64,000 nucleotides of DNA from Exiguobacterium sp. s122 (GTDB lineage: Bacteria; Bacillota; Bacilli; Exiguobacteriales; Exiguobacteriaceae): NCBI RefSeq assembly GCF_018618475.1, contig NZ_JACSMD010000002.1, positions 186,001-250,000 of the forward strand, given 5' to 3'. Every line of letters begins with the position of its first letter. Within the stretch, counting starts at the first letter, position 1. The notes beneath the pieces are model-generated. The model did no database searches and was not told the origin of the DNA. It was given only the letters and a program-made list of their open reading frames with translations. The translations under genes were made by a program, and so were the position numbers. Of the stretch, positions 1-64,000 are shown piece by piece.

Positions 1-877
<877 letters not shown>

Positions 878-1729
878 TTAGGATCGTCGTTCTTTCATTA
901 AGTTTTCGATGTGGATCATCATGTAGAGCCGTTCATCGGTCGACACCTCATAGTTGTACTTCGAGGCAATCAAGCCTGCGATTTTCTCGACGCATTCATA
1001 GGCGTCCGGATAGCGCAACTTCACCATCTCAAACAGCGTCTCATCGCCTCCGGTTTTCATTGGCTCTTTCGAGGCGAGCCGTTGGACGAAATATTTGAGA
1101 TGGGTCAAAAATCGAGAGTAGGCGTGTGACTCTTCATCCAAGTCGATTTGAAAATGATACGTAATAATCGTGAGAATCGCTTGGGTCGCTTTCGTCATCT
1201 CGGTGACGAGGTGTAAGTTCTCTCCCTTCGCACCGGACATCGTCGCATTGACAAGATGAAGGGCGATGGCGACTGCCTCGTCTTCATCGAGGATGACGTC
1301 GTGTCGCTCATTGATGAGCGCGACCGCCTCTTTCCCGATTGAAAATTCAGGTCCATAAAACCGTTTCACTTCCCAAACGAGCGGGTTTCGGATGACGATT
1401 CCATCGCGATAACGGCTGAGAGCAAAATGGATATGGTCGGCAAGCGTCACGTAAAGCGAGTCGTGCACCGTCTTCGCTAGCTTTGTTTCGGCGAGTTTGA
1501 CGATGTGCTTGACTGTCTCCATCTCCTCATCCGGCATCTCATTTAAAAAATGGACGAATCGTTCATGGCTCTCTTTACTCTCGAGCGTAAAGATTTTTTC
1601 GATTCGCGCTTGGTCAATCGCATCACCCGGTCGTTTTTGGAACGCAATGCCTCGTCCCATGACGACTTGTTCTTGACCGTTCGCTTGAATCGCCACGACG
1701 TTGTTGTTGAACACTTTTGAAATGTGCAT
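878..1729 (-). CDS. licT: LicT-family transcriptional antiterminator (BglG family)
   Basis: RNA-binding antiterminator of 283 residues. An N-terminal CAT domain (about residues 1-55, starting MHISKVFNNN) binds the RAT hairpin. Two PRD domains follow: PRD1 with histidines in the ADHIHFALSR stretch and PRD2 with histidines around the THLKYFVQRL stretch. In this family, phosphorylation of PRD histidines by the EII and by HPr couples activity to substrate and to catabolite state. The ATG at 1729 has GGAGGTGACA at 1738-1747. The gene is followed at once by a RAT and bglP and preceded by its own RAT and terminator, so it should control both itself and the permease. Confidence 0.93.
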   Translation of the reverse strand: MHISKVFNNNVVAIQANGQEQVVMGRGIAFQKRPGDAIDQARIEKIFTLESKESHERFVHFLNEMPDEEMETVKHIVKLAETKLAKTVHDSLYVTLADHIHFALSRYRDGIVIRNPLVWEVKRFYGPEFSIGKEAVALINERHDVILDEDEAVAIALHLVNATMSGAKGENLHLVTEMTKATQAILTIITYHFQIDLDEESHAYSRFLTHLKYFVQRLASKEPMKTGGDETLFEMVKLRYPDAYECVEKIAGLIASKYNYEVSTDERLYMMIHIENLMKERRS

Positions 1730-1770
1730 GGAATCTTGTCACCTCCGCTCAGGGTCGATTGAAAAGAAAA

Positions 1771-1827
1771 AAACCTAAATTCACACCGGTCCCCTAAAGT
1801 TGGATGAACGGCATCAATTTAGGTTTT
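1771..1827 (-). terminator. RAT-controlled terminator upstream of licT
   Basis: AAAACCTAAATT at the 5' arm pairs with AATTTAGGTTT at the 3' arm, then TTTTCTTTTC at 1761-1770 on the minus strand. The 5' arm overlaps the RAT at 1818-1850. Confidence 0.8.
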
Positions 1828-1850
1828 GCCTGCATGACCAGTAACAATCC
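1818..1850 (-). promoter_or_regulatory. ribonucleic antiterminator (RAT) in front of licT
   Basis: Minus-strand GGATTGTTACTG, loop, GCAGGCAAAACCTAAA: essentially the consensus LicT/SacT RAT. It makes licT autoregulated by antitermination. Confidence 0.9.
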
Positions 1851-1878
1851 CAAAGTGGATTTTCTTCTTCTCGTCCTT

Positions 1879-1907
1879 AGCATACTCCGTTGATATCTTG
1901 ACGTCAA
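1879..1907 (-). promoter_or_regulatory. sigma-A promoter for licT-bglP
   Basis: TTGACG (1902-1907) and TATGCT (1879-1884) are separated by 17 bases on the minus strand and lie just upstream of the first RAT. Confidence 0.75.
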
Positions 1908-1940
1908 CATAAAAATAAAACGCTTACACGGTGACCGTTT

Positions 1941-2690
1941 TTATTCGAACAGGATGCGTTGCATCCGCTCCGGCGCTGCCAAAAAGTCACGCATGACCCG
2001 GACGTGCTCGAGCTCATCGAACGATGTCGGCTCAAGTCCTCTCTCGACTTGGAGAATGGTGGCGTCCGGATAGGACATGAGGATTGGTGAATGGGTCGCG
2101 ATGATGAATTGGCTCCCCGACTGCACGAGTTCATGCACCCGCGCGAGCATCGTCAATTGCCGCATCGGTGACAAAGCGGCCTCGGGCTCATCTAAAATAT
2201 AGAGCCCGCGCCCCCTGAAGCGATGCAACATAAGCGACAGGAACGCTTCTCCATGCGACTGCTCGTGTAAGGAACGTCCACCGTACGATGCGTAAAACCG
2301 TTCCGGGTCCGGACTCGTCCGTGCGATTTCATCGACGTAGCTCGATAGTTGATACGCCGTCTCGGCGCGAAGGAAAAAGCCATCTTCCGGCCGATACGCA
2401 CCTCGGATCGGGCGAAGCGCTTCGAACAACGAACTGTGTGTCGAGTCGGTCTCGAACCGAAATGAAGTCGCTCCACCTTCCGGATTGAACCCAGCCGCGA
2501 TGGCCATTCCTTCAATCAACGTCGACTTGCCGCTCCCGTTCTCTCCGACGAGAAACGTGACCGGTTGGGTGAGTGTCAACTCGTCAAACCCTTGAAAAAT
2601 TGGAAGCGAGAACGGGTAGCCATCGTCTTTGATTCGGTCCCGTTCTAAGCGCATCCCGCGCAAATAAAGTATCATCTCATCTTGCTTCAT
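1941..2690 (-). CDS. AAA/ABC-type ATP-binding protein (AAA_21-like), function unknown
   Basis: A 249-residue soluble ATPase of the SMC/RecF-like AAA_21 group. Walker A is GENGSGKST near residue 50, an ABC-like signature lies in the SHGEAFLSLM stretch, and Walker B is YILDEPEAALSP near residue 168, followed by a D-loop and a switch histidine in IATHSPIL. There are no membrane segments and no coiled-coil insert. AAGGAG lies 8 bases before the ATG at 2690. Proteins of this type are common stand-alone genes in Bacilli with no settled role. No nuclease or toxin partner (for example an OLD/TOPRIM gene) is adjacent, so I do not call it a defence gene. Confidence 0.75.
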   Translation of the reverse strand: MKQDEMILYLRGMRLERDRIKDDGYPFSLPIFQGFDELTLTQPVTFLVGENGSGKSTLIEGMAIAAGFNPEGGATSFRFETDSTHSSLFEALRPIRGAYRPEDGFFLRAETAYQLSSYVDEIARTSPDPERFYASYGGRSLHEQSHGEAFLSLMLHRFRGRGLYILDEPEAALSPMRQLTMLARVHELVQSGSQFIIATHSPILMSYPDATILQVERGLEPTSFDELEHVRVMRDFLAAPERMQRILFE

Positions 2691-2731
2691 TCTTGTTCTC
2701 TCCTTGCCCTTCGTTTTCCATATACTTCTGC

Positions 2732-3439
2732 TTATAAAATCAACAAAAGTGCTGAATATCCGACAAGTCCAAGTGCGAATGCACGAAAACTACTATCACG
2801 CTCGCGCGGCAACTCTTCTTTCATGACGTTCAAAATAATCCCCCCGGCCAAAAACGCGACGATGATGGACAACGTCAATTCGTCGAGTCCCGAGAACGCT
2901 CCGATTCCCCACCCTGCAAGGACAGAGACAGATAATAAGAGCCGACCCTTATGATCATACGTCGTTTTATGATGATGACGCAGCCCTTGGTCCACCGTGA
3001 TGAAATGGATGCCTAAGGCGAGGAAATAAAGCGTCATCGTCCAAGCAGAATCGAATTCTGACTCGGCTAGAACGTACCCGATGCTGAAGTTATAGAAGAC
3101 GAACAGGGCCATATGAAGCCAAAATACATTTCCGCTCTCCCGTTTGTTCATCTCGGTCGCTAAACGCTCAAGACCGTAAAACACGGCCAGGCCGAACATG
3201 CTGATGACGAGAATATGGTTTTCAATCGAAGCAAAGATCCCACTTTCTAGATGCCCCTCCAACTGCTCTTGATATTCATTCAATTCAGGCAATAAGTGTA
3301 AGAAAACATATGCGACAGCGACACCGCCCGCCAGAGATAAGAAGCGGCTACGCGGCGTCTCCCGCACATGAATCAAATTCCCCGAGAAATAATGGATGAG
3401 GGCAAACCCGACTGCAAACATGAAACTCAACAGGAACAT
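2732..3439 (-). CDS. multi-pass membrane protein with ZIP-like features
   Basis: A 235-residue protein with about seven or eight hydrophobic segments. The first third carries HLLPELNEYQ at about residues 47-56, and HxxPE/HLLPE in a membrane helix is typical of ZIP-family metal transporters. The rest of the ZIP signature (a second HxxE-type helix) is not obvious, so a metal-transport role is only a suggestion. GGGAGG lies 8 bases before the ATG. It is about 80 bases downstream of the mutS2-like gene on the same strand. Confidence 0.55.
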   Translation of the reverse strand: MFLLSFMFAVGFALIHYFSGNLIHVRETPRSRFLSLAGGVAVAYVFLHLLPELNEYQEQLEGHLESGIFASIENHILVISMFGLAVFYGLERLATEMNKRESGNVFWLHMALFVFYNFSIGYVLAESEFDSAWTMTLYFLALGIHFITVDQGLRHHHKTTYDHKGRLLLSVSVLAGWGIGAFSGLDELTLSIIVAFLAGGIILNVMKEELPRERDSSFRAFALGLVGYSALLLIL

Positions 3440-3521
3440 AACGTCTACCTCCCAAGGTCATCCGAGAGCAAACTGGCACTCCCGGTCTTTGTTTCTTACC
3501 CGAGAGGCTTGCCCAATACAC

Positions 3522-5432
3522 TCATTCGCCTCGTTCGGCCCGTTGCCGTGCCCGAATCTCTTTCTCGACGCGACGGAGCGCCTTTTTCGAACCTCGGGCA
3601 AAGTCATGGGCATCTTTTCGCTCACGGTAGTCGACGAATAACGTCTCGAGGTCGTAACCGGCTGGATATAAATCGCTCGCTTTTGCCTCAAGCCGGACAC
3701 GGCGAAGCGGATGGTCACTGAACGCACCGTCGACATGGACGGTGACGTGGCGTAACGCGTCGTCCATCTCATACACGAGTCCGATTTGATTCGTCTCGAG
3801 CAGGCGGACCCGGTCGCCTTTCTCAAGGCGTTGATTCGGTTCGATGACCGGCCGGACGACTTCTTGTGTCAGTCGTGATGAATCGACGAGTGACTGATCA
3901 TACGTTTTATCATGCATGTAGCGTTCCGCTTGCTTCAAGATCGACGTGGGCAGTTTCATTTTCCGCGCGATGAACAAGGCGTTGCTGTCGCCGGACTGTC
4001 CAATCAACAATCGATATTTCGGCTCGAGCGTGTCCGGATCGAACTGCATGGCGGCGTTCATGAAGTCCGGATGGGTCTCCGAATACGCCTTGATTTCCCC
4101 GTAATGCGTGGAAGCGACGACGAGACAGCCGCGTTTGTACGCTTCTTCTAAAATCGCGATGGCGAGCGCAGCCCCTTCGTTCGGCTCGGTCCCGCTCCCG
4201 ATTTCATCGAATAGAAGGAGTGACCGTTTCCCCGCCTTCTGCATGATGCTCGAAACGTTATGCATGTGGGCCGAGAACGTACTGAGCGCCGACCCCATAT
4301 CCTGGTTGTCCCCGATGTCGACGAAGATGTCGTCAAACGTCGAGACGTCCGTGTCCGGATGCGCTGGGACATGAAGTCCGCTCATCGTCATCAAACTGAG
4401 CAGGCCGATCGTCTTCAAGACGACCGTCTTCCCGCCGGCGTTCGGACCGGTGATGATCAGACCGCGATACGTCTCACCGAGCGAAAAGTCGAGCGGGACC
4501 GCGCCTTCAAGAAGCGGGTGGCGGACTTGCTTTAAACGGATTTTTCCGATGGCGTTCACACGCGGGGCAATGCCATCGATGGCTTGGCTATACTTCCCTT
4601 TCGCGAACACCATATCGTATTGGGCAATGACGTCGAGCGTCGCCTCGACGGACGGTAACGCTTCTGTCACCATGCCGGTGAGCGTGGCGAGCACTTGGTA
4701 GATTTCGACCGCTTCCTCGGTTCGTTTGACGACGAGTTCTGCGTTTAGTTTCGCTACCGCTTCGGGCTCGATGAAGACGGTCGTGCCACGGCTCGACGTG
4801 TCGACGATCGTTCCTGCGATTTTGTGCTTATATGAGGCCTTGATTGGAATCGTGAACCGGTCCTGTTTTTTCGTCACGAAACCGTCTTGAATCGCTTCCC
4901 GGTTCGCCGCACTCTTCAAGAACTTACTCAATCGCTCCTCGATTCTTCCTTCGAGAATCTCGATTTGCTTACGGACACGCTTCAATTCTTTTGATGCGTC
5001 GTCGACGACACGGCCCCCACGAATCGCGGCCGTGATGTCTTCTTCAATTTGACGCCATTCGCTCATCTCATCGGCGTACGCGGACAAGAGCGGGGCGAAG
5101 AACGTCTGCTCCGTCATAAATCGCTTCAGCTTCCGTGCGCCGCGGAAAAATTCGGCGACTTCTTCTAATTCGCTCGCCTCGAGCTGAATCCCGCGGCTGA
5201 TTTTCCCGATGAGGGGTTCCATCGCGGACACCCCGATGAACGGAACGTGCGATGTGGCGTCGAGAATCGCGCGCGCTTCTGTCGTCTCTTGGAGCCGTTT
5301 TTTCACTGTTTGAAGATGGCTCGTCGGCCGCTGGTTTCGTAACAGCCTCCGTCCAAATCCACTAATGCAGTAGCGTTCGATTTGTTGAATAAGTTCGTTG
5401 AATTGCAATTTATCTAATGTTTGTTCGTTCAT
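3522..5432 (-). CDS. MutS2-family ATPase lacking the C-terminal Smr nuclease domain
   Basis: A 636-residue MutS-family protein of the MutS2 branch: a clamp/lever region (about 1-300), then the ATPase core with Walker A GPNAGGKT near residue 328 and Walker B LLLFDEIGSGTEP near residue 405. Canonical MutS2 of Bacillus is about 785 residues and ends in a small MutS-related (Smr) endonuclease domain. Here the protein ends in a basic helical tail (ALRRVEKEIRARQRAERGE) soon after the KOW-like region. The end is a clean stop and no frameshift remnant is visible downstream, so this is a natural short form and not a decayed gene. The start at 5432 has AAGGAG. MutS2 proteins act on branched DNA and on collided ribosomes; which applies to this paralogue is unknown. 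Confidence 0.85.
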   Translation of the reverse strand: MNEQTLDKLQFNELIQQIERYCISGFGRRLLRNQRPTSHLQTVKKRLQETTEARAILDATSHVPFIGVSAMEPLIGKISRGIQLEASELEEVAEFFRGARKLKRFMTEQTFFAPLLSAYADEMSEWRQIEEDITAAIRGGRVVDDASKELKRVRKQIEILEGRIEERLSKFLKSAANREAIQDGFVTKKQDRFTIPIKASYKHKIAGTIVDTSSRGTTVFIEPEAVAKLNAELVVKRTEEAVEIYQVLATLTGMVTEALPSVEATLDVIAQYDMVFAKGKYSQAIDGIAPRVNAIGKIRLKQVRHPLLEGAVPLDFSLGETYRGLIITGPNAGGKTVVLKTIGLLSLMTMSGLHVPAHPDTDVSTFDDIFVDIGDNQDMGSALSTFSAHMHNVSSIMQKAGKRSLLLFDEIGSGTEPNEGAALAIAILEEAYKRGCLVVASTHYGEIKAYSETHPDFMNAAMQFDPDTLEPKYRLLIGQSGDSNALFIARKMKLPTSILKQAERYMHDKTYDQSLVDSSRLTQEVVRPVIEPNQRLEKGDRVRLLETNQIGLVYEMDDALRHVTVHVDGAFSDHPLRRVRLEAKASDLYPAGYDLETLFVDYRERKDAHDFARGSKKALRRVEKEIRARQRAERGE

Positions 5433-5696
5433 GGGACTCTCTCCTTAAATGTGATAGAGATACCGCGCAAACAAAAAGCGTCGGCCGATGACGACCAACG
5501 CAAAAAGACAGACCGGTGTCTGGCAGTTTATGAAGGGCGATATCTGTAACAGAACATGAAGGCATGACAAAAACGCGTGTCATCCAACATTTTTCAGTTC
5601 GTTAGGCAGATACGACCTCACTCATTAACATGCAACACCTTTCTCATTCAGTTTCGCCCTAACTATACAACAGATTTCAAGAGAAGTAAAATTTCT
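5433..5696. other. intergenic stretch between the mutS2-like gene and the PTS operon
   Basis: Divergent intergenic region. Its left end should hold the minus-strand promoter for the mutS2-like gene; I could not pick out a convincing -35/-10 pair. No open frame with a ribosome binding site. The regulatory elements of the PTS operon start at 5697 and are listed separately. Confidence 0.5.
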
Positions 5697-5710
5697 AGAG
5701 AACGCTTTCA
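5697..5710 (+). promoter_or_regulatory. cre site (CcpA operator) of the glucose/GlcNAc PTS operon
   Basis: AGAGAACGCTTTCA, read on the other strand TGAAAGCGTTCTCT, fits the cre consensus TGWAANCGNTNWCA except at the last position. It lies just upstream of the -35 box. Confidence 0.65.
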
Positions 5711-5719
5711 AATTAGGTC

Positions 5720-5748
5720 TTGCTATCTATTGTACCCCGTGCTATCTT
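5720..5748 (+). promoter_or_regulatory. sigma-A promoter of the PTS operon
   Basis: TTGCTA (5720-5725) and TATCTT (5743-5748), 17-base spacing, about 25 bases upstream of the RAT. Confidence 0.7.
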
Positions 5749-5773
5749 GAGGGTGACGAAACGAATAATGATC

Positions 5774-5802
5774 ACATGTGACTGATACGATCAGGCATGG
5801 GG
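5774..5802 (+). promoter_or_regulatory. GlcT-type ribonucleic antiterminator (RAT)
   Basis: The core GTGACTGATACGATCAGGCA closely resembles the B. subtilis ptsG RAT (GTTACTGATTCGATCAGGCAT from memory). It overlaps the 5' arm of the terminator that follows. Confidence 0.8.
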
Positions 5803-5855
5803 TAAGACGAAAGGCTCACGCCATCAGTCTATACTCCATGCCTGTTTTGTTTTTT
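5792..5855 (+). terminator. RAT-controlled leader terminator
   Basis: CAGGCATGG (5792-5800) pairs with CCATGCCTG (5836-5844), followed by TTTTGTTTTTT. It is exclusive with the RAT fold, so antiterminator binding opens the operon. Confidence 0.85.
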
Positions 5856-5890
5856 CACAATCATTTTGGAAGCGAAAGGATGAACTGAAG

Positions 5891-6379
5891 ATGTTATTGA
5901 ATAAGTGGATGAAGAGACATACACTGACACTTTATGCACCCATGGAAGGAGACATTATTCCACTTGAGGAAGTGAGCGACCCGGTTTTCAGTGAGAAGAT
6001 GATGGGCGATGGGATTGCGATTATGCCGACTGACGGGACAGTCGTCGCGCCGGCAAAAGGGACTATCGTCCAAGTCGCACCGACGAAGCATGCGATCGGG
6101 ATTCGCACCGAGGATGGTGCTGAAATTTTGATTCACGTCGGTCTTGATACGGTCGAACTTGCGGGTGGCCCGTTCACCGTCCACGTGAACGTCGACGAGT
6201 CAGTGGAGGTTGGTCAACCATTGCTCACCGCGAACCTCGAACAGATTCATCAAGCAGGGAAAGACACGGTCACACCGATGATTGTCACGAACGGTGGCGA
6301 GCTGAAAGAACCGTATGTCTTCCATGCAGGCGGTCCTGCCCTTTCAGGCAAGACGGTCGTCGCTCAAGCGGAACAATGA
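5891..6379 (+). CDS. crr: PTS glucose-type EIIA (Crr-like), stand-alone
   Basis: Cytoplasmic phosphocarrier of 162 residues, a complete EIIA(Glc) fold. The phosphorylated histidine is about H82 in ILIHVGLDTV and the supporting histidine about H67 in PTKHAIG. It passes phosphate from HPr to the EIIB of a glucose-family permease. AAAGGA lies 10 bases before the ATG. It is the first gene of an operon with an antiterminator (starting 20 bases downstream) and an EIICB that lacks its own EIIA, so it most likely serves that permease. In Bacillus the EIIA is usually fused to PtsG, so a separate gene placed first is a different arrangement. Confidence 0.92.
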   Translation: MLLNKWMKRHTLTLYAPMEGDIIPLEEVSDPVFSEKMMGDGIAIMPTDGTVVAPAKGTIVQVAPTKHAIGIRTEDGAEILIHVGLDTVELAGGPFTVHVNVDESVEVGQPLLTANLEQIHQAGKDTVTPMIVTNGGELKEPYVFHAGGPALSGKTVVAQAEQ

Positions 6380-6398
6380 CTCCTCGATAGGAGGAACC

Positions 6399-7247
6399 AT
6401 GTTAAAAATCAAAAAGATCTTGAACAATAATGCGGTCATCGTATCAGACGACGGTGAAGAGAAGATTGCCATCGGTCCCGGTGTTGCGTTTAAGAAAGCA
6501 CGCAACGACATCGTCAATCCGCATAAAATCGAAAAGCTGTTCGTCATGTCGGAAGGTGACAAGTTCCAACAACTATTGAGCCGCATCCCCGTCGAACACT
6601 TTACGATTTCTGAAGAGATTATCAGTCATGCGGAAAAACGGCTCGAGACGACGTTTAATGAACATATCCACGTTGTGTTGACCGATCACATTTCGTTCGC
6701 CATCGAACGTGAACAAGAAGGCATCTCACTTCGGAACAAACTATTGAACGAGATAAAAATTTTGTATCGTAACGAGTATGAAATCGGCCTCTGGGCGATT
6801 CAACACATCGAGGATAAACTCGGGGTGAAGATGCCGAAAGATGAGGCCGCCTTCATTGCGCTCCACATTCATACGCTTAAAGTGAAAGGAGGTGATTTAC
6901 GCAAGACGGTCAAACAGACGACGATCGTACGAGATATGATTCAATCGATTTCACGACGACTCGACCTCTCTATCGAAGAAGATGACTTATCATACCAACG
7001 TTTATTAACTCATTTACGATTCGTCATGGATCGGGTCAACCATTACGATCACCACACGATTGACGAAGACATGTTAAAAATGATTCAAACAAAATTTTCG
7101 TCGGCTTATACGTGTGCGTCTGATGTCGCAACCGAAATGGAAGACTTATACGGCATCGTCTTGCCCGAATCAGAGCTTGGTTATATTACGCTCCACATTC
7201 AACGCCTGCAAGACCAACACCATCAAAAAGGAGGACATTCACAATGA
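6399..7247 (+). CDS. glcT: GlcT-type PTS antiterminator (BglG/SacY family)
   Basis: A 282-residue antiterminator: CAT RNA-binding domain (about 1-55, MLKIKKILNNNAVIV), PRD1 with histidines in EHIHVVLTDHIS, and PRD2 with its conserved histidines. I chose the ATG at 6399 because TAGGAGG lies at 6389-6394; the frame is open further upstream into the EIIA gene but has no better start. The stop overlaps the next start (ATGATG/TGA at 7244-7249), giving tight translational coupling. Its target is the GlcT-type RAT in the operon leader, so it regulates its own transcription. The partner permease looks more like NagE than PtsG. Confidence 0.88.
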   Translation: MLKIKKILNNNAVIVSDDGEEKIAIGPGVAFKKARNDIVNPHKIEKLFVMSEGDKFQQLLSRIPVEHFTISEEIISHAEKRLETTFNEHIHVVLTDHISFAIEREQEGISLRNKLLNEIKILYRNEYEIGLWAIQHIEDKLGVKMPKDEAAFIALHIHTLKVKGGDLRKTVKQTTIVRDMIQSISRRLDLSIEEDDLSYQRLLTHLRFVMDRVNHYDHHTIDEDMLKMIQTKFSSAYTCASDVATEMEDLYGIVLPESELGYITLHIQRLQDQHHQKGGHSQ

Positions 7248-8731
7248 TGAACTTTTTACAACGTCTCGGACGTTCCCTCATGTTGCCAGTTGCAGTACTT
7301 CCGGCAGCGGCCATTCTCATGGGGATTGGTTACTGGATTGACCCAGTCGGCTGGGGTTCTGAAAACATTGCTGCCGCATTCTTAATTAAAGCCGGTGCAG
7401 CCATCATCGATAACATTCCAATTCTCTTCGCCGTCGGGGTCGCCCTCGGGATGGCGAAAAACCGTGACGGTTCGGCCGCCCTTAGTGGTCTCGTCGCTTT
7501 CCTCACGGTCACGACGCTTCTTTCTGCGGGAACGGTCGCCCTATTCCAAGGAGTCGACGTCGAAGCCGTCAACCCAGCGTTCGGTAAAATCGCCAACGCC
7601 TTCGTCGGTATTCTCTCAGGGATTGTCGCCGCACAAATGTATAACCGTTTCAGCCACGTGAAATTGCCAGACGCCCTCGCGTTCTTTAGTGGAAAACGTC
7701 TCGTTCCAATCATGACGGCGTTCTCGATGATTCTCGTTTCCGTTGCCCTCTACTTCATTTGGCCGGTCGTCTATTCTGGACTTGTCGGCTTTGGTGAATC
7801 GATTTCACGCCTCGGTGCGTTTGGTGCCGGTCTTTACGGATTCTTTAACCGTCTTTTAATTCCGACGGGTCTTCATCACGCCTTGAACTCTGTGTTCTGG
7901 TTTGATGTCGCAGGAATTAATGACATCGGAAACTTCTGGTCAGGCGAAGGCGAGAAAGGGATTACAGGGCGCTACCAAGCCGGATTCTTCCCAATCATGA
8001 TGTTTGGTCTCCCGGCAGCAGCACTCGCCATGTATCATACAGCGAAAACAAAGCGGAAGAAACAAGCGGCATCGCTCCTTCTTGCCGCAGCGTTCGCTTC
8101 GTTCTTCACAGGTGTTACCGAGCCACTTGAGTTCTCGTTCATGTTCCTCGCACCAGTCCTTTACCTCGTGCACGCCGTCTTAACCGGAATTTCGCTCTTC
8201 GTTGCGGCGACGTTCCAATGGACAGCTGGATTTGGATTTAGTGCTGGTCTCGTCGACTTTGTGCTCAGCTCACGGTTGCCGCTCGCGAACCAACCGTATA
8301 TGTTGCTCGTCCAAGGTCTCGTCTTCGGTGCCATTTACTACGCTATTTTCCGCTTCATGATTGTCAAGCTCAACTTGGCAACACCAGGTCGTGAATCGGA
8401 TGAGGCGGTCGATGCCGTCGCAACGGAGACAGCGCCTGAAGGCGAAACGAAAACAGCGCCAGTCGCAGCGGGTGGTCAATACTCAGCCATGGCTGCAATG
8501 ATTTACGACGGACTCGGTGGCGATCAAAACGTCACAGGCATCGAGTCTTGCGTCACACGTCTCCGTGTTGATGTAAAAGACATGGATACGGTCGACCAGA
8601 CACAAATCAAGAAAGCAGGCATCCCTGGTATCAAGGTTGTCAGCCCGAACCACATTCAAGTCATCGTCGGTACGAACGTGCAGTTCGTTCTCGAAGAGAT
8701 TGAAAAACTCCGCGGCCACCGTGCCGGATAA
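7244..8731 (+). CDS. nagE: PTS EIICB permease, NagE/NagP-like (N-acetylglucosamine or glucose)
   Basis: A 495-residue membrane permease with EIIC (about 1-385, roughly ten helices) followed by EIIB (about 415-495, phospho-cysteine about C436 in SCVTRLRVDV). The stretches GFFPIMMFGLPAAALAMY, FTGVTEPLEFSFMFLAP and LATPGRE match the NagE/NagP branch better than glucose PtsG. There is no EIIA; that function is supplied by the first gene of the operon. The start at 7244 has AAAGGAGG 9 bases upstream; the next codon is also ATG. Substrate is inferred: GlcNAc by sequence, glucose by its GlcT-type control. Confidence 0.85.
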   Translation: MMNFLQRLGRSLMLPVAVLPAAAILMGIGYWIDPVGWGSENIAAAFLIKAGAAIIDNIPILFAVGVALGMAKNRDGSAALSGLVAFLTVTTLLSAGTVALFQGVDVEAVNPAFGKIANAFVGILSGIVAAQMYNRFSHVKLPDALAFFSGKRLVPIMTAFSMILVSVALYFIWPVVYSGLVGFGESISRLGAFGAGLYGFFNRLLIPTGLHHALNSVFWFDVAGINDIGNFWSGEGEKGITGRYQAGFFPIMMFGLPAAALAMYHTAKTKRKKQAASLLLAAAFASFFTGVTEPLEFSFMFLAPVLYLVHAVLTGISLFVAATFQWTAGFGFSAGLVDFVLSSRLPLANQPYMLLVQGLVFGAIYYAIFRFMIVKLNLATPGRESDEAVDAVATETAPEGETKTAPVAAGGQYSAMAAMIYDGLGGDQNVTGIESCVTRLRVDVKDMDTVDQTQIKKAGIPGIKVVSPNHIQVIVGTNVQFVLEEIEKLRGHRAG

Positions 8732-8737
8732 ACGACG

Positions 8738-8765
8738 AAAGCCACCTCATGCGAGGTGGCTTTTC
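8738..8765 (+). terminator. terminator of the PTS operon
   Basis: AAAGCCACCTC, loop, GAGGTGGCTTTT. Confidence 0.85.
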
Positions 8766-8798
8766 CTATGGATGATGCATCACGTAAAACCATTAACG

Positions 8799-9683
8799 TT
8801 ACATCTGACGCAACCGGTTGATGCGTTCAACCGGATTCGGGTGTGTGGACAGCAGGCCGCTAATCTTTTTCTTCATCGGGTCGGAGAAATAGAGCGGTGC
8901 TGATGCGCTCGACGCTTCTTTAACCGGCGTCTCCACGTTCGCAATCTTCTCGAGCGCCGAAGCGAGCGCTTCCGGATTACGCGTCAACTCGGCCCCGCTC
9001 GCATCCGCTAAAAATTCGCGGTTTCGGGAGATCGCCAAGTTGATGAGCGTCGCAAGAATCGGTGCGAGAATAAGCAACACGAGCCCGACGATTAGAAGAA
9101 TCGGGTTTTGATTGTTGTCCCGCCGGCCGCCCACACTCCGAAAGAACAACATCCGCGAGCCGATGTCACTCATGATGGCGATGACCGAGACGAGCGCGAG
9201 CGTGACCGTCGAGAGACGGACATCGTAATTCTTAATGTGTGCCACCTCATGGGCGATGACCCCTTCGACTTCTTCCCGCGTCAGACGGTCAAGGAGTCCG
9301 GTCGTGACCGCGACGGCCGCTTTCTCTGGCTTGAGTCCGGTCGCGAACGCGTTCGGTGACGGGTCGTTAATAATGAACACGCGCGGCATCGGTACGCGGG
9401 CAACCATCGCCATGTTCTCGACCGTATGCCATAAGAAGCGATGCTGTTCGACCGAAGTGATCTCTTTCGCATGGTTCATCCGCATGACGATGCCCGTGCT
9501 CGACATGATGACGATGCCGACATAAAACAATGAAAAGACCGGTGTGAAAATAAGTCCTGGCAAAGCATCCCCGTAGTTGATGTACGAAATCGCTGCCCCA
9601 ACGAGCAAAACGAATAAGACGAACCCGGTGACGATGAACACCGTCTTCACTTTGTTTTTACGAATTTGTTCATAGAGGAGCAT
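8799..9683 (-). CDS. htpX: HtpX-family M48 zinc metalloprotease
   Basis: Integral membrane protease of 294 residues: two N-terminal membrane helices, the zinc motif HEVAH near residue 150, two more helices, and the downstream glutamate region (NREFLADASGAEL). HtpX degrades damaged membrane proteins. The frame could also begin at a GTG at 9692, but GAGGTG lies right there, 6 bases before the ATG at 9683, which makes the shorter start better. It follows lemA closely on the same strand; lemA-htpX pairs are common in Bacteria. Confidence 0.92.
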   Translation of the reverse strand: MLLYEQIRKNKVKTVFIVTGFVLFVLLVGAAISYINYGDALPGLIFTPVFSLFYVGIVIMSSTGIVMRMNHAKEITSVEQHRFLWHTVENMAMVARVPMPRVFIINDPSPNAFATGLKPEKAAVAVTTGLLDRLTREEVEGVIAHEVAHIKNYDVRLSTVTLALVSVIAIMSDIGSRMLFFRSVGGRRDNNQNPILLIVGLVLLILAPILATLINLAISRNREFLADASGAELTRNPEALASALEKIANVETPVKEASSASAPLYFSDPMKKKISGLLSTHPNPVERINRLRQM

Positions 9684-9698
9684 CGCTGGCACCTCGCA

Positions 9699-10244
9699 TT
9701 AGAACGAGACGCGAACGTTCTCGCGTTCTTCCTCTCGTGCCTCGAGCATGTCACGCTTCTCAAAATGATGGAGCGAGGCGATGACGTTTGTCGGCACCGA
9801 TTCGATTTTCGTGTTATATTTCATGACCGTGTTGTTATAAAGCTGGCGTGAATAGGCGATTTTATTTTCCGTTTGCGTCAATTCTTCTTGCAGCACCTTG
9901 AAGTTCTCGTTCGCTTTCAAGTCCGGATACGCTTCGCGAAGCGCAAACAGATTTTTCAATGCGCCGCTCAACTGATCGTTAATTTCCATTTGTTCTTGTC
10001 GCGTCGATCTGGCTCCCATTTGATTGCGGAGTTCGACGACTTTTGCGAGCGTCTCCTGTTCATGTTTCGCGTACCCTTTCACCGTCTCGACCAAGTTCGG
10101 AATCAAGTCGTAGCGACGTTTCAGCTGCACATCGATTTGAGCCCACGCCTCATCGACCCAATTTCGATACTTCACAAGACCGTTGTAGGCCGAGAAATAA
10201 ATGACAGCCAACAAGATGACGACACCTAATCCAATCCATAACAT
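9699..10244 (-). CDS. lemA: LemA family membrane protein
   Basis: A 181-residue protein with one N-terminal membrane helix (MLWIGLGVVILLAVIYF) and then a long helical domain starting with the LemA signature YNGLVKYRNWVDEAWAQID and RRYDLIPNLVETVKGY. The function of LemA is unsettled; a link to membrane stress is suggested by frequent pairing with htpX, as here (15-base gap). The ATG at 10244 has GGGGTGCAGGAAT-type purines upstream. The 214 bases beyond it to 10458 hold no clear gene. Confidence 0.9.
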   Translation of the reverse strand: MLWIGLGVVILLAVIYFSAYNGLVKYRNWVDEAWAQIDVQLKRRYDLIPNLVETVKGYAKHEQETLAKVVELRNQMGARSTRQEQMEINDQLSGALKNLFALREAYPDLKANENFKVLQEELTQTENKIAYSRQLYNNTVMKYNTKIESVPTNVIASLHHFEKRDMLEAREEERENVRVSF

Positions 10245-10458
10245 ATTCCTGCACCCCGTTTCTTGAATTTACTGCTGTTCTAATTCCCGTTCCTCGTATA
10301 CGATAAGCTTATCTTTTACAAAAATAAGGAAAAGACACAGGTTAGGCGAAAACGCGTCATACGCTGTTTGGGACGGACGAGCACGTACAGAACGAGTTGA
10401 CCGTTCATACCCGCTACACATTGGATTGACTATCATATCTAGGATTGGAGTGTTCTCG

Positions 10459-11640
10459 ATGTTTGTCACAACGCTTGATGCCCGACTGACTGATTTATAT
10501 GAAGAGATGGTGACGCTACGCCGTCATTTCCACCAACATCCTGAACTCTCATTCGAAGAGCAAGAGACACCTCGCTTTATCGCACGTTATTTACGTGACC
10601 TCGGCCTTGACGTCCGCGAAGGGGTCGGCGGCAATGGTGTCGTCGGGCGAATCAAAGGGGGGAACGGACCGACGATTGCGTTTCGGGCTGACTTTGACGC
10701 GTTGCCGATTCAAGATTTGAAGGACGTCCCGTACCGCTCAAAAGTGAACGGCGCGATGCACGCGTGTGGCCATGATGCTCATACGGCATCACTTCTCGTG
10801 CTCGCCAAAGTACTTGCTGAGGCTGAGTTGCCTGGAGACGTCGTCTTGATTCACCAGTTCGCCGAAGAGCTCGCTCCCGGTGGCGCCAAACCGATGATTG
10901 AAGACCATTGTCTCGACGGTGTCGACTATATATACGGCGTGCATATTTGGACACCGCTTCCGTTCGGGACGATTGGGGTCAAGACCGGTCCCATCATGGC
11001 GGCAGCCGACCGTTTCGAGCTGACGATTAAAGGCAAGGGCGGTCACGGGGCCATCCCGCACCATACGATTGATTCGCTCATGGTCGGCGTCAACGTCGCG
11101 AGCCAGCTTCAACAAATTGTGAGCCGTCGCGTCGACCCGCTCGAACCGGCCGTCTTGACCATCGGTACGTTCGAGTCGGGACAGGCGTTCAACGTCATTG
11201 CAGATGAAGCCCGTCTTTCTGGAACGGTCCGCACCTTTAGTCCGGATACCCAAACCCGAATCATCGGAGACATAGAGCGCATCATCGCGACGACATGTGC
11301 CGGTGCAGGGGCTGAGTACGAGTTGAACTACATCCAAGGTTATCCTGCTGTGATCAATCATCCGAGGGAGACAGAGCACGTACGTCGTTCGGCCGCGCAT
11401 GTGGTCGGCGATGCCGGTGTCGTTGAGATGTCTCCGCTCATGGTCGGGGAAGATTTTGCTTATTACTTGCAACACGTACCGGGCAGTTTCTTTTTTGCTG
11501 GTGCCGGCAATCCGGAGCGTGATGCGATTTTTCCGCATCATCATCCTCGCTTTGACATCGATGAACGGGCGATGTTGCATATGGCACGTATTTTGATGAA
11601 CGCCGCGTTCGAAACGTGGGAAACGACAAAAGAGGAGTAA
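10459..11640 (+). CDS. M20 family amidohydrolase (N-acyl-amino acid / IAA-amino acid hydrolase type)
   Basis: A 393-residue cytosolic metallopeptidase of the M20D group. HACGHDAHT (about residue 100) carries the metal-binding Cys/His, EELAPGGA the catalytic glutamate, and HIWTPLP and HPRFDIDE other metal ligands. The inserted dimerisation domain has the GKGGHGAIPH motif. Enzymes of this group remove acyl groups from amino acids. GATTGGAG ends 8 bases before the ATG at 10459; an in-frame TTG at 10426 lacks a ribosome binding site. It stands alone between convergent genes. The exact substrate cannot be read from sequence. Confidence 0.88.
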   Translation: MFVTTLDARLTDLYEEMVTLRRHFHQHPELSFEEQETPRFIARYLRDLGLDVREGVGGNGVVGRIKGGNGPTIAFRADFDALPIQDLKDVPYRSKVNGAMHACGHDAHTASLLVLAKVLAEAELPGDVVLIHQFAEELAPGGAKPMIEDHCLDGVDYIYGVHIWTPLPFGTIGVKTGPIMAAADRFELTIKGKGGHGAIPHHTIDSLMVGVNVASQLQQIVSRRVDPLEPAVLTIGTFESGQAFNVIADEARLSGTVRTFSPDTQTRIIGDIERIIATTCAGAGAEYELNYIQGYPAVINHPRETEHVRRSAAHVVGDAGVVEMSPLMVGEDFAYYLQHVPGSFFFAGAGNPERDAIFPHHHPRFDIDERAMLHMARILMNAAFETWETTKEE

Positions 11641-11664
11641 CGCGACATCGCGTTACTCCTCTTT
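11628..11664. terminator. bidirectional terminator between the M20 and CNNM genes
   Basis: AAAGAGGAGTAACGCG and CGCGTTACTCCTCTTT form a 16-bp stem with a 4-base loop and A/T runs at the ends. It includes the last codons of both convergent genes. Confidence 0.85.
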
Positions 11665-12975
11665 CTCTTCTGGAAGAATGGAAATCAGGACTTGGTCAAC
11701 CCGTTTCCCATCCATGTCGACGACTTCAAATCGAAGACCGTACGCCTCGACGACGTCTCCACGGGTTGGGAAATCACCGAGCGTGTAGATGACGAGCCCG
11801 GCGAGCGTGTGATACGCGCTTCGTCCTTCGTCAAATCGCTCATCCCGAATGCCGAGCGTCCGCTTTAAGTCCTCAATGCTGAGGAGGCCGTCGGCTAAAT
11901 ACGTGCCGTCTTCACGACGAACGACGTCAGGCGTCTCTTCTTCAATCATCACTTCCCCGACTATTTCTTCGAGAATATCGAACAACGTGACCAGTCCAAG
12001 AAAGCCACCGTATTCGTCTAAAACGAAGGCGATCGGTGAACCGGTCTGTTGCATCATCTGAAGGACTTGGCTCGCTTCCCGTTGTTTCGGGACGACGAGC
12101 GGCTGTTTGATTCGTTTCAAAAGATCTGTCGGGGCCGCGAGTTCTGGCAACATTAACACGTCACGGAGATCGACATAGCCGACGAACTCATCGAGTGTGC
12201 CGCGTCCGACAGGAAGTTTGTTATGTTTGCTCTCGTATACAGCGGCTTTGATATCTGCCATCGAGTCTTCTAAATCAATCCATTCGAGCGTCGTCCGCGG
12301 CTGCATCAGCTCGTAAATCAATTGGTCATGAAACGCAAACACGCGCTCGACTTGCTGCACTTCTTCGTGCGCGAACTGTCCTTGCTGCGCACCTTCGAAT
12401 AAGAGTTGCTTGATTTCAAGCTCCGTCTCCCCGTCTGAGCGTTTCGCCTTCAATCCGAGCAGTTTGAATAAGAACAACGTCGATTTCGATAAAATCCAAA
12501 TGAACGGTCGCATCACTTTACTGAACAAATCGAGTGCGGGGATAATCGCCATCGTCACCCGTTCCGGTGCAACGAGCGCGATTCGTTTCGGTACGAGTTC
12601 GCCGATAATGAGGGAGAGATACGTGATCATCGTGACAACGAGGACATAACCGACCGTTGAAGCCGATTGTGCGCTCATGCCAAGCTGTTCAAACGCATCC
12701 CCGACCGGTGTCGAGAATCGGGCGCCCCCGTAGGCACCGTTGATGATTCCAATCAACGTGATGCCGACTTGGACGGTCGAGAGCAGGTCCGTCGGGTCTT
12801 TTGAGTACTTCAAAGCGATTTGTGCGCTCCGCTTCCCTCGATTCGCCTCGACCTCAAGCTTCGAAGGCTTCGATGAAATCAGTGCAATTTCAGTCATCGC
12901 GAAAATCCCGTTCAACACGATTAAAAACAAGACAATCATCAAGTCAATCCATATGGAAGAGCCCACCGTATTCAT
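11653..12975 (-). CDS. hemolysin C / CNNM family transporter (DUF21-CBS-CBS-CorC_HlyC)
   Basis: A 440-residue membrane protein. A DUF21 membrane domain (about 1-200, opening LNGIFAMTEIALISS) is followed by two CBS domains (about 215-345, including IAFVLDEYGGFLGLVT) and a C-terminal CorC_HlyC domain (about 360-435). Bacterial CNNM proteins are Mg2+ transporters or export factors; the name hemolysin is historical. The start is uncertain: AGAGGTG abuts the ATG at 12975 very closely, and a GTG lies one codon before it. The gene stands alone and ends in the shared terminator. Confidence 0.88.
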   Translation of the reverse strand: MNTVGSSIWIDLMIVLFLIVLNGIFAMTEIALISSKPSKLEVEANRGKRSAQIALKYSKDPTDLLSTVQVGITLIGIINGAYGGARFSTPVGDAFEQLGMSAQSASTVGYVLVVTMITYLSLIIGELVPKRIALVAPERVTMAIIPALDLFSKVMRPFIWILSKSTLFLFKLLGLKAKRSDGETELEIKQLLFEGAQQGQFAHEEVQQVERVFAFHDQLIYELMQPRTTLEWIDLEDSMADIKAAVYESKHNKLPVGRGTLDEFVGYVDLRDVLMLPELAAPTDLLKRIKQPLVVPKQREASQVLQMMQQTGSPIAFVLDEYGGFLGLVTLFDILEEIVGEVMIEEETPDVVRREDGTYLADGLLSIEDLKRTLGIRDERFDEGRSAYHTLAGLVIYTLGDFPTRGDVVEAYGLRFEVVDMDGKRVDQVLISILPEEKEE

Positions 12976-13038
12976 CACCTCTATAGTTATTTCGGTTCAT
13001 AGAACCTATCATACGTCTCTGTACCCGTTTTATGCACG

Positions 13039-13064
13039 AAAAAAGCCACTCCTTCAAGCGGCTT
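13039..13064 (-). terminator. terminator of the DUF606-Crp operon
   Basis: Minus-strand AAGCC, 12-base loop with further partial pairing, GGCTTTTTT. It overlaps the stop codon at 13054. Confidence 0.5.
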
Positions 13065-13524
13065 CCTTCATCGATTCACGCGCGAGCGCTGTGGCTTGTG
13101 ACTGCTTGAAGAGGACGACGCCAAACAGCAAAATCATCAACCCGATGACTTGTCCGGGTGACAACGTAAGTTGCGGCATACCGAACGCACCGAACAAGTC
13201 GACGCCAAGCGCCCAAATCAATTGTGACACGAGGATGACCGAGACCGCCAACGTCGGTCCGAGTAGCTGGATGCTACGCATGACGCAAAAAACGACCCCA
13301 ACCCCGAGCAAACCACCGAGCGCATAGACAGGTGAGATATCACGAAGCCCGCTAAGATTGCCGCCGAACAAAAGGAGCGGGACGAGGGATCCGACGAGGC
13401 CGACGATGAAGACGAGTACGGTCGTTGCCCACGCACCGAGATGGACGTTCATTTTTGCATTGACGGCCGCTTGCACGCTGATGAAGGCGCCCGCGACGGC
13501 CGAACAGATGATTCCAATAATCAT
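13054..13524 (-). CDS. DUF606 (YdcZ-like) small DMT-type membrane protein, second copy
   Basis: A 156-residue protein with five predicted membrane helices that fills the length of the DUF606 family (half-size relatives of drug/metabolite transporters). It starts MIIGIICSAVAGAFISVQAAVNAK, matching the other copy at 14221-14646 (GIIFAVLSGTFIALQGIFNAK). AAGGAG precedes the ATG. It is the last gene of a three-gene operon: DUF606, Crp/Fnr regulator, DUF606. The two copies may form a heterodimer, as paired small transporters do; this is inferred. Substrate unknown. Confidence 0.8.
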   Translation of the reverse strand: MIIGIICSAVAGAFISVQAAVNAKMNVHLGAWATTVLVFIVGLVGSLVPLLLFGGNLSGLRDISPVYALGGLLGVGVVFCVMRSIQLLGPTLAVSVILVSQLIWALGVDLFGAFGMPQLTLSPGQVIGLMILLFGVVLFKQSQATALARESMKEAA

Positions 13525-13535
13525 GAAAACTCTCC

Positions 13536-14207
13536 TTACTCATAGAGCATGCCATTCGCACGCTGCTTTAATCGTTCCATATCCAAAATTTTGACTTGCT
13601 TGCGCGTCCGTTCGACGAGACCTTCATCTGCGAACGCCTGTAACGTCCGGTTCAAATGCCGATAGCTCGTCCCGAGCCATTCAGCGACTTCTTTTCGCTT
13701 CAACTGACTCATCTCAGATTGGAACAAATCGTTTCCGGCTTCACTGAGCGAGACGAGATAGCCGGCGAGTCGTTCCTCGAGCGTCGACATCAAGTGGTTC
13801 GACGAGGCATTCGCTTCAATGAAGAGCTTTTCTGACACGCCACGAAGCAAATGTTCGGTGAAGGCAATCGTTCGGTTGTGTGTTTTCAACACCTCAAACG
13901 GGATACGTAGGCATACGACCGTTCCGACCGCCTCGACGGTATGGAGCACGTGGCGTCCGCTCGCATATTCGATATCGCCAATTAGTGTCGGGGCCGCCTT
14001 CAAGCGAAGTAAACGCAACTTGCCTTCTTCACTGAGCGTATAGATTTTGACACGCCCTTCTAAGACAACGAACAACGAATCAATCACGTGATCATTCGCG
14101 CAAAGCATCGTTCCCGAGGAGAACGTGACGATTGAGGAAGCAGCGAGTGTCTGCTTTGAAAACAAATGTTGCCACCCGAGCCGTTGTAACGCCGCCTCTA
14201 CTTTCAT
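13536..14207 (-). CDS. Crp/Fnr-family transcriptional regulator (YeiL-like)
   Basis: A 223-residue regulator: N-terminal cyclic-nucleotide-binding-type beta barrel (about 20-120), long dimerisation helix, and a C-terminal winged helix-turn-helix with KRKEVAEWLGTSYRHLNRTL (about 170-190). No cysteine cluster for an iron-sulphur centre is visible, so Fnr-type oxygen sensing is unlikely. Of two close ATGs, the one at 14207 has AGGAGG at the right distance; the one at 14213 is only 2 bases from it. It lies between two DUF606 genes, 11 and 13 bases away from them, so it probably controls that operon. The signal it senses is unknown. Confidence 0.85.
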   Translation of the reverse strand: MKVEAALQRLGWQHLFSKQTLAASSIVTFSSGTMLCANDHVIDSLFVVLEGRVKIYTLSEEGKLRLLRLKAAPTLIGDIEYASGRHVLHTVEAVGTVVCLRIPFEVLKTHNRTIAFTEHLLRGVSEKLFIEANASSNHLMSTLEERLAGYLVSLSEAGNDLFQSEMSQLKRKEVAEWLGTSYRHLNRTLQAFADEGLVERTRKQVKILDMERLKQRANGMLYE

Positions 14208-14220
14208 TTTCATCTCCTCC

Positions 14221-14646
14221 TCATGTGAATGTATAGACGCCGATGCCGATGACCATCAGGCTGAGTCCGATGACCTGCCCGCCGGTGACTGGTTTTTTGG
14301 TCACACCGAACCATCCGTTCGAATCAATCAAAAACGCCCCAATCAATTGGGCAACGAGGAGGACACAAATCGCCCACGTCACACCGAGCTGTTGAATGGC
14401 GGTCAATTCGCCAAAGACGACAAAGACGCCAAAGAGTCCGCCTAGACTGTAGTACCAAGGCACCCGTCGGAATGCGGTCATGTCCCCATCACGCTTGAAG
14501 GCGTAGATGAGTAACGCCAACATCAGGCCGATCAAATGGACGATCGTGACCGATAGCCAGGCGCCGACTGCATAGCCGAGTTTAGCGTTGAAGATGCCCT
14601 GTAACGCGATGAACGTGCCCGAGAGCACCGCAAAGATGATTCCCAT
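14221..14646 (-). CDS. DUF606 (YdcZ-like) small DMT-type membrane protein, first copy
   Basis: A 141-residue hydrophobic protein with about five membrane helices, DUF606 family. The frame extends upstream without a break, but the start at 14646 is well supported by AGGAGG and by alignment with the N terminus of the second copy. First gene of the DUF606-Crp-DUF606 operon. Members of this family have no proven substrate. Confidence 0.8.
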   Translation of the reverse strand: MGIIFAVLSGTFIALQGIFNAKLGYAVGAWLSVTIVHLIGLMLALLIYAFKRDGDMTAFRRVPWYYSLGGLFGVFVVFGELTAIQQLGVTWAICVLLVAQLIGAFLIDSNGWFGVTKKPVTGGQVIGLSLMVIGIGVYTFT

Positions 14647-14714
14647 TCCTACTCCTCCTGTCTCTTCGTCTGACTGTACGGGAGAATGGAACGTTTGAAA
14701 AGGACATATGTCCG

Positions 14715-14752
14715 AAAAAAAAAGACAATCTAGGCGACTGCCTAGATTGTCT
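14715..14752 (-). terminator. terminator downstream of the DJ-1 family gene
   Basis: AGACAATCTAGGC and GCCTAGATTGTCT form a perfect 13-bp stem, followed by a run of nine T on the minus strand. Confidence 0.92.
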
Positions 14753-14758
14753 ATCCTG

Positions 14759-15418
14759 TTAGTCGAGCAAATTGACGACTTCTTCTGCGACCCGTTCGGA
14801 TGATTGCGGGTTTTGCCCTGTGACGAGACGGTCATCGACCGCGACGTTGACCGTCCAGTTATCGGCCCCATCGAACTTGCCGCCTTTCTCGCGAAGTGCC
14901 GATTCAAGTAAGAACGGCACGGCGGATTCGAGTTGCATCTCCCGCTCTTCTGCATCGGTGAAGCCGGTCACGCGTTTGTCTTTCACGAGCGGCTCCCCAT
15001 TGCTCAAGTTGACGTTGACGAGTCCGATCGGTCCGTGACAGACGGCCGCGACCACGTTTCCACTCTCATAGACGTTCCGCACGACGCGTTGAAGCGTCTC
15101 ATTGTTCGGGAAATCGACGACCGTGCCATGCCCGCCTGGCAAGAATACGGCATCATACGAATCGTCTGCGACTTGGTCGAGTCGGACCGTGTTTTTCAAT
15201 AACGTTTGTGTATTTAAAACATCTTGTGACAAGCCGTCCTCTAGGCTGTTCGCATCGATTGGCACGTCGCCGCCCTCGATACTCGCGACCGTCACTTTAT
15301 ATCCTTGTTTTTCAAATTGGAGATAGGGTGCGGCGAACTCTTCAAGCCACAGTCCCGTATCATGACCGTTCTGTAGTTTATTGGCAGACGTCGCGATGAT
15401 CAATACATGTTTAGACAT
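14759..15418 (-). CDS. DJ-1/PfpI family protein, Hsp31-like (type 1 glutamine amidotransferase fold)
   Basis: A 219-residue soluble protein. The nucleophile elbow is VVAAVCHGPIGL near residue 135, and an acidic residue expected early in the fold is present in the first third. The N-terminal motif GLWLEEFAAPYLQFEKQGY is typical of the Hsp31/glyoxalase III subgroup, which detoxifies methylglyoxal without cofactor or acts as a chaperone. Activity is inferred from family. The start at 15418 has AAGGAGGA upstream. Single gene with a strong terminator. Note that methylglyoxal synthase lies 9 kb away in this window. Confidence 0.85.
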   Translation of the reverse strand: MSKHVLIIATSANKLQNGHDTGLWLEEFAAPYLQFEKQGYKVTVASIEGGDVPIDANSLEDGLSQDVLNTQTLLKNTVRLDQVADDSYDAVFLPGGHGTVVDFPNNETLQRVVRNVYESGNVVAAVCHGPIGLVNVNLSNGEPLVKDKRVTGFTDAEEREMQLESAVPFLLESALREKGGKFDGADNWTVNVAVDDRLVTGQNPQSSERVAEEVVNLLD

Positions 15419-15598
15419 CGTTCATTCCTCCTTCAGAAAGTAACATACGAAATAGTTGTTCCCCGTCTCTTCTCCTTCAAACCATCAATCACGCGTTAAA
15501 TGAGAACGTGCCTTTTTTTAGACCAGGTACTTTTTTAGGAACGGGAACCTTTAAACGAGCGGCTATACTGAACCCATCAGCTCATAGGAGGAGTCGTC

Positions 15599-15691
15599 AT
15601 GACAAAAACGATACTCGATTGGGGGTTTCTTGCCGTTGCCGCTTTGATTGTGTTACTCGTCGTCATCGGAAGTTTAGGATGCCTACGGTGA
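15599..15691 (+). CDS. 30-residue single-span membrane peptide
   Basis: A small open frame: ATG at 15599 with AGGAGGAG ending 5 bases upstream, stop TGA at 15691. It begins MTKTILDWGFLAVAALIVLL and continues with a hydrophobic span ending in GCLR. One membrane helix covers nearly the whole peptide. A -10-like TATACT lies at 15563-15568 but I see no good -35. It is 108 bases upstream of gldA on the same strand, with no terminator seen between. Function unknown; I do not recognise a family. Confidence 0.5.
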   Translation: MTKTILDWGFLAVAALIVLLVVIGSLGCLR

Positions 15692-15799
15692 CCGTTTCGT
15701 TCACGGAGCTGTCACGCGAATACCTGTTTACTACAAGCCCGAAATCGGGAACATCTTTACTGTTGTCGATTGCCATTTCACTTCGAAAGGATGTTGATT

Positions 15800-16906
15800 A
15801 TGTCAGAACGCGTTTTCATCAGTCCAGCCAAGTATGTGCAAGGGAAGAACACGATTGACCAGATCGGGAAACATGTAGGTCACTTCGGCTCGAAAGCCTT
15901 GTTAATTGCCGACGATATCGTCTGGCGGATTATCGGGGATCGCGTGAGCGCCGCACTTTCCGCAAGCGATGTCGAGACGGAGAAAGCAGACTTTGTCGGA
16001 GAGGCGTCTCGTCACGAGATTGAACGCATCGCCGCTTCCGCGAAAGAGAATCACGTGTCGTTTGTCATTGGTATGGGCGGTGGTAAAACGCTCGATACAG
16101 CAAAAGCCGTCGCGGACGAACTCGACGCTCGCATCGTCATCGTTCCGACGATCGCCTCGACGGACGCCCCAACGAGCGCCCTCTCCGTCATCTATACGGA
16201 TGAAGGGAACTTCGAGACGTATCGTTTCTATAAGAAAAATCCAGACCTCGTGCTCGTTGATACGAAATTGATTGCCGAAGCGCCAGCCCGTTTCCTCGCC
16301 TCAGGCATCGCGGACGCCCTCGCGACATGGGTCGAGGTGCGTAGCGTCCTCGCGTTCGGTGGGAAGACGATGGCAGGCGGTGTGCCGACGATTGCGGCGG
16401 AAGCGATTGCGAAACGCTGCGAGGAAGTACTATTTGACTATGGAATCCTGGCGTACGAATCGGTGCAGGCGAAGGTCGTCACACCAGCGCTCGAGGCGGT
16501 CGTCGAAGCGAACACGCTCTTGAGCGGACTCGGCTTCGAAAGCGGCGGATTGGCCGCGGCCCACGCCATCCATAACGGATTCACAGCGCTCGATGGGGAC
16601 ATCCACCATTTGACTCACGGGGAAAAGGTCGCCTTCGGCACGCTCGTACAGCTCGCACTCGAAGGACGGACACAAGAAGAATTTGAGCGGTACGTCGCGC
16701 TCTATATGGCGCTTGATTTACCGGTCACGCTCGAAGACGTGAAATTGAAAGACGCCTCCCGAGAAGACATCCTGAAAGTCGGACAAGCGGCCACCGCAGA
16801 AGGCGAAACGATTCATAGCGGCTTTGATGTCACACCCGATGACGTCGCGGACGCCATTATCGCGGCCGACCGGTACGCCCGTTTGTATCAAGCGAAGCTC
16901 CGCTAA
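15800..16906 (+). CDS. gldA: glycerol dehydrogenase (NAD+, iron-type alcohol dehydrogenase family)
   Basis: A 368-residue enzyme that oxidises glycerol to dihydroxyacetone with NAD+. The Rossmann part has [16 protein letters not shown] (about residue 95) and [16 protein letters not shown] (about 120). Zinc ligands are the Asp in GIADALATW, His in AAHAIHNGF and His in [15 protein letters not shown] lies at the right distance from the ATG at 15800; in-frame starts further upstream have no such site. A terminator follows. No dihydroxyacetone kinase gene is adjacent. Confidence 0.95.
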
Positions 16907-16908
16907 CG

Positions 16909-16947
16909 AAAACGAGGATCAGCGCCCAGGCTAATCCTCGTTTTTTT
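16909..16947. terminator. terminator between gldA and the convergent membrane-protein gene
   Basis: AAAACGAGGAT, loop, ATCCTCGTTTTTTT: an 11-bp stem with a T run on the plus strand and an A run giving T on the minus strand. Confidence 0.85.
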
Positions 16948-17395
16948 GTTTCGGGGAGATGATGAACGTCAAGGCGATGCCGATGACCATACAACTAACG
17001 GTAAGGACAAAGAAGGTCAGTTGATTCGCATAGATGATATTCGTGAATTGATTCCATCCCGTCGCATAGGCTGCATTCATCGATTCCTGAATCCCGTCAC
17101 GGAGCGCGTTCGCTTGATTCGCATTGACTATCAGCGCGAACACCGCCATGGCGATGCCACCAATCATGAGTCCAACCCGACCGAGCGGATGGACCGCTTG
17201 CACTGTTCGACGTGCGAGTCGGATTGTGATCCAGACGAACAACAGTGCGAACGGCCAGCCGATAAGGAGGACGAGCACGTACGGATTTCCTTCCCCAGCC
17301 GGTTCCGTATACGATGCCGTCATTGTCTCACCGAGTTTGAATAGAATGAATGTGATCAGCGTGATGATAAACCACGCTTTGATTAACTTTTCCAT
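16931..17395 (-). CDS. unknown membrane protein, four predicted helices
   Basis: A 154-residue protein with hydrophobic segments at about 6-24, 42-62, 75-95 and 125-148, separated by short polar loops. GAGGTG 5 bases before the ATG at 17395 fixes the start. I do not recognise a family. It is followed by the gldA terminator and preceded, 58 bases upstream, by another small membrane-protein gene on the same strand, so the two may be co-transcribed. Confidence 0.6.
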   Translation of the reverse strand: MEKLIKAWFIITLITFILFKLGETMTASYTEPAGEGNPYVLVLLIGWPFALLFVWITIRLARRTVQAVHPLGRVGLMIGGIAMAVFALIVNANQANALRDGIQESMNAAYATGWNQFTNIIYANQLTFFVLTVSCMVIGIALTFIISPKQKNED

Positions 17396-17453
17396 GACTT
17401 CACCTCGCCCCCAGTATAACAAAACACCGTATGCCTCGGCACACGGTGTTCCA

Positions 17454-17672
17454 TCACGACTTCGGACGAATCGCGTAATAAATCAGGATGACGAGCCACG
17501 TCCAGATTCCGGTGAAAATCCCAAGAATCCCGACAATGAAGAATCCAAGGGGAATCATCGATTTCGTGCGATTGTAATCTTTCCACATGTCCGATAGCCC
17601 TTTGATGTTGAAATACAAAAAGGCAAAGAACAAGATGAGCAGTAAAAGCGGTAAGCCGAAGATGAGTTCCAT
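17454..17672 (-). CDS. 72-residue membrane protein, unknown
   Basis: Small protein with two membrane helices (about 3-22, FGLPLLLLILFFAFLYF, and about 45-66) joined by a polar loop. AAAGGAG ends 7 bases before the ATG at 17672; the longer open frame upstream has no better start. Same strand as the 154-residue membrane protein downstream. No family recognised. Confidence 0.6.
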   Translation of the reverse strand: MELIFGLPLLLLILFFAFLYFNIKGLSDMWKDYNRTKSMIPLGFFIVGILGIFTGIWTWLVILIYYAIRPKS

Positions 17673-17872
17673 ACGATCACTCCTTTCTTGTCCCGACCGT
17701 TCTCGATAGTTCAAGTGTAACGCGCTCATGCATACGGCGCATCGGGCTGCGGCCGTATGCAGGTGTGGTCATGAGGCGGATACGCTTGTACTCTATTCCC
17801 TAAATACTTCTCTTTTCAACATTTGAAATAAAGGGAAAACAGAATTATCAATCAAGAAGGAGGATGACCGTC

Positions 17873-18709
17873 ATGAAACGCATCGTCGCGCTCCTCATCG
17901 TCTGCTTCATGGTTAACCTCTCTGTCACAGCCGCCACAACTACGACGACTGCCGGCTATACGGTACAATCTACGAAACTGTATGGACGTGCGCTCCAAAC
18001 GTCACCGGTTCTGAAAACACTTCCGACGAACACGCCGGTGCAGTACGCCGTGTATAACCGAAGTTGGTCGAACGTCTATATCGGCAGTACCCGCTACTTC
18101 ACTCCGTCCACGAACCTGAAAGCTGGCATCCCGAAACTTTCCTCCACCGAACGGCTTCGTCTCGTCAACAAACAGTATGGCCTGTCCAAAACATACCGCT
18201 CGTCTCAACTCGTACCGCTTACAATCCCGACTGTTTATCAAAAAGGGAGCGAACGGACGCTCATGGCTGCCGAGGCCGCTCACGCGCTCGCTCGGCTCTA
18301 TTACGATGGTCGGAAGCAAGGCCATACACTTTATGCTCTGAGCGCCTATCGTTCGTACAGCACACAACAGTCGATTTACACGTACTGGGTCAACACGCGC
18401 GGGACGACATACGCCTCGCTTTATGTCGCCCGACCTGGTCATAGCGAGCATCAGACCGGCCTCGCCGTCGATATGACGAGCCAACGCATGCAGATGGGAC
18501 TCGCTGCCTCGTTTGACCAGACACCAGAAGGAAAATGGATGTTGGCCAACGCCCATCAGTACGGATTCATCGTTCGTTATCCGAAAGGAAAAGAAGCAAT
18601 AACCGGCTATAACTATGAGCCCTGGCATCTGCGCTATGTTGGTGTCAACGAGGCGACGACGATGAGACAACAGAATTGGACGTTTGAAGAGTGGTGGGCG
18701 AAGCGTTGA
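17873..18709 (+). CDS. secreted D-alanyl-D-alanine carboxypeptidase, VanY family
   Basis: A 278-residue exported zinc peptidase. Signal peptide at about 1-23 (MKRIVALLIVCFMVNLSVTA), an SH3-like wall-binding region at about 25-85, then a VanY/peptidase M15 domain with SAYRSYSTQQ, the zinc ligands in PGHSEHQTGLAVD and the final PWHLRYV histidine. It trims the terminal D-alanine of peptidoglycan. AAGGAGG lies 9 bases before the ATG at 17873; an in-frame ATG at 17864 touches the ribosome binding site and is unlikely. Single gene. Confidence 0.9.
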   Translation: MKRIVALLIVCFMVNLSVTAATTTTTAGYTVQSTKLYGRALQTSPVLKTLPTNTPVQYAVYNRSWSNVYIGSTRYFTPSTNLKAGIPKLSSTERLRLVNKQYGLSKTYRSSQLVPLTIPTVYQKGSERTLMAAEAAHALARLYYDGRKQGHTLYALSAYRSYSTQQSIYTYWVNTRGTTYASLYVARPGHSEHQTGLAVDMTSQRMQMGLAASFDQTPEGKWMLANAHQYGFIVRYPKGKEAITGYNYEPWHLRYVGVNEATTMRQQNWTFEEWWAKR

Positions 18710-18790
18710 CGTCGAGCAGGAAGCGATAAATCAGAGCCGACTTCACGCTATACTAAAAGATGTACGACACTTGTGAAGGGGGAATTGAAG

Positions 18791-19126
18791 ATGTGGATTG
18801 TGATGAACAAGTTGGACGTGGAAAAAGGGAAGGTCGAGGCGGTGAAAGCCCGTTTCGAGACGACGAAAGGAATCGAATCGATGGATGGGTTCATTCGTAT
18901 GCAAGTGTTGACCGACACATCGGATGAGACAAAAGACCAAGTCGTCATCATGACGACTTGGCGTGATGCGGCGAGCTTTGAGAACTGGCTTGAGAGCGGG
19001 GCTTATAAACATGCCCACAAAAAACGGGACGACGGCACGTCAGAAGTGAAGCCGGTCGTCCTTGGGAACACCGTCAGTCAATATGAGGTCGCCATCGAAC
19101 ACGGTGCCTCAGCCGATCACATATAA
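18791..19126 (+). CDS. ABM-domain monooxygenase, IsdG/HmoB-like
   Basis: A 111-residue small protein with an antibiotic-biosynthesis-monooxygenase fold: MWIVMNKLDVEKGK at the N terminus, FIRMQVLTD in the middle and TTWRDAASFENWLES before a helix with KHAHKK. In IsdG-type enzymes Asn, Trp and His form the heme-degrading site; the Asn, Trp and His here fit that set. AAGGGGG lies 9 bases before the ATG at 18791. The last 18 bases overlap the convergent CBS gene. Heme degradation is likely but other ABM roles are possible. Confidence 0.75.
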   Translation: MWIVMNKLDVEKGKVEAVKARFETTKGIESMDGFIRMQVLTDTSDETKDQVVIMTTWRDAASFENWLESGAYKHAHKKRDDGTSEVKPVVLGNTVSQYEVAIEHGASADHI

Positions 19127-19810
19127 AATGTCTTGCGGACGAATGATGCCGAGGAGCGGCTCATCCGTTTCGCCGGTCGCCGTGACGAGGAGCGCGTCGA
19201 GACGTGCTCCTTCTTTCATGTTCACAAAATGATGATGTGCTTCGATCACGGATGTGGCTGCAGCGATGAAACGGTACCGATGAATGTGGGGGTCATGATG
19301 GAGCACGTGGCTCACGAGCACCCCGTCCAAAGCGATGTGTGCGTCATGCGCTGATTCGGCGAGCCAACTCGTCACGCCTTTTTTCGTCAACAAGCCGAGC
19401 CACGAGCCATCGACGTTGTAAATCGGGAACTGGGAGTAGTTCTCATTCCGAATCGCCCGCAACACATCTTGGAGTGGCGCGTCCGCCCGAAATGTCGTCA
19501 CCTGCTTTTGAAACAACGGGATGACGAGCTTCGGATGCAGCAGCTCCCGCTCCACTTCAAGAATCAAGTCGACTAATGAATCATGTGGCTCTGCAATAAT
19601 GAAGTCGGGTTCTCGCCGCTCATGGACGATGGCGTTGCGCAACTGGCTCATCTGGTGTAAGTCTTCTTTATAGCGTTCGATGATTGGATTTTGTTTTGCG
19701 AGACGATTGACCATGTTGCTGAAACTAAAATGTTTGCCGTCCCCCATCTCCCGGCTTAAATAGTCTTCAATCCGGTGATAGGATGCGATAAATTCTTCTG
19801 CTCTACTCAT
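19109..19810 (-). CDS. CBS-domain protein
   Basis: A 233-residue soluble protein. The N-terminal 90 residues are helical (RIEDYLSREM, MSQLRNAIVHER) and resemble HEPN/MAE_28990-like helices; two CBS motifs follow (about 100-155 with NENYSQFPIYNVDGSWLGLLT, and about 165-230 ending in LLGIIRPQDILYVIG). CBS pairs bind adenosine nucleotides. AAGGTGG lies 9 bases before the ATG at 19810. It overlaps the convergent IsdG-like gene by 18 bases. The RNxxxH-like string RNAIVH makes a HEPN-type fold possible, but that is only a suggestion. Confidence 0.75.
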   Translation of the reverse strand: MSRAEEFIASYHRIEDYLSREMGDGKHFSFSNMVNRLAKQNPIIERYKEDLHQMSQLRNAIVHERREPDFIIAEPHDSLVDLILEVERELLHPKLVIPLFQKQVTTFRADAPLQDVLRAIRNENYSQFPIYNVDGSWLGLLTKKGVTSWLAESAHDAHIALDGVLVSHVLHHDPHIHRYRFIAAATSVIEAHHHFVNMKEGARLDALLVTATGETDEPLLGIIRPQDILYVIG

Positions 19811-19922
19811 ACATGTCACCACCTTATCGCCTATCTATACCCTTAATTCATCCATTCGAGCAGGAAAAGTGCGCCCTATCCCGAATGAGAAAACATCCAA
19901 TCTACCGAAAGGAGGGGCGTCG

Positions 19923-20654
19923 ATGGCGACTCCACTTCAACACGCAGAACGTCTTTCGAACAAAATGGCGTTCCGCTCCGGCATACGTGCCGGGATCCCC
20001 GTCGCGGTCGGTTATATTCCGATTGCCATCGCGTTCGGTCTGCTTGCGAAATCGTTTGACATGCCAAACGTGATCACATTGGCGATGTCCCTTTTGATTT
20101 TCGCCGGAGCGAGTCAATTTATCGGCATTCAATTGATTATGGCCGGGGCGATGTATTGGGAAATCGTGCTGACGACGTTCATTTTGAACTTGCGTCACTT
20201 TCTCATGTCTGCTTCTTTATCACAACGACTCGAGACAACATCGAATCGCTTCCTCGCAGCCGTCGCGTTCGGAGTGACCGACGAGACGTTCAGTGTCGCT
20301 TCGGTTCGCGACGAGGCGACACGGGGCCATTTCATTCTAGGTCTAAACAGCATCGCCTTTTTGGCCTGGAACGTTGGCACATGGATTGGCGTATTTCTCG
20401 CGTTCGGCTTGCCTATGGAACTCCAGGCGAGTATGGGCATCGCTTTATACGCCATGTTCATCGGATTGCTCGTCCCGAGCTTGACGCGTAAGCCGGTCCT
20501 CGTCGTGGTCGGCATAGCGGTAGCCGCGCAGAGTGTTCTCCATTGGGGGGTCTCGCCTTTCGTTCCACTATCGTCCGGACTCAGCATCATCCTTTCGACA
20601 TTTATCGCGGCCGGGACAGGCGCACTTCTTTATCGTGAGGAGGACACGCCATGA
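19923..20654 (+). CDS. azlC: branched-chain amino acid exporter large subunit AzlC
   Basis: A 243-residue membrane protein with about seven helices, AzlC family. GYIPIAIAFGLLAKS and IFAGASQFIGIQLI near the N terminus are family signatures. With AzlD it exports branched-chain amino acids or analogues. The start at 19923 has GGAGG upstream; the frame continues further up but without a suitable start. Its stop overlaps azlD (ATGA at 20651-20654). Confidence 0.92.
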   Translation: MATPLQHAERLSNKMAFRSGIRAGIPVAVGYIPIAIAFGLLAKSFDMPNVITLAMSLLIFAGASQFIGIQLIMAGAMYWEIVLTTFILNLRHFLMSASLSQRLETTSNRFLAAVAFGVTDETFSVASVRDEATRGHFILGLNSIAFLAWNVGTWIGVFLAFGLPMELQASMGIALYAMFIGLLVPSLTRKPVLVVVGIAVAAQSVLHWGVSPFVPLSSGLSIILSTFIAAGTGALLYREEDTP

Positions 20655-20950
20655 TCAGTTTATTGCTACTCGTCGTGGTGATGGCGCTTGTGACGTATAT
20701 TCCTCGGCTCTTCCCGCTGCTTTGGTTAAAAAACGTAGCGTTAACTCCGCTTTTGAAACGATTTCTATTGTTTACGCCCTACGCGGTGCTCGCGAGCCTC
20801 ATCTTTCCTGGTCTCTTGACGGCGACGAATACCGTCTCGTCTGCACTGATTGGGGGTGCAGTGGCGGTCTGCTTAGCGTTACTCCGTGTGAATCTCGTTT
20901 TCGTCGTACTCGGCGGAATCGCCGGCGTGTATATACTAGAGGTTTTGTGA
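20651..20950 (+). CDS. azlD: branched-chain amino acid exporter small subunit AzlD
   Basis: A 99-residue membrane protein with four helices, AzlD family (VTYIPRLFPLLW near the N terminus). The start overlaps the azlC stop by 4 bases, with GTGAGGAGG upstream inside azlC. The two form one exporter. A terminator follows directly. Confidence 0.9.
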   Translation: MISLLLLVVVMALVTYIPRLFPLLWLKNVALTPLLKRFLLFTPYAVLASLIFPGLLTATNTVSSALIGGAVAVCLALLRVNLVFVVLGGIAGVYILEVL

Positions 20951-20956
20951 TAAACG

Positions 20957-20992
20957 AAAAGAACTGTCCCCTTTTGCGGGACAGTTCTTTTT
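20957..20992. terminator. bidirectional terminator between azlD and the HD-GYP gene
   Basis: AAAAGAACTGTCCC and GGGACAGTTCTTTTT form a 14-bp stem with a 7-base loop and A/T runs on both sides. Confidence 0.92.
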
Positions 20993-22469
20993 AAGCCGGA
21001 ATCGCTTGGCGTCGCAATGCGACGAAGACATCAACGAAGTTTGCGTCCCATTGCGTTCCCCGGCCACTTTCTAAGATGGCGAGTGCCTTTTCAATCGGCA
21101 TGCCTTGTCTGTAAGGACGGTCCGAGGTCATGGCGTCGTACGCATCGGCGATGGCCATGATGCGACCGAACAACGGAATCGCCTCTCCCGCTAACCGGTC
21201 TGGGTATCCATTGCCATCAATCCGTTCATGGTGGGAACGGACGCCTGCTAAAATAGGCTGCAACGAATCTGGTAACGTGATTTGATTCAAGATATGAATG
21301 CCAATGGTCGGGTGTTCTTGAATCTGGGCGAACTCGTCATCCGTCAATCGACCTTCTTTCAACAAGACGTCATCTCGAACCCCAATCTTTCCGATGTCAT
21401 GAAGAAGTGCCGACTTACGAAGAAGTTCAACTTCGTATGCAGGCATTCGGAGCGCTTCCGCCAGCTCGACCGAGTAAGCGGCAACCCGTTCTGAGTGGCC
21501 GGCCGTATAGGAATCACGAGCATCCAGAGTTGCTGCGAATAAGACGAATAAACTATTCAACAACTGCTCGTTCTCGGTCTCTCGGCGCGTTACGTTCTCG
21601 ACCATATGATTGAAACCGGTCACGAGTTGACCGAACTCGTCAGAATACGGATTTGAAATCGGTTGAAGCGTCCCTGAGTCGATGACGGAGACCCCTTCTG
21701 TCAATGCACCGAGCGGACGTTTAATGCTGTCATAGAGTAGGATGCTACTAAACGTTGCCACACCAACGATAACGACTAAGATGAGGGCAGCCCATCCCCA
21801 ATACGCATCGACCTGTTCGACCGTAGACAATTGGACGCCCGAAGCGAGCATGAACAACATGACCGGTAACATCCCGATAACGAGCATGCTCACTAACAAT
21901 TTCGTCCGGACACTGAGTGAACGCTGTGTCGTCTGAAGCGGTTGTTGATGTAATGATTCATTTGTTCCTTGCAAGTAAAGAAGCATCGGTTCGACCGAGC
22001 GGTACGTTAAAAAGAATTCAATTAATGCATGCAATAGTGCAATCAAAACCGCCCCAAGTGCAGCAAGCCCAATCATCCGGTACGGCAAATCGATCCAACC
22101 TAGGTGAATCGCGGTGGCGGATAAAAGCATCGCTGGAAGCGACAGCCCGAACAAATGCGGTCCCATGATCCGCTTGATAGTGAGCACAGGAAAGCGGCTC
22201 GTCTGATCAAACGCCTGTTGAAGCACGGCCTGACTCGGAACGTCCGTCAAACAAGCCAGACGTATCGGTGCCACGTGCCGACGATACATCAATAACTCCA
22301 ATCCCGCCATGACTGTCCCGGATACGACCATGATGAAAAATAAGAGCATCATTTCCAATGGCGATAGCTCGAGCGTCTGGAAGATGAATAAACCACCGAC
22401 CCCGAAGACAGCGATGCCCGATCCTAACACATAGTTCCGTAACAATGTCTGCTGAAACGTTTTAAACAC
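20991..22469 (-). CDS. membrane HAMP and HD-GYP protein, cyclic-di-GMP phosphodiesterase
   Basis: A 492-residue protein. Two N-terminal blocks of membrane helices (about 10-60, 110-150 and 190-255) lead to a HAMP-like linker (about 255-310) and a C-terminal HD-GYP domain. That domain has HSERVAAYSVELAEAL, HDIGKIG (about 355), HHERIDGNGYPD and IADAYDAMTSDRPYR, so the metal and GYP residues are present. It should hydrolyse cyclic di-GMP. I chose the GTG at 22469 because AGGAG lies 8 bases upstream; the GTG at 22478 overlaps it. Single gene. Confidence 0.88.
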   Translation of the reverse strand: MFKTFQQTLLRNYVLGSGIAVFGVGGLFIFQTLELSPLEMMLLFFIMVVSGTVMAGLELLMYRRHVAPIRLACLTDVPSQAVLQQAFDQTSRFPVLTIKRIMGPHLFGLSLPAMLLSATAIHLGWIDLPYRMIGLAALGAVLIALLHALIEFFLTYRSVEPMLLYLQGTNESLHQQPLQTTQRSLSVRTKLLVSMLVIGMLPVMLFMLASGVQLSTVEQVDAYWGWAALILVVIVGVATFSSILLYDSIKRPLGALTEGVSVIDSGTLQPISNPYSDEFGQLVTGFNHMVENVTRRETENEQLLNSLFVLFAATLDARDSYTAGHSERVAAYSVELAEALRMPAYEVELLRKSALLHDIGKIGVRDDVLLKEGRLTDDEFAQIQEHPTIGIHILNQITLPDSLQPILAGVRSHHERIDGNGYPDRLAGEAIPLFGRIMAIADAYDAMTSDRPYRQGMPIEKALAILESGRGTQWDANFVDVFVALRRQAIPA

Positions 22470-22541
22470 GTAATCCACTCCTGCCTTTGTCGACTAATTA
22501 CTTATATATCGACCAGTTTTCCTTCTCTGTTGATACAAAAA

Positions 22542-22569
22542 AACAGGCCTCTCAGTGAGAGACCTGTTC
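22542..22569. terminator. terminator downstream of the TM_helix channel gene
   Basis: AACAGGCCTCTCA and TGAGAGACCTGTT stem with a G-T pair, T run TTTTTTTG on the minus strand. Confidence 0.85.
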
Positions 22570-22578
22570 AACGATTGA

Positions 22579-24360
22579 TTACGGACGGAGTGGTCCATCA
22601 TTATCGTCTAACGACCGGTTGTTTTCATCCGGCGTGATGTTGTCGTGGAACGGATTCGGTTCAGGACCGTCTACGTTCGTTTGGTTCGGCATATTCGTCC
22701 GATCCGCTTCACGCTTCAAATCTTGTTTCGTTTGATTCGCTTCACGTTTCGATTGATCCAACCCTTGTTTCGCCTCACGCTTCGCAGCTTCGGCTTCAGC
22801 ATTCATTTGTGCTTTTTCTTGTTCGAGTCCTTCTTTTGAGACTTCTGTCTCATCGATGTTCTTTTCTGCTTTCTTCAAGTAACGCGCCGCTGTTTCACGT
22901 CCGCCAAGACCGAAGGCAAGACCGAAAGCAAGGGCGACGGCACCGAGGATAAGCAAGAACGCCGTGTTGACGATCATCGGTGCGATACCGAGTTGGCTAA
23001 TCGCCATGAAGAAGGCAAGTCCAAGAATCGCGTACTTCGCAATGTGACGGAGAGCGCTCGGTTGACCGGCTCCATCGACGAGCACGCTTCCGACGAGTCG
23101 CTCTGCCATGTTCGCGAGCCAGAAACCGACCGCCAAGATGACGATGGCTGCGATGACCATTGGCAAGTAAGCAAAGATAGCTGTCGCGAGCGATGCCATG
23201 AATTCAAGGTTCGCTACTTGAAGTGCTTCTGAGACGAACAACAAGATGACGATGATTTGCACGATTGTTCCGATGACTTGTGCGACAGACGTCGATGATG
23301 TCGAGCGTCCACCGAAGCCCATCTTCTCAGCGAGTGAGTTCACACCTAAATTCTCAAGGAGTGACACAACGACACCTTTGAGCCATTTGGCAACGAACAC
23401 ACCGACGAGAATCAAGACGATAGCGACGATGATGTTTGGAATCATCGCTAGGATGTTATTAAGCATCGAGATGGCTGGTTCCGAGATTCCACGGATGTTC
23501 AACGCTTCAAGCGCCGAAATCGTGACCGGAATCATGATCAAGATGAAAACGATTGTTCCGACAGCCTTCGCAAGGCTTGACCCTTTGACGTAATCCGCCA
23601 AATGTAACTTCTCAGCGAATCGGTTTAACCCGGCTGCTTCCAAGAATTTCGTCAAGATATCGCGAACAATTTTCGCCACGACGTAACCGATGGCGAAGAT
23701 AAGTGCCGCAGCGACAAGTCTTGGGATGAAGGCAAGGAAACTGTTGAGCAAGTCTTCGAACGGTCCGCTAATTCCTTGGAGACCGAGCGCATCAAGTACG
23801 GCCGGAAGAGCCAACAAGAGGACAAGGTAGAAGACGATGTTTGCTACCGTATCCACCCATTGCGTCTGGTTCACACTAGACGAATCTTGACCAGTCTTCT
23901 CCATCAACTTGTTCAAGTTGAGGCGATGACCCGCCATTTGAATCGCTTTTTTCAAGAGTGTTGCGATAATCCAAGCGACGAGTAAGATGAGACCGGCTTT
24001 AATGACCCCGGTAATCAATCCTGAGAAGCTTGCATAGATTTGGTTGAACGGCTGCGCAACGCCCGGCACGTTCATGTATTCAAACACAATCAAGAATGCG
24101 AGGAGCAAGACCCCAAAGAAGACGACCTTCGCAATAATGCGCTCTGGCGTCCACTTTCTTTCGTCACGGCCCGGCTTAGCCGGATCCCCTTCTTTTGTTA
24201 CCCCGACACGTTCGTCAAGTCGTGCTTTGCGAAGCGCTTTGCGCGTCACACCTTCCAACACTTTTGCTAAAATATAACCGATTACAAGAACAAGGATGAC
24301 TAGCAAAAGGTCCGGTAGCCACGACATGACGGAGTTAAAATTGTACGTCGTATTGTTCAT
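22579..24360 (-). CDS. mechanosensitive-channel-like protein with repeated TM_helix units
   Basis: A 593-residue membrane protein built from four or five tandem TM_helix (PF05552-like) units, each with a polar start and a glycine-rich helix pair: for example LPDLLLVILVLVIGYILAKV (N-terminal), FIPRLVAAALIFAIGYVVAK (about 210), MIPNIIVAIVLILVGVFVAK (about 305) and YLPMVIAAIVILAVGFWLAN (about 395). A charged coiled-coil (about 500-560) and an Asn/Asp-rich tail follow. There is no MscS beta domain, so gating by tension is unproven. The gene is alone, with two sigma-B-like promoter candidates upstream. Confidence 0.8.
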   Translation of the reverse strand: MNNTTYNFNSVMSWLPDLLLVILVLVIGYILAKVLEGVTRKALRKARLDERVGVTKEGDPAKPGRDERKWTPERIIAKVVFFGVLLLAFLIVFEYMNVPGVAQPFNQIYASFSGLITGVIKAGLILLVAWIIATLLKKAIQMAGHRLNLNKLMEKTGQDSSSVNQTQWVDTVANIVFYLVLLLALPAVLDALGLQGISGPFEDLLNSFLAFIPRLVAAALIFAIGYVVAKIVRDILTKFLEAAGLNRFAEKLHLADYVKGSSLAKAVGTIVFILIMIPVTISALEALNIRGISEPAISMLNNILAMIPNIIVAIVLILVGVFVAKWLKGVVVSLLENLGVNSLAEKMGFGGRSTSSTSVAQVIGTIVQIIVILLFVSEALQVANLEFMASLATAIFAYLPMVIAAIVILAVGFWLANMAERLVGSVLVDGAGQPSALRHIAKYAILGLAFFMAISQLGIAPMIVNTAFLLILGAVALAFGLAFGLGGRETAARYLKKAEKNIDETEVSKEGLEQEKAQMNAEAEAAKREAKQGLDQSKREANQTKQDLKREADRTNMPNQTNVDGPEPNPFHDNITPDENNRSLDDNDGPLRP

Positions 24361-24445
24361 TCAACATCTTCCTCCTATCTCTTTTTGAATTTTTAGTTAA
24401 GATTGACTCTCTGTATTAATACCAACATTTTCATACCGGTAAACC

Positions 24446-24471
24446 TTGCCCGTTTCATATCGCACTAAAAC
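24446..24471 (-). promoter_or_regulatory. possible sigma-B promoter for the TM_helix channel gene
   Basis: Minus-strand GTTTTA, 14 bases, GGGCAA: each box is one base off GTTTAA/GGGTAW. A second, weaker candidate is GTTTAC-15-GGTATT at 24418-24444. Only one, or neither, may be real. Confidence 0.4.
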
Positions 24472-24573
24472 AGTTGTTCGCTTATGATTTTTATATCTAT
24501 AGAAAGAAGACGTGTCTTTCTTAACCAAGTATGGTACGAATGAGTTGGAAATCTTTTTTTAGGAGGAGTCTCG

Positions 24574-24987
24574 ATGAACATCGCGTTGATTGCCCACGAT
24601 AAAAAGAAAGATGATTTGATTCGCTTAGTCCGCGCTTATGCGCACATTTTAAAGCACCATCAACTATTCGCCACCGGTACGACCGGCAAGCGTGTAGCCG
24701 AAGCGACCGGGCTACCGGTTCACTGTTACAAGTCTGGCCCGCTCGGTGGAGACCAAGAAATCGGTGCTGCTGTCGCACGTGGGGAAATGGATATGATTCT
24801 TTTCTTCCGTGATCCGTTGACGGCCCAGCCACATGAGCCTGACGTCAGTGCGTTGATGCGCTTATGTGACGTGTACTCCATTCCACTTGCGACAAACATG
24901 GGCGGCAGTGAGATTTTGGTGCGTAGCATCGCGCAAGGCGATTTTGAAGCCCGAACGCTCGACCATAACGACGAGCCCCCTGCTTGA
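24574..24987 (+). CDS. mgsA: methylglyoxal synthase
   Basis: A 137-residue enzyme that converts dihydroxyacetone phosphate to methylglyoxal plus phosphate. Signature features are [12 protein letters not shown], phosphate-binding ATGTTGKRV (about residue 36), [11 protein letters not shown] with the catalytic Asp (about 60), and [14 protein letters not shown] with Asp and His. Length is normal for the family. AGGAGG lies 8 bases before the ATG. The next gene starts 32 bases downstream and may be co-transcribed. Confidence 0.96.
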
Positions 24988-25019
24988 ATCGAAATAAACT
25001 ATAGAAGAGAGGAATTCAT

Positions 25020-25892
25020 CTGAAACAGCCTACCTTTAACGACCCCGCCCTCCAAGCGTTTTATGACCAAGTCCGCATCCACTTGCTGGACTTAGTTGAC
25101 GATGAAGCGGAAGCGGAACGGCTACTCGACAGTCTCGCCGGCTATATGAATCAGGCCGAGAAGAACGGGCAATCACTCGACGGCCTGCTCAGTCAGTCAC
25201 CGGAAGAATATGCCACGTTCTTAATTGAAAAGCCCGTGACGAATGAAGAGTTCCGCCGACGCTACCACACGCTCATCGACCAATCGGAGGAATTGAAACC
25301 TCACGAAAAGACGCAAGTCAATCGCGAGTTCGATTGGGCCGTCGATCGATTGAATGACATGAAATTGAAGCTGCAAGACATCGAGATGCGCGACGTCTCG
25401 TTTCTCGCCTATACGAAAATCGAGGCGATGAAATCGTCACGTCGAGCTTGGAATCAGTTCGGCTGGCTACTCGGCATGATTCTCGCCTTCGCCTACGCCA
25501 ATCTGCTCCTCGTCATGGACGATGTGTTCAGCTTACGCCTCTTTACGGCCCCAACCGGGATGTACGCCATCGACTATTTCGGGTTCATCTTACCGGTCCT
25601 CTTGACTGGCGCCGTCTTCGGCTTGTTGACGCGCTTCCGTCATCATTTCCAGACGCTCGGTCGACGCGTCCTGTTCGCCATCTTCATCGTGCTCGTCTAC
25701 GTCGGGTTTGTCATTTTGACCCAACCCGTCCTCATGGCACTCGAATGGTCATTTTTAATCCAATTGACTCCGCTTTACGCGCTCGTCCTACTTGGCCTCA
25801 GCGGTTTCATGGCACTTTGGACACTGATTGAGTTCGTCTGGCGGAACACGCGATGCCGACTCGGCAACGATGACGTCATCCTCTACTATTGA
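25020..25892 (+). CDS. unknown membrane protein with helical N terminus, probable CTG start
   Basis: A 290-residue protein if read from the CTG at 25020: a soluble helical part of about 140 residues, then about five membrane helices, and a short polar tail. The N-terminal part (DEAEAERLLDSLAGYMNQAE) looks like the helical HAAS-type module in front of some Bacilli membrane proteins; this is weak. AGAGAGGA sits at 25006-25013, 6 bases before CTG. The next possible start, TTG at 25083, has no ribosome binding site and would remove 21 residues that read as the same helix. A stop at 25002 limits the frame, so CTG (or ATT at 25014) is likely. It follows mgsA closely. Confidence 0.65.
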   Translation: MKQPTFNDPALQAFYDQVRIHLLDLVDDEAEAERLLDSLAGYMNQAEKNGQSLDGLLSQSPEEYATFLIEKPVTNEEFRRRYHTLIDQSEELKPHEKTQVNREFDWAVDRLNDMKLKLQDIEMRDVSFLAYTKIEAMKSSRRAWNQFGWLLGMILAFAYANLLLVMDDVFSLRLFTAPTGMYAIDYFGFILPVLLTGAVFGLLTRFRHHFQTLGRRVLFAIFIVLVYVGFVILTQPVLMALEWSFLIQLTPLYALVLLGLSGFMALWTLIEFVWRNTRCRLGNDDVILYY

Positions 25893-25899
25893 TTAACGG

Positions 25900-25929
25900 A
25901 CGCCTCTTCTACTGGAAAAGGCGTTTTTT
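25900..25929 (+). terminator. terminator after the 290-residue membrane protein gene
   Basis: ACGCCT and AGGCGT with partial inner pairing, followed by TTTTTT. Confidence 0.7.
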
Positions 25930-25955
25930 GTTTGAAGTTTGGCCAGAACGGAAAT
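25930..25955 (+). promoter_or_regulatory. possible sigma-B promoter of the YflT pair
   Basis: GTTTGA, 14 bases, GGAAAT; each box is one mismatch from GTTTAA/GGGWAW. It lies just upstream of a general-stress-type gene pair, which supports it weakly. Confidence 0.4.
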
Positions 25956-26011
25956 TATTAATAGCGTGACGCCAATTTATAAAGCAAATCATAGATTGAA
26001 GGAGGCACACT

Positions 26012-26527
26012 ATGTCGGACCGTAAAATTATTGGGCTCTTTTCAAGTGAACAAGAAGTGATGGATAAGGTGGATGAGCTTCGAACAGCCGGGGAAGCTGA
26101 GAAGAACATGCACGTCGTTGCCAAACGAGATGGGGAAATCTCTGCCCTGCGCTATCACACCGATGTGAATGCAGAAGCGGGCATTCGAGACGTCAACTGG
26201 CTCGACCGCGTTAAATCGTTCTTACACGGAAGTGACCGGATTCGTGACGAGTTGCGTAATATGGGCTTGAGCGATGCAGAAGCAGAAGAGTATTACACGG
26301 CAATCGACAATGGCAAACTATTACTTTATGTCGACAAGCATTCCTATGAGCGCTATCCAAACATGTATAAAAAAGACAGCGAACTCGATCATGAAAAAGG
26401 GGAAGAGGCGGACGGCATCGCCTTTGATGCCAAACCGTTCAATGACCACGATGAAGAACCACGTGGCACGAAAGACGACCCGATCGTTCGCGGACACTCC
26501 GGTTTAGAAGACCATCGTCGATTATAA
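26012..26527 (+). CDS. general stress protein with YflT domain (first of two)
   Basis: A 171-residue soluble protein. The N-terminal 110 residues form a YflT / heat-induced stress protein domain: KIIGLFSSEQEVMDKVDELR, VVAKRDGEISALRYHTDV and MGLSDAEAEEYYTAIDNGKLLLYVD. An acidic tail follows with one ADGIAFDAKPFND motif, a divergent form of a repeat in the next gene. AAGGAGG lies 8 bases before the ATG. Members of the family belong to the sigma-B regulon in Bacillus. The partner gene starts 19 bases downstream. Molecular role unknown. Confidence 0.85.
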   Translation: MSDRKIIGLFSSEQEVMDKVDELRTAGEAEKNMHVVAKRDGEISALRYHTDVNAEAGIRDVNWLDRVKSFLHGSDRIRDELRNMGLSDAEAEEYYTAIDNGKLLLYVDKHSYERYPNMYKKDSELDHEKGEEADGIAFDAKPFNDHDEEPRGTKDDPIVRGHSGLEDHRRL

Positions 26528-26545
26528 AATAAGGAGGAAACAGAC

Positions 26546-27157
26546 ATGAGTGAGAAACAATTCGTCAGCATGTACGACACCCAGCAGTCAGCACTTGGTA
26601 AAATCGAAGAGTTGCGCGCAAAAGGCTACAAAGACTCGGACATTTATGTCGTCGCGAAACATGAAGACAACGTCTCGATTTTACGTCGTCAAACGGACGT
26701 CCATACCGAGGCGTCTCATGAGACCGGCTGGTTCGACAAAGTCCGTGCGTTCTTAAGTGGAAAAGAAGATGTGCATAGCGGGCTTCGCAACATGGGACTA
26801 AGCGAAGAAGAAGTAAATCGCCACTACCGTGACGTCGAAGACGGGAAAATTCTCATCTATGTCGACGAAGACTTCGAACGTCGCCACAACGATGGGTTAA
26901 CGATCGACTCCACACGTTTCAACGAATCGACGCATGGGACAAGCCATCAAGGCCACCATACGGCCGACGGACTTGAAATCGACTCGACCCGATTTAATGA
27001 AACGACCGGTGACAATCCAAATCGAGCTGTCGACCCAGAGCAAGACAGACTGGATGAGAAAGATAAATTGAATGACAAAGAGGCAAAACTGCGCGGTCTT
27101 GATGATCGGGCGCTTCGTAACGATTTCGAAGACCCTGACAACGTCCGCCGCTTTTAA
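26546..27157 (+). CDS. general stress protein with YflT domain and repeated tail (second of two)
   Basis: A 203-residue paralogue of the preceding protein. The YflT domain (about 1-110) matches segment by segment (VVAKHEDNVSILRRQTDV, MGLSEEEVNRHYRDVEDGKILIYVD). The tail carries two copies of DGLxIDSTRFNE about 25 residues apart and ends in a charged helix (DRLDEKDKLNDKEAKLRGL). AAGGAGG lies 8 bases before the ATG. Co-transcribed with the first copy; a terminator follows. Confidence 0.85.
   Translation: MSEKQFVSMYDTQQSALGKIEELRAKGYKDSDIYVVAKHEDNVSILRRQTDVHTEASHETGWFDKVRAFLSGKEDVHSGLRNMGLSEEEVNRHYRDVEDGKILIYVDEDFERRHNDGLTIDSTRFNESTHGTSHQGHHTADGLEIDSTRFNETTGDNPNRAVDPEQDRLDEKDKLNDKEAKLRGLDDRALRNDFEDPDNVRRF
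26891..27007 (+). repeat. two protein-level repeats, DGLxIDSTRFNEST-type, 75-base period
   Basis: Copies at 26891-26932 and 26966-27007 encode DGLTIDSTRFNEST and DGLEIDSTRFNETT. Most third codon positions differ, so the similarity is held at the protein level and is not a recent DNA duplication. A third, divergent copy (DGIAFDAKPFND) lies in the tail of the preceding gene. Confidence 0.85.
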
Positions 27158-27161
27158 AGGT

Positions 27162-27194
27162 AAAGGAGTCTGACTACGCGTCAGACTCCTTTTT
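27162..27194. terminator. bidirectional terminator between the YflT genes and the dehydrogenase
   Basis: AAAGGAGTCTGAC and GTCAGACTCCTTTT stem with a 5-base loop, then more T. Confidence 0.9.
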
Positions 27195-28156
27195 CATGTC
27201 AATCGGTTTTTCGGTTCTTGTCCTTCAAGTACGTTCACAATTGCTTGACGGTTGAGCTCCATCATCGCGAGACGGGTCTTGATGGAGGCGCTACCGATAT
27301 GCGGCAACGTTGTCACGTTCGGGAGCGTCAAGAGCGGATGATTCATGTCAATCGGTTCTTTGGCGAACACATCAAGTCCGGCCGCCCAAATCCGCTTCTC
27401 GTACAACGCGTCATAGAGCGCATCTTCGTCGACGATCTCGCCTCGGGCGACGTTGATGAACACGGCCGTCGATTTCATTTTCGCCAACGCTTTCGCATCG
27501 ATGAGACCGCGCGTCTCTTCCGTGAGCGGGGCCAACACGACGACGAAATCGGATTCAGCGAGCAAATCATCGAGTTCCGCGTAAACAAACCCGTACATCG
27601 ATTCGGATTCATGCCGTCTTGTCCGATTATGGTACAGCACATCCATATTAAAGCCACGTGCACGGCGCGCCACCGCTTCACCGATACGCCCCATCCCAAT
27701 AATCCCGAGCTTCGCCTGATACAAGTCCATGCCGACATAGCCCATCGGCGTCCATGACTTCCACTCGCCGGCGCGAAGATCGCGCTCGGCCTCACCGAGT
27801 CGACGGGCTGTCATCATCATAAGGCCAAACGCTAAATCGGCCGTCGTCTCCGTCAACACGTCCGGTGTGTTCGTCACGATGATCCCGTTCGCTTTCGCCG
27901 CTTCGATGTCGATGTTGTTATAACCGACCGCCAAGTTCGAAATGACCTCGAGGTTCGGCGACTGCTCAATCAACTCACGGTCAATCGAGTCGCTCAACAT
28001 CGTCCACAACGCATGCGCCGTGCTCGCTTCCTCAAGCAAAACGTCTCGCGGCACACTGCTCGCCTCTTCGTCCCACATGCGGACCTCATACGTTTCGCGT
28101 AGCGGTGCCACAGCCTCTTCGGGCAGTCGTCTCGTAATGTAGATTCGTTTCTTCAT
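27194..28156 (-). CDS. D-isomer specific 2-hydroxyacid dehydrogenase (glyoxylate/hydroxypyruvate reductase type)
   Basis: A 320-residue NAD(P)H-dependent enzyme. Cofactor motif GIIGMGRIGEAVARRARGF (about residue 148), catalytic Arg in INVARGEIVDE (about 230), Glu in DVFAKEPIDM (about 260) and His in LPHIGSAS (about 280). It reduces 2-ketoacids such as glyoxylate or gluconate-type substrates; the exact one is not readable. AGAGGAG lies 8 bases before the ATG. It is 26 bases downstream of the GTPase pair on the same strand and may be read from the same message. Confidence 0.9.
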   Translation of the reverse strand: MKKRIYITRRLPEEAVAPLRETYEVRMWDEEASSVPRDVLLEEASTAHALWTMLSDSIDRELIEQSPNLEVISNLAVGYNNIDIEAAKANGIIVTNTPDVLTETTADLAFGLMMMTARRLGEAERDLRAGEWKSWTPMGYVGMDLYQAKLGIIGMGRIGEAVARRARGFNMDVLYHNRTRRHESESMYGFVYAELDDLLAESDFVVVLAPLTEETRGLIDAKALAKMKSTAVFINVARGEIVDEDALYDALYEKRIWAAGLDVFAKEPIDMNHPLLTLPNVTTLPHIGSASIKTRLAMMELNRQAIVNVLEGQEPKNRLT

Positions 28157-28182
28157 CTAATCGCTCCTCTGTTCTATTTGAT

Positions 28183-29325
28183 TCAGTCTTTCTTTTTCGT
28201 CACCGGGTTTTGGGCCATGAACTGTTCGAACAAGGAACCAAAATCACTGTTCAATAGCTGCTCGATCGTCTTCGACGAATCCATCGCGTTCCGATACGCG
28301 ACTTCGTTGATGGCGAGACCGATCGCCCACGTGATGCCCGATGCGACCGTCGCATTGATGACGCTCGCCGCCGCGTTCGCTCCCGGGAAAAATTTCATGA
28401 CGTTTAATAAAATCGTCTTCGAGAGCGCCCGCCCAATCTGAGGGATGACGGTGCTGCCAATCAACGCCCGGAGCATGTCATCGTTCGTCTTGACACCCCA
28501 ATAACGGAAGAGATGGACGCTCATCGTCACTTGAATCGGCGTCAAGGCGATGGCGTCAGCGAACGGAAGCGGCACCGCAGCCGCTGTCCCCGCGCTTGCC
28601 ACGTAGCCCGAGATGATGCGATTCGCTTTCTTCCGCTTCAGTTTGAGCATCTCCTCGCTCTCGGCATGGACTTCCATGAGTAGCCCTTCCTGAAGCGACT
28701 GGTCGAGCTGTTCGACCGACCAGGTTACGAGCCGCTCCCAGTCCAAATGGGCGCGCAACTCGGAATCATTCAACAACTCTGAAGCGACGCTCACTTGGAA
28801 CACCGCATCGTTCGCTACGACATCCTTCACTTCCTCACGTAGCGCTGCCAACTCATCAAAGTCGACTTGGTCAATTTGTGTGAAGACGACCGCGACCGAC
28901 GTCACGTCGTTCAAGCGTCGGATGAGCGCCTTGTCGAGCGGAGTGACCCGCTTCATCGAAGCGTTGATCGCGTACCAGACGAGGTGCATCTGTTCGGCTG
29001 CCCCTTTTGCGCCGGCCCGTTCGACGAACCCGATGACTTCATCCGCATACGCTTCTTGACGCGCACTGCCAATCTCATAGCCCTCACTATCGTATAGGAC
29101 AATGGCAACGTCTTCGCTTTTAAATTCATGGATGCCTCGCGTGACCGGTTCACCCGCGGCCACTTTCGTCAAATCACGACCGAAGACGTGATTGACGACC
29201 GAGCTCTTCCCCGAGCCGGTTGCCCCGGCGATTAAAATGTTCGGTTTTTTCACTTTGCCCCGTAAACGGTCAAGTTCTTCTTTCAAGTCGTACGTATCCA
29301 AGTTAAACGGTGCTTTTTTCTCCAT
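28183..29325 (-). CDS. membrane-associated GTPase with DUF697-like C-terminal region (second of pair)
   Basis: A 380-residue GTPase. G1 is GATGSGKSS (about residue 35), the G2 threonine is in GEPVTRG, G3 is DSEG, and the G4 position reads FTQID in place of NKxD. The C-terminal half has a charged helix (KLKRKKANRIISGYV) and hydrophobic stretches (GTAAAVPLPFADAIALTPIQ, AAASVINATVASGITWAIGL) like DUF697/YcjF-type membrane regions. AGGAGG precedes the ATG. It lies 12 bases after a second GTPase gene, with which it shares fold and G2 motif. Related to Era/dynamin-like small GTPases; function unknown. Confidence 0.75.
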   Translation of the reverse strand: MEKKAPFNLDTYDLKEELDRLRGKVKKPNILIAGATGSGKSSVVNHVFGRDLTKVAAGEPVTRGIHEFKSEDVAIVLYDSEGYEIGSARQEAYADEVIGFVERAGAKGAAEQMHLVWYAINASMKRVTPLDKALIRRLNDVTSVAVVFTQIDQVDFDELAALREEVKDVVANDAVFQVSVASELLNDSELRAHLDWERLVTWSVEQLDQSLQEGLLMEVHAESEEMLKLKRKKANRIISGYVASAGTAAAVPLPFADAIALTPIQVTMSVHLFRYWGVKTNDDMLRALIGSTVIPQIGRALSKTILLNVMKFFPGANAAASVINATVASGITWAIGLAINEVAYRNAMDSSKTIEQLLNSDFGSLFEQFMAQNPVTKKKD

Positions 29326-29337
29326 CTCGCTTCCTCC

Positions 29338-30456
29338 TCATTGACTGAGCGTTCGGCCGAGCCGACGCATCTCTTCTTCGAATCCACGGCGCACGTCGAA
29401 TTCAATCGTCTGTCTGACGACCTCGTACTGTTGATTGACGGCTTTTTTGATGCCGCGCTCGGCCGTCCGCCGTTTAAACGCCCAATAGATGAAGTGTACG
29501 CCCGGAATCATGCCAAGCACCATCTTTCGAATCGTCCGCTTGAACGAATAGTCGAAGCCGAGCTCGACCCGGCGCGTCTTGAAGACGAGGTCGGATGGGG
29601 CGCCGACGAGCGGATACCGTTCCATCAGTTGGATGTAGTGACGAATACCTTCTGCCATCGCCTCTTCCGTCGTCTCCGCGGCCGCTTCGAGCGTGGCTTC
29701 CAAATCTTTTTCGATTTGACGTGCCTTCCAGCTAATCATCGCCTGCGGGGTGAAGATGCGGATTGATTCGGCGACGCGATGGCTACGGTCCCGCCATGCC
29801 TCGAGTTCACCGAGTAGATGATTCGTCAAATTGAGCGGGAGTTTCCGCTCGACGTCCTGCCATAAGTTCACTCGATTTCTCATCCAGACGGCATCGTAAC
29901 CGAGTCGCGGGACGAGTTGACCGCTCAGTAGCTTCTTCTCGACGCTATTGACCCGTATCATCGCCTCGCGTGGAATATTGAGCTCACGCATGAGGACAGC
30001 CTCCATCGCTTCCGCCTTCTCGACGTTCATGGCGCTGTCCGGGTTATAGTTCGTCAAGATAATCGTCACGTTGCTCTCTTTCTCGTAGAGCGGTCTTAAG
30101 ATGGAGTCAATCTCGTACGCCTCGACACGGCCCGAGTTAATCGACAGTAAATAATAAATCGTGTGGAACCAATCGGCGATATCAAGCGCCCCTTCCCGCT
30201 CGTTGACGACAGCGAGCACCGCGTCGTGCCACTCGTCCGAGCGATCGGCCTCGAGCCCCCACGTATCAAAGAAGCGAAACAGGATGCCACGTTCAAGGTC
30301 ATAATATTCATATTCGTGCAATCCTTCGGCCGTCACCGGGCTGCCTGCTCGCGACGCCGCGATGTCCCGGCCGTAAATATAGTTCAAAAAAGCACTCTTC
30401 CCGACGCCGGTCTTGCCGGCTATCAAAATGTTCGAGACAAGCCCCGAATTGTCCAT
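29338..30456 (-). CDS. dynamin/IRG-like GTPase (first of pair)
   Basis: A 372-residue GTPase. G1 is GKTGVGKSA (about residue 15), the G2 threonine is in GSPVTAEG, G3 is DTWG, and the G4 position is TNYNPD with no lysine. A helical region follows (IEKDLEATLEAAAETTEEAM), then a hydrophobic stretch MVLGMIPGVHFIYWAFK (about 315-331) and a charged C-terminal helix. GGGGGA lies before the ATG at 30456. The related GTPase starts 12 bases downstream. The unequal G4 motifs and C-terminal parts suggest a working pair, not a simple duplicate; what they do is unknown. Confidence 0.7.
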   Translation of the reverse strand: MDNSGLVSNILIAGKTGVGKSAFLNYIYGRDIAASRAGSPVTAEGLHEYEYYDLERGILFRFFDTWGLEADRSDEWHDAVLAVVNEREGALDIADWFHTIYYLLSINSGRVEAYEIDSILRPLYEKESNVTIILTNYNPDSAMNVEKAEAMEAVLMRELNIPREAMIRVNSVEKKLLSGQLVPRLGYDAVWMRNRVNLWQDVERKLPLNLTNHLLGELEAWRDRSHRVAESIRIFTPQAMISWKARQIEKDLEATLEAAAETTEEAMAEGIRHYIQLMERYPLVGAPSDLVFKTRRVELGFDYSFKRTIRKMVLGMIPGVHFIYWAFKRRTAERGIKKAVNQQYEVVRQTIEFDVRRGFEEEMRRLGRTLSQ

Positions 30457-30537
30457 ATGGTTCCCCCTGCATTCGTCGTATAATAACCATTATACTAAAT
30501 GGACGGTTTCGAAACGTCCGACGGAAGGATGAGCCCG

Positions 30538-30924
30538 ATGTTGCATCATGTCGAATTGTACGTCTCTGATTTGAAAAAGAGTCTGACCGCTTGGGACTGG
30601 CTCCTCACCGAACTCGGTTACACGCTGTATCAACAGTGGGACCAAGGACAAAGCTATCGGTTTGGAGAAACGTATCTCGTCTTTGTCCAGACGGAGACCG
30701 CGCACCTTGAACCACCGTACCATCGGAAAAAGACTGGCTTGAACCACCTTGCTTTTCATGCCGATTCATTGGAACAGCTCGAGCGACTGCGCTCACAACT
30801 GGCTCAGCATGGATTTATGGAACTATACGCCGACCGTTTTCCCTACGCCGGCGGACCGAATTACATCGCGCTTTATTTCGAAGATCCAGACCGGATGAAA
30901 GTCGAACTCGTGGCGACGATGTGA
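30538..30924 (+). CDS. VOC family (glyoxalase/bleomycin-resistance) protein
   Basis: A 128-residue metalloenzyme-fold protein of the VOC superfamily. The pattern MLHHVELYVSDLKKS at the start, GLNHLAFHAD in the middle and IALYFEDPDRMKVELV at the end gives the His, His, Glu metal set. Substrate unknown: VOC proteins include glyoxalase I and antibiotic-binding proteins. GGAAGG lies 9 bases before the ATG at 30538. A TATACT at 30491-30496 may be its -10 box. Single gene, divergent from the GTPase pair. Confidence 0.8.
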   Translation: MLHHVELYVSDLKKSLTAWDWLLTELGYTLYQQWDQGQSYRFGETYLVFVQTETAHLEPPYHRKKTGLNHLAFHADSLEQLERLRSQLAQHGFMELYADRFPYAGGPNYIALYFEDPDRMKVELVATM

Positions 30925-30945
30925 ACAGTTCATGTCATCCTCATA

Positions 30946-30973
30946 AAAGTTTGTGAAAACAATTGCAAACTTT
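30946..30973 (+). promoter_or_regulatory. inverted repeat upstream of the formate/nitrite transporter
   Basis: AAAGTTTG (30946-30953) and CAAACTTT (30966-30973) form a perfect 8-bp inverted repeat. The middle, TTGTGAAAACAATTGCAA, resembles Rex/Fnr operators (left half exact, right half partial) and also a cre (TGAAAACAATTGCA). It is 45 bases before the start codon, so it may be an operator or part of the leader RNA. Confidence 0.45.
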
Positions 30974-30978
30974 AAGAA

Positions 30979-31010
30979 GACCTCCTAGACTTGAAGTGTC
31001 TAAGGAGGTC
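30979..31010 (+). promoter_or_regulatory. leader hairpin that buries the ribosome binding site of the FNT gene
   Basis: GACCTCCTAGAC (30979-30990) pairs with GTCTAAGGAGGTC (30998-31010) over 12 bp with one bulged A and a 7-base loop. The 3' arm contains the whole ribosome binding site AAGGAGGT; the ATG is 8 bases further. No T run follows, so it is not a terminator. The fold should block translation unless opened. Confidence 0.7.
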
Positions 31011-31017
31011 GTTTCAA

Positions 31018-31815
31018 ATGGAAAAACAAGTCGTCGATTATATGGAGGAAGCCGCGCATAAAAAAGCGACACTGTTGCGTCACGCGTTCGGACAGTATGT
31101 GTTACGCTCCATCATCGCCGGATTTTTAATTGGAGTTGGGGTCGTCTTCGCGTTCTCGGTCGGCAACATGTTCATCGAGGTGCCGGGCACGATGCTGTTT
31201 GCCGGGATGAGTTTCTCGGTCGCGCTCGTCTTTATCGTTTGGATGGGTGGCGAACTGTTCACGAGCAATACGATGTACGCATATACCGGGGCGAAACGAC
31301 ACCGCATCTCATGGCGTGAGCTATTCGCCGTCTGGGGAGTCAGTTGGGTCGGCAATTTGGTCGGTGCACTCCTTCTCGTCAGTCTCGTCGTCGGTGCCCA
31401 CAGCATGGGCGAGGTCGGAAGCGACCACCTTTTGGCCGTTGTCGCCGCAAAAAAGATGGGAACCGATGCATTCGCCATCTTCTTAAAAGGAATCCTTTGC
31501 AACGTGCTCGTCTGCATCGCCATCTTCATGCCGTTGAAAACAAAAAATGACGTCGCCAAAATCATGTTGACGATGTTACCGGTCGTCGCCTTTTTCGCAG
31601 CCGGGTTCGAGCACTCGATCGCCAACATGGGCATTTTCGCACTCGCCTTGCATTACGCGCCCTCTGAGACGATTAACCTCGGGTTTGCCCTCAACAACTT
31701 GTTGTTCGCCACACTCGGTAACATCGTCGGCGGTGCCTTGTTCGTCGCGGCAACGTATCTCCATTTGAACGCACAAACCTCGACGAACGTCGAATCGATT
31801 CGGCAGAACGCATAA
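31018..31815 (+). CDS. formate/nitrite transporter (FNT) family protein
   Basis: A 265-residue membrane channel/transporter with six helices, FNT family (FocA/NirC/YrhG). Signatures are AGFLIGVGVVFAFSVG near the N terminus, the Omega-loop region with GELFTSNTMYAY (about 80), WVGNLVGALLL, and the half-repeat GILCNVLVCIAIFM and GFEHSIANMGIFAL (about 195). It passes formate, nitrite or a similar small anion. The ATG at 31018 has AAGGAGGT, held in a strong hairpin. No pyruvate-formate lyase or nitrite reductase gene is adjacent, so the anion cannot be deduced from context. Confidence 0.9.
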   Translation: MEKQVVDYMEEAAHKKATLLRHAFGQYVLRSIIAGFLIGVGVVFAFSVGNMFIEVPGTMLFAGMSFSVALVFIVWMGGELFTSNTMYAYTGAKRHRISWRELFAVWGVSWVGNLVGALLLVSLVVGAHSMGEVGSDHLLAVVAAKKMGTDAFAIFLKGILCNVLVCIAIFMPLKTKNDVAKIMLTMLPVVAFFAAGFEHSIANMGIFALALHYAPSETINLGFALNNLLFATLGNIVGGALFVAATYLHLNAQTSTNVESIRQNA

Positions 31816-31817
31816 AG

Positions 31818-31846
31818 ACAGGGGCCCCGATGCGCAGGGCCCCTGT
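31818..31846. terminator. hairpin between the FNT gene and the AGCS symporter
   Basis: ACAGGGGCCC and GGGCCCCTGT form a 10-bp GC-rich stem; the T run is short in both directions (TTGTTG plus, TCTTTATG minus). Confidence 0.7.
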
Positions 31847-31857
31847 TGTTGCATGGT

Positions 31858-33330
31858 TTATGATTTTGAAGAATCGGCAGCTGCCGCTTGAACGGCACCT
31901 TGTGCGACTTCTTCCTCTTCGACGTCCCAGCATTCCGTGTTCTCGATTCCGAGTTTACGGGCTGAGAAGCGTGGGTTGAGTCCTTGTGCACGCTGCTCTT
32001 CGTAGTCGCGAAGTACTTTGAAGGCAACACCACCAAGAAGGATGATGGCTGCCAAGTTGATGAGTGTCATCCCCGCCATGAACAAGTCAGCGAGGCTCCA
32101 GACGAATCCAAGACTTGCGACCGATCCGATGAAGACGAAGCCCATAGTGAGAAGGCGGAAACCGAACACTGCCGCTTTGCTCTTCTTGATGAACTCGATG
32201 TTCGTTTCACCGTAGTAGTAGCTACCGACAATCGAGCTGAAAGCGAACAGGAGAACGCTGACGGCGATGAAGGCTGGTGCCCATGATCCGATTTGCTCAG
32301 CTAACGCGTTTTGGAGAAGTGCGATACCTTCCCCATTCCCTGCAGCATAGCTGTCTGAGAGAAGGACGATGGCAGCAGTGGCTGTACAAACGATCAACGT
32401 ATCCAAGAAGACACCGAGTGTTTGCATGAAACCTTGTTTCGCAGGGTGCGAAACTTCCGCAGTCGCTGCGGCGTTTGGAGCAGAACCCATACCTGCTTCG
32501 TTCGAGAAGAGACCACGACGTACACCCATCATGATCGCCGCACCTACCGAGCCACCGAACGCTTGCTCGAGGCCGAACGCGCTTTGGAAGATCATGCCGA
32601 TGACCGCTGGCATTTGTGCGATGTTCACGACAACGACGTAAAGTGCGATTGCCAAGTAGAGAACAGCCATGATTGGGACGACGATCGCCGAGAAGTTAGC
32701 GACACGTTGTACACCACCGAAGATGACGAGTCCTGTCAAGACGACGAGGATGACACCGCCGATTGCAGCTTCAAGACCGAACGCGTTGTCAAACGCCGCT
32801 GCGATCGTGTTCGATTGTACCGAGTTGAAGATGAGACCGAACGTGAACGCGATCAAGACCGCGAAGACGATACCGAGAACACGGTTGTTCAAGCCTTTTT
32901 CGATGTAGTAGGCTGGACCGCCGCGGTAAGCGACGTCATCTTTTACTTTATATACTTGCGCGAGCGTGCTCTCAATCATCGCTGTCGCGCCACCGAGGAG
33001 GGCCACGATCCACATCCAGAAGACGGCACCTGGTCCACCGAGAGTGATGGCGACTGTGACACCGGCCAAGTTCCCTGTACCGATTCGTGTCGCTGCTCCG
33101 ATGAAGAACGATTTCGCTGAACTAATTCCTTTTCCGTCTTTTGTGAGTGTGACGTCCGACTTGTCATTGACGACACGGAACATTTCTTTTAAGTAACGGA
33201 ACTGCATAAATCGTGTTTTGACCGTGAAGTAAATCCCGGCTCCGACAAGCGCGACGATCAACACGTACGTCCACAAGATGTTGTTTAAAAAGTCGACGCT
33301 TCCTTGCAATAAGTTTTGTACGGCTTCCAT
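31858..33330 (-). CDS. sodium:alanine/glycine symporter, AGCS family
   Basis: A 490-residue membrane protein with about ten helices. AGCS signatures include GAATRIGTGNLAGVTVAI (about 85), GGPAYYIEKGLNNR (about 140) and ANFSAIVVPIMA (about 215), plus LFSNEAGMGSAPNAAAT (about 275). It imports alanine or glycine with Na+. A long soluble C-terminal tail is acidic. GGGAGG lies 8 bases before the ATG. Promoter at 33395-33422 and a possible cre 160 bases upstream. Substrate choice (alanine or glutamine) not certain. Confidence 0.92.
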   Translation of the reverse strand: MEAVQNLLQGSVDFLNNILWTYVLIVALVGAGIYFTVKTRFMQFRYLKEMFRVVNDKSDVTLTKDGKGISSAKSFFIGAATRIGTGNLAGVTVAITLGGPGAVFWMWIVALLGGATAMIESTLAQVYKVKDDVAYRGGPAYYIEKGLNNRVLGIVFAVLIAFTFGLIFNSVQSNTIAAAFDNAFGLEAAIGGVILVVLTGLVIFGGVQRVANFSAIVVPIMAVLYLAIALYVVVVNIAQMPAVIGMIFQSAFGLEQAFGGSVGAAIMMGVRRGLFSNEAGMGSAPNAAATAEVSHPAKQGFMQTLGVFLDTLIVCTATAAIVLLSDSYAAGNGEGIALLQNALAEQIGSWAPAFIAVSVLLFAFSSIVGSYYYGETNIEFIKKSKAAVFGFRLLTMGFVFIGSVASLGFVWSLADLFMAGMTLINLAAIILLGGVAFKVLRDYEEQRAQGLNPRFSARKLGIENTECWDVEEEEVAQGAVQAAAADSSKS

Positions 33331-33394
33331 GAATAAGTTCCTCCCTGTTGTGTAAATCTGAAGTTGTTAAGATTTTTATAATGTCTTGTTTTGA

Positions 33395-33422
33395 ATTATA
33401 CAAAGATTCTGACAATTAGCAA
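33395..33422 (-). promoter_or_regulatory. sigma-A promoter of the AGCS symporter
   Basis: Minus-strand TTGCTA (33417-33422) and TATAAT (33395-33400), 16-base spacing. Confidence 0.75.
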
Positions 33423-33738
33423 TAATTTTTTTACAGGTCGGTTCACATAAAATTCACACAAGTTTCGACATAAATCCTGAAAAAACGACACTTAAAGCGC
33501 TTTCATAACATTTTAAATGAATCATTAAATCTATATTTCCTAATTTATTTATGATGTTTTCATTCAACTTCTTTCATATTATTCGTTTTATAAATAGATT
33601 GGTTTGTGAATATGATTGCTATTCTATCAATATTTCCCGATTCACGAATGAATTCCGACCTACCAGGTAATAAATAGTTATAGGTGCACACCTTCTCCCA
33701 CATCACGTTCAGTCATCACGAAGAAAGAAGGGAATGAG
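33423..33738. other. AT-rich intergenic island between AGCS and a secreted-protein gene
   Basis: Divergent control region with marked AT richness (TTTATTTATGATG, TTATTCGTTTTATAAATAG). It holds a cre-like site at 33492-33505 and must hold the plus-strand promoter for the gene at 33739, which I could not pick with confidence. No open frame with a ribosome binding site. Confidence 0.5.
33492..33505 (-). promoter_or_regulatory. cre-like site between AGCS and the secreted-protein gene
   Basis: Minus-strand TGAAAGCGCTTTAA fits TGWAANCGNTNWCA at all but one fixed position and is palindromic. It could serve either divergent gene. Confidence 0.55.
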
Positions 33739-34716
33739 ATGAAGAAACATCGAAAATGGTGGTCACTCTTGTTCGTGCTCATGTTCGTGCTGTCGCTGTT
33801 GCCAATGAAAGGAGTAGTCGCGGAAGAGAGTAGCAAGCAGTGGTGTGTGTCGACGACGTCGAGTAAAACGATTTTCGCGGGACAAAATACCCCAATTGGT
33901 ACGGTCGATTTCGAGTTTGTCTCTGGCGGGCTTAAAATCGTCATTGATTTAAATGAGGGCATACAGCTAAAAGATGATCCTGAGAACATTAAAATTGATT
34001 TTCGTTTAGTTACAGGGTCGCTTGAACGCTTGCAACCTGGACAATACGACTTTAAAACGTATTCGAACAGCGACCCGACGCATCTGCTCATCCCATACGC
34101 AGATCTCGCCTCCTACCTCGGAGTCCCTGTATCGACACTCTTGTCTGACGGTTTCCAATTCAATGTTTTTGTTCACTTGGATACAATTGTGAATGAGAAA
34201 AACGAGACTGCGTATGCCGGGGACGATCCAGGACTTGACCCTTGGGTGCGCTACGTCACGTTGACGGTCAAAGAGTGTACACCGCCACCACCAATGGACG
34301 ACTATGACGTGTATACACTCGGTTGCTGGAAAAACATCTTCAACTTCGAAAAAGTGACATTCTCTTACGGCACCGTTTTGAAAATCAATGGCGTCTCATA
34401 CGATGTGTCGAAACTGTCAGACCGTCAAGCACTCTCCATTCTTTTGAATCCGTCTTCGAAATCGATGACAGAAGAGAAGCGGTTGATTATGCAATTGACG
34501 GCAGCTAAAATCAACGTTCTCTTGAACGACGCGGATTTCAAAGACCTAAACCTTGTCTATAAAGACAGTGGGGTCGAGGTCGGCTTGACTGTCGGTCAAT
34601 TGATTGCTGGCGCGGACGCAGCACTTGCAAGTAAAAACATCGACCAAATGAAGTACTACCAAAAACTGCTCGATGACTTCAACAACGGGCTTTTCGTTGG
34701 GACGTCGCATGACTGA
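33739..34716 (+). CDS. secreted protein with a divergent YWKTH-like C-terminal domain
   Basis: A 325-residue exported protein. A signal peptide covers about 1-29 (KWWSLLFVLMFVLSLLPMKG). Residues 35-175 look like an all-beta domain; a PPPP linker precedes DDYDVYTLGCWKNIFNF. The end (LTAAKINVLL and DDFNNG) resembles the extracellular domain usually written YWKTHP...QLIAAKLN...NNG, with Cys in place of Tyr. No LPxTG, LysM or transmembrane anchor is visible. AGAAGGGAATGAG precedes the ATG. Function unknown; a surface or matrix role is only inferred. Confidence 0.65.
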   Translation: MKKHRKWWSLLFVLMFVLSLLPMKGVVAEESSKQWCVSTTSSKTIFAGQNTPIGTVDFEFVSGGLKIVIDLNEGIQLKDDPENIKIDFRLVTGSLERLQPGQYDFKTYSNSDPTHLLIPYADLASYLGVPVSTLLSDGFQFNVFVHLDTIVNEKNETAYAGDDPGLDPWVRYVTLTVKECTPPPPMDDYDVYTLGCWKNIFNFEKVTFSYGTVLKINGVSYDVSKLSDRQALSILLNPSSKSMTEEKRLIMQLTAAKINVLLNDADFKDLNLVYKDSGVEVGLTVGQLIAGADAALASKNIDQMKYYQKLLDDFNNGLFVGTSHD

Positions 34717-34735
34717 ACACGTGTGAACGAAGGAA

Positions 34736-34768
34736 AAAGGCAGTCGCTCGAATGAGCGGCTGCCTTTT
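34736..34768. terminator. bidirectional terminator after the secreted-protein gene
   Basis: AAAGGCAGTCGCTC and GAGCGGCTGCCTTTT stem with GAAT-type loop. The last three bases overlap the stop of the convergent 55-residue gene. Confidence 0.88.
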
Positions 34769-34934
34769 AGATGCCTGTCCGTTTCTTCTGGTTGTTCGGC
34801 TTCTTCGTCAACTGGTTCGTCAACGGCTTCTGCTTCGTCCCATGAAGGCCTGTTGGCACTTTCGTCTGACTTTGTTTCTTCTCGGCGAGCTTTTGTTTCA
34901 TCGCCTCTTGAAAACTCATTTTCTTTTCACTCAT
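34767..34934 (-). CDS. 55-residue basic protein coupled to ywbE
   Basis: Small gene: ATG at 34934, one base after the ywbE stop; GGAGGTGA at the end of ywbE serves as the ribosome binding site. The product starts MSEKKMSFQEAMKQKLAEKK, has a Lys/Gln/Asn-rich middle and ends KKRTGI. About a quarter of the residues are lysine, there is no cysteine, and the N-terminal half is an amphipathic helix. The frame ends in the shared terminator. I do not recognise a family; the coupling suggests a role with YwbE, perhaps with RNA or the ribosome. Confidence 0.65.
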   Translation of the reverse strand: MSEKKMSFQEAMKQKLAEKKQSQTKVPTGLHGTKQKPLTNQLTKKPNNQKKRTGI

Positions 34935-34935
34935 G

Positions 34936-35139
34936 TCATTCACCTCCAGCTTCGATCACTTTCACCCGACCGACCTGTCCATCGCTTAAGCGTACTTTAA
35001 TGCCGTGCGGGTGACGTGGCGAGTTCGTCAAAATGTCTTTGACGACGCCTTTCGTCAACTTCCCACTCCGCTGATCTTGTTTAAGGACAATCTGGACGTG
35101 GAGCCCTGGGCGAATGTCCGCGCGTTTCGTGCCATCCAT
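34936..35139 (-). CDS. ywbE: YwbE family protein (DUF2196)
   Basis: A 67-residue soluble beta-rich protein: GTKRADIRPGLHVQIVLKQD, SGKLTKGVVKDILTNS and GIKVRLSDGQVGRVKVIEAG. This matches the YwbE/DUF2196 family in full length. AAGGGGTG lies before the ATG at 35139. The family has a small barrel fold that suggests RNA or protein binding, but no proven role. A 55-residue gene follows with a one-base gap. Confidence 0.85.
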   Translation of the reverse strand: MDGTKRADIRPGLHVQIVLKQDQRSGKLTKGVVKDILTNSPRHPHGIKVRLSDGQVGRVKVIEAGGE

Positions 35140-35203
35140 ACCCGACACCCCTTTCCGTATAGTCAACCTCTATCATATGCTCTTTTCCCGCTTTTGTCAC
35201 AAC

Positions 35204-35536
35204 CTATTCGACAATCCCGACTTGTGCCAGCGCTGCCGTTACATAGCTTTGATCGGTCTGGAATGTCCGAACAGCTGTGTCCCGGATGAGCCGTACCTCG
35301 ACCCGTCCGCGCCTGAACGTGAGCGTCAACAGGGCGACCCCTTCTCTACTGACGAGCTCGGCTGTCCCGTCCAAGCGATGATAGACGTTCGTGAGTGTGC
35401 GTACGAACGAAACATAATCGCTGACGTTTACCCGCTCCTTATGACCGAACAACGCGATCGTCAACATCTCCCGGTTCGCCTCTACGATGGTAAAGGCGTG
35501 CGTCTCAATCTCATTGCCAATTTCAAAGTGATGCAT
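35204..35536 (-). CDS. unknown 110-residue protein
   Basis: Soluble protein, mostly beta strand with one helix, no cysteine (MHHFEIGNEI... EGVALLTLTFRRGRVEVRLI). AGGAGG lies 5-6 bases before the ATG at 35536, so translation is likely. The size and strand pattern recall WapI/Imm50-type small proteins, but the match is too weak to name it. It lies just after the mrp operon terminator and could be read by run-through. Confidence 0.55.
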   Translation of the reverse strand: MHHFEIGNEIETHAFTIVEANREMLTIALFGHKERVNVSDYVSFVRTLTNVYHRLDGTAELVSREGVALLTLTFRRGRVEVRLIRDTAVRTFQTDQSYVTAALAQVGIVE

Positions 35537-35548
35537 CGAATCCCTCCT

Positions 35549-35576
35549 AAAAAACACTCTCCAGAGCGGAGAGTGT
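35549..35576 (-). terminator. terminator of the mrp operon
   Basis: ACACTCTCC and GGAGAGTGT form a 9-bp stem, then TTTTTT; the first base belongs to the mrpG stop codon. Confidence 0.85.
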
Positions 35577-35935
35577 CAGTTGACGTCTTTTCGTGCTTCC
35601 GGGTATTTCTTTTTCAAATCGTCCTGCGTCGTCAGTTTCGAGAGCGGAACGCCTGTCCGGTAGGCAGCACGCGATACCATCAAGGCTGCGAGCGGTGCCG
35701 TCAAGAAGACGAAGAGAATCGTGAGTAGAATCTTGCCGGAGAACATCCCTTCTGCGAACAGAAAGTAAAGGAACGTCCCGACCATGACGGTGATGACACC
35801 AAGCGTAGCGCTTTTCGTCGCGGAGTGCGTGCGTCCGTATACATCTGGGAAGCGGATGAACCCGATTCCACCGACGAGGCTAAGAAACCCACCAATCAGA
35901 CAGAGGATGGCGACAATCCATTCAATCGCGGTCAA
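35576..35935 (-). CDS. mrpG: Mrp Na+/H+ antiporter subunit G
   Basis: A 119-residue membrane subunit with three helices. GFLSLVGGIGFIRFPDVYGRTHSATKSATLG is the MrpG/MnhG/PhaG signature (read in parts: GFIRFPDVYGRTHSATKS). The start is a TTG at 35935 with GGGGGG upstream, which overlaps the end of mrpF by 14 bases. Last gene of the seven-gene operon. Confidence 0.93.
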   Translation of the reverse strand: MTAIEWIVAILCLIGGFLSLVGGIGFIRFPDVYGRTHSATKSATLGVITVMVGTFLYFLFAEGMFSGKILLTILFVFLTAPLAALMVSRAAYRTGVPLSKLTTQDDLKKKYPEARKDVN

Positions 35936-36197
35936 AGATATCCCCCCTCTCCACAAATTTCGACAGTGCAATCGTCCCGATGAAGGCTAATATGCCAATG
36001 ACGAGGATGACTTCGGCGTAGGCAATCGTCTCTTGAAGAATCATTAAAATCCCGATGACGCCGATCAACGTAATCCCGATCGCATCGAGCGCGACGATGC
36101 GGTCCGGCATCGTCGGCCCTTTCACGGTCCGAACGAACGAGATGACGAGTGAGACCGACATGAAGAACAGGGCGATCATAAGCAACACTTTAAACAT
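35922..36197 (-). CDS. mrpF: Mrp Na+/H+ antiporter subunit F
   Basis: A 91-residue subunit with three membrane helices, MrpF family (RTVKGPTMPDRIVALDAIG). Overlaps both neighbours: one base with mrpE and 14 bases with mrpG. MrpF is a small conserved helper subunit of the antiporter complex. Confidence 0.93.
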   Translation of the reverse strand: MFKVLLMIALFFMSVSLVISFVRTVKGPTMPDRIVALDAIGITLIGVIGILMILQETIAYAEVILVIGILAFIGTIALSKFVERGDIFDRD

Positions 36198-36673
36198 TAG
36201 TGCGTCACCTCCATAATCGCTTTCTCAAACGTGTCGTGAATCTCCCGAATCATCTGTTCCTTATCCGGCACGTGAATCGAATGAACGAAAATCGACTTCT
36301 TGTCTTCGGAAAAGTCCATCGAGAGCGTCCCTGGCGTCAAACTGATGAGCGATGCGAGGAGCGTCAACTCCCAGTCCGACCTGAGCTGTGTCGGCACTTC
36401 GATGATACCGGGCTCGATATCAAACTTTGGGCTGAGGAGCACTTTGACGACATCGATGTTCGACATGATTAACTCCTTGATGAACAAAGCGATTAACTTG
36501 AAAGCCGCGAAGACGCGGCGCATATAGAAGTCGAAATGGAGGAAGCGACGTAAGACGAACAAGATGAAAATCCCGACGATGTAACCGAGCAGGAAATCGA
36601 CGCCGGTATAGCTATTCCAAAGCACCGCCCACATGATGGCGATGACAGTGTTTAATACGACCTGGAACGTCAT
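36197..36673 (-). CDS. mrpE: Mrp Na+/H+ antiporter subunit E
   Basis: A 158-residue subunit: two N-terminal membrane helices, then a soluble domain with SLTPGTLSMDFSEDKKSIFVH. MrpE is needed for full antiport in Bacillus. The ATG overlaps the mrpD stop (ATGA). Confidence 0.92.
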   Translation of the reverse strand: MTFQVVLNTVIAIMWAVLWNSYTGVDFLLGYIVGIFILFVLRRFLHFDFYMRRVFAAFKLIALFIKELIMSNIDVVKVLLSPKFDIEPGIIEVPTQLRSDWELTLLASLISLTPGTLSMDFSEDKKSIFVHSIHVPDKEQMIREIHDTFEKAIMEVTH

Positions 36674-38160
36674 GCGCCCCCTCCTTTCAAGACAGAATCA
36701 ATATAAATCGATGGATCGAGCAATTGGTTCGACGCTTCGAGGAAGAACGATAGGATCGGCTGAGCCGCGACACCGAGCACCGTCGTCAAGATGACGAGTG
36801 GGATGGCCGGGAGCAACAAGTCGCCGACTTTCGTCTTGCCTTGGGCTTTCGTATGCTTCTGTTCGCCCCAGAACACGTACATGAAGATTTTAATCATCGA
36901 GAAGAGCGTCAACATCCCGACGGCGAGTGCGATTCCACCGACGGCGTATTGCTCCGTCTCAAAGCTCGAGACGACGAGCGACAACTTACTGACGAAACCG
37001 CTAAACGGTGGAATCCCAGCGATGGCGATCCCGGTGATGAAGAACATCCATCCGAGGAGCGGGTGCGTCTTCAGTAAGCCGCCCATCTGTTTCAAATCGG
37101 TCGTCCCGGTGATGCGTTGCGCCGTCCCTGCATAGAGGAAGAGCGCCGTCTTCACGATGATGTTGTGGACGATATAATAAATCGCCGCGGCGATCGCAAG
37201 GCTCGTGTAAAGCCCGAGACCGATGACCATATAGCCGACCTGCGACACGATATGGTACGACAGGATGCGCTTGAAGTCGAAGTTCGAGACGGCGCCAAGC
37301 CCGCCGATGACAATCGTGATCGCCCCGACCCAGATGAGGATCGGCTGCGTGAACTCTTGATTGTGCGGGAAGATGAGCGTGAACGTCCGGATAATCGCGT
37401 AAATCCCGACTTTCGTCAACAAGCCACCAAATAATGCGGCGACCGCTGCCGGTGGTCCATAGTACGAACGCGGCAACCAGAAGTAAAGCGGGAATAACGC
37501 CCCTTTCATACCGAACACGATGAAGTAAAACATCGCAATGACGTTCAGCACGCCGACTTGTTCCAGTTCGGCGACACGCTCGGCGAGTTGCGCCATGTTA
37601 AGCGTACCGGTGACGGCATAGGTGAACGCCATCGTCGCGATGAACAAGATGGAGGCGAAGATGTTCATGACGACGTACTTGAGTGACTCACGGAGTTGAT
37701 AGTTCGTCCCGCCCATGACAATCAAGACATATGACGAGATGAGCATGACTTCGAAGAAGACGAACAAGTTGAAGATGTCCCCTGTCAAGAAGGCGCCGTT
37801 CACACCCGTCAACAAGAAGAAGTAGAACGGGTAGAAATAGAACTTCTCGCGCTCCGGTGCGATTGTCCGGAATGCGAAGAAGAGACAGAGCAGTCCGACG
37901 ATGGCGGACATGAGGACCATGATGGCAGCGAACAAGTCCGCCACGAGCACAATCCCAAACGGTGCCGACCAGCTGCCGACCTCTAACACGACGACACCCT
38001 CGGTCCGGACGACACTCAACAGATAAATCGCGACACCGAGCATGAGCATCGCGGTCAATCCACTCAAGAACCGCTGCAAGCCGATGTGTTTCGAGAATAA
38101 AATCAAGATGGCCCCGACCGCGAACGGAATCAGGAACGGGAGTACGAGCAAGTTATTCAT
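36670..38160 (-). CDS. mrpD: Mrp Na+/H+ antiporter subunit D
   Basis: A 496-residue polytopic subunit (about 14 helices) homologous to the NuoM/NuoN proton-pumping subunits of complex I. The conserved Glu in FVFFEVMLISSYVL (about 137) and the Lys in FGMKGALFPLYFWLP (about 219) are present. Together with MrpA it forms the ion path. Overlaps mrpC by 8 bases. Confidence 0.95.
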   Translation of the reverse strand: MNNLLVLPFLIPFAVGAILILFSKHIGLQRFLSGLTAMLMLGVAIYLLSVVRTEGVVVLEVGSWSAPFGIVLVADLFAAIMVLMSAIVGLLCLFFAFRTIAPEREKFYFYPFYFFLLTGVNGAFLTGDIFNLFVFFEVMLISSYVLIVMGGTNYQLRESLKYVVMNIFASILFIATMAFTYAVTGTLNMAQLAERVAELEQVGVLNVIAMFYFIVFGMKGALFPLYFWLPRSYYGPPAAVAALFGGLLTKVGIYAIIRTFTLIFPHNQEFTQPILIWVGAITIVIGGLGAVSNFDFKRILSYHIVSQVGYMVIGLGLYTSLAIAAAIYYIVHNIIVKTALFLYAGTAQRITGTTDLKQMGGLLKTHPLLGWMFFITGIAIAGIPPFSGFVSKLSLVVSSFETEQYAVGGIALAVGMLTLFSMIKIFMYVFWGEQKHTKAQGKTKVGDLLLPAIPLVILTTVLGVAAQPILSFFLEASNQLLDPSIYIDSVLKGGGA

Positions 38161-38491
38161 CGGCCGACCCCCTCAACTGTTCTAAATCGTCCGTCTTGAA
38201 CGCTTTGTACGTCCGGTAAGACAAGACGAGTAAAAATGACGTCATCCCGAAGCTGATGACGAGCGCCGTCAACACGAGCGCTTGTGGTAACGGGTCCGCG
38301 TACGCCTCTGAATTTAAATTGAGGAGCGGAGGCGTCCCGCTCTGGAGTCCCGACATCGTCAGGAGCAAGAAGTGCGCCCCGTGCGACAACAAGATGAGTC
38401 CGAGCACGATTCGCAATAAGCTTTTCGTCAGTAACAGGTAAGTGCCGACCATGAAGAGGACACCGACCGTAATCGACATGAGTATTTCCAT
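38153..38491 (-). CDS. mrpC: Mrp Na+/H+ antiporter subunit C
   Basis: A 112-residue subunit with three helices, NuoK-like (GLILLSHGAHFLLLTMSG, ALVLTALVISFGMTSFLL). Shares one base with mrpB upstream and 8 bases with mrpD downstream. Confidence 0.94.
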   Translation of the reverse strand: MEILMSITVGVLFMVGTYLLLTKSLLRIVLGLILLSHGAHFLLLTMSGLQSGTPPLLNLNSEAYADPLPQALVLTALVISFGMTSFLLVLSYRTYKAFKTDDLEQLRGSADE

Positions 38492-38928
38492 TACGAATCA
38501 TCCTCCGCAATCGCTAAAATTATCGTCAGGGCAATGGCTACGACGACCAAGTAAATCCCGAGGTCAAACGGGAGCGCCGTCGACAGCTCCGTGTTCCCGA
38601 GTACCGGCAAGTCGTAGTAATCAAAGAATTGGGTCAAGAACGGATAACCGAACAGCATGCTCGAGACGCCCGTGAACAGGGCGACGAGCAAGCCGACGGC
38701 AATCATCGTCGTGAAGTTGAACGGAAGCGCCTTTTTGATCCGCTTCATGTCAAACCCCAAGTACATGAGGAGAAGCGCACTCGCCGTCATCAATCCACCG
38801 ATGAACCCTCCGCCCGGGCTGTTGTGTCCGGCGAAGAACAGATAAATCGAGAATGCGAGCAAGATGAACGTGACGACCCGCGTGATGCTATGGAGCATCA
38901 AGTTGCTGGCTCTCACTTGTCTCTTCAT
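38491..38928 (-). CDS. mrpB: Mrp Na+/H+ antiporter subunit B
   Basis: A 145-residue subunit with four helices (AGHNSPGGGFIGGLMTASAL is the family signature). It overlaps the mrpA stop by 4 bases (ATGA). Confidence 0.94.
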   Translation of the reverse strand: MKRQVRASNLMLHSITRVVTFILLAFSIYLFFAGHNSPGGGFIGGLMTASALLLMYLGFDMKRIKKALPFNFTTMIAVGLLVALFTGVSSMLFGYPFLTQFFDYYDLPVLGNTELSTALPFDLGIYLVVVAIALTIILAIAEDDS

Positions 38929-41333
38929 ACGTCTTCTCCTCCTTTCAAGCGTAGTTTAATCAGCGTGACAATCCCAAGTGCCGCAACGGCCAATACGAGT
39001 ACTTCGAGCAACGTATCAAGTCCACGGAAGTCGACGAGAATGACGTTGACGACGTTATAGCCGCCTGCAAGCTCTTTCGCGTTCTCGAGGAAGTAATCCG
39101 AGATCGACTCATAGCCGGCCTCGTTTCCAAGCGCTGCCGAGCTGAGGGCGACGAGCGTCATCGTGACACCGACCCCGATCGAGATGAACAGGTTCGCCAC
39201 GTTCAGGCGTGGCGTGAACTTCTCTCTTCGCATCTCGGGCAAGTGGTAGAACGCGAGCATAAAGATGACGAGCGTCACCGTCTCGACGAGTAGCTTCGTG
39301 AGCGCGAGGTCAGGCGCCCGGAACACGATGAGCAAGAGGGCGAGCAAGAAGCCGATGACCCCAACAACGATGACCGCTGTGATGCGGTGGTTCAAGAACG
39401 GGATTGTAATGATTGCCCCGATGAGGAGCGGAATCAAAATCCACATGAACGGCTCGATTACGCTCGTGTTTGCCGTGTCGATGGCGAACGCATCGAATCG
39501 CCAGAACGTGTAACCGACGAGGAGCAACATGAACGTAAAGATATACGCGAAGTAATCACGCAAAAGCCCCGTCATTTGAAGACGTGTGATCCACTGCGAA
39601 CCTGACGTGAGGCCAGTAAGCGCATTGTCATAGAACCAGTTGAACGGGTCACGCTCGCGGTTGTAGATAGCGAGTTTCATCCAACGGTGCATGAGATAGA
39701 ACAAGAACGAGGCGATCAAGACGACACCGAGCGTCATGAGAAGCTCTGTGTTAATCCCGTGCCAAATCTTAATATCGACAACGAACTGTTCGCCTTCCGG
39801 CAAGACCGTCGGCAAGATCGCTTGTTTCGCCGGTTCGATAATCGAGTACGACAACAAGTTCGGGAACAAGCCGAAGACGATGACGAGGACGACGAGAATG
39901 ATCGGACTGATGAGCATTCCAATCGGCGCCTCGTGCACGTTCCGCTCATAGTTGCTCGGCTCGAACTTCCCACGGAACGTGTGGAAGAACATGATCAAGC
40001 TGTAGAGGAACGTGAAGATACTCGCAATCCAAGCGATGAGCGGGAATAGGAACCCGAGCGAACCGACATCGAACGCCTCGAAGTTACGCACGTTCAACAT
40101 CGCTGAGAAGAACTTCTCCTTACTCAAGAACCCGTTGAACGGTGGCAATCCTGCCATCGACGCAAGACCGATGAGCGAGACGGTGAACGTGATCGGCATG
40201 ACCGTCATCAAGCCCCCGAGTTTGCGGATGTCCCGCGTTCCCGTCTCGTGATCGATAATCCCGACCGCCATAAAGAGCGCGCCTTTGAACGTCGCGTGGT
40301 TGAACAAATGGAACACCGCGACGAGAATCGCTTGCGAATAAATCGGATCATCGGCCCCGCCCGTCAGCGCGGCCGAACCGACACCGAGGAGCGACATGAT
40401 GAGACCGAGTTGGCTCACCGTCGAGAAGGCAAGAATTCCTTTTAAGTCCTTTTGCCGGACGGCCGAGATCGAACCCCAAAGGAGTGTCACGAGTCCGACG
40501 ATGGAAAGCGTCCAGAACCAGACGTTCGAGCCGCCGAACACCGGCGTCATCCGAGCGACGAGATAAATGCCTGCCTTCACCATCGTTGCCGAGTGCAAAT
40601 ACGCACTGACGGGTGTCGGAGCTTCCATCGCGTCTGGCAACCAAATGTGGAACGGGAACTGCGCCGACTTCGTGAAAGCACCGAGCAAGATGAGAATCAT
40701 GGCTGGTACGAAGAGCGGGCTCGCTTGGACGACATCGACATTCTCGATGATTGTCCGAATGCTGAACGTGCCCGTCATTTGATAGAGCAAGATGAATCCA
40801 CCGAGCATGGCGAGTCCGCCGGCCACGGTGATGAGCATCGATTTCTGCGCACCTTTCGTCGACTTGTCCTTATGAAACCAATAACTGATGAGGAGTGCCG
40901 ATGCCATGCTCGTCACTTCCCAGAACACGTACAAGACGATCAAGTTGTCGGATAAGACGACACCGAGCATCGCGCCCATAAAGAGCATCAAGTACACATA
41001 GAAGTTGCCGAGTCGTTCTTTCTTCGATAGATAGAAAATCGAATACAAGACGACGAGCGACCCAATCCCTGTAATCAACAGGACGAACAACATACTCAAT
41101 CCGTCTAAATAAGCGGTGAACTCAATCCCGAGCGCCGGAATCCAGGACACACTCGTCTCGACGACTTGGCCGGACGAGATGACCGGTAGCCAGTTCATGA
41201 AGTAGACGAATAGCGCTGTCGGCAACAGCCAAACGAACCATCCGGTATGAATTTTTGAGACGTACTTAAACAAAAACGGGATGATGAGCGCGAATAAAAA
41301 AGGCGATAAAATCACCCAATGCAGTGCGGACAA
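38925..41333 (-). CDS. mrpA: Mrp Na+/H+ antiporter subunit A
   Basis: An 802-residue subunit, about 20 helices: an NuoL-like antiporter core (VLYVFWEVTSMASALLIS with its key Glu, AFTKSAQFPFHIWLPDAMEAPTPVSA) and a C-terminal extension that contains an MrpB/NuoJ-like part. The start is a TTG at 41333 with AAGGAGG 8 bases upstream; an in-frame ATG at 41360 has no ribosome binding site. First gene of the operon. The complex exports Na+ in exchange for H+ and supports growth at high salt and pH. Confidence 0.95.
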   Translation of the reverse strand: MSALHWVILSPFLFALIIPFLFKYVSKIHTGWFVWLLPTALFVYFMNWLPVISSGQVVETSVSWIPALGIEFTAYLDGLSMLFVLLITGIGSLVVLYSIFYLSKKERLGNFYVYLMLFMGAMLGVVLSDNLIVLYVFWEVTSMASALLISYWFHKDKSTKGAQKSMLITVAGGLAMLGGFILLYQMTGTFSIRTIIENVDVVQASPLFVPAMILILLGAFTKSAQFPFHIWLPDAMEAPTPVSAYLHSATMVKAGIYLVARMTPVFGGSNVWFWTLSIVGLVTLLWGSISAVRQKDLKGILAFSTVSQLGLIMSLLGVGSAALTGGADDPIYSQAILVAVFHLFNHATFKGALFMAVGIIDHETGTRDIRKLGGLMTVMPITFTVSLIGLASMAGLPPFNGFLSKEKFFSAMLNVRNFEAFDVGSLGFLFPLIAWIASIFTFLYSLIMFFHTFRGKFEPSNYERNVHEAPIGMLISPIILVVLVIVFGLFPNLLSYSIIEPAKQAILPTVLPEGEQFVVDIKIWHGINTELLMTLGVVLIASFLFYLMHRWMKLAIYNRERDPFNWFYDNALTGLTSGSQWITRLQMTGLLRDYFAYIFTFMLLLVGYTFWRFDAFAIDTANTSVIEPFMWILIPLLIGAIITIPFLNHRITAVIVVGVIGFLLALLLIVFRAPDLALTKLLVETVTLVIFMLAFYHLPEMRREKFTPRLNVANLFISIGVGVTMTLVALSSAALGNEAGYESISDYFLENAKELAGGYNVVNVILVDFRGLDTLLEVLVLAVAALGIVTLIKLRLKGGEDV

Positions 41334-41735
41334 AGTGTTCCCTCCTTCAAATTTTCTCATTATGCCTTGTAAGGTAATCTTTTACATTAGTGAATGCAGA
41401 TTCCTTTTCTCTAACGACGATTGGCGGCATCAATATCTTCATTTTCTTACCCGAATTTTAAGCCGCTCAACCTCGAACATTATTTTCAATGCTCTCTCAA
41501 TGTGCTGTTGATTCCCAGTATAGCTTACTTTTTTATCTGTTTCATCCCTCCTGCTCACTCAGATTCAAATTCACATGACCTTGTTAATAAGAAGAAACGT
41601 GATATTTTTTTATTTCTTAACCCGTTTTTGAAAACCATTAATTGTAATTAATTTAACTATTAAAACCATAAATGGTTCTTTAAAATCTTTTATTTTGAAA
41701 CCTGTTACAGCCTAAGGTTGTCGAAAAACGACAAA
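41334..41735. other. AT-rich intergenic island upstream of mrpA
   Basis: Contains the mrp promoter on the minus strand (a CATAAT at 41362-41367 is a possible -10, with no good -35) and nothing that looks like a gene. Short inverted repeats are present: ACCATaaATGGT at 41665-41676, ATTAATTGTAATTAAT near 41638 and TTGTCGaaaaaCGACAA near 41718. Markedly more AT-rich than the genes on either side. Confidence 0.5.
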
Positions 41736-41768
41736 ACGGACACGTTCCATAGCTAGGAACGTGTCCGT
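41736..41768 (-). terminator. terminator of the alpha-glucosidase gene
   Basis: ACGGACACGTTCC and GGAACGTGTCCGT form a perfect 13-bp stem with a 7-base loop, followed by TTTTGTCG on the minus strand. Confidence 0.85.
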
Positions 41769-41776
41769 CATTCGGG

Positions 41777-43468
41777 TCAAAGGCGATACAGTCTCGCCTC
41801 GAACGGTTTCAATAAAAATGTCTCGGTGTCAATCGGCTCCGGATCGAGCTCATTCGTCAAGACTAAGGTTCCCGTCACGACGTCCGAAAGCGTCACCGTC
41901 GCCGGATTGGCCGTCAAGTTAGTGACGATTACGAAACGTGTCTCGCCGAGTGCACGCTCGTAGACGAACGCTTGCCGGTGTTCAGGTAACAGGTCGCGGT
42001 AACGTCCGTAAGTGAACGTCTCTTCTGTCCGGCGAAGTCGAATCATCGCCTTATAAAACGATAAGATCGAGTGAGGGTCTTTTGCTTGTGCCTCCACGTT
42101 AAGCGTTTCGTACTCCTCATGAATCGGCATCCATGGAGTACGTGTCGAGAACCCCGCATGCGGCGAGGCGTCCCATTGGATTGGGGTGCGGACGTTGTCG
42201 CGCGACGTGCCCCATACTTGTTGCATCGAATCGATTTCACTCATCCCATGCGCGATCCGCTCGAAATACTCATTCTTCGTGGCGACATCATCATAGTCAT
42301 GAATCGACGGGAGCGGCACGTTCTTCATCCCGATCTCTTGGCCTTGGTAAATGAACGGTGTCCCATGCATGAAGAAATACATCATGCCGAGCGCGGTCGC
42401 ACTCTCGCGCCAGTAATGGTTCTCGTCCCCGACGAGCGAGACAGCCCGGACCATGTCATGGTTTTCGATATACAGCGCGTTCCATCCCGTTTCAAGCAAT
42501 CCTTGCTGCCACTTGTCGAAGATGCGCTTCAGTTCGATGACGTCGAGCGGGGCGAGGCGTGACTTACGCATGATATCGACGTGGTCGAAATGGAAGGCCA
42601 TGTTCATCGCCCCATTGTCAGGGCCCATCCATAAGTCCGCCGCCTCCGGTTCGATTCCATTCGTCTCGCCGACCGTCATGATGTCGTAGTTCGAGAACGT
42701 CTCGCGCTTCATCTCTTGCAAATACTCGTGGATGCCCTCGATATTGGAATACATCGAAAAGGCCGTCACATATTTTTTCCCGTCTGTTGACGGAAGCAAC
42801 GTGTCCGTCGGCTTCTTTTTAATGTGGCTGATTGCGTCGACACGGAAGCCGTCAATCCCTTTATCGAGCCACCAATTGATCATGTCATAGACGGCCGTGC
42901 GGACTTCCCCGTTCTCCCAATTAAGGTCCGGTTGTTTCTTTGAAAAGACGTGCAAATAATACTGATTTGTCTCAGGATCGTGTTCCCAAGCCGAACCGCC
43001 AAAAATGCTTGCCCAGTTGTTCGGCGCTTCCCCGTCCTGTCCGTCTCGCCAAATATACCAGTCCCGTTTCGGGCTGTCTGTCGACTGGCGCGACTCGACG
43101 AACCATGGATGTTCATCTGATGTATGGTTGACGACGAGGTCTAACAATAGCTTCATTCCGCGTGCGTGCACAGCGTGAAGTAACGCATCGAAATCTTCCA
43201 TCGTACCGAACTCTTCCATAATGTCTTGATAGTCGGAAATATCATACCCATTGTCATCGTTTGGCGATTTGTACATCGGGCAAAGCCAAATGACGTCGAT
43301 GCCTAGTTCCTCGAGGTAATCGAGTTTTTCAATAATACCGCGAAGGTCGCCAATCCCATCCCCATTTGAATCTTTAAAGCTACGCGGATAAATTTGATAG
43401 GCGATCGCTTCTTTCCACCAAGTGCGTGTGACCGTCGGTTGTCCTACTCGTCTGAACGCCGTCTCCAT
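41777..43468 (-). CDS. GH13 alpha-glucosidase (oligo-1,6-glucosidase / MalL type)
   Basis: A 563-residue cytosolic glycosidase, normal length for the GH13_31 group. Region I DLVVNHTSDEHPWF, nucleophile Asp in GFRVDAISH (about 210), acid/base Glu in VGETNG (about 267) and the third acid in IENHDMVRAVS (about 338) are all present. A C-terminal beta domain follows. It hydrolyses alpha-1,6 or alpha-1,4 links of short oligosaccharides; which is not certain. GGGGGA precedes the ATG at 43468. Single gene with a LacI/MalR-type operator upstream. Confidence 0.92.
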   Translation of the reverse strand: METAFRRVGQPTVTRTWWKEAIAYQIYPRSFKDSNGDGIGDLRGIIEKLDYLEELGIDVIWLCPMYKSPNDDNGYDISDYQDIMEEFGTMEDFDALLHAVHARGMKLLLDLVVNHTSDEHPWFVESRQSTDSPKRDWYIWRDGQDGEAPNNWASIFGGSAWEHDPETNQYYLHVFSKKQPDLNWENGEVRTAVYDMINWWLDKGIDGFRVDAISHIKKKPTDTLLPSTDGKKYVTAFSMYSNIEGIHEYLQEMKRETFSNYDIMTVGETNGIEPEAADLWMGPDNGAMNMAFHFDHVDIMRKSRLAPLDVIELKRIFDKWQQGLLETGWNALYIENHDMVRAVSLVGDENHYWRESATALGMMYFFMHGTPFIYQGQEIGMKNVPLPSIHDYDDVATKNEYFERIAHGMSEIDSMQQVWGTSRDNVRTPIQWDASPHAGFSTRTPWMPIHEEYETLNVEAQAKDPHSILSFYKAMIRLRRTEETFTYGRYRDLLPEHRQAFVYERALGETRFVIVTNLTANPATVTLSDVVTGTLVLTNELDPEPIDTETFLLKPFEARLYRL

Positions 43469-43556
43469 ACGTCAATTTCCCCCTAAAGATTGTAGTCAAT
43501 GTATTAGACAGATACATACCTGTTATGTAGTAGATCTAATCCTACCATAGCATTCA

Positions 43557-43570
43557 TGCAAGCGTTTGCA
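43557..43570 (-). promoter_or_regulatory. LacI-family operator (MalR- or CcpA-type) before the alpha-glucosidase gene
   Basis: TGCAAACGCTTGCA on the minus strand, a near-perfect palindrome with the central CG typical of LacI-family sites. It overlaps a possible -35 TTGCAA 16 bases from TATGGT. Confidence 0.65.
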
Positions 43571-43588
43571 AAGTCGGAAGGCATAGAA

Positions 43589-43614
43589 AACGTGTAGTCT
43601 GACGACTACACGTT
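43589..43614 (-). terminator. hairpin at the end of the esterase gene
   Basis: AACGTGTAGTC and GACTACACGTT form an 11-bp stem with a 4-base loop; the following T run is short (TTTTC). It includes the last codons of the gene. Confidence 0.7.
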
Positions 43615-44358
43615 CAAAACAGACGCAACTTGTTCACAGTATGAGGCGATGAGTCCGGACAGCCGCTCTCGATCGTTGTCCATCGTTGCCACGTGATACG
43701 ATCGCTCGAGGACGGCACGTTCTTTCGAACCTGCCACTTGTTCATAGAGCCAAATCGAGTCTTCCGGCGGCACGACGTGATCGATTGCCGAGTGGATGAC
43801 ATACGTCGGTACCGATACGTGCGATACGCGTGGACGAACCTCTTCTATTAAAGCAAGCAACTGCCGAATCGCCGACGTCGGCACTTTGTGGTAGACGATT
43901 TCATGGACCCCTTTTGCCGAGATATCGGGTGCATCCTCGTCAATGAACCGGCACACCCCGTCTGCTGCGTGACAAGCGTAACCAGGGACCGATAGGGCGG
44001 CGTTGATCGTCACGACGGCATCGACGTGACCGGCGAGTGCAGCTTTTAAAGCGAGTGTGCCGCCCATCGATTGGCCCACGACCATAACCCGACAACATCG
44101 TTCCCGTAAAAGGCGTACCCCTTCAACGACCGTCTCGTACCAATCGTCGCGCGTGGACCGCCGAAAGTCCTCCGGGTCGGTACCGTGTCCGGCGAGTCGC
44201 GGCGCGTACACGGTGAAGCCGCTCTCCATCAAGTCGAGCCCGACCTCGTGGACACTTTGTGGCGTTCCATTAAAACCGTGGCACAACAAGATGCCAATCT
44301 CGTTTCCTTCATAATAAAATGAGCCTGCACCTGGAATAACCGGATAAGTCTTCGCCAT
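43606..44358 (-). CDS. carboxylesterase, alpha/beta hydrolase (Est30-like)
   Basis: A 250-residue soluble hydrolase. Oxyanion region LLCHGFNGTPQSVHEVG, nucleophile Ser in VVGQSMGGTLAL (about 96), Asp in HSAIDHVVPPE (about 196) and His in RSYHVATMDNDRE (about 225). It fits the Est30 monoacylglycerol/short-ester hydrolase group of Bacilli. AGAGAGGAGG precedes the ATG. Single gene. Confidence 0.9.
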   Translation of the reverse strand: MAKTYPVIPGAGSFYYEGNEIGILLCHGFNGTPQSVHEVGLDLMESGFTVYAPRLAGHGTDPEDFRRSTRDDWYETVVEGVRLLRERCCRVMVVGQSMGGTLALKAALAGHVDAVVTINAALSVPGYACHAADGVCRFIDEDAPDISAKGVHEIVYHKVPTSAIRQLLALIEEVRPRVSHVSVPTYVIHSAIDHVVPPEDSIWLYEQVAGSKERAVLERSYHVATMDNDRERLSGLIASYCEQVASVLNV

Positions 44359-44756
44359 TCATGTCCTCCTCTCTAATTCATAGTTAACCGATACATTTAA
44401 TTTGTTTTAAAGAATTGTAAGAGTTGTAGACGGGTACGTCAATACCATTCGACAAAGTAAAAACCGATTTACCTTTGTCATCAAAATGTAATATGAACTT
44501 CGTAATAAGAGGATTGAGTTCTGACGTCTGCTTGGTTATGTTTAACATGTAGTTAAAAAGTTGGTAAATGATAGCGAATTGCACCATTCCATGTGAGGGG
44601 AATCAGGTCAAGGGCATATCGTAAAGTGGAATAATGTAAGCGCTACCATTTATCTCGTTGTATATGTTAAGGAGGAAACAATACAAAACAAGTGATGTCA
44701 AACCGGTACGTGACGTGTATCAGCCATCTTACATAATCATAAGGGAGACTAGAAAC
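44359..44756. other. AT-rich intergenic island before the extracellular nuclease
   Basis: Contains a cre-like site at 44635-44648 and a minus-strand open frame of 67 codons (44384-44587) with no ribosome binding site, which I do not call. The leader of the nuclease gene (44650-44756) has a ribosome-binding-like AAGGAGGAAAC at 44669-44679 that is not followed by a usable start. Confidence 0.5.
44635..44648 (+). promoter_or_regulatory. cre-like site upstream of the nuclease gene
   Basis: TGTAAGCGCTACCA fits TGWAANCGNTNWCA except at one position. It lies next to a possible -10 (AATAAT at 44630-44635), so CcpA would block transcription. Confidence 0.5.
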
Positions 44757-47700
44757 ATGGGGATTCAATCAACACGCTCGTTCAAGAAAGTGACAGGACT
44801 CGCTTTGTCTGTCGGCCTCATCGCGAGTAGCTTGACGCCGATCGCGGCTAACGTTCAAGCAGCAGGACTGAACGCAACAGACTTATTCATCTCGGAGTAC
44901 GTGGAAGGGTCAAGCAACAACAAAGCCATCGAACTGTTCAATGGAACGAGCTCGGTCATCAACCTTGCAGACTACAAGCTCGAACTGTATACGAACGGGA
45001 GTGCGACCGTCGGCACGACATTGAACTTAACGGGGACGCTTCAACCAGGAGCGACGTACGTCATCGTCAACAGTAGCGCAAGCGACGCGCTCAAAGCGAA
45101 GGCGAATATCACGAGCGGTGTGACAAACTTCAACGGCGACGATGCGCTCGTCTTGAAGAAAGGTACGACGATTCTCGATGTGTTCGGTCAAGTCGGTTTC
45201 CGTCCGTCACCGAAGTGGGGTACGACGGTGTCGTCGATTGACCAAACGCTCGTCCGTAAAGATACGGTCACGACTGGCGACTCGAACGGCAACGACGCAT
45301 TCGAGCCCGCCAACGAATGGAACGCGCTTCCAATCGATACGTTCACGAACTTAGGAAAACATACGTTCCAAGGTGTTGAGTATGGGGATGGCGGCACGAT
45401 TGAAGAACCACCAGCACCGGTGACACCGATCTCCATCGCGGACGCTCGTACACAAGCAGACGGGGCGACGGTGACAGTCAAAGGGGTCGTCACGGCGAAA
45501 CTCGCGAACACAATTTCGATTCAAGACGCGACAGGCGGTCTGTCAATTCGTCCGACTTCACTCGCGGTCAACGTCGGCGATGAGGTCGTCGTGACGGGGG
45601 CGCTCGGCTCATACCGTGAACTTCTTCAATTGAACAACGCTGTCGTCGTCTCAAAACAAGCGACAACCGTACCAGCTCCGCAAGTATTGACGGGTGACCA
45701 GATCAATGAAGACGTCGAGTCTGAACTCGTCACGGTGAAAAATGTGACGCTTTCTGGCAGTGGACAAAACTTGACGGCAACAGATGGGACGAAAGAGTTC
45801 GTCGTCCGTGATGAGCGCGGCATTCTTGACTTACAGACGGGTGTGAACTATGCGACGATCACAGGCATCGTGCAACAGTTTGACAACACGTATCAAATCA
45901 TCCCGCGTAATGCGGCGGACACGGTCATCGATGCTTCCGTTCTTCGTCCGGCCCTCGCCACACCAGGTGAAGGGACTTTCATCGGACCACAAAACGTGAC
46001 GCTCTCGACAACGACGGCCGACGCCGAGATTTACTATACGCTCGACGGATCGGACCCGAAAGTAAACGGTACACGTTATACGGCACCAATTCGCATCGAG
46101 TCATCGAAGACGTTGAAGACGGTCGTCAAATCGAACGATACGTTCAGCGCCGTCACGACGTACGACTATAAGATCACGGATAAGATTCGCATCCACGACA
46201 TTCAAGGCGCGAGCCATACGTCGCCAATGAATGGACAGACGGTTGAAGGTGTCGAAGGGATCGTCACATACTCGTTCGTCTCAAGTGGCACGACATACTA
46301 TTACATCCAAACACCGGATATGGAAGCCGACCAAGATCCACGTACGTCTGAAGCGATCGTCTTGTACGGCGGGCGTTCGATTCCTGGCATCCAAGTCGGT
46401 GACCTCGTCAGCGTGAAGGGACTTGTCAGCGAATATGCGATCGAAGGTTATAGCGACCGTCAACAGACCGATATGAAAATGACGCAAATCGATACACGCA
46501 ACGGCAAAGTCGATGTCTTGAAGAGTGGGGTGAAACTTCCGACACCAATTAAGATTGATGAGTCGAACTTGCCGACTGAATTCATTGATAGTGACGCCCT
46601 CGCCATCTTCAATCCAGAGAAAGACGCCATCGACTTCTGGGAAAGCCTTGAAGGTATGCGCGTTGAGACGGGCAACTTGAAGTCGGTCTCACCACAACAG
46701 CATGGTGATCTCGTCACGGTGCTCGAGAGCGCGAAAACGGAGACGGTCAACGGTGGTATTCTCTTGAAGAAAGACGATGCCAACGCGGAACGGATTCAGT
46801 TCCGTCTCGAACCGAACCTCGAGGCACGTGAGTTTGACGTTGCGACAGGCGATTTGTTCAACGGACCAATTGTCGGTGTCGTCGGCTACTCGTTCGGCAA
46901 CTATAAGATTCAAGTCGGACTCGATGAGATGAAAGAAGCGTTCGTCAAAGGCAATGCGAAGCGTGAGACGACGTTCATTCAGGCTGAAGAGGACAAGTTG
47001 ACGATCGCCTCTTACAACCTCGAGAACTTCTCGAACAACGTGAAAGAGACGTCGGACGATAAGGCACTCAAGCTTGCGAAAGCATTCGTTGAAGAGTTGA
47101 ACAGCCCGGATATCATCGGGGTGACCGAGGTCCAGGATAACAACGGACAAAGCACGGGTGACTCGAAAGCGGATCAAAGCTACCAGCGCTTGATTGACAA
47201 CATCGTTGCTGTTGGTGGCAAGACGTATAAATACGTCAACATCGACCCAGAGAACAACAAAGATGGGGGCGCACCGAACGCCAACATCCGTGTCGGTTTC
47301 TTGTATGACCCAGAGCGTGTCTCGCTCACTGAAGGCGCGCCAGAAGGCGACGCGACGACGGCCGTTGGCTATGAGAACGGGAAGTTGACGCATAACCCAG
47401 GGCGCATCGACCCGCTCAACCCGGCCTTCAACAGTTCACGTAAGCCGCTCGCAGCCCAGTTCGATTTCCAAGGTGAGAACGTCATCGTTATTGCCAACCA
47501 TTGGAACTCAAAAGGTGGCGACACAGGCTTCTTCGGTTCACAGCAACCGGTCGTGCTCGGCAGTGAAGTCCAACGTAAGAAGATTGCTCAAATTGTCCAC
47601 GATTTCGTGGCGGACGTGAAGACCGATAACCCGGATGCGAACGTTGTCGCACTCGGTGACTTCAACGACTTCGAGTTCTCGGACGCGCTTCAAATCTTCA

Positions 47701-48275
47701 AAGGCGACTTGCTCACAAACATGGTAGAAAAAGTTCCAGCTGCGGACCGTTACTCATACGTCTACCAAGGCAACTCGCAAGTGCTTGACCACATTTTAGT
47801 ATCGAACCGTCTCGCCGCTTCGACGGAGATTGACATGATTCACGTCAACGCGGACTTCACAGAGATGTCGGGCCGCGCGAGTGACCATGACCCGGTACTC
47901 GTCCAAATCGACTTGAAGCCTGAGCCAGAAACGCCAGAAGTCGAATTGAAACGCTACACGGTCGAGAACCATCCGGCCGCACGTCTTGTGCTTCAAGAGG
48001 ACTTCATCGGTGTCACGATTGGAAAAGGCACGAACTTCAAGAACGGCATCTTCGTCCGTGGCGTTCACACGGAACTCACAGGTGACCCGCTCAAAAACCT
48101 TGTTGTTCAAGTGAAACCGGAGAAAGCCGGTGCCATCATCGACTTCAAAGGGGCGACTGTCAAAGAAGTGATCGTCGACGGGACGAACCTTGCTGAGATT
48201 CGTGGCGCTGAAAACGTCAAACGCATCACCTACACGAAAGGCGCTTCCGCTAAAACGATCGTCATCACAAAATAA
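44757..48275 (+). CDS. extracellular multi-domain nuclease (ExeM/NucH-like)
   Basis: A 1172-residue exported protein. Signal peptide about 1-36; lamin-tail-like domain about 38-165 (LFISEYVEGSSNNKAIELFN); an OB-fold YhcR-type domain about 190-290; a chitobiase/HEX C-terminal-like domain about 300-400 (AEIYYTLDGSDPKVNG); a second OB-like region; and an endonuclease/exonuclease/phosphatase domain about 755-1065 with IASYNLENF, GVTEVQDNNG, NHWNSKGGD, LGDFNDF and SDHDPVLV. It should cut extracellular DNA. An unassigned domain fills the C terminus. There is no sortase motif. The start at 44757 has AAGGGAGA 8 bases upstream. The gene has a cre and its own terminator. Confidence 0.9.
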   Translation: MGIQSTRSFKKVTGLALSVGLIASSLTPIAANVQAAGLNATDLFISEYVEGSSNNKAIELFNGTSSVINLADYKLELYTNGSATVGTTLNLTGTLQPGATYVIVNSSASDALKAKANITSGVTNFNGDDALVLKKGTTILDVFGQVGFRPSPKWGTTVSSIDQTLVRKDTVTTGDSNGNDAFEPANEWNALPIDTFTNLGKHTFQGVEYGDGGTIEEPPAPVTPISIADARTQADGATVTVKGVVTAKLANTISIQDATGGLSIRPTSLAVNVGDEVVVTGALGSYRELLQLNNAVVVSKQATTVPAPQVLTGDQINEDVESELVTVKNVTLSGSGQNLTATDGTKEFVVRDERGILDLQTGVNYATITGIVQQFDNTYQIIPRNAADTVIDASVLRPALATPGEGTFIGPQNVTLSTTTADAEIYYTLDGSDPKVNGTRYTAPIRIESSKTLKTVVKSNDTFSAVTTYDYKITDKIRIHDIQGASHTSPMNGQTVEGVEGIVTYSFVSSGTTYYYIQTPDMEADQDPRTSEAIVLYGGRSIPGIQVGDLVSVKGLVSEYAIEGYSDRQQTDMKMTQIDTRNGKVDVLKSGVKLPTPIKIDESNLPTEFIDSDALAIFNPEKDAIDFWESLEGMRVETGNLKSVSPQQHGDLVTVLESAKTETVNGGILLKKDDANAERIQFRLEPNLEAREFDVATGDLFNGPIVGVVGYSFGNYKIQVGLDEMKEAFVKGNAKRETTFIQAEEDKLTIASYNLENFSNNVKETSDDKALKLAKAFVEELNSPDIIGVTEVQDNNGQSTGDSKADQSYQRLIDNIVAVGGKTYKYVNIDPENNKDGGAPNANIRVGFLYDPERVSLTEGAPEGDATTAVGYENGKLTHNPGRIDPLNPAFNSSRKPLAAQFDFQGENVIVIANHWNSKGGDTGFFGSQQPVVLGSEVQRKKIAQIVHDFVADVKTDNPDANVVALGDFNDFEFSDALQIFKGDLLTNMVEKVPAADRYSYVYQGNSQVLDHILVSNRLAASTEIDMIHVNADFTEMSGRASDHDPVLVQIDLKPEPETPEVELKRYTVENHPAARLVLQEDFIGVTIGKGTNFKNGIFVRGVHTELTGDPLKNLVVQVKPEKAGAIIDFKGATVKEVIVDGTNLAEIRGAENVKRITYTKGASAKTIVITK

Positions 48276-48281
48276 TGAATG

Positions 48282-48310
48282 AACTGCAGACAGATTGTCT
48301 GCAGTTTTTT
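48282..48310 (+). terminator. terminator of the nuclease gene
   Basis: AACTGCAGACA and TGTCTGCAGTT form an 11-bp stem with a 3-base loop, then TTTTTT. Confidence 0.92.
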
Positions 48311-48373
48311 GCGTTTCCATTTTTTGAATTCGGGGATTAAAAGGGAGATGTGAACGAAGCGGAGGATGACAAC

Positions 48374-49600
48374 ATGGAACTTTATAACGGTGACCTATAT
48401 TGGCCGACAACGGAATCAGAAGCAATTACAATCGCGCGTCCCACAAAAAAAGAGCGTTACGATGTGCTCGTCATCGGGGCCGGCATGTCCGGTTCGCTGA
48501 CGGCCTATACGCTTCACAAGGATGGTCTCGACTTTGCCGTCCTCGACAAAGGGAAGGTCGGTGCTGGCAGTACAGCAGCAAACACTGGACTCATCCAGTT
48601 TTCGAACGATATTATGTTGCATGAGCTTGTCGAGCAAATCGGTGAGACCGACGCGGTACGATTTTATAAACTTTGTGCCGAGGCGGTCGAGACGCTCGAC
48701 GAGGTAGCGAAGACAGTTGGTGCGAAACCCGAATACATTCGTCGCGAGAGCCTATGTTTCGCAAGTTGTGAGGAAGATGTCACGAAATTGAGACACGAGT
48801 ATGAGATGCTAACGAAACATGGCTTTTCTGTCGATTGGCTCGACCGTGATGCGGTAAAAGAACGATTCTCTTTTGAAAAGCCGGCCGCAATCGTTACAAA
48901 AGGCGATGCTGAGGTTAATCCGTATCGACTGAGTCGACAAGTCATTCGCTATTTAACCGAACAACAGATTCCCATTTTTGAAGACACGGGTGTCGAGGAA
49001 GTCGTGTCGGACGGTAACGGTTGGCTCGTCTTGACGACGAACGGCACGTTCCATGCGAATCACGTCATCTTCGCGACCGGGTATGGGGCCTCACCGCTCC
49101 TTGATTTTCATCGAATCGACTTGAACCGCTCATACGCCATCGCGACCGAGCCCATTGACAACTTTGACGTCTGGGCGGGCAACGCGCTCATTTGGGAAAC
49201 GAAACGACCTTATCTCTATATCCGAACGACGGTTGACGGCCGGATTATCGCCGGCGGTCTCGACGAAGAAAAGCCGGAAACGCCATATAGCGAGGCGATC
49301 GTTCGTCAACGGGCGGAGCGCCTTCGTCAAGAAGTCGAAGCACTGTTCCCGACATATGACTTGACCGTCGAATATGCGTGGGCGGCATTGTTTGGTGAGT
49401 CGATTGATCAATTGCCGTTCATCGGGGAACATCCGGACCGCCCGAACCTATATTATTTGCTCGGTTATGGTGGGAACGGGACGGTGTATAGTATGCTCGG
49501 TTCGCGCCTATTAAGTGATCTGATTCGAGGCGTCGACAACGATGACGCCCGAATCGTCCGACTCGACCGGACACAGCAAGCGAATATCGTCCTCCCCTGA
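48374..49600 (+). CDS. FAD-dependent amine/amino acid oxidoreductase (DAO family)
   Basis: A 408-residue flavoprotein. FAD-binding GAGMSGSLTAYTL (about residue 35) with a glutamate/aspartate-like acid further on, GAGSTAANTGLIQ (about 70), and the C-terminal YLLGYGGNGTVYSMLGSRL that closes the flavin site. It resembles PuuB/OrdL-type enzymes, which oxidise amino compounds. GGAGG lies 8 bases before the ATG at 48374. No partner gene is adjacent, so the substrate is unknown. Confidence 0.88.
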   Translation: MELYNGDLYWPTTESEAITIARPTKKERYDVLVIGAGMSGSLTAYTLHKDGLDFAVLDKGKVGAGSTAANTGLIQFSNDIMLHELVEQIGETDAVRFYKLCAEAVETLDEVAKTVGAKPEYIRRESLCFASCEEDVTKLRHEYEMLTKHGFSVDWLDRDAVKERFSFEKPAAIVTKGDAEVNPYRLSRQVIRYLTEQQIPIFEDTGVEEVVSDGNGWLVLTTNGTFHANHVIFATGYGASPLLDFHRIDLNRSYAIATEPIDNFDVWAGNALIWETKRPYLYIRTTVDGRIIAGGLDEEKPETPYSEAIVRQRAERLRQEVEALFPTYDLTVEYAWAALFGESIDQLPFIGEHPDRPNLYYLLGYGGNGTVYSMLGSRLLSDLIRGVDNDDARIVRLDRTQQANIVLP

Positions 49601-49639
49601 CGTACAGGGGATGTTTTACATACGCAAGGAGTGAACGAT

Positions 49640-50302
49640 ATGAAACAGAGAAAAACACAAAAACCAAGATGGGTGTATCGCTTACGACGGGGCATTCTTT
49701 TCCTCCCTGCCCTTGCCTTCGCCATTTATGTGTGGCCGAACGCCGCCGAGAGCGAGCCCGATTCAGTCGAAACCGAATCGGTCCAATCGACAGACCGTCC
49801 ATATACAATTGAAGCGAGTCGAGCCGTCGAAGAAGACGAAACCGTTCGCTACGAATATGACGTCGTCGTCCACGGCCAGCCGGACGTGGAAACCCTTCAA
49901 GCGATCAGTCATGATGTCATCGATGAAGTGAAATACCGAGACACGTTCCAAGCCGCACTCATCCAATACTATGACCACGAAGCATACATCGGTACCAACT
50001 CGCCACTCGGCCAAGCGGTCTTCGGTCCCGGCGGTGATTGGGGGCTTGCCGGCACGGTCGCCCCCGGTGACTATGAAGAGATGACGTTTGGTTGGCAACT
50101 CCGAGAGAAAGAATGGGACTCGCAATTGTCCGATGAAGAGGTTCAAATATGGCGGGCCTGGAACGATGAGTACGAGACAACAGCGTCGGAACACCCCGAT
50201 ATCCGCTCACGTGTGACACGGACGATTTCCGCCGAATACGGTATCGATCCGGAAGACGTACAACAAATCGTCCTGAAACAAAACGTCTGGGCCGCCCTTT
50301 AA
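49640..50302 (+). CDS. unknown membrane-anchored protein
   Basis: A 220-residue protein with one N-terminal membrane helix (about 15-32, GILFLPALAFAIYVW) and an acidic outside domain with no cysteine. The domain has the segments EEDETVRYEYDVVVHGQ, AVFGPGGDWGLAGTVAPGDY and GIDPEDVQQIVLKQNVW. No family recognised. AAGGAG lies 8 bases before the ATG at 49640. A terminator follows. Confidence 0.6.
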   Translation: MKQRKTQKPRWVYRLRRGILFLPALAFAIYVWPNAAESEPDSVETESVQSTDRPYTIEASRAVEEDETVRYEYDVVVHGQPDVETLQAISHDVIDEVKYRDTFQAALIQYYDHEAYIGTNSPLGQAVFGPGGDWGLAGTVAPGDYEEMTFGWQLREKEWDSQLSDEEVQIWRAWNDEYETTASEHPDIRSRVTRTISAEYGIDPEDVQQIVLKQNVWAAL

Positions 50303-50324
50303 TCAAATGAATAGGCAGGATTTC

Positions 50325-50361
50325 CCTTCTCCTTCGGCTAATGATAAGGAGAAGGTTTTTT
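50325..50361 (+). terminator. terminator after the unknown anchored-protein gene
   Basis: CCTTCTCCTT and AAGGAGAAGG stem with an 11-base loop, then TTTTTT. Confidence 0.85.
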
Positions 50362-50394
50362 GTCGTTGGCGTTCATGTAGAAAGGACGAGATGC

Positions 50395-52479
50395 ATGAGA
50401 AGATCCCTATGTGCCGTTGTCATGATGGTGTTGATTGGCGCGCTGTTCCCTTCGCCCACTGTCGAGGCGTCTACGACCGCACCATATCACGTGCATGTGC
50501 GTTCCGGAGCCACCCTCTATCAATTCGTCGGCGACCGACTTACTCCAAAGTCGACACTTAGCAGGGCAAGGACGTTCCAAGTGGTCACGACGTCCGGCAG
50601 TTATTTCCGTCTCCTTGACGGAAAGACGACATGGTACGTCCGAAAGCAAGACGGGACGCTACAGGCGAGCAACCTATCTCATGCGACATTCTCGACAAGC
50701 GCATACGCTCGGCTGACGCATGAATACATGCGGACACTCAACCGCGGATTGACACCATATACATACGACCCGTTGTCGCCTACGCACGCCGTCACCCGGG
50801 CCGACGACGCCTTACGAGGGAACTGGTATATCCCTTCCCCGCCCTATACACTCAGGGTGCCGAACATCGACACATATCGTTTCGACGCGTCCATCCCACA
50901 AGTCGATTCCAATTCGTTCACGTTTCAAATTCACTACTTCACGACGCTCAACCAGTTGACGCAAGCCTACACGGTGAACGGCCGGGACGAATACCTCCGT
51001 TACGGCAAGCGGATCGTGCAAAGTTGGACGAAACAGTATCCGGTCGAAGACTATAAGCGCCACCCGTGGCCGTACCACGACCACGGAACCGCAATCCGGA
51101 CGTTTCATCTGCTCAACTTTTGGAACGTCTATCGTACGTCACGCGTGAATGACGATCCGGCATTCTCACAACTGTTCGCGAAGACGCTGTACGAACACGC
51201 GACCTTACTGGCGACACCAAGTTTTTACAAACCGAAAAACAATCACGGCATCTTCCAAGACATGGCGCTCACCGCCATCGCCGAGACGCATCGTTCGTTC
51301 GACCGATCCGCCGGCTGGCGCACGCTTGCAACGGATCGGCTGACGAGCCAGCTGAACCATAGCTTAAGTGTCGACGGTGTCCATCTCGAGCACTCGCCGT
51401 TTTACCAAATTTATATGTACGACACGCTCAGCCGCTTCAACGACTGGGCCACGGCCAACCGTTTTGCGTTATCGAACCGGATGCGGGACGTCCGCGATAT
51501 GCCGAACGCCTTGACGTATCTCCTTAAGCCGAACGGGACGTTGCCAATGTTCGGGGACACCCCGTCACTCGTGCACCGTCCGGACGCCATTCCGCACGTC
51601 GAACGCTATCCTCATCTCCTTTATGCGATGAGTGGCGGAACGCGCGGAACAGTCCCGACGATACAAGTCGGGCGACTCGCCGACCAATACGCGTTCTTCC
51701 GCCAACATTGGGGCGGACGCGCCGGGACGTTCGAGGATGCCGTCCACGTCATGATGACGGCTGGTTATCATAGTAACGTCCATAAACATGCCGACGACTT
51801 GTCAATCGATGTCTCCGGTTACGGACGCGACTTTATCGTCGAGACAGGCCGCTATGGATATACGTCTCGGCCCGAGCGACAATCCGTCTTACCAGCAGCT
51901 GCCCACAATACGGTCCACGTGTCCGGCAAGAGCTTCAATTTGACCTCGAGCAATGTGGGGCGAAGCCGCATCACGTCCGTCGGGGCATCCTCGACACAAT
52001 GGACAGCAGCCGGGACGAGTTCTCTACTCGGGAACGGGATGGCACATACGCGTCGGCTTGCTTACGACCGAAACGGGACGATTCTCGTCTATGACCGCGT
52101 CACGAGCCCAGTGACCGCTTCTTTCGTGCAACGGTTCCACCTCGGGGTCGGCTTGAACCGAACGGAGAGTGGAAGTCGTTATGCCTATTTCAAAGACGCG
52201 TCAGGACGCTCCCTTCACCTCTTGCAGCTCGAGGTCGATGCGATCCCGACACTTTCTATCGGTTCGAGTTACGTGTCGTATCGTGATTACGACTGGCAAC
52301 GCCGCAATCAAGTCGCGACGACGAAGCGTGGAAAAGGCGTGACGTACTTGACGCTCCTCCACCTCGGCGAGCGCCCGACGAAAATTCGCTCGGCTACGGT
52401 CGAGACGACGGACCGGCACTATATCGTCCGCTACACGCTGTCGGACGGGAAGACGAAGACGCTATCGATGCTACGCTGA
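50395..52479 (+). CDS. secreted heparinase II/III family polysaccharide lyase-like protein
   Basis: A 694-residue exported protein. Signal peptide about 1-24, a beta-rich SH3-like stretch about 25-95, an alpha/alpha-barrel part about 150-400 (FHLLNFWNVYRTSR, NNHGIFQDMALTAIAETHR, HLEHSPFYQIYMYDTLSRF) and a C-terminal beta-sandwich of the heparinase II/III type (GYHSNVHKHADDLSIDV and HNTVHVSGKSF). His and Tyr residues of the lyase group appear in both parts. It should cleave an acidic polysaccharide; the substrate is unknown. AAAGGACG precedes the ATG at 50395. Single gene. Confidence 0.82.
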   Translation: MRRSLCAVVMMVLIGALFPSPTVEASTTAPYHVHVRSGATLYQFVGDRLTPKSTLSRARTFQVVTTSGSYFRLLDGKTTWYVRKQDGTLQASNLSHATFSTSAYARLTHEYMRTLNRGLTPYTYDPLSPTHAVTRADDALRGNWYIPSPPYTLRVPNIDTYRFDASIPQVDSNSFTFQIHYFTTLNQLTQAYTVNGRDEYLRYGKRIVQSWTKQYPVEDYKRHPWPYHDHGTAIRTFHLLNFWNVYRTSRVNDDPAFSQLFAKTLYEHATLLATPSFYKPKNNHGIFQDMALTAIAETHRSFDRSAGWRTLATDRLTSQLNHSLSVDGVHLEHSPFYQIYMYDTLSRFNDWATANRFALSNRMRDVRDMPNALTYLLKPNGTLPMFGDTPSLVHRPDAIPHVERYPHLLYAMSGGTRGTVPTIQVGRLADQYAFFRQHWGGRAGTFEDAVHVMMTAGYHSNVHKHADDLSIDVSGYGRDFIVETGRYGYTSRPERQSVLPAAAHNTVHVSGKSFNLTSSNVGRSRITSVGASSTQWTAAGTSSLLGNGMAHTRRLAYDRNGTILVYDRVTSPVTASFVQRFHLGVGLNRTESGSRYAYFKDASGRSLHLLQLEVDAIPTLSIGSSYVSYRDYDWQRRNQVATTKRGKGVTYLTLLHLGERPTKIRSATVETTDRHYIVRYTLSDGKTKTLSMLR

Positions 52480-52483
52480 ACTT

Positions 52484-52511
52484 CCCCCTTTTATAAAAAG
52501 GGGGGTTTTTT
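52484..52511 (+). terminator. terminator of the lyase-like gene
   Basis: CCCCCTTTT and AAAAGGGGGG stem, loop TATA, then TTTTTT. Confidence 0.85.
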
Positions 52512-52592
52512 CTCGTTCGGTTAGGGAAAACTCGTTAAGTAGGCCAAAACGTGGCTTACACGGGTGCGCATACTTAAAGGGGAGGCAATGAC

Positions 52593-54602
52593 ATGGGGAA
52601 TAAGAAAGAAGAGCAGCTGAAACAACATACGATTGACAACGAGCAACAGGCCGGGCTCACGACGAATCAAGGGTTGAAGATGGCGGAGGACGAGTTTTCA
52701 CTCAAAGCCGGTCGGCGGGGACCGACCCTAATTGAGGATTTCCATTTTCGGGAGAAGATGACGCATTTCGATCACGAGCGTATCCCGGAACGAATCGTCC
52801 ATGCTCGTGGTGTCGGGGCGCATGGCGAATTTCAAGTGTATGAGTCCCTTGCGGAATACACGAAAGCCGATTTTTTAACCGATCCATCGAAAGTGACTCC
52901 GGTGTTCGTTCGTTTCTCGACCGTACAAGGATCGCGTGGTTCGGGTGATACGGTCCGTGACGTCCGTGGTTTTGCAACAAAGTTTTATACAGATGAAGGC
53001 AACTATGACCTCGTCGGAAACAACATCCCCGTCTTCTTTATCCAAGACGCGATTAAGTTCCCTGACCTCGTTCATGCCGTGAAACCGGAGCCGCATACGG
53101 AAGTCCCGCAAGGCGGGAGCGCCCACGACACGTTTTGGGATTTTGTCGGTCAAAACCAAGAGGCGGCCCATATGGTCATGTGGGCACTTAGTGACCGGGC
53201 CATCCCGCGCAGCCTGCGCATGATGGAAGGGTTCGGGGTGCATACGTTCCGGCTCGTCAACGCCGAAGGGAAAGCGCATTTCGTCAAGTTCCACTGGAAA
53301 CCGAAACTCGGTATCCATTCTTTAGTCTGGGACGAAGCTCAAAAGGCGCTCGGTAAGAATGCCGACTTCCATCGCGTTGACTTGTATGAGGCCATCGACA
53401 AGGGCGACTATCCAGAATGGGAGCTCGGCTTACAGATTCTCGCAGAAGAGGACGAGTTCAAATTCGACTTTGACATTTTAGACCCGACGAAATTGTGGCC
53501 AGAAGAAGATGTGCCCGTTAAGCTAGTCGGCAAGATGACGCTCAATCGAAACGTCGACAACTTCTTCGCAGAAACTGAACAAGTCGCTTTCCACCCGGGC
53601 CATCTCGTCCCAGGCATTGATTTTTCGAACGACCCATTGCTTCAAGGACGTTTGTTCTCGTACACAGACACCCAGCTATCAAGGCTTGGCGGACCAAACT
53701 TCCATCAAATCCCGATTAACAAACCGGTCTGTCCGTTTCATAACAACCAGCGGGACGGTATGCATCAAATGGCGGTTCATAAAGGGCAAACGAGCTACCA
53801 TAAGAATGCACTCAACAACAATCAACCCGCACCCGTTCCGGCCGACCAAGGTGGATTCGAACATTATCAGGAGAAAGTCGACGGACATAAGATTCGCGGT
53901 CGGAGCGATAGTTTCCTCGACTTCTACTCACAAGCCAAGATGTTTTATAACAGCATGACGGACGTCGAGAAGAAACACATTCAAGATGCCGGTAGCTTCG
54001 AGCTCGGGAAATGTGACTCCGATCTCGTGAAAGAGAATGCGATTGATTTGTTCAATCGGATTGATCGTCACTTGGCATCAGTCATTGCCGAGAACATCGG
54101 TGTCGCGCTCCCGGCAGAAAATCACGAAGTCGTCTCGGACAAAGCGTCACCTGCCCTCAGCATGGCGGATACGGTGCGAAAACCGGATACACGGAGTGTG
54201 GCCGTTTTGTTAGCGGGCGATGTCGATGCCGGTCAAGTGAAGGCGTGGGTGCAAGCCCTGGCGGAAAATAAAATCAACTACAGCCTCGTCGGCAAAAAAG
54301 CGCATACGCTCGGCGACCTGAAAGTGAAAGAGACGTATGACACGGTCGACTCGAGCCTGTTCGATGCTGCCTTCCTCGTCAGTACTGCGACCTCGGTCGA
54401 AGACGACGTCCTCGAATTCATCGAGAATACGTACAAGCACTACAAACCGCTCGCCCTTCACTTACATCACGATGACGTGCTCGCGAAGTGCCGCGTGAAG
54501 ATAGACCAGCCCGGCGTGTTCTCATTCCCGGAACACAGCCTTGACGGGTTTGATACGTTTATTGATGGAATTGCCAAAGCCCGGTTCTGGGACCGGATGT
54601 GA
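52593..54602 (+). CDS. katE: large-subunit catalase (KatE/HPII type)
   Basis: A 669-residue heme enzyme that splits hydrogen peroxide. Catalytic His about H70 in VHARGVGAHGEF, an Asn in VGNNIPVFFIQDA and the proximal heme Tyr about Y357 in RLFSYTDTQLSRLG. The C-terminal part (about 530-669) is the DJ-1/PfpI-like flavodoxin fold typical of clade-2 large catalases; its nucleophile site is degenerate, as usual. GGGGAGG lies before the ATG at 52593. Single gene, terminator downstream. Confidence 0.95.
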   Translation: MGNKKEEQLKQHTIDNEQQAGLTTNQGLKMAEDEFSLKAGRRGPTLIEDFHFREKMTHFDHERIPERIVHARGVGAHGEFQVYESLAEYTKADFLTDPSKVTPVFVRFSTVQGSRGSGDTVRDVRGFATKFYTDEGNYDLVGNNIPVFFIQDAIKFPDLVHAVKPEPHTEVPQGGSAHDTFWDFVGQNQEAAHMVMWALSDRAIPRSLRMMEGFGVHTFRLVNAEGKAHFVKFHWKPKLGIHSLVWDEAQKALGKNADFHRVDLYEAIDKGDYPEWELGLQILAEEDEFKFDFDILDPTKLWPEEDVPVKLVGKMTLNRNVDNFFAETEQVAFHPGHLVPGIDFSNDPLLQGRLFSYTDTQLSRLGGPNFHQIPINKPVCPFHNNQRDGMHQMAVHKGQTSYHKNALNNNQPAPVPADQGGFEHYQEKVDGHKIRGRSDSFLDFYSQAKMFYNSMTDVEKKHIQDAGSFELGKCDSDLVKENAIDLFNRIDRHLASVIAENIGVALPAENHEVVSDKASPALSMADTVRKPDTRSVAVLLAGDVDAGQVKAWVQALAENKINYSLVGKKAHTLGDLKVKETYDTVDSSLFDAAFLVSTATSVEDDVLEFIENTYKHYKPLALHLHHDDVLAKCRVKIDQPGVFSFPEHSLDGFDTFIDGIAKARFWDRM

Positions 54603-54614
54603 TCGATGCAGGAC

Positions 54615-54647
54615 GACGCGACTCAATCCATGAGTCGCGTCTTTTTT
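54615..54647 (+). terminator. terminator of katE
   Basis: GACGCGACTC and GAGTCGCGTC stem with a 7-base loop, then TTTTTT. Confidence 0.9.
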
Positions 54648-54750
54648 ATGGTCGATGCGTGCAAACAGACAGAGGTGTCCGCTATTTGCTATACTCTTTT
54701 AGTTATGTTTATTAACTATTTATTAGATAATCCTAGGAGGCGGGCCCGTC

Positions 54751-55935
54751 ATGCAATTGACTACACAAAAACTTTGGACGAAAGACTTTTTCATTATCTC
54801 GCTCGTCAACTTTTTCCTCACGCTCATCTTCTTTTTACTCATGGTCACAATCGGGGTCCATGCCGTCACGGCCTACGGAGCGACGACGAGTGAAGCCGGT
54901 CTGGTCACAGGAATATTTATCATCGGTACCCTCGTCGGGCGTCTCTTCATTGGACGTCTCATCGATTCGATTGGTCGGAGAAAGACGCTTCTGATCGGTC
55001 TTACCTTCTTCACCGCGACAATCCTTCTCTACTTCGTAGACTTTGGTGTCGGCTTCCTCTTGCTTACCCGTTTCGTGCACGGTCTTGGCATGGGACTTTC
55101 GAGCACGGCGACCGGGACGATCGTCGCGCAAGTCATTCCAGCGGCCCGAAAAGGAGAAGGCATCGGCTATTACAGCATGAGTTCAACGCTCGCGACCGCA
55201 ATCGGTCCGTTCGTCGGCCTGCTCATGAGTCAGTATACGAGCTTCACCACGATTTTCTTGCTTTGTCTCATCGTCGGGGTAATCAGTCTCGTCAGCGCCT
55301 TGTTCGTGAACGTGCCGGAAGCGGACCATCCAAAAATCGTCCGCGGCTTTTCACTGAGCGCGTTCGTTGAACCGAAAGCATTACCGATTGCCCTGATCAT
55401 CGCGGTCGCTGCGCTCAGCTTCTCGAGTGTGTTGTCTTACATTAACTTTTACGCGAGCGAGCTCGATCTCGTCGAAGCGGCCAGCGTTTTCTTCCTCGTC
55501 TATTCAATCGCCGTGCTGTTGTCCCGTCCCCTTACCGGGCGGCTCATGGACGCGCGCGGGGCAAACATTGTGATGTACCCCGCCATCGCCGTGTTCGCCG
55601 TCGGATTGTTCGTGTTGAGCCAAGCGACGACGGCAATCGGTTTACTCGTTGCCGGTGCCTTGATTGGCCTTGGCTTCGGGAATATCCAGTCCGGGACGCA
55701 AGCGATTGCGGTCAAAGCAGCTACGCCGGCGCGAATGGGAATGGCCACTTCGACATTTTTTATCGCCCTTGACGCGGGACTCGGGTTCGGGCCTTACTTG
55801 ATTGGCTTGATGATTCCACTGACCGGGTTCTCGATGCTCTACCTCGGTCTCGCAGGGGTCGTGGCTTTATTGCTCTTCTTGTATCACATCATGAACGGAC
55901 GGCATGAACGCGCCAAGCTAAAACAGGTAGCCTGA
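54751..55935 (+). CDS. MFS transporter, 12 helices
   Basis: A 394-residue permease with the MFS motif A-like loop GRLFIGRLIDSIGRRK between helices 2 and 3 (about 70-85) and a similar half-repeat SRPLTGRLMDARGAN (about 255). It resembles YfcJ/LmrB-type drug or metabolite exporters; the substrate is not readable. TAGGAGG lies 9-10 bases before the ATG. Single gene. Confidence 0.85.
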   Translation: MQLTTQKLWTKDFFIISLVNFFLTLIFFLLMVTIGVHAVTAYGATTSEAGLVTGIFIIGTLVGRLFIGRLIDSIGRRKTLLIGLTFFTATILLYFVDFGVGFLLLTRFVHGLGMGLSSTATGTIVAQVIPAARKGEGIGYYSMSSTLATAIGPFVGLLMSQYTSFTTIFLLCLIVGVISLVSALFVNVPEADHPKIVRGFSLSAFVEPKALPIALIIAVAALSFSSVLSYINFYASELDLVEAASVFFLVYSIAVLLSRPLTGRLMDARGANIVMYPAIAVFAVGLFVLSQATTAIGLLVAGALIGLGFGNIQSGTQAIAVKAATPARMGMATSTFFIALDAGLGFGPYLIGLMIPLTGFSMLYLGLAGVVALLLFLYHIMNGRHERAKLKQVA

Positions 55936-55964
55936 CAGGACGGAACTTTCGTCCTGTCTTTTTT
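55934..55964 (+). terminator. terminator of the MFS gene
   Basis: GACAGGACG and CGTCCTGTC stem with a 7-base loop, then TTTTTT. Confidence 0.9.
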
Positions 55965-56044
55965 GAATGTTCACACATTTCTGTTCGACATACGGTAATA
56001 TGAGAATGACGTGTTGAAAAGTTTTTATCGAAACGAGGGACATC

Positions 56045-58096
56045 ATGTACGCTGACCAGACGATTCATCACCATTCCGCCGCCCTACTTCGAACGTTTGA
56101 TAAGATTTCGGACTACGTGTTCTTCATGGAAGTCGACGGGGCGACCTATCGATATGTGTTCGTCAACGAGCCCGGCAAACGTGCGATCGGCTGGACTGAT
56201 GACGACCTTGGGAAGAGCATTGAGGATAAAGTGCCGCCTGAAACGGCCGCGCTCATCTCTCGCTATTACAATCAAGCCATCCGAGAACGAAAGAGCGTCG
56301 TTTATGAAGATTATCAACTTGCCGATTCGTTCTATACGGATACGCTCGAATCAGAGGACGTCTTGTCGTTGCCACTGCACTACTTCGAGTCAGAAGTGAC
56401 GCCGGTGTTTGACGGGGAGACGTGCACGCACGTCATTTCGGTCGTCCGGGAAGTGACCGAACGCAAGCGACGTGAGCTCGAACTGACGATTTTACGTGAT
56501 CAGCATGAGTCGTTACGCCGTTATTCGCCCCACGGTATTTTTGTCCTCGATCATGATTTCCGCATCAAGTCGCTCAATCCGGCCGTTACGGCGATTACAG
56601 GTTACACGGAAGATGACTTGTTGGACCGCTCGTTCATCGACTGGGTCGAGACGTCTGAACGCACAACGGTCGAAGCGGGGCTTCGCCATGCCATGTCAGG
56701 CACTCCACACAAGTACGCCATTCGTGGACGTTACCGGTCCGGAGAACCGCTCGATTTGGCGATTTTGAATATTCCGATTGAAGTCGGTGGCCATATTAAC
56801 GGCCTGTTTGCCATCATCATCGACCACACGCCGGAGAAGGACGCCGAACGGGCGATGCGGGAAAGTGAACGGCGTTACCGCCAATTGATCGAGCTGATTC
56901 CTGAAGGGATTATCGTGCATCGGGACGGGCATGTATTATACGCGAACGCCATCGCGCGCTCGACGATTGGTGAGCCTAAGATGCATCACGAATCCATCTT
57001 CCAGTTCATCGCCCCGGAACACCACGAACACATCCTGAACCGGCTTGAAGTGCTACGTCTCGGGGATCCTGTTGATGAAACGGAACTGACGCTCATTACC
57101 CAAGGCGGTCAACGCCTGCACATGGACATCACGAGCCTCGTCATCGATTACGAAGGGACCCCGGCCGTCCTGACCGTTCTCCGCGATGTGACGGACAAGC
57201 GGGAAATGGAAGAGGCGCTTCGTCAAAGCGAGACGCAATATCGCCTCATTACCGAGAACATGAGCGATCTTGTCTGCATACTTGAAGCGGACGGAACGGT
57301 ACGCTATGCGAGCCCTTCCCATCTCCACGTGCTCGGTTACACCCCTTCGTTCTATGAAGGGAAAAACACGCTTGACTTCATCCATCCTCGCGACGTCGTC
57401 TCGACACGTCAGAAGCTTCGGTCCATCACGGCCGCATCGCCGCTCACGCTCGAGTTCCGACATGCACACGATGACGGACGTTGGATTTGGCTCGAGACAA
57501 AGATTCAGGCCATTTATAGTGACACTGGCACGTTGCTTCACTACTTGACGGTCACTCGGGAGATCATGCAACGGAAAGTCGTCGAGAAACAGCTACGACA
57601 CCTTGCGTATCACGATACGTTGACGGATTTGCCGAATCGCCGCTATTTCCTTGCCTATCTTGAAGAGTCCCTCTCGCGAATCGAAGAAGAAGCGGAATCC
57701 CTCGCGATTCTATCGCTCGACCTCGACCGGTTCAAATGGGTCAACGACACGCTCGGACATGACATCGGGGATGAACTGTTACGTCAGTTCGCCCACCGGC
57801 TCACCGATGTACTCCGCAAGCAAGACGTCATCGCCCGGTTCGGTGGAGATGAATTCATCGTGTTGATTCGATACAACGACCCCATCGCCCCGCGTCGGGT
57901 CGCCGAGAAATTACTCGTCGCCCTTGAACAGCCGTGGCAGATCGAGACGCACGCCTTCGTCACGACGTCGAGTATTGGAATTGCTAGCTGTGACGGCGCC
58001 GTTTCACCGAAACAACTGTTAAAGCGAGCGGACATCGCACTATATAAAGCGAAATCGAATGGCCGCAACGGCTACGCCTTGTATGAAGACCGCTGA
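56045..58096 (+). CDS. multi-PAS diguanylate cyclase
   Basis: A 683-residue soluble protein: four PAS-type sensor domains (about 10-135, 145-270, 280-390 and 395-510), then a GGDEF domain (about 515-680). RFGGDEFIVLI (about 600) has the active-site signature, and RKQD five residues before it is the inhibitory site, so product inhibition is expected. No membrane segments. The cyclase makes cyclic di-GMP from GTP. GAGGGACATC precedes the ATG. Single gene; it is the opposite activity to the HD-GYP protein at 20991. Confidence 0.92.
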   Translation: MYADQTIHHHSAALLRTFDKISDYVFFMEVDGATYRYVFVNEPGKRAIGWTDDDLGKSIEDKVPPETAALISRYYNQAIRERKSVVYEDYQLADSFYTDTLESEDVLSLPLHYFESEVTPVFDGETCTHVISVVREVTERKRRELELTILRDQHESLRRYSPHGIFVLDHDFRIKSLNPAVTAITGYTEDDLLDRSFIDWVETSERTTVEAGLRHAMSGTPHKYAIRGRYRSGEPLDLAILNIPIEVGGHINGLFAIIIDHTPEKDAERAMRESERRYRQLIELIPEGIIVHRDGHVLYANAIARSTIGEPKMHHESIFQFIAPEHHEHILNRLEVLRLGDPVDETELTLITQGGQRLHMDITSLVIDYEGTPAVLTVLRDVTDKREMEEALRQSETQYRLITENMSDLVCILEADGTVRYASPSHLHVLGYTPSFYEGKNTLDFIHPRDVVSTRQKLRSITAASPLTLEFRHAHDDGRWIWLETKIQAIYSDTGTLLHYLTVTREIMQRKVVEKQLRHLAYHDTLTDLPNRRYFLAYLEESLSRIEEEAESLAILSLDLDRFKWVNDTLGHDIGDELLRQFAHRLTDVLRKQDVIARFGGDEFIVLIRYNDPIAPRRVAEKLLVALEQPWQIETHAFVTTSSIGIASCDGAVSPKQLLKRADIALYKAKSNGRNGYALYEDR

Positions 58097-58110
58097 CAAG
58101 CGGTCTTTTT
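58086..58110 (+). terminator. terminator of the cyclase gene
   Basis: AAGACCGCT and GCGGTCTT stem, then TTTTT; it includes the stop codon. Confidence 0.85.
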
Positions 58111-58135
58111 CACGCGAAACATTAAATTTACGTCA

Positions 58136-58148
58136 AAATCCGAACATT
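58136..58148 (+). promoter_or_regulatory. PurR box upstream of guaC
   Basis: AAATCCGAACATT matches the Bacillus PurR box AWWWCCGAACWWT at every position. It lies about 147 bases before the guaC start. Confidence 0.65.
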
Positions 58149-58268
58149 AACGAGAAAATTTAACTATTTTTTATTTTTTTACTTACTTTTCGCCAGTAAG
58201 CTTTGACTTTCATCCGCATATGGGTTACATTACCGAATGGACGAAGAATTTTAACTCATGTTACTTAA

Positions 58269-58281
58269 AATGTTCGTAAAT
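58269..58281 (-). promoter_or_regulatory. second, inverted PurR-like box before guaC
   Basis: Minus-strand ATTTACGAACATT, one mismatch from the PurR box. It ends 13 bases before the guaC ATG and includes the base just before the ribosome binding site. The spacing from the first box (about 120 bases) is much longer than the usual 16-17. Confidence 0.5.
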
Positions 58282-58294
58282 AGGGGTGTTCCAA

Positions 58295-59278
58295 ATGGAT
58301 AAAGTGTTCGATTATGAAGATATTCAATTAATTCCGGCTAAATGTGTCGTTGATAGCCGGTCTGAGTGTGATGCCAGTGTGACACTCGGCGGTTTCACGT
58401 TCCGACTTCCGGTCGTGCCGGCGAATATGCAGACGATTATCGATGAGAAGGTCGCCCTCTCCCTTGCGGAGAACGGCTATTTCTATATCATGCATCGCTT
58501 TCATCCCGAGACGCGGCTCGCGTTTATCGAAGACATGCACGGACGCGGCTTATACGTGTCAATCAGCGTCGGGGTGAAGGAAGACGAATACCGTTTCGTT
58601 GAAATGCTCGCTGAAATGGGGCATACGCCTGAGTTCATCACGATCGATATCGCCCACGGGCACTCGAATGCGGTTATTCGCATGATCCAACACATCAAGC
58701 ACCACTTGCCTGGAACGTTCGTCATTGCCGGAAACGTCGGGACGCCCGAAGCCGTCCGAGAACTCGAACATGCGGGCGCGGATGCGACGAAAGTCGGCAT
58801 CGGTCCCGGGAAAGTGTGCATCACGAAAATCAAGACTGGCTTTGGGACTGGTGGATGGCAACTCGCCGCCCTCCGTTGGTGTGCCAAAGCGGCGACCAAA
58901 CCGATTATCGCGGATGGGGGAATCCGCACACATGGAGACATCGCGAAATCGATTCGTTTCGGTGCGTCAATGGTCATGATTGGTTCGCTGTTCGCGGGCC
59001 ATGAAGAGTCACCGGGCGCGACGATCGAGCAGGACGGGAAACTGCTCAAAGAATACTTCGGTTCGGCGTCTGAATTCCAAAAAGGGGAACGGAAAAACGT
59101 CGAAGGGAAAAAGATGTTCGTCGCATACAAGGGGGCATTACAGGACACGTTGACCGAGATGGAGCAAGACCTCCAATCGGCCATCTCCTACTCGGGTGGG
59201 GACAATCTGGACGCATTGCGTACCGTCGATTACGTCATGGTGAAAAATTCGATTTTTAACGGGGACAAAGTATATTAA
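58295..59278 (+). CDS. guaC: GMP reductase
   Basis: A 327-residue enzyme that converts GMP to IMP with NADPH. The IMPDH/GMPR barrel has the catalytic Cys about C175 in [15 protein letters not shown], with [15 protein letters not shown] and [13 protein letters not shown] further on; no CBS domains, as expected for GuaC. AGGGGTG lies before the ATG at 58295 and the frame is open further upstream without a better start. PurR boxes upstream fit purine salvage control. A bidirectional terminator follows. Confidence 0.94.
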
Positions 59279-59310
59279 AAACAGGCGACTCGCGCGAGTC
59301 GCCTGTTTTT
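59277..59310. terminator. bidirectional terminator between guaC and the GNAT gene
   Basis: AAAAACAGGCGACTC and GAGTCGCCTGTTTTT stem, loop GCGC, with A/T runs on both ends. Confidence 0.92.
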
Positions 59311-59749
59311 ATGCGTTTGTGAAGCGTTTCGTCATCATATAGTAGTCGGCACCTGGCGGATAGTCATGCAACACCCCAGCGACCTCATAGCCGTATCGCT
59401 CATAAAACGACTTGGCCTGGAACGAGAAGGTCGTCAGCTTCACCCGACTCGCCCCGAGCATCCGTGCTTTCGCCTCTCCTGCCACGAGCAAGCGCGAGCC
59501 GATTCCTTGGTTATGGTAGGCTTCAGCAACCCACAGTCGGTCCAAATCGAACCAGCCCCAATAGACGCTACCGTACAATCCGGCGATGATCTCCCCGTCT
59601 CGCTCCACTTTCAACTGGACGACGGGGACGTCTACACCTCGAATATTGCGATGATGGGACGAATGTGTGTCGTTAAACACCCGAAGTCGCTCTGTCAAAT
59701 ATTGTTGGAACGCCGCATCATCCTGTGCAATCTCTTGAATCTCCATCAT
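59309..59749 (-). CDS. GNAT family N-acetyltransferase
   Basis: A 146-residue soluble acetyltransferase. The acetyl-CoA site is NQGIGSRLLVAGEAKAR (about 83) with VKLTTFSFQAKSFYERYGY after it; FDLDRLWVAEAYH is the central strand. The substrate is unknown. The ATG overlaps the stop of the MBL gene (ATGA), so it is the last gene of a translationally coupled operon. Confidence 0.9.
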   Translation of the reverse strand: MMEIQEIAQDDAAFQQYLTERLRVFNDTHSSHHRNIRGVDVPVVQLKVERDGEIIAGLYGSVYWGWFDLDRLWVAEAYHNQGIGSRLLVAGEAKARMLGASRVKLTTFSFQAKSFYERYGYEVAGVLHDYPPGADYYMMTKRFTNA

Positions 59750-60603
59750 GCTTCACCTGACCCATTCACGAAGAATGTAATCAACTCTTGCTCTTCTTCA
59801 TCGACAGGTCGACCGACCTTCTGTTCGTATTGAGCCGTCATCATCGCTTCATTTCCTGGGAAATCAAGCGCTAGAACCGCCAAACGACGCAGGATGTCAC
59901 GATCTTTTTCAAACGCTTCACGGGATACGACTTCCCCGTGCGACCAGACGTATGCGTCCGCATCGAACCGGTCGAGCAGGTCGAGCAAGCGAAGCGTCGC
60001 TTCTGCCGTCATGCGCCAGGACGGGGCGTATAGGTTCGCATAGAGCGCGTCGCCTAAAAACAAGACGCGCTCTTCTGGGATGTAGGCGACGACTGAGTCG
60101 GCCGCATGGTCCCCACCGACGTGTTTCAAAATGACATGTACCCCGCCGAGGTCGAGCGTGAGGGTATCGTCGAACGTCAACGTCGGCAACACGACGCGCA
60201 TCGTCCGCTGCGCACCGAACTCGAGACGGATCGCCTCGGCACAGAACGGGATTTCGATTCCGCTTTTGACGCGTTCGTCGAGCGACGCGTCATCCCACTC
60301 ATAGGGCAAGAGACGCTCCATCCGGTTTTTCGTCTCCGTGCTCGCAATCGAGACGAGGTCCGTTAACGCCGAAAGTCCGAAAATATGATCCCAATGCCAG
60401 TGCGTCAGCGCGACGAGCGTCGGACGCTTCAACCCTTTTGCTTCCATCGCAGTGAGGAGATCGGTCACATGGGACTCAGAGTTCCCTGCATCGATGAGGA
60501 GCGTATGAGTCTCACCGACGACAACGCCTAAAATCGGTCGATCGGTCTCGGCCACTGGCGTCATGTACCAAAATCGAGGGGAATGGGAAATTAATGTCTG
60601 CAT
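59746..60603 (-). CDS. metallo-beta-lactamase-fold hydrolase
   Basis: A 285-residue soluble hydrolase. The metal motif THWHWDHIFG (about 81-90), HVGGDHAADSV (about 165) and LFLGDALYANL with its Asp (about 185) give the two-metal site; the last His is in VWSHGEVVS. The branch is that of small MBL hydrolases of unknown substrate. The N terminus overlaps the P-loop gene by 13 bases. GGGAGGG lies before the ATG. Confidence 0.88.
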   Translation of the reverse strand: MQTLISHSPRFWYMTPVAETDRPILGVVVGETHTLLIDAGNSESHVTDLLTAMEAKGLKRPTLVALTHWHWDHIFGLSALTDLVSIASTETKNRMERLLPYEWDDASLDERVKSGIEIPFCAEAIRLEFGAQRTMRVVLPTLTFDDTLTLDLGGVHVILKHVGGDHAADSVVAYIPEERVLFLGDALYANLYAPSWRMTAEATLRLLDLLDRFDADAYVWSHGEVVSREAFEKDRDILRRLAVLALDFPGNEAMMTAQYEQKVGRPVDEEEQELITFFVNGSGEA

Positions 60604-61346
60604 GTGTGACCCTCCCCTGACTCGATGCTTGCGATTTGCTCGATTGCGTTCCGGTGATCGTTTAACACGCGAACGTGACGAAGCGATAATCGGTTCAAGC
60701 AGTCTAGTTCATGGCGTTGCCGTTCTTTCAAAATTTCAATCGTGCCGTCTATTCCAGATAACGCCTTGCGCATCGCGTATCGGCGCTTCGTGTAGTACTC
60801 GACAAAGCCGTGTTGCCACGCCTCTGGTCGTTCCGCATAAACATCTTTGAACGCCGTTTCGACATCTTCAAGCTCTACGTAGACGACGGTCGGGTCGAGC
60901 GGGGCAATTCGTTCGACGATTCCCTCCACGTAGGCCTGAAGGAAAGCCAGGGGTACGTCTTGAGAAATCATGCCGATCGTGAACGGATTTTGGAGTAGCG
61001 CACACTCGAACACGTACGCTTCGTCTTGATGACGTGCCTGTTGAACGAATCGTTCCCAGCGACCGAGCATGACGTCAACGTGTTGCTCGAACGGCAACTC
61101 ATAGACGTCCGTCCCTTGCGGCTCATCCGTTGACTCATATCGGACGAACGTGCCCCGCGCGTCACGCTCGAGCACGTGTCCGGACGTGACTTCCCCTTCG
61201 ACCCACCGCACATCATGCACATCGACGGGATGGGCGGGATCGACCTCCGAATAAAACGTCCGCTTTGCGTCACGCTTTGCTAAAGCCTCGGCGAACGTCG
61301 TCTTGCCACTGCCTGGCAATCCTTCGATTAACCATAGTTTCCCCAT
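60591..61346 (-). CDS. P-loop NTPase, kinase-like, unknown substrate
   Basis: A 251-residue soluble protein with Walker A GLPGSGKTTF (about 9-18), a typical short-chain kinase start (MGKLWLIEGLPGSGKTTFAE). A helical middle part contains EAYVFECALLQNPF (about 120). The C-terminal half is charged and helical. The fold suggests a nucleotide or small-molecule kinase, but no substrate motif is seen. GAGGGG lies before the ATG at 61346. It is between the c-di-GMP protein and the MBL gene in a tight operon. Confidence 0.65.
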   Translation of the reverse strand: MGKLWLIEGLPGSGKTTFAEALAKRDAKRTFYSEVDPAHPVDVHDVRWVEGEVTSGHVLERDARGTFVRYESTDEPQGTDVYELPFEQHVDVMLGRWERFVQQARHQDEAYVFECALLQNPFTIGMISQDVPLAFLQAYVEGIVERIAPLDPTVVYVELEDVETAFKDVYAERPEAWQHGFVEYYTKRRYAMRKALSGIDGTIEILKERQRHELDCLNRLSLRHVRVLNDHRNAIEQIASIESGEGHTCRH

Positions 61347-61356
61347 CTTTTTCCCC

Positions 61357-64000
61357 TCACTTCTCTTCTCGTGAATCATAAATGTAGAAGCCGTCGCCTC
61401 CGCAATTTTTGGCGACGTACATCGCAGCGTCCGAGTGATGAATCAAATCGTCGAGCGACGTGAACTCTCCTGATGAATAAGCGACCCCGATGCTTGCCGA
61501 TAACTGGAGCGATAAATCGTTCCCGACCAACATTTCCTGGGAAATCAGTGCCGCCAACTTCTCAAAATCAGCCTGTTCAAGCGCTTCTGACTCGAGGATG
61601 ATTAAAAACTCATCCCCTGCGAACCGATACGCCTTGCCTGTATAAAACTCGCTGAACGAACGAATCCGCTTCGCCGTCTCGATGAGCACTTCATCTCCGA
61701 CGAGGTGACCGTACGTGTCGTTAATGCGTTTGAAATCGTCTAGGTCGATGAACAAGAGGGCGACAGGCTGTTTCCGGTTCATCTTTTGCCGTAGGTCCGC
61801 CATGAGCGAATGACGATTGCCGAGTTTCGTCAATCCGTCTTTCGTGATCAGCTCGATGACTTCTTGATGTTTACGCTCACGGCGAATCTCATTTTCCATC
61901 CAACGGGTCACGAGTAAAATCGTGTCCGTCATCTCTTGGATGGCGACTTGGTCAATCACATCGTCGAGACTCCCTTGTTCCGTGAGGAAGACAACCCAAC
62001 CGAACGTCTTCCCCTCACTGACGAGCGGCAAAGCAATCACCGCCGAGAATTCGATGCCGTTCACGACCAATTCGGCACGATCTAGCCGTTGGTGATTGCT
62101 CGTCGCGATGGCTTCAAGACGCATCATGTCGTCCTCGTTCCATTTGAGTGCCGTGTCTCCATCCGCCGACCACGTCTTAAATCCATTTTCCACAGAGAAC
62201 GCAATCGCATGCGTATAACCGATCCATTCCCGCAAGACGGTTTGAATTCGTTTTAGCTTTTCTGCGAACGGGGCATGGAGTGCCGTGATCTCATACAACG
62301 ATTCAAGTGTTTGTTGACGTCGTGTCGAAGCGCGCTTCTGTTCGGTCAATTCAATTTCAGCGATGATCCAGCGGGCGAAATCTTCGAGTGTCTGCATGCC
62401 GGCCTCGTCAAAGGTTCTCGGAATTTCATCTGTGACGCAAAGTGTCCCGATGGCATGGCCTGCACTCGTAATCAACGGGACACCGGCATAAAAGCCTAAG
62501 TCTTCGAGCACAGGATTCCCTTCCGTCATTTCCGTCGCTTGCACGTCTTCGATGACCAAGTTCGATTTGCTCGTCACGACCCGGTCGCATAGCGTCCACT
62601 TCCGTTCGAAGTACGGCTGGATCCCTTCCCCATGGCACGATTTGACCCATTGCTGGTCCGGTGTCAAAATCGAAATCAACGCCGTCGGCATGTCGAGGGT
62701 ATGCCCAACGAGACGACTGATTCGGTCGTATCGCTCTTCTCGTGGTGAATGTAAAATCTCGAGGCGCAAAATCGCTTTCAATCGTTCAGTCTCATTCTCA
62801 TGAAGTGACGTGAACGCCTGCTGACGCCCTGATAATCCGTGACGGAGCGCCGCATATTGATGTTCGAGCGTATCGAGGGCCGTTTGCAACTCGCTCAGCG
62901 GAAGCGGTCGACTGAAGAAAAAGCCTTGCACTTCATCGCAACCGAGCCGTTCGACGACGTGGTATTGCGCCTCGGTCTCTACCCCTTCGGCCGTCACTTC
63001 GAGGTCTAGCTTTTTGGCGAGCGAGACGATCAGTTTCACAATTTCGTACTCTTTTAGTCCATTTTCTTTATCGAGTTGACTGATGAAGGAGCGATCGATT
63101 TTAATGCCGTCAATGTCGAACAACTTTAAATAATTCAGCGAGGAATAACTGACACCGAAGTCATCAATCAAAATACGGAACCCTTTCGCCTTCAAATAAT
63201 CGACCGTTTGAATCCCGACGAGCGGTTCTTGCATGAGCGTATGTTCGGTAATTTCAAATTCAAATTGGTGTGGAGAGAGTCCATGACAAGCAAACGTCGA
63301 GAGGACGTTTCGCATATAGGACTGTTTAAAGACGACCGGTGACACGTTAATCGCGACGCGACGTCCTGCGAACACCTCTGGGCGCTCAATCAAATCCTGA
63401 CAGACCCGTTCGATGACGAACGCCGTGATATCTTCGATGAGAAGCGATTTCTCCGCAATGGTAATAAACGTTTCCGGGGAGACGTTTCCAAGGGTCGCGC
63501 TATTCCAGCGCACAAGCGCCTCAAAGTGAATCGTGCCATCATGACAGCTGACGCGTGGCTGATACACCATGCTGAACTCATTTGCTTTCAACCCTTTGAC
63601 GAGTTCCGTCTCAATCGTCATCTCATCGATATAATGTTGGACATAGTCGTCTTTTTCATATAGACGAATCACTTGTTTGCCGGCTTGTCTCGCTTCAAGG
63701 AGCGCCGTCGACGCGTTCATGATGACACGATCGGCGTCTTCGTATCCGGCGCTAATGCCGATGCATCCGGATAGGGCGAATTCATTCCCCGCTACATCAT
63801 ACGTGTAATCCGCGAGTGCGCCTAGTAAACGCTCACCGTGCGCATACGCCGCCTCGACCGATGTATGCGGTAAGACGACGACGAAGTCTTCGCCGTCAAC
63901 ACGACCGATGATTGATCCGACCGGAAGCAGTTCGGCCAATCGTCGCGTCATTTCTTTAATCAAGTGATGCGACGGCTCAACCCCTTGAAGGGACAGAATG
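61357..64000 (-). CDS. GGDEF-EAL-GAF-GAF-GGDEF protein, N terminus outside window
   Basis: At least 880 residues; the frame is open to the right edge, so the N terminus is missing. Order: a degenerate GGDEF (VDGEDFVVVLP), an EAL domain with the motif FEALVRW, INVSP, EITEHTL, IDDFGVSYSSL, IKIDRSF, TAEGVETEAQ and QGFFFSRPLP (all key catalytic residues present), a GAF domain around HSPREERYDRISRLVG, a second GAF-like region, and a C-terminal GGDEF with RFAGDEFLIIL, usually active in this form, and no inhibitory RxxD before it. It can both degrade and make cyclic di-GMP. First visible gene of a four-gene operon. Confidence 0.88.
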   Translation of the reverse strand, partial: ILSLQGVEPSHHLIKEMTRRLAELLPVGSIIGRVDGEDFVVVLPHTSVEAAYAHGERLLGALADYTYDVAGNEFALSGCIGISAGYEDADRVIMNASTALLEARQAGKQVIRLYEKDDYVQHYIDEMTIETELVKGLKANEFSMVYQPRVSCHDGTIHFEALVRWNSATLGNVSPETFITIAEKSLLIEDITAFVIERVCQDLIERPEVFAGRRVAINVSPVVFKQSYMRNVLSTFACHGLSPHQFEFEITEHTLMQEPLVGIQTVDYLKAKGFRILIDDFGVSYSSLNYLKLFDIDGIKIDRSFISQLDKENGLKEYEIVKLIVSLAKKLDLEVTAEGVETEAQYHVVERLGCDEVQGFFFSRPLPLSELQTALDTLEHQYAALRHGLSGRQQAFTSLHENETERLKAILRLEILHSPREERYDRISRLVGHTLDMPTALISILTPDQQWVKSCHGEGIQPYFERKWTLCDRVVTSKSNLVIEDVQATEMTEGNPVLEDLGFYAGVPLITSAGHAIGTLCVTDEIPRTFDEAGMQTLEDFARWIIAEIELTEQKRASTRRQQTLESLYEITALHAPFAEKLKRIQTVLREWIGYTHAIAFSVENGFKTWSADGDTALKWNEDDMMRLEAIATSNHQRLDRAELVVNGIEFSAVIALPLVSEGKTFGWVVFLTEQGSLDDVIDQVAIQEMTDTILLVTRWMENEIRRERKHQEVIELITKDGLTKLGNRHSLMADLRQKMNRKQPVALLFIDLDDFKRINDTYGHLVGDEVLIETAKRIRSFSEFYTGKAYRFAGDEFLIILESEALEQADFEKLAALISQEMLVGNDLSLQLSASIGVAYSSGEFTSLDDLIHHSDAAMYVAKNCGGDGFYIYDSREEK

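Follow-up and report, generated by a model that had tools for sequence, protein, structure and literature searches.

A conserved hairpin over the ribosome binding site of a formate/nitrite channel gene, with a candidate promoter nested in its 5′ arm

In the insertion sequences IS10 and IS50, read-through transcripts contain the terminal inverted repeat, whose folding conceals the ribosome binding site of the transposase gene. The mRNA from the internal promoter is made without this fold, and the transposase is protected from outside promoters. A similar arrangement has been documented experimentally for gene e (lysozyme) of bacteriophage T4, where long early transcripts fold over the Shine-Dalgarno (SD) sequence and translation is reduced approximately 100-fold; late promoters within the stretch of DNA that specifies the 5′ strand of the fold give open, well-translated transcripts without that strand (PMC3014915). 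The leaders of soc, 49 and I-TevI are alike, and T4-related phages retain the late promoter in the 5′ strand (PMC3014915). Listeria lmo0514 has two start sites that yield a long and a short 5′-UTR, with SD occlusion predicted in the long one (PMC4214639). In Bacillus subtilis, ywcJ, a gene of the formate/nitrite transporter (FNT) family, is repressed by Rex (PMC5355995).

Here we describe an FNT gene of Exiguobacterium in a window of 64,000 nucleotides, by which we mean the whole stretch of DNA analysed. As in T4 gene e, its stem would hide the SD sequence in longer transcripts, and the candidate promoter would lie within the DNA that specifies the 5′ strand. Whereas gene e belongs to a phage, depends on a late sigma factor, serves lysis timing and has been tested experimentally, the FNT locus is a chromosomal channel gene with a predicted SigA-type promoter and an operator, and is known from sequence. 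If transcription starts where we predict, the locus would work like gene e. IS10 and IS50, in contrast, are mobile elements and have no operator of the FNT type. The resemblance to lmo0514 lies in leaders of different length, the longer with predicted SD occlusion; there, however, the long form is opened by the small RNA Rli27 and used, and the short form is also predicted to be occluded (PMC4214639). Like ywcJ, the gene belongs to the FNT family and has a candidate operator of Rex type, and a Rex-type site also accompanies the other FNT gene in the genome, but the operator in the window matches Rex less well, has extended arms and occurs together with a hairpin. The proposed mechanism belongs to a kind known from phage T4 and the insertion sequences. 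In the literature searched, which lay mostly outside subscription journals, we found no account of it as a conserved feature of a chromosomal metabolic gene, and this use of a nested promoter and hairpin appears to be undescribed.

The hairpin and its conservation

The 265-residue product of the gene belongs to the FNT family, scoring 214.7 bits against PF01226 (curated cut-off 34.6), and its closest solved relatives are the formate/nitrite transporter structures 3tdo and 3tdr. It scored below every NCBIfam subfamily and equivalog cut-off, and its substrate may be formate, nitrite or hydrosulfide. The gene upstream, of the glyoxalase/dioxygenase superfamily, is co-oriented with it in all 19 species compared, its stop codon lying 21–23 nt before the operator. 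The features of the locus, and of two further loci discussed below, are collected in Table 1.

Table 1. Positions of genes and of observed and predicted elements; plain numbers are window positions, and the prefix G000:C1 marks positions elsewhere in the same genome.
Feature	Position	Strand	Remarks
Glyoxalase/dioxygenase superfamily gene	30499..30924	+	PF00903, E 1.5e-07
28-bp near-palindromic candidate operator, Rex-like by sequence	30946..30973	.	AAAGTTTGTGAAAACAATTGCAAACTTT; identified by conservation
Predicted −35 hexamer TTGCAA	30963..30968	+	right half of operator; invariant in 19 species
5′ arm of SD-sequestering hairpin	30979..30990	+	GACCTCCTAGAC
Predicted −10 hexamer TAGACT	30986..30991	+	within 5′ arm; invariant, fixed spacing
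Predicted transcription start (±1–2 nt)	30998	+	first base of 3′ arm; inferred, 7 nt past −10
3′ arm of hairpin	30998..31010	+	GTCTAAGGAGGTC; contains SD AGGAGGT
FNT family channel gene, 265 aa	31018..31815	+	PF01226, E 1.6e-63
HrtB-like permease gene (heme-efflux type)	G000:C1:1216947-1217948	−	direct repeats, presumably of HssR type; SD hairpin
Small membrane-protein gene	G000:C1:1918160	+	TGAAAC-N17-CGTA; −10 in loop of long SD hairpin

An earlier note on this DNA had described a hairpin that takes in the whole ribosome binding site, with a single bulged A and the start codon 8 bases beyond. Both sequence and folding bear this out. The arms GACCTCCTAGAC and GTCTAAGGAGGTC pair around a 7-nt loop, the 3′ arm containing the SD sequence, and the ATG follows at the distance given. 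The segment 30940–31040 folds with −28.6 kcal/mol (z −4.3), a value equalled by none of 200 shuffled sequences. By the predicted energy cost of holding the SD sequence unpaired we ranked 882 SD-bearing genes from stretches of the same genome amounting to ~1.26 Mb, the window included. The cost for the FNT leader, 15.5 kcal/mol, ranks third in this sample, whose median is 2.4 and whose 99th percentile is 9.6 kcal/mol. Predicted folding thus has the stem hiding the SD sequence in longer transcripts. The note saw no terminator T run after the hairpin, and no terminator-like site was found on the + strand between the glyoxalase-family gene and the FNT gene.

The comparison covered 19 species of the genus as defined by GTDB, Exiguobacterium being the name that the close orthologues carry, and an FNT orthologue is present in each of them. 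In the sister genus close orthologues are lacking and the relative present is a distant paralogue type (~39% identity), so the depth of conservation is one genus. Within it the hairpin is kept in 19/19 congeners. Stem pairs were counted on a hand-registered alignment, in which the nine inner pairs persist in every species bar one pair in one species; many species lack outer pairs, and the loop drifts as well. Compensatory changes, for which the earlier note suggested comparing relatives, are almost absent from the FNT stem, with a single compensated pair (G-C to A-U in species G001). Since the arms are either invariant or lose their outer pairs, covariation here neither proves nor refutes an RNA helix.

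The order of elements is the same throughout. The operator is followed by a freely varying gap, a near-invariant ACCTCCTAGACT and a short variable loop of 7–8 nt; then come GTCT (18/19), a run of 2–4 A residues, GGAGG, a spacer of variable length and the ATG. The CTCC of the 5′ arm is invariant. Neither CTCC nor GTCT is needed by a −10 box or an SD sequence, and it is their conservation that makes the case for an RNA helix. Judged by the alignment, both arms are conserved beyond the needs of promoter and SD sequence.

A candidate promoter and operator around the 5′ arm

Upstream of the hairpin lies the T/A-rich repeat that the earlier note placed correctly and suggested might stack on the stem. 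Its columns have near-zero entropy against 0.7–1.9 bits in the flanks across the 19 species, which is the conservation of a DNA operator and not of a stacking helix; a site in the DNA to which a protein binds is the better reading. The element differs from TTGTGAANNNNTTCACAA at three positions and includes one perfect half site, TTGTGAA; against the Rex consensus that PMC5355995 gives for B. subtilis it has two mismatches. A Rex-family gene is present in this genome. Sites with at most two mismatches, better matches than the operator in the window, lie upstream of the second FNT gene and of two genes that we take from their translations to be ldh-like and adhE-like. Rex is our best guess for the regulator of the candidate operator. 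In species G001 alone, a G at the operator centre gives TGAAAACGATTGCA, a sequence reminiscent of a catabolite (cre) site. At the second FNT gene (G000:C1:1428554) the Rex-type site, with two mismatches, is located upstream of the start; a hairpin over the SD sequence like that of the first gene was not noticed.

The 24-bp core of the operator occurs once per genome in 19/19 species. This single occurrence, together with a count of CCTCC..GGAGG pairs that hardly departs from the reversed control (24 versus 23), led us to discard a genome-wide family of identical leaders.

In 19/19 species 12 nt separate the operator from TAGACT, across 5–6 variable columns. The distances from stop codon to operator, through the loop, along the A run and from SD sequence to ATG all vary among the same species. 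Rigid spacing typically reflects contacts of RNA polymerase and regulators with DNA; a flexible RNA linker would not be expected to show it. The fixed distance despite the varying gap sequence is the ground on which we place a promoter inside the hairpin. Scanning the upstream region for every −35/−10 combination with spacers of 15–19 nt, we found that TTGCAA-17-TAGACT alone attains 8/12 matches in every one of the 19 species, and we found no conserved promoter candidate upstream of the hairpin. The hexamers match at only 8/12, which 31% of shuffled versions of the block also attain, and this is not significant alone; we accordingly dropped the consensus match as stand-alone evidence, and the case for the promoter rests on invariance and spacing. 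Because the predicted −35 hexamer lies within the operator, repression by occlusion would be the natural inference.

If transcription begins near position 30998, where the 3′ arm begins, the message from this promoter would lack the 5′ arm. The earlier note supposed that the 5′ arm is transcribed, and here it probably erred: given the predicted −10 box, the predicted start and the spacing fixed in 19/19 species, a start downstream of 30985 looks likely. Folding predicts that exposing the SD sequence costs 0–7 kcal/mol in the own transcript compared with 5.5–15.6 kcal/mol when the 5′ arm is included. In species G005 and G006 the predicted own transcript retains modest SD structure (6.5–7 kcal/mol).

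Competing readings of the hairpin

These observations suggest the following mechanism. The FNT gene would be driven by its own operator-controlled promoter, with the −10 box in the 5′ arm of the hairpin, and its transcripts would begin roughly where the 3′ arm begins, lack the 5′ arm and be translatable. Transcripts reading through from the glyoxalase-family gene, after which no terminator is predicted, would carry both arms, fold and remain untranslated. As own messages would be translatable and read-through messages folded, we interpret the hairpin as a fold-back insulator that would keep FNT synthesis under its operator. The fold would then probably silence only stray messages from the neighbouring gene, and the gene's own message would escape. 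Fold-back insulation by a promoter nested in the SD hairpin is the best explanation for the FNT locus and, in our judgement, a moderately probable one.

The earlier note had instead proposed a fold that keeps the gene silent until something opens it. An SD-sequestering fold and control at translation are plausible, and a translational switch in the normal FNT message, opened by a protein, a small RNA or a helicase, would account for a stem that is both strong and conserved and for the retention of CTCC and GTCT. Such a switch is nevertheless not favoured, as the sole conserved promoter candidate lies inside the hairpin and none upstream of it; the fixed spacing between hairpin and operator is moreover a constraint at the level of DNA, the loop and outer pairs drift, and no other conserved RNA domain accompanies them. 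A search of the whole window with the Rfam 15 covariance models at the gathering threshold gave no match, and predicted SD pairing hardly changes between 20 and 60 °C in most species, with no melting predicted. The predicted stability of the stem up to 60 °C in most species speaks against an RNA thermometer and, taken with the drift of loop and outer pairs and the lack of an Rfam family, indicates neither a thermometer nor a known riboswitch. We consider a translational switch unlikely. Since a promoter may sit inside it, a strong hairpin over a ribosome binding site in a genome need not signify a riboswitch or thermometer.

Less likely still is that the arms are complementary only by accident, with the −10 region and the SD sequence each conserved for its own sake. 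TAGACT and AGGAGG would be conserved in any case and covariation is scarce, as this explanation expects, but it gives no reason for the conservation of CTCC before the −10 box and of GTCT before the SD sequence, it has to produce the third-strongest hairpin among 882 genes, and the HrtB-like gene described below shows the same nesting, there together with a compensatory pair. The inverted repeat 30979–31010 could also be a second DNA operator at which a regulator binds over the −10 box and start, and it does overlap the predicted promoter. Its half-site spacing, however, varies with the loop (7–8 nt) and the A run (2–4 nt), which would be unusual for a dimer site, and one half is a consensus SD sequence; we regard this reading as very improbable.

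If fold-back insulation is correct, cells would apply the trick of phage T4 and the insertion sequences to ordinary regulated genes. The point at which a message starts would decide whether it can be translated, and a strong regulator would therefore not be undermined by leaky transcription from a neighbour.

Further nested candidates in the same genome

Each of the top three SD hairpins among the 882 genes has a candidate −10 box in or at the hairpin, either in the 5′ arm or in the loop. The two that rank above the FNT leader belong to the HrtB-like permease gene and the small membrane-protein gene. In the HrtB-like gene we take the direct repeats to be of the HssR type. The hrt promoter contains a direct repeat needed for its activation (PMC3968170). 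In all 17 species in which the HrtB-like gene was matched, the gap between repeat and −10 box is 7 nt; the −10 box, TATGCT or TACACT, is at the hairpin edge, and the 5′ arm starts within it. The outermost stem pair is G-C in 11 species, G-U in 1 and A-U in 5, differing between clades, which is a compensatory change. By its sequence, this gene appears to present the nested architecture independently in the same genus. In species G012 the HrtB-like gene reads with a TAG in frame and with a long run of T following the SD sequence, which may reflect a broken copy or an error in sequencing.

The small membrane-protein gene, whose TGAAAC-N17-CGTA element is presumably an ECF-type promoter, is present in only 4/19 species. 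It is possible, though we would bet somewhat against it, that nested regulated promoters are a recurrent, selected form of read-through insulation for inducible chromosomal genes in Bacillota, represented in one genome by the FNT channel, the heme-efflux-type permease (HssR), the gene with the ECF-type promoter and possibly others; the additional cases are few and were picked after the fact. A pattern search also returned CCTCCC..TATAAT..GGGAGG at G000:C1:272258-272293, directly upstream of a gene for a 349-aa protein, with a perfect −10 box in the loop of an SD hairpin.
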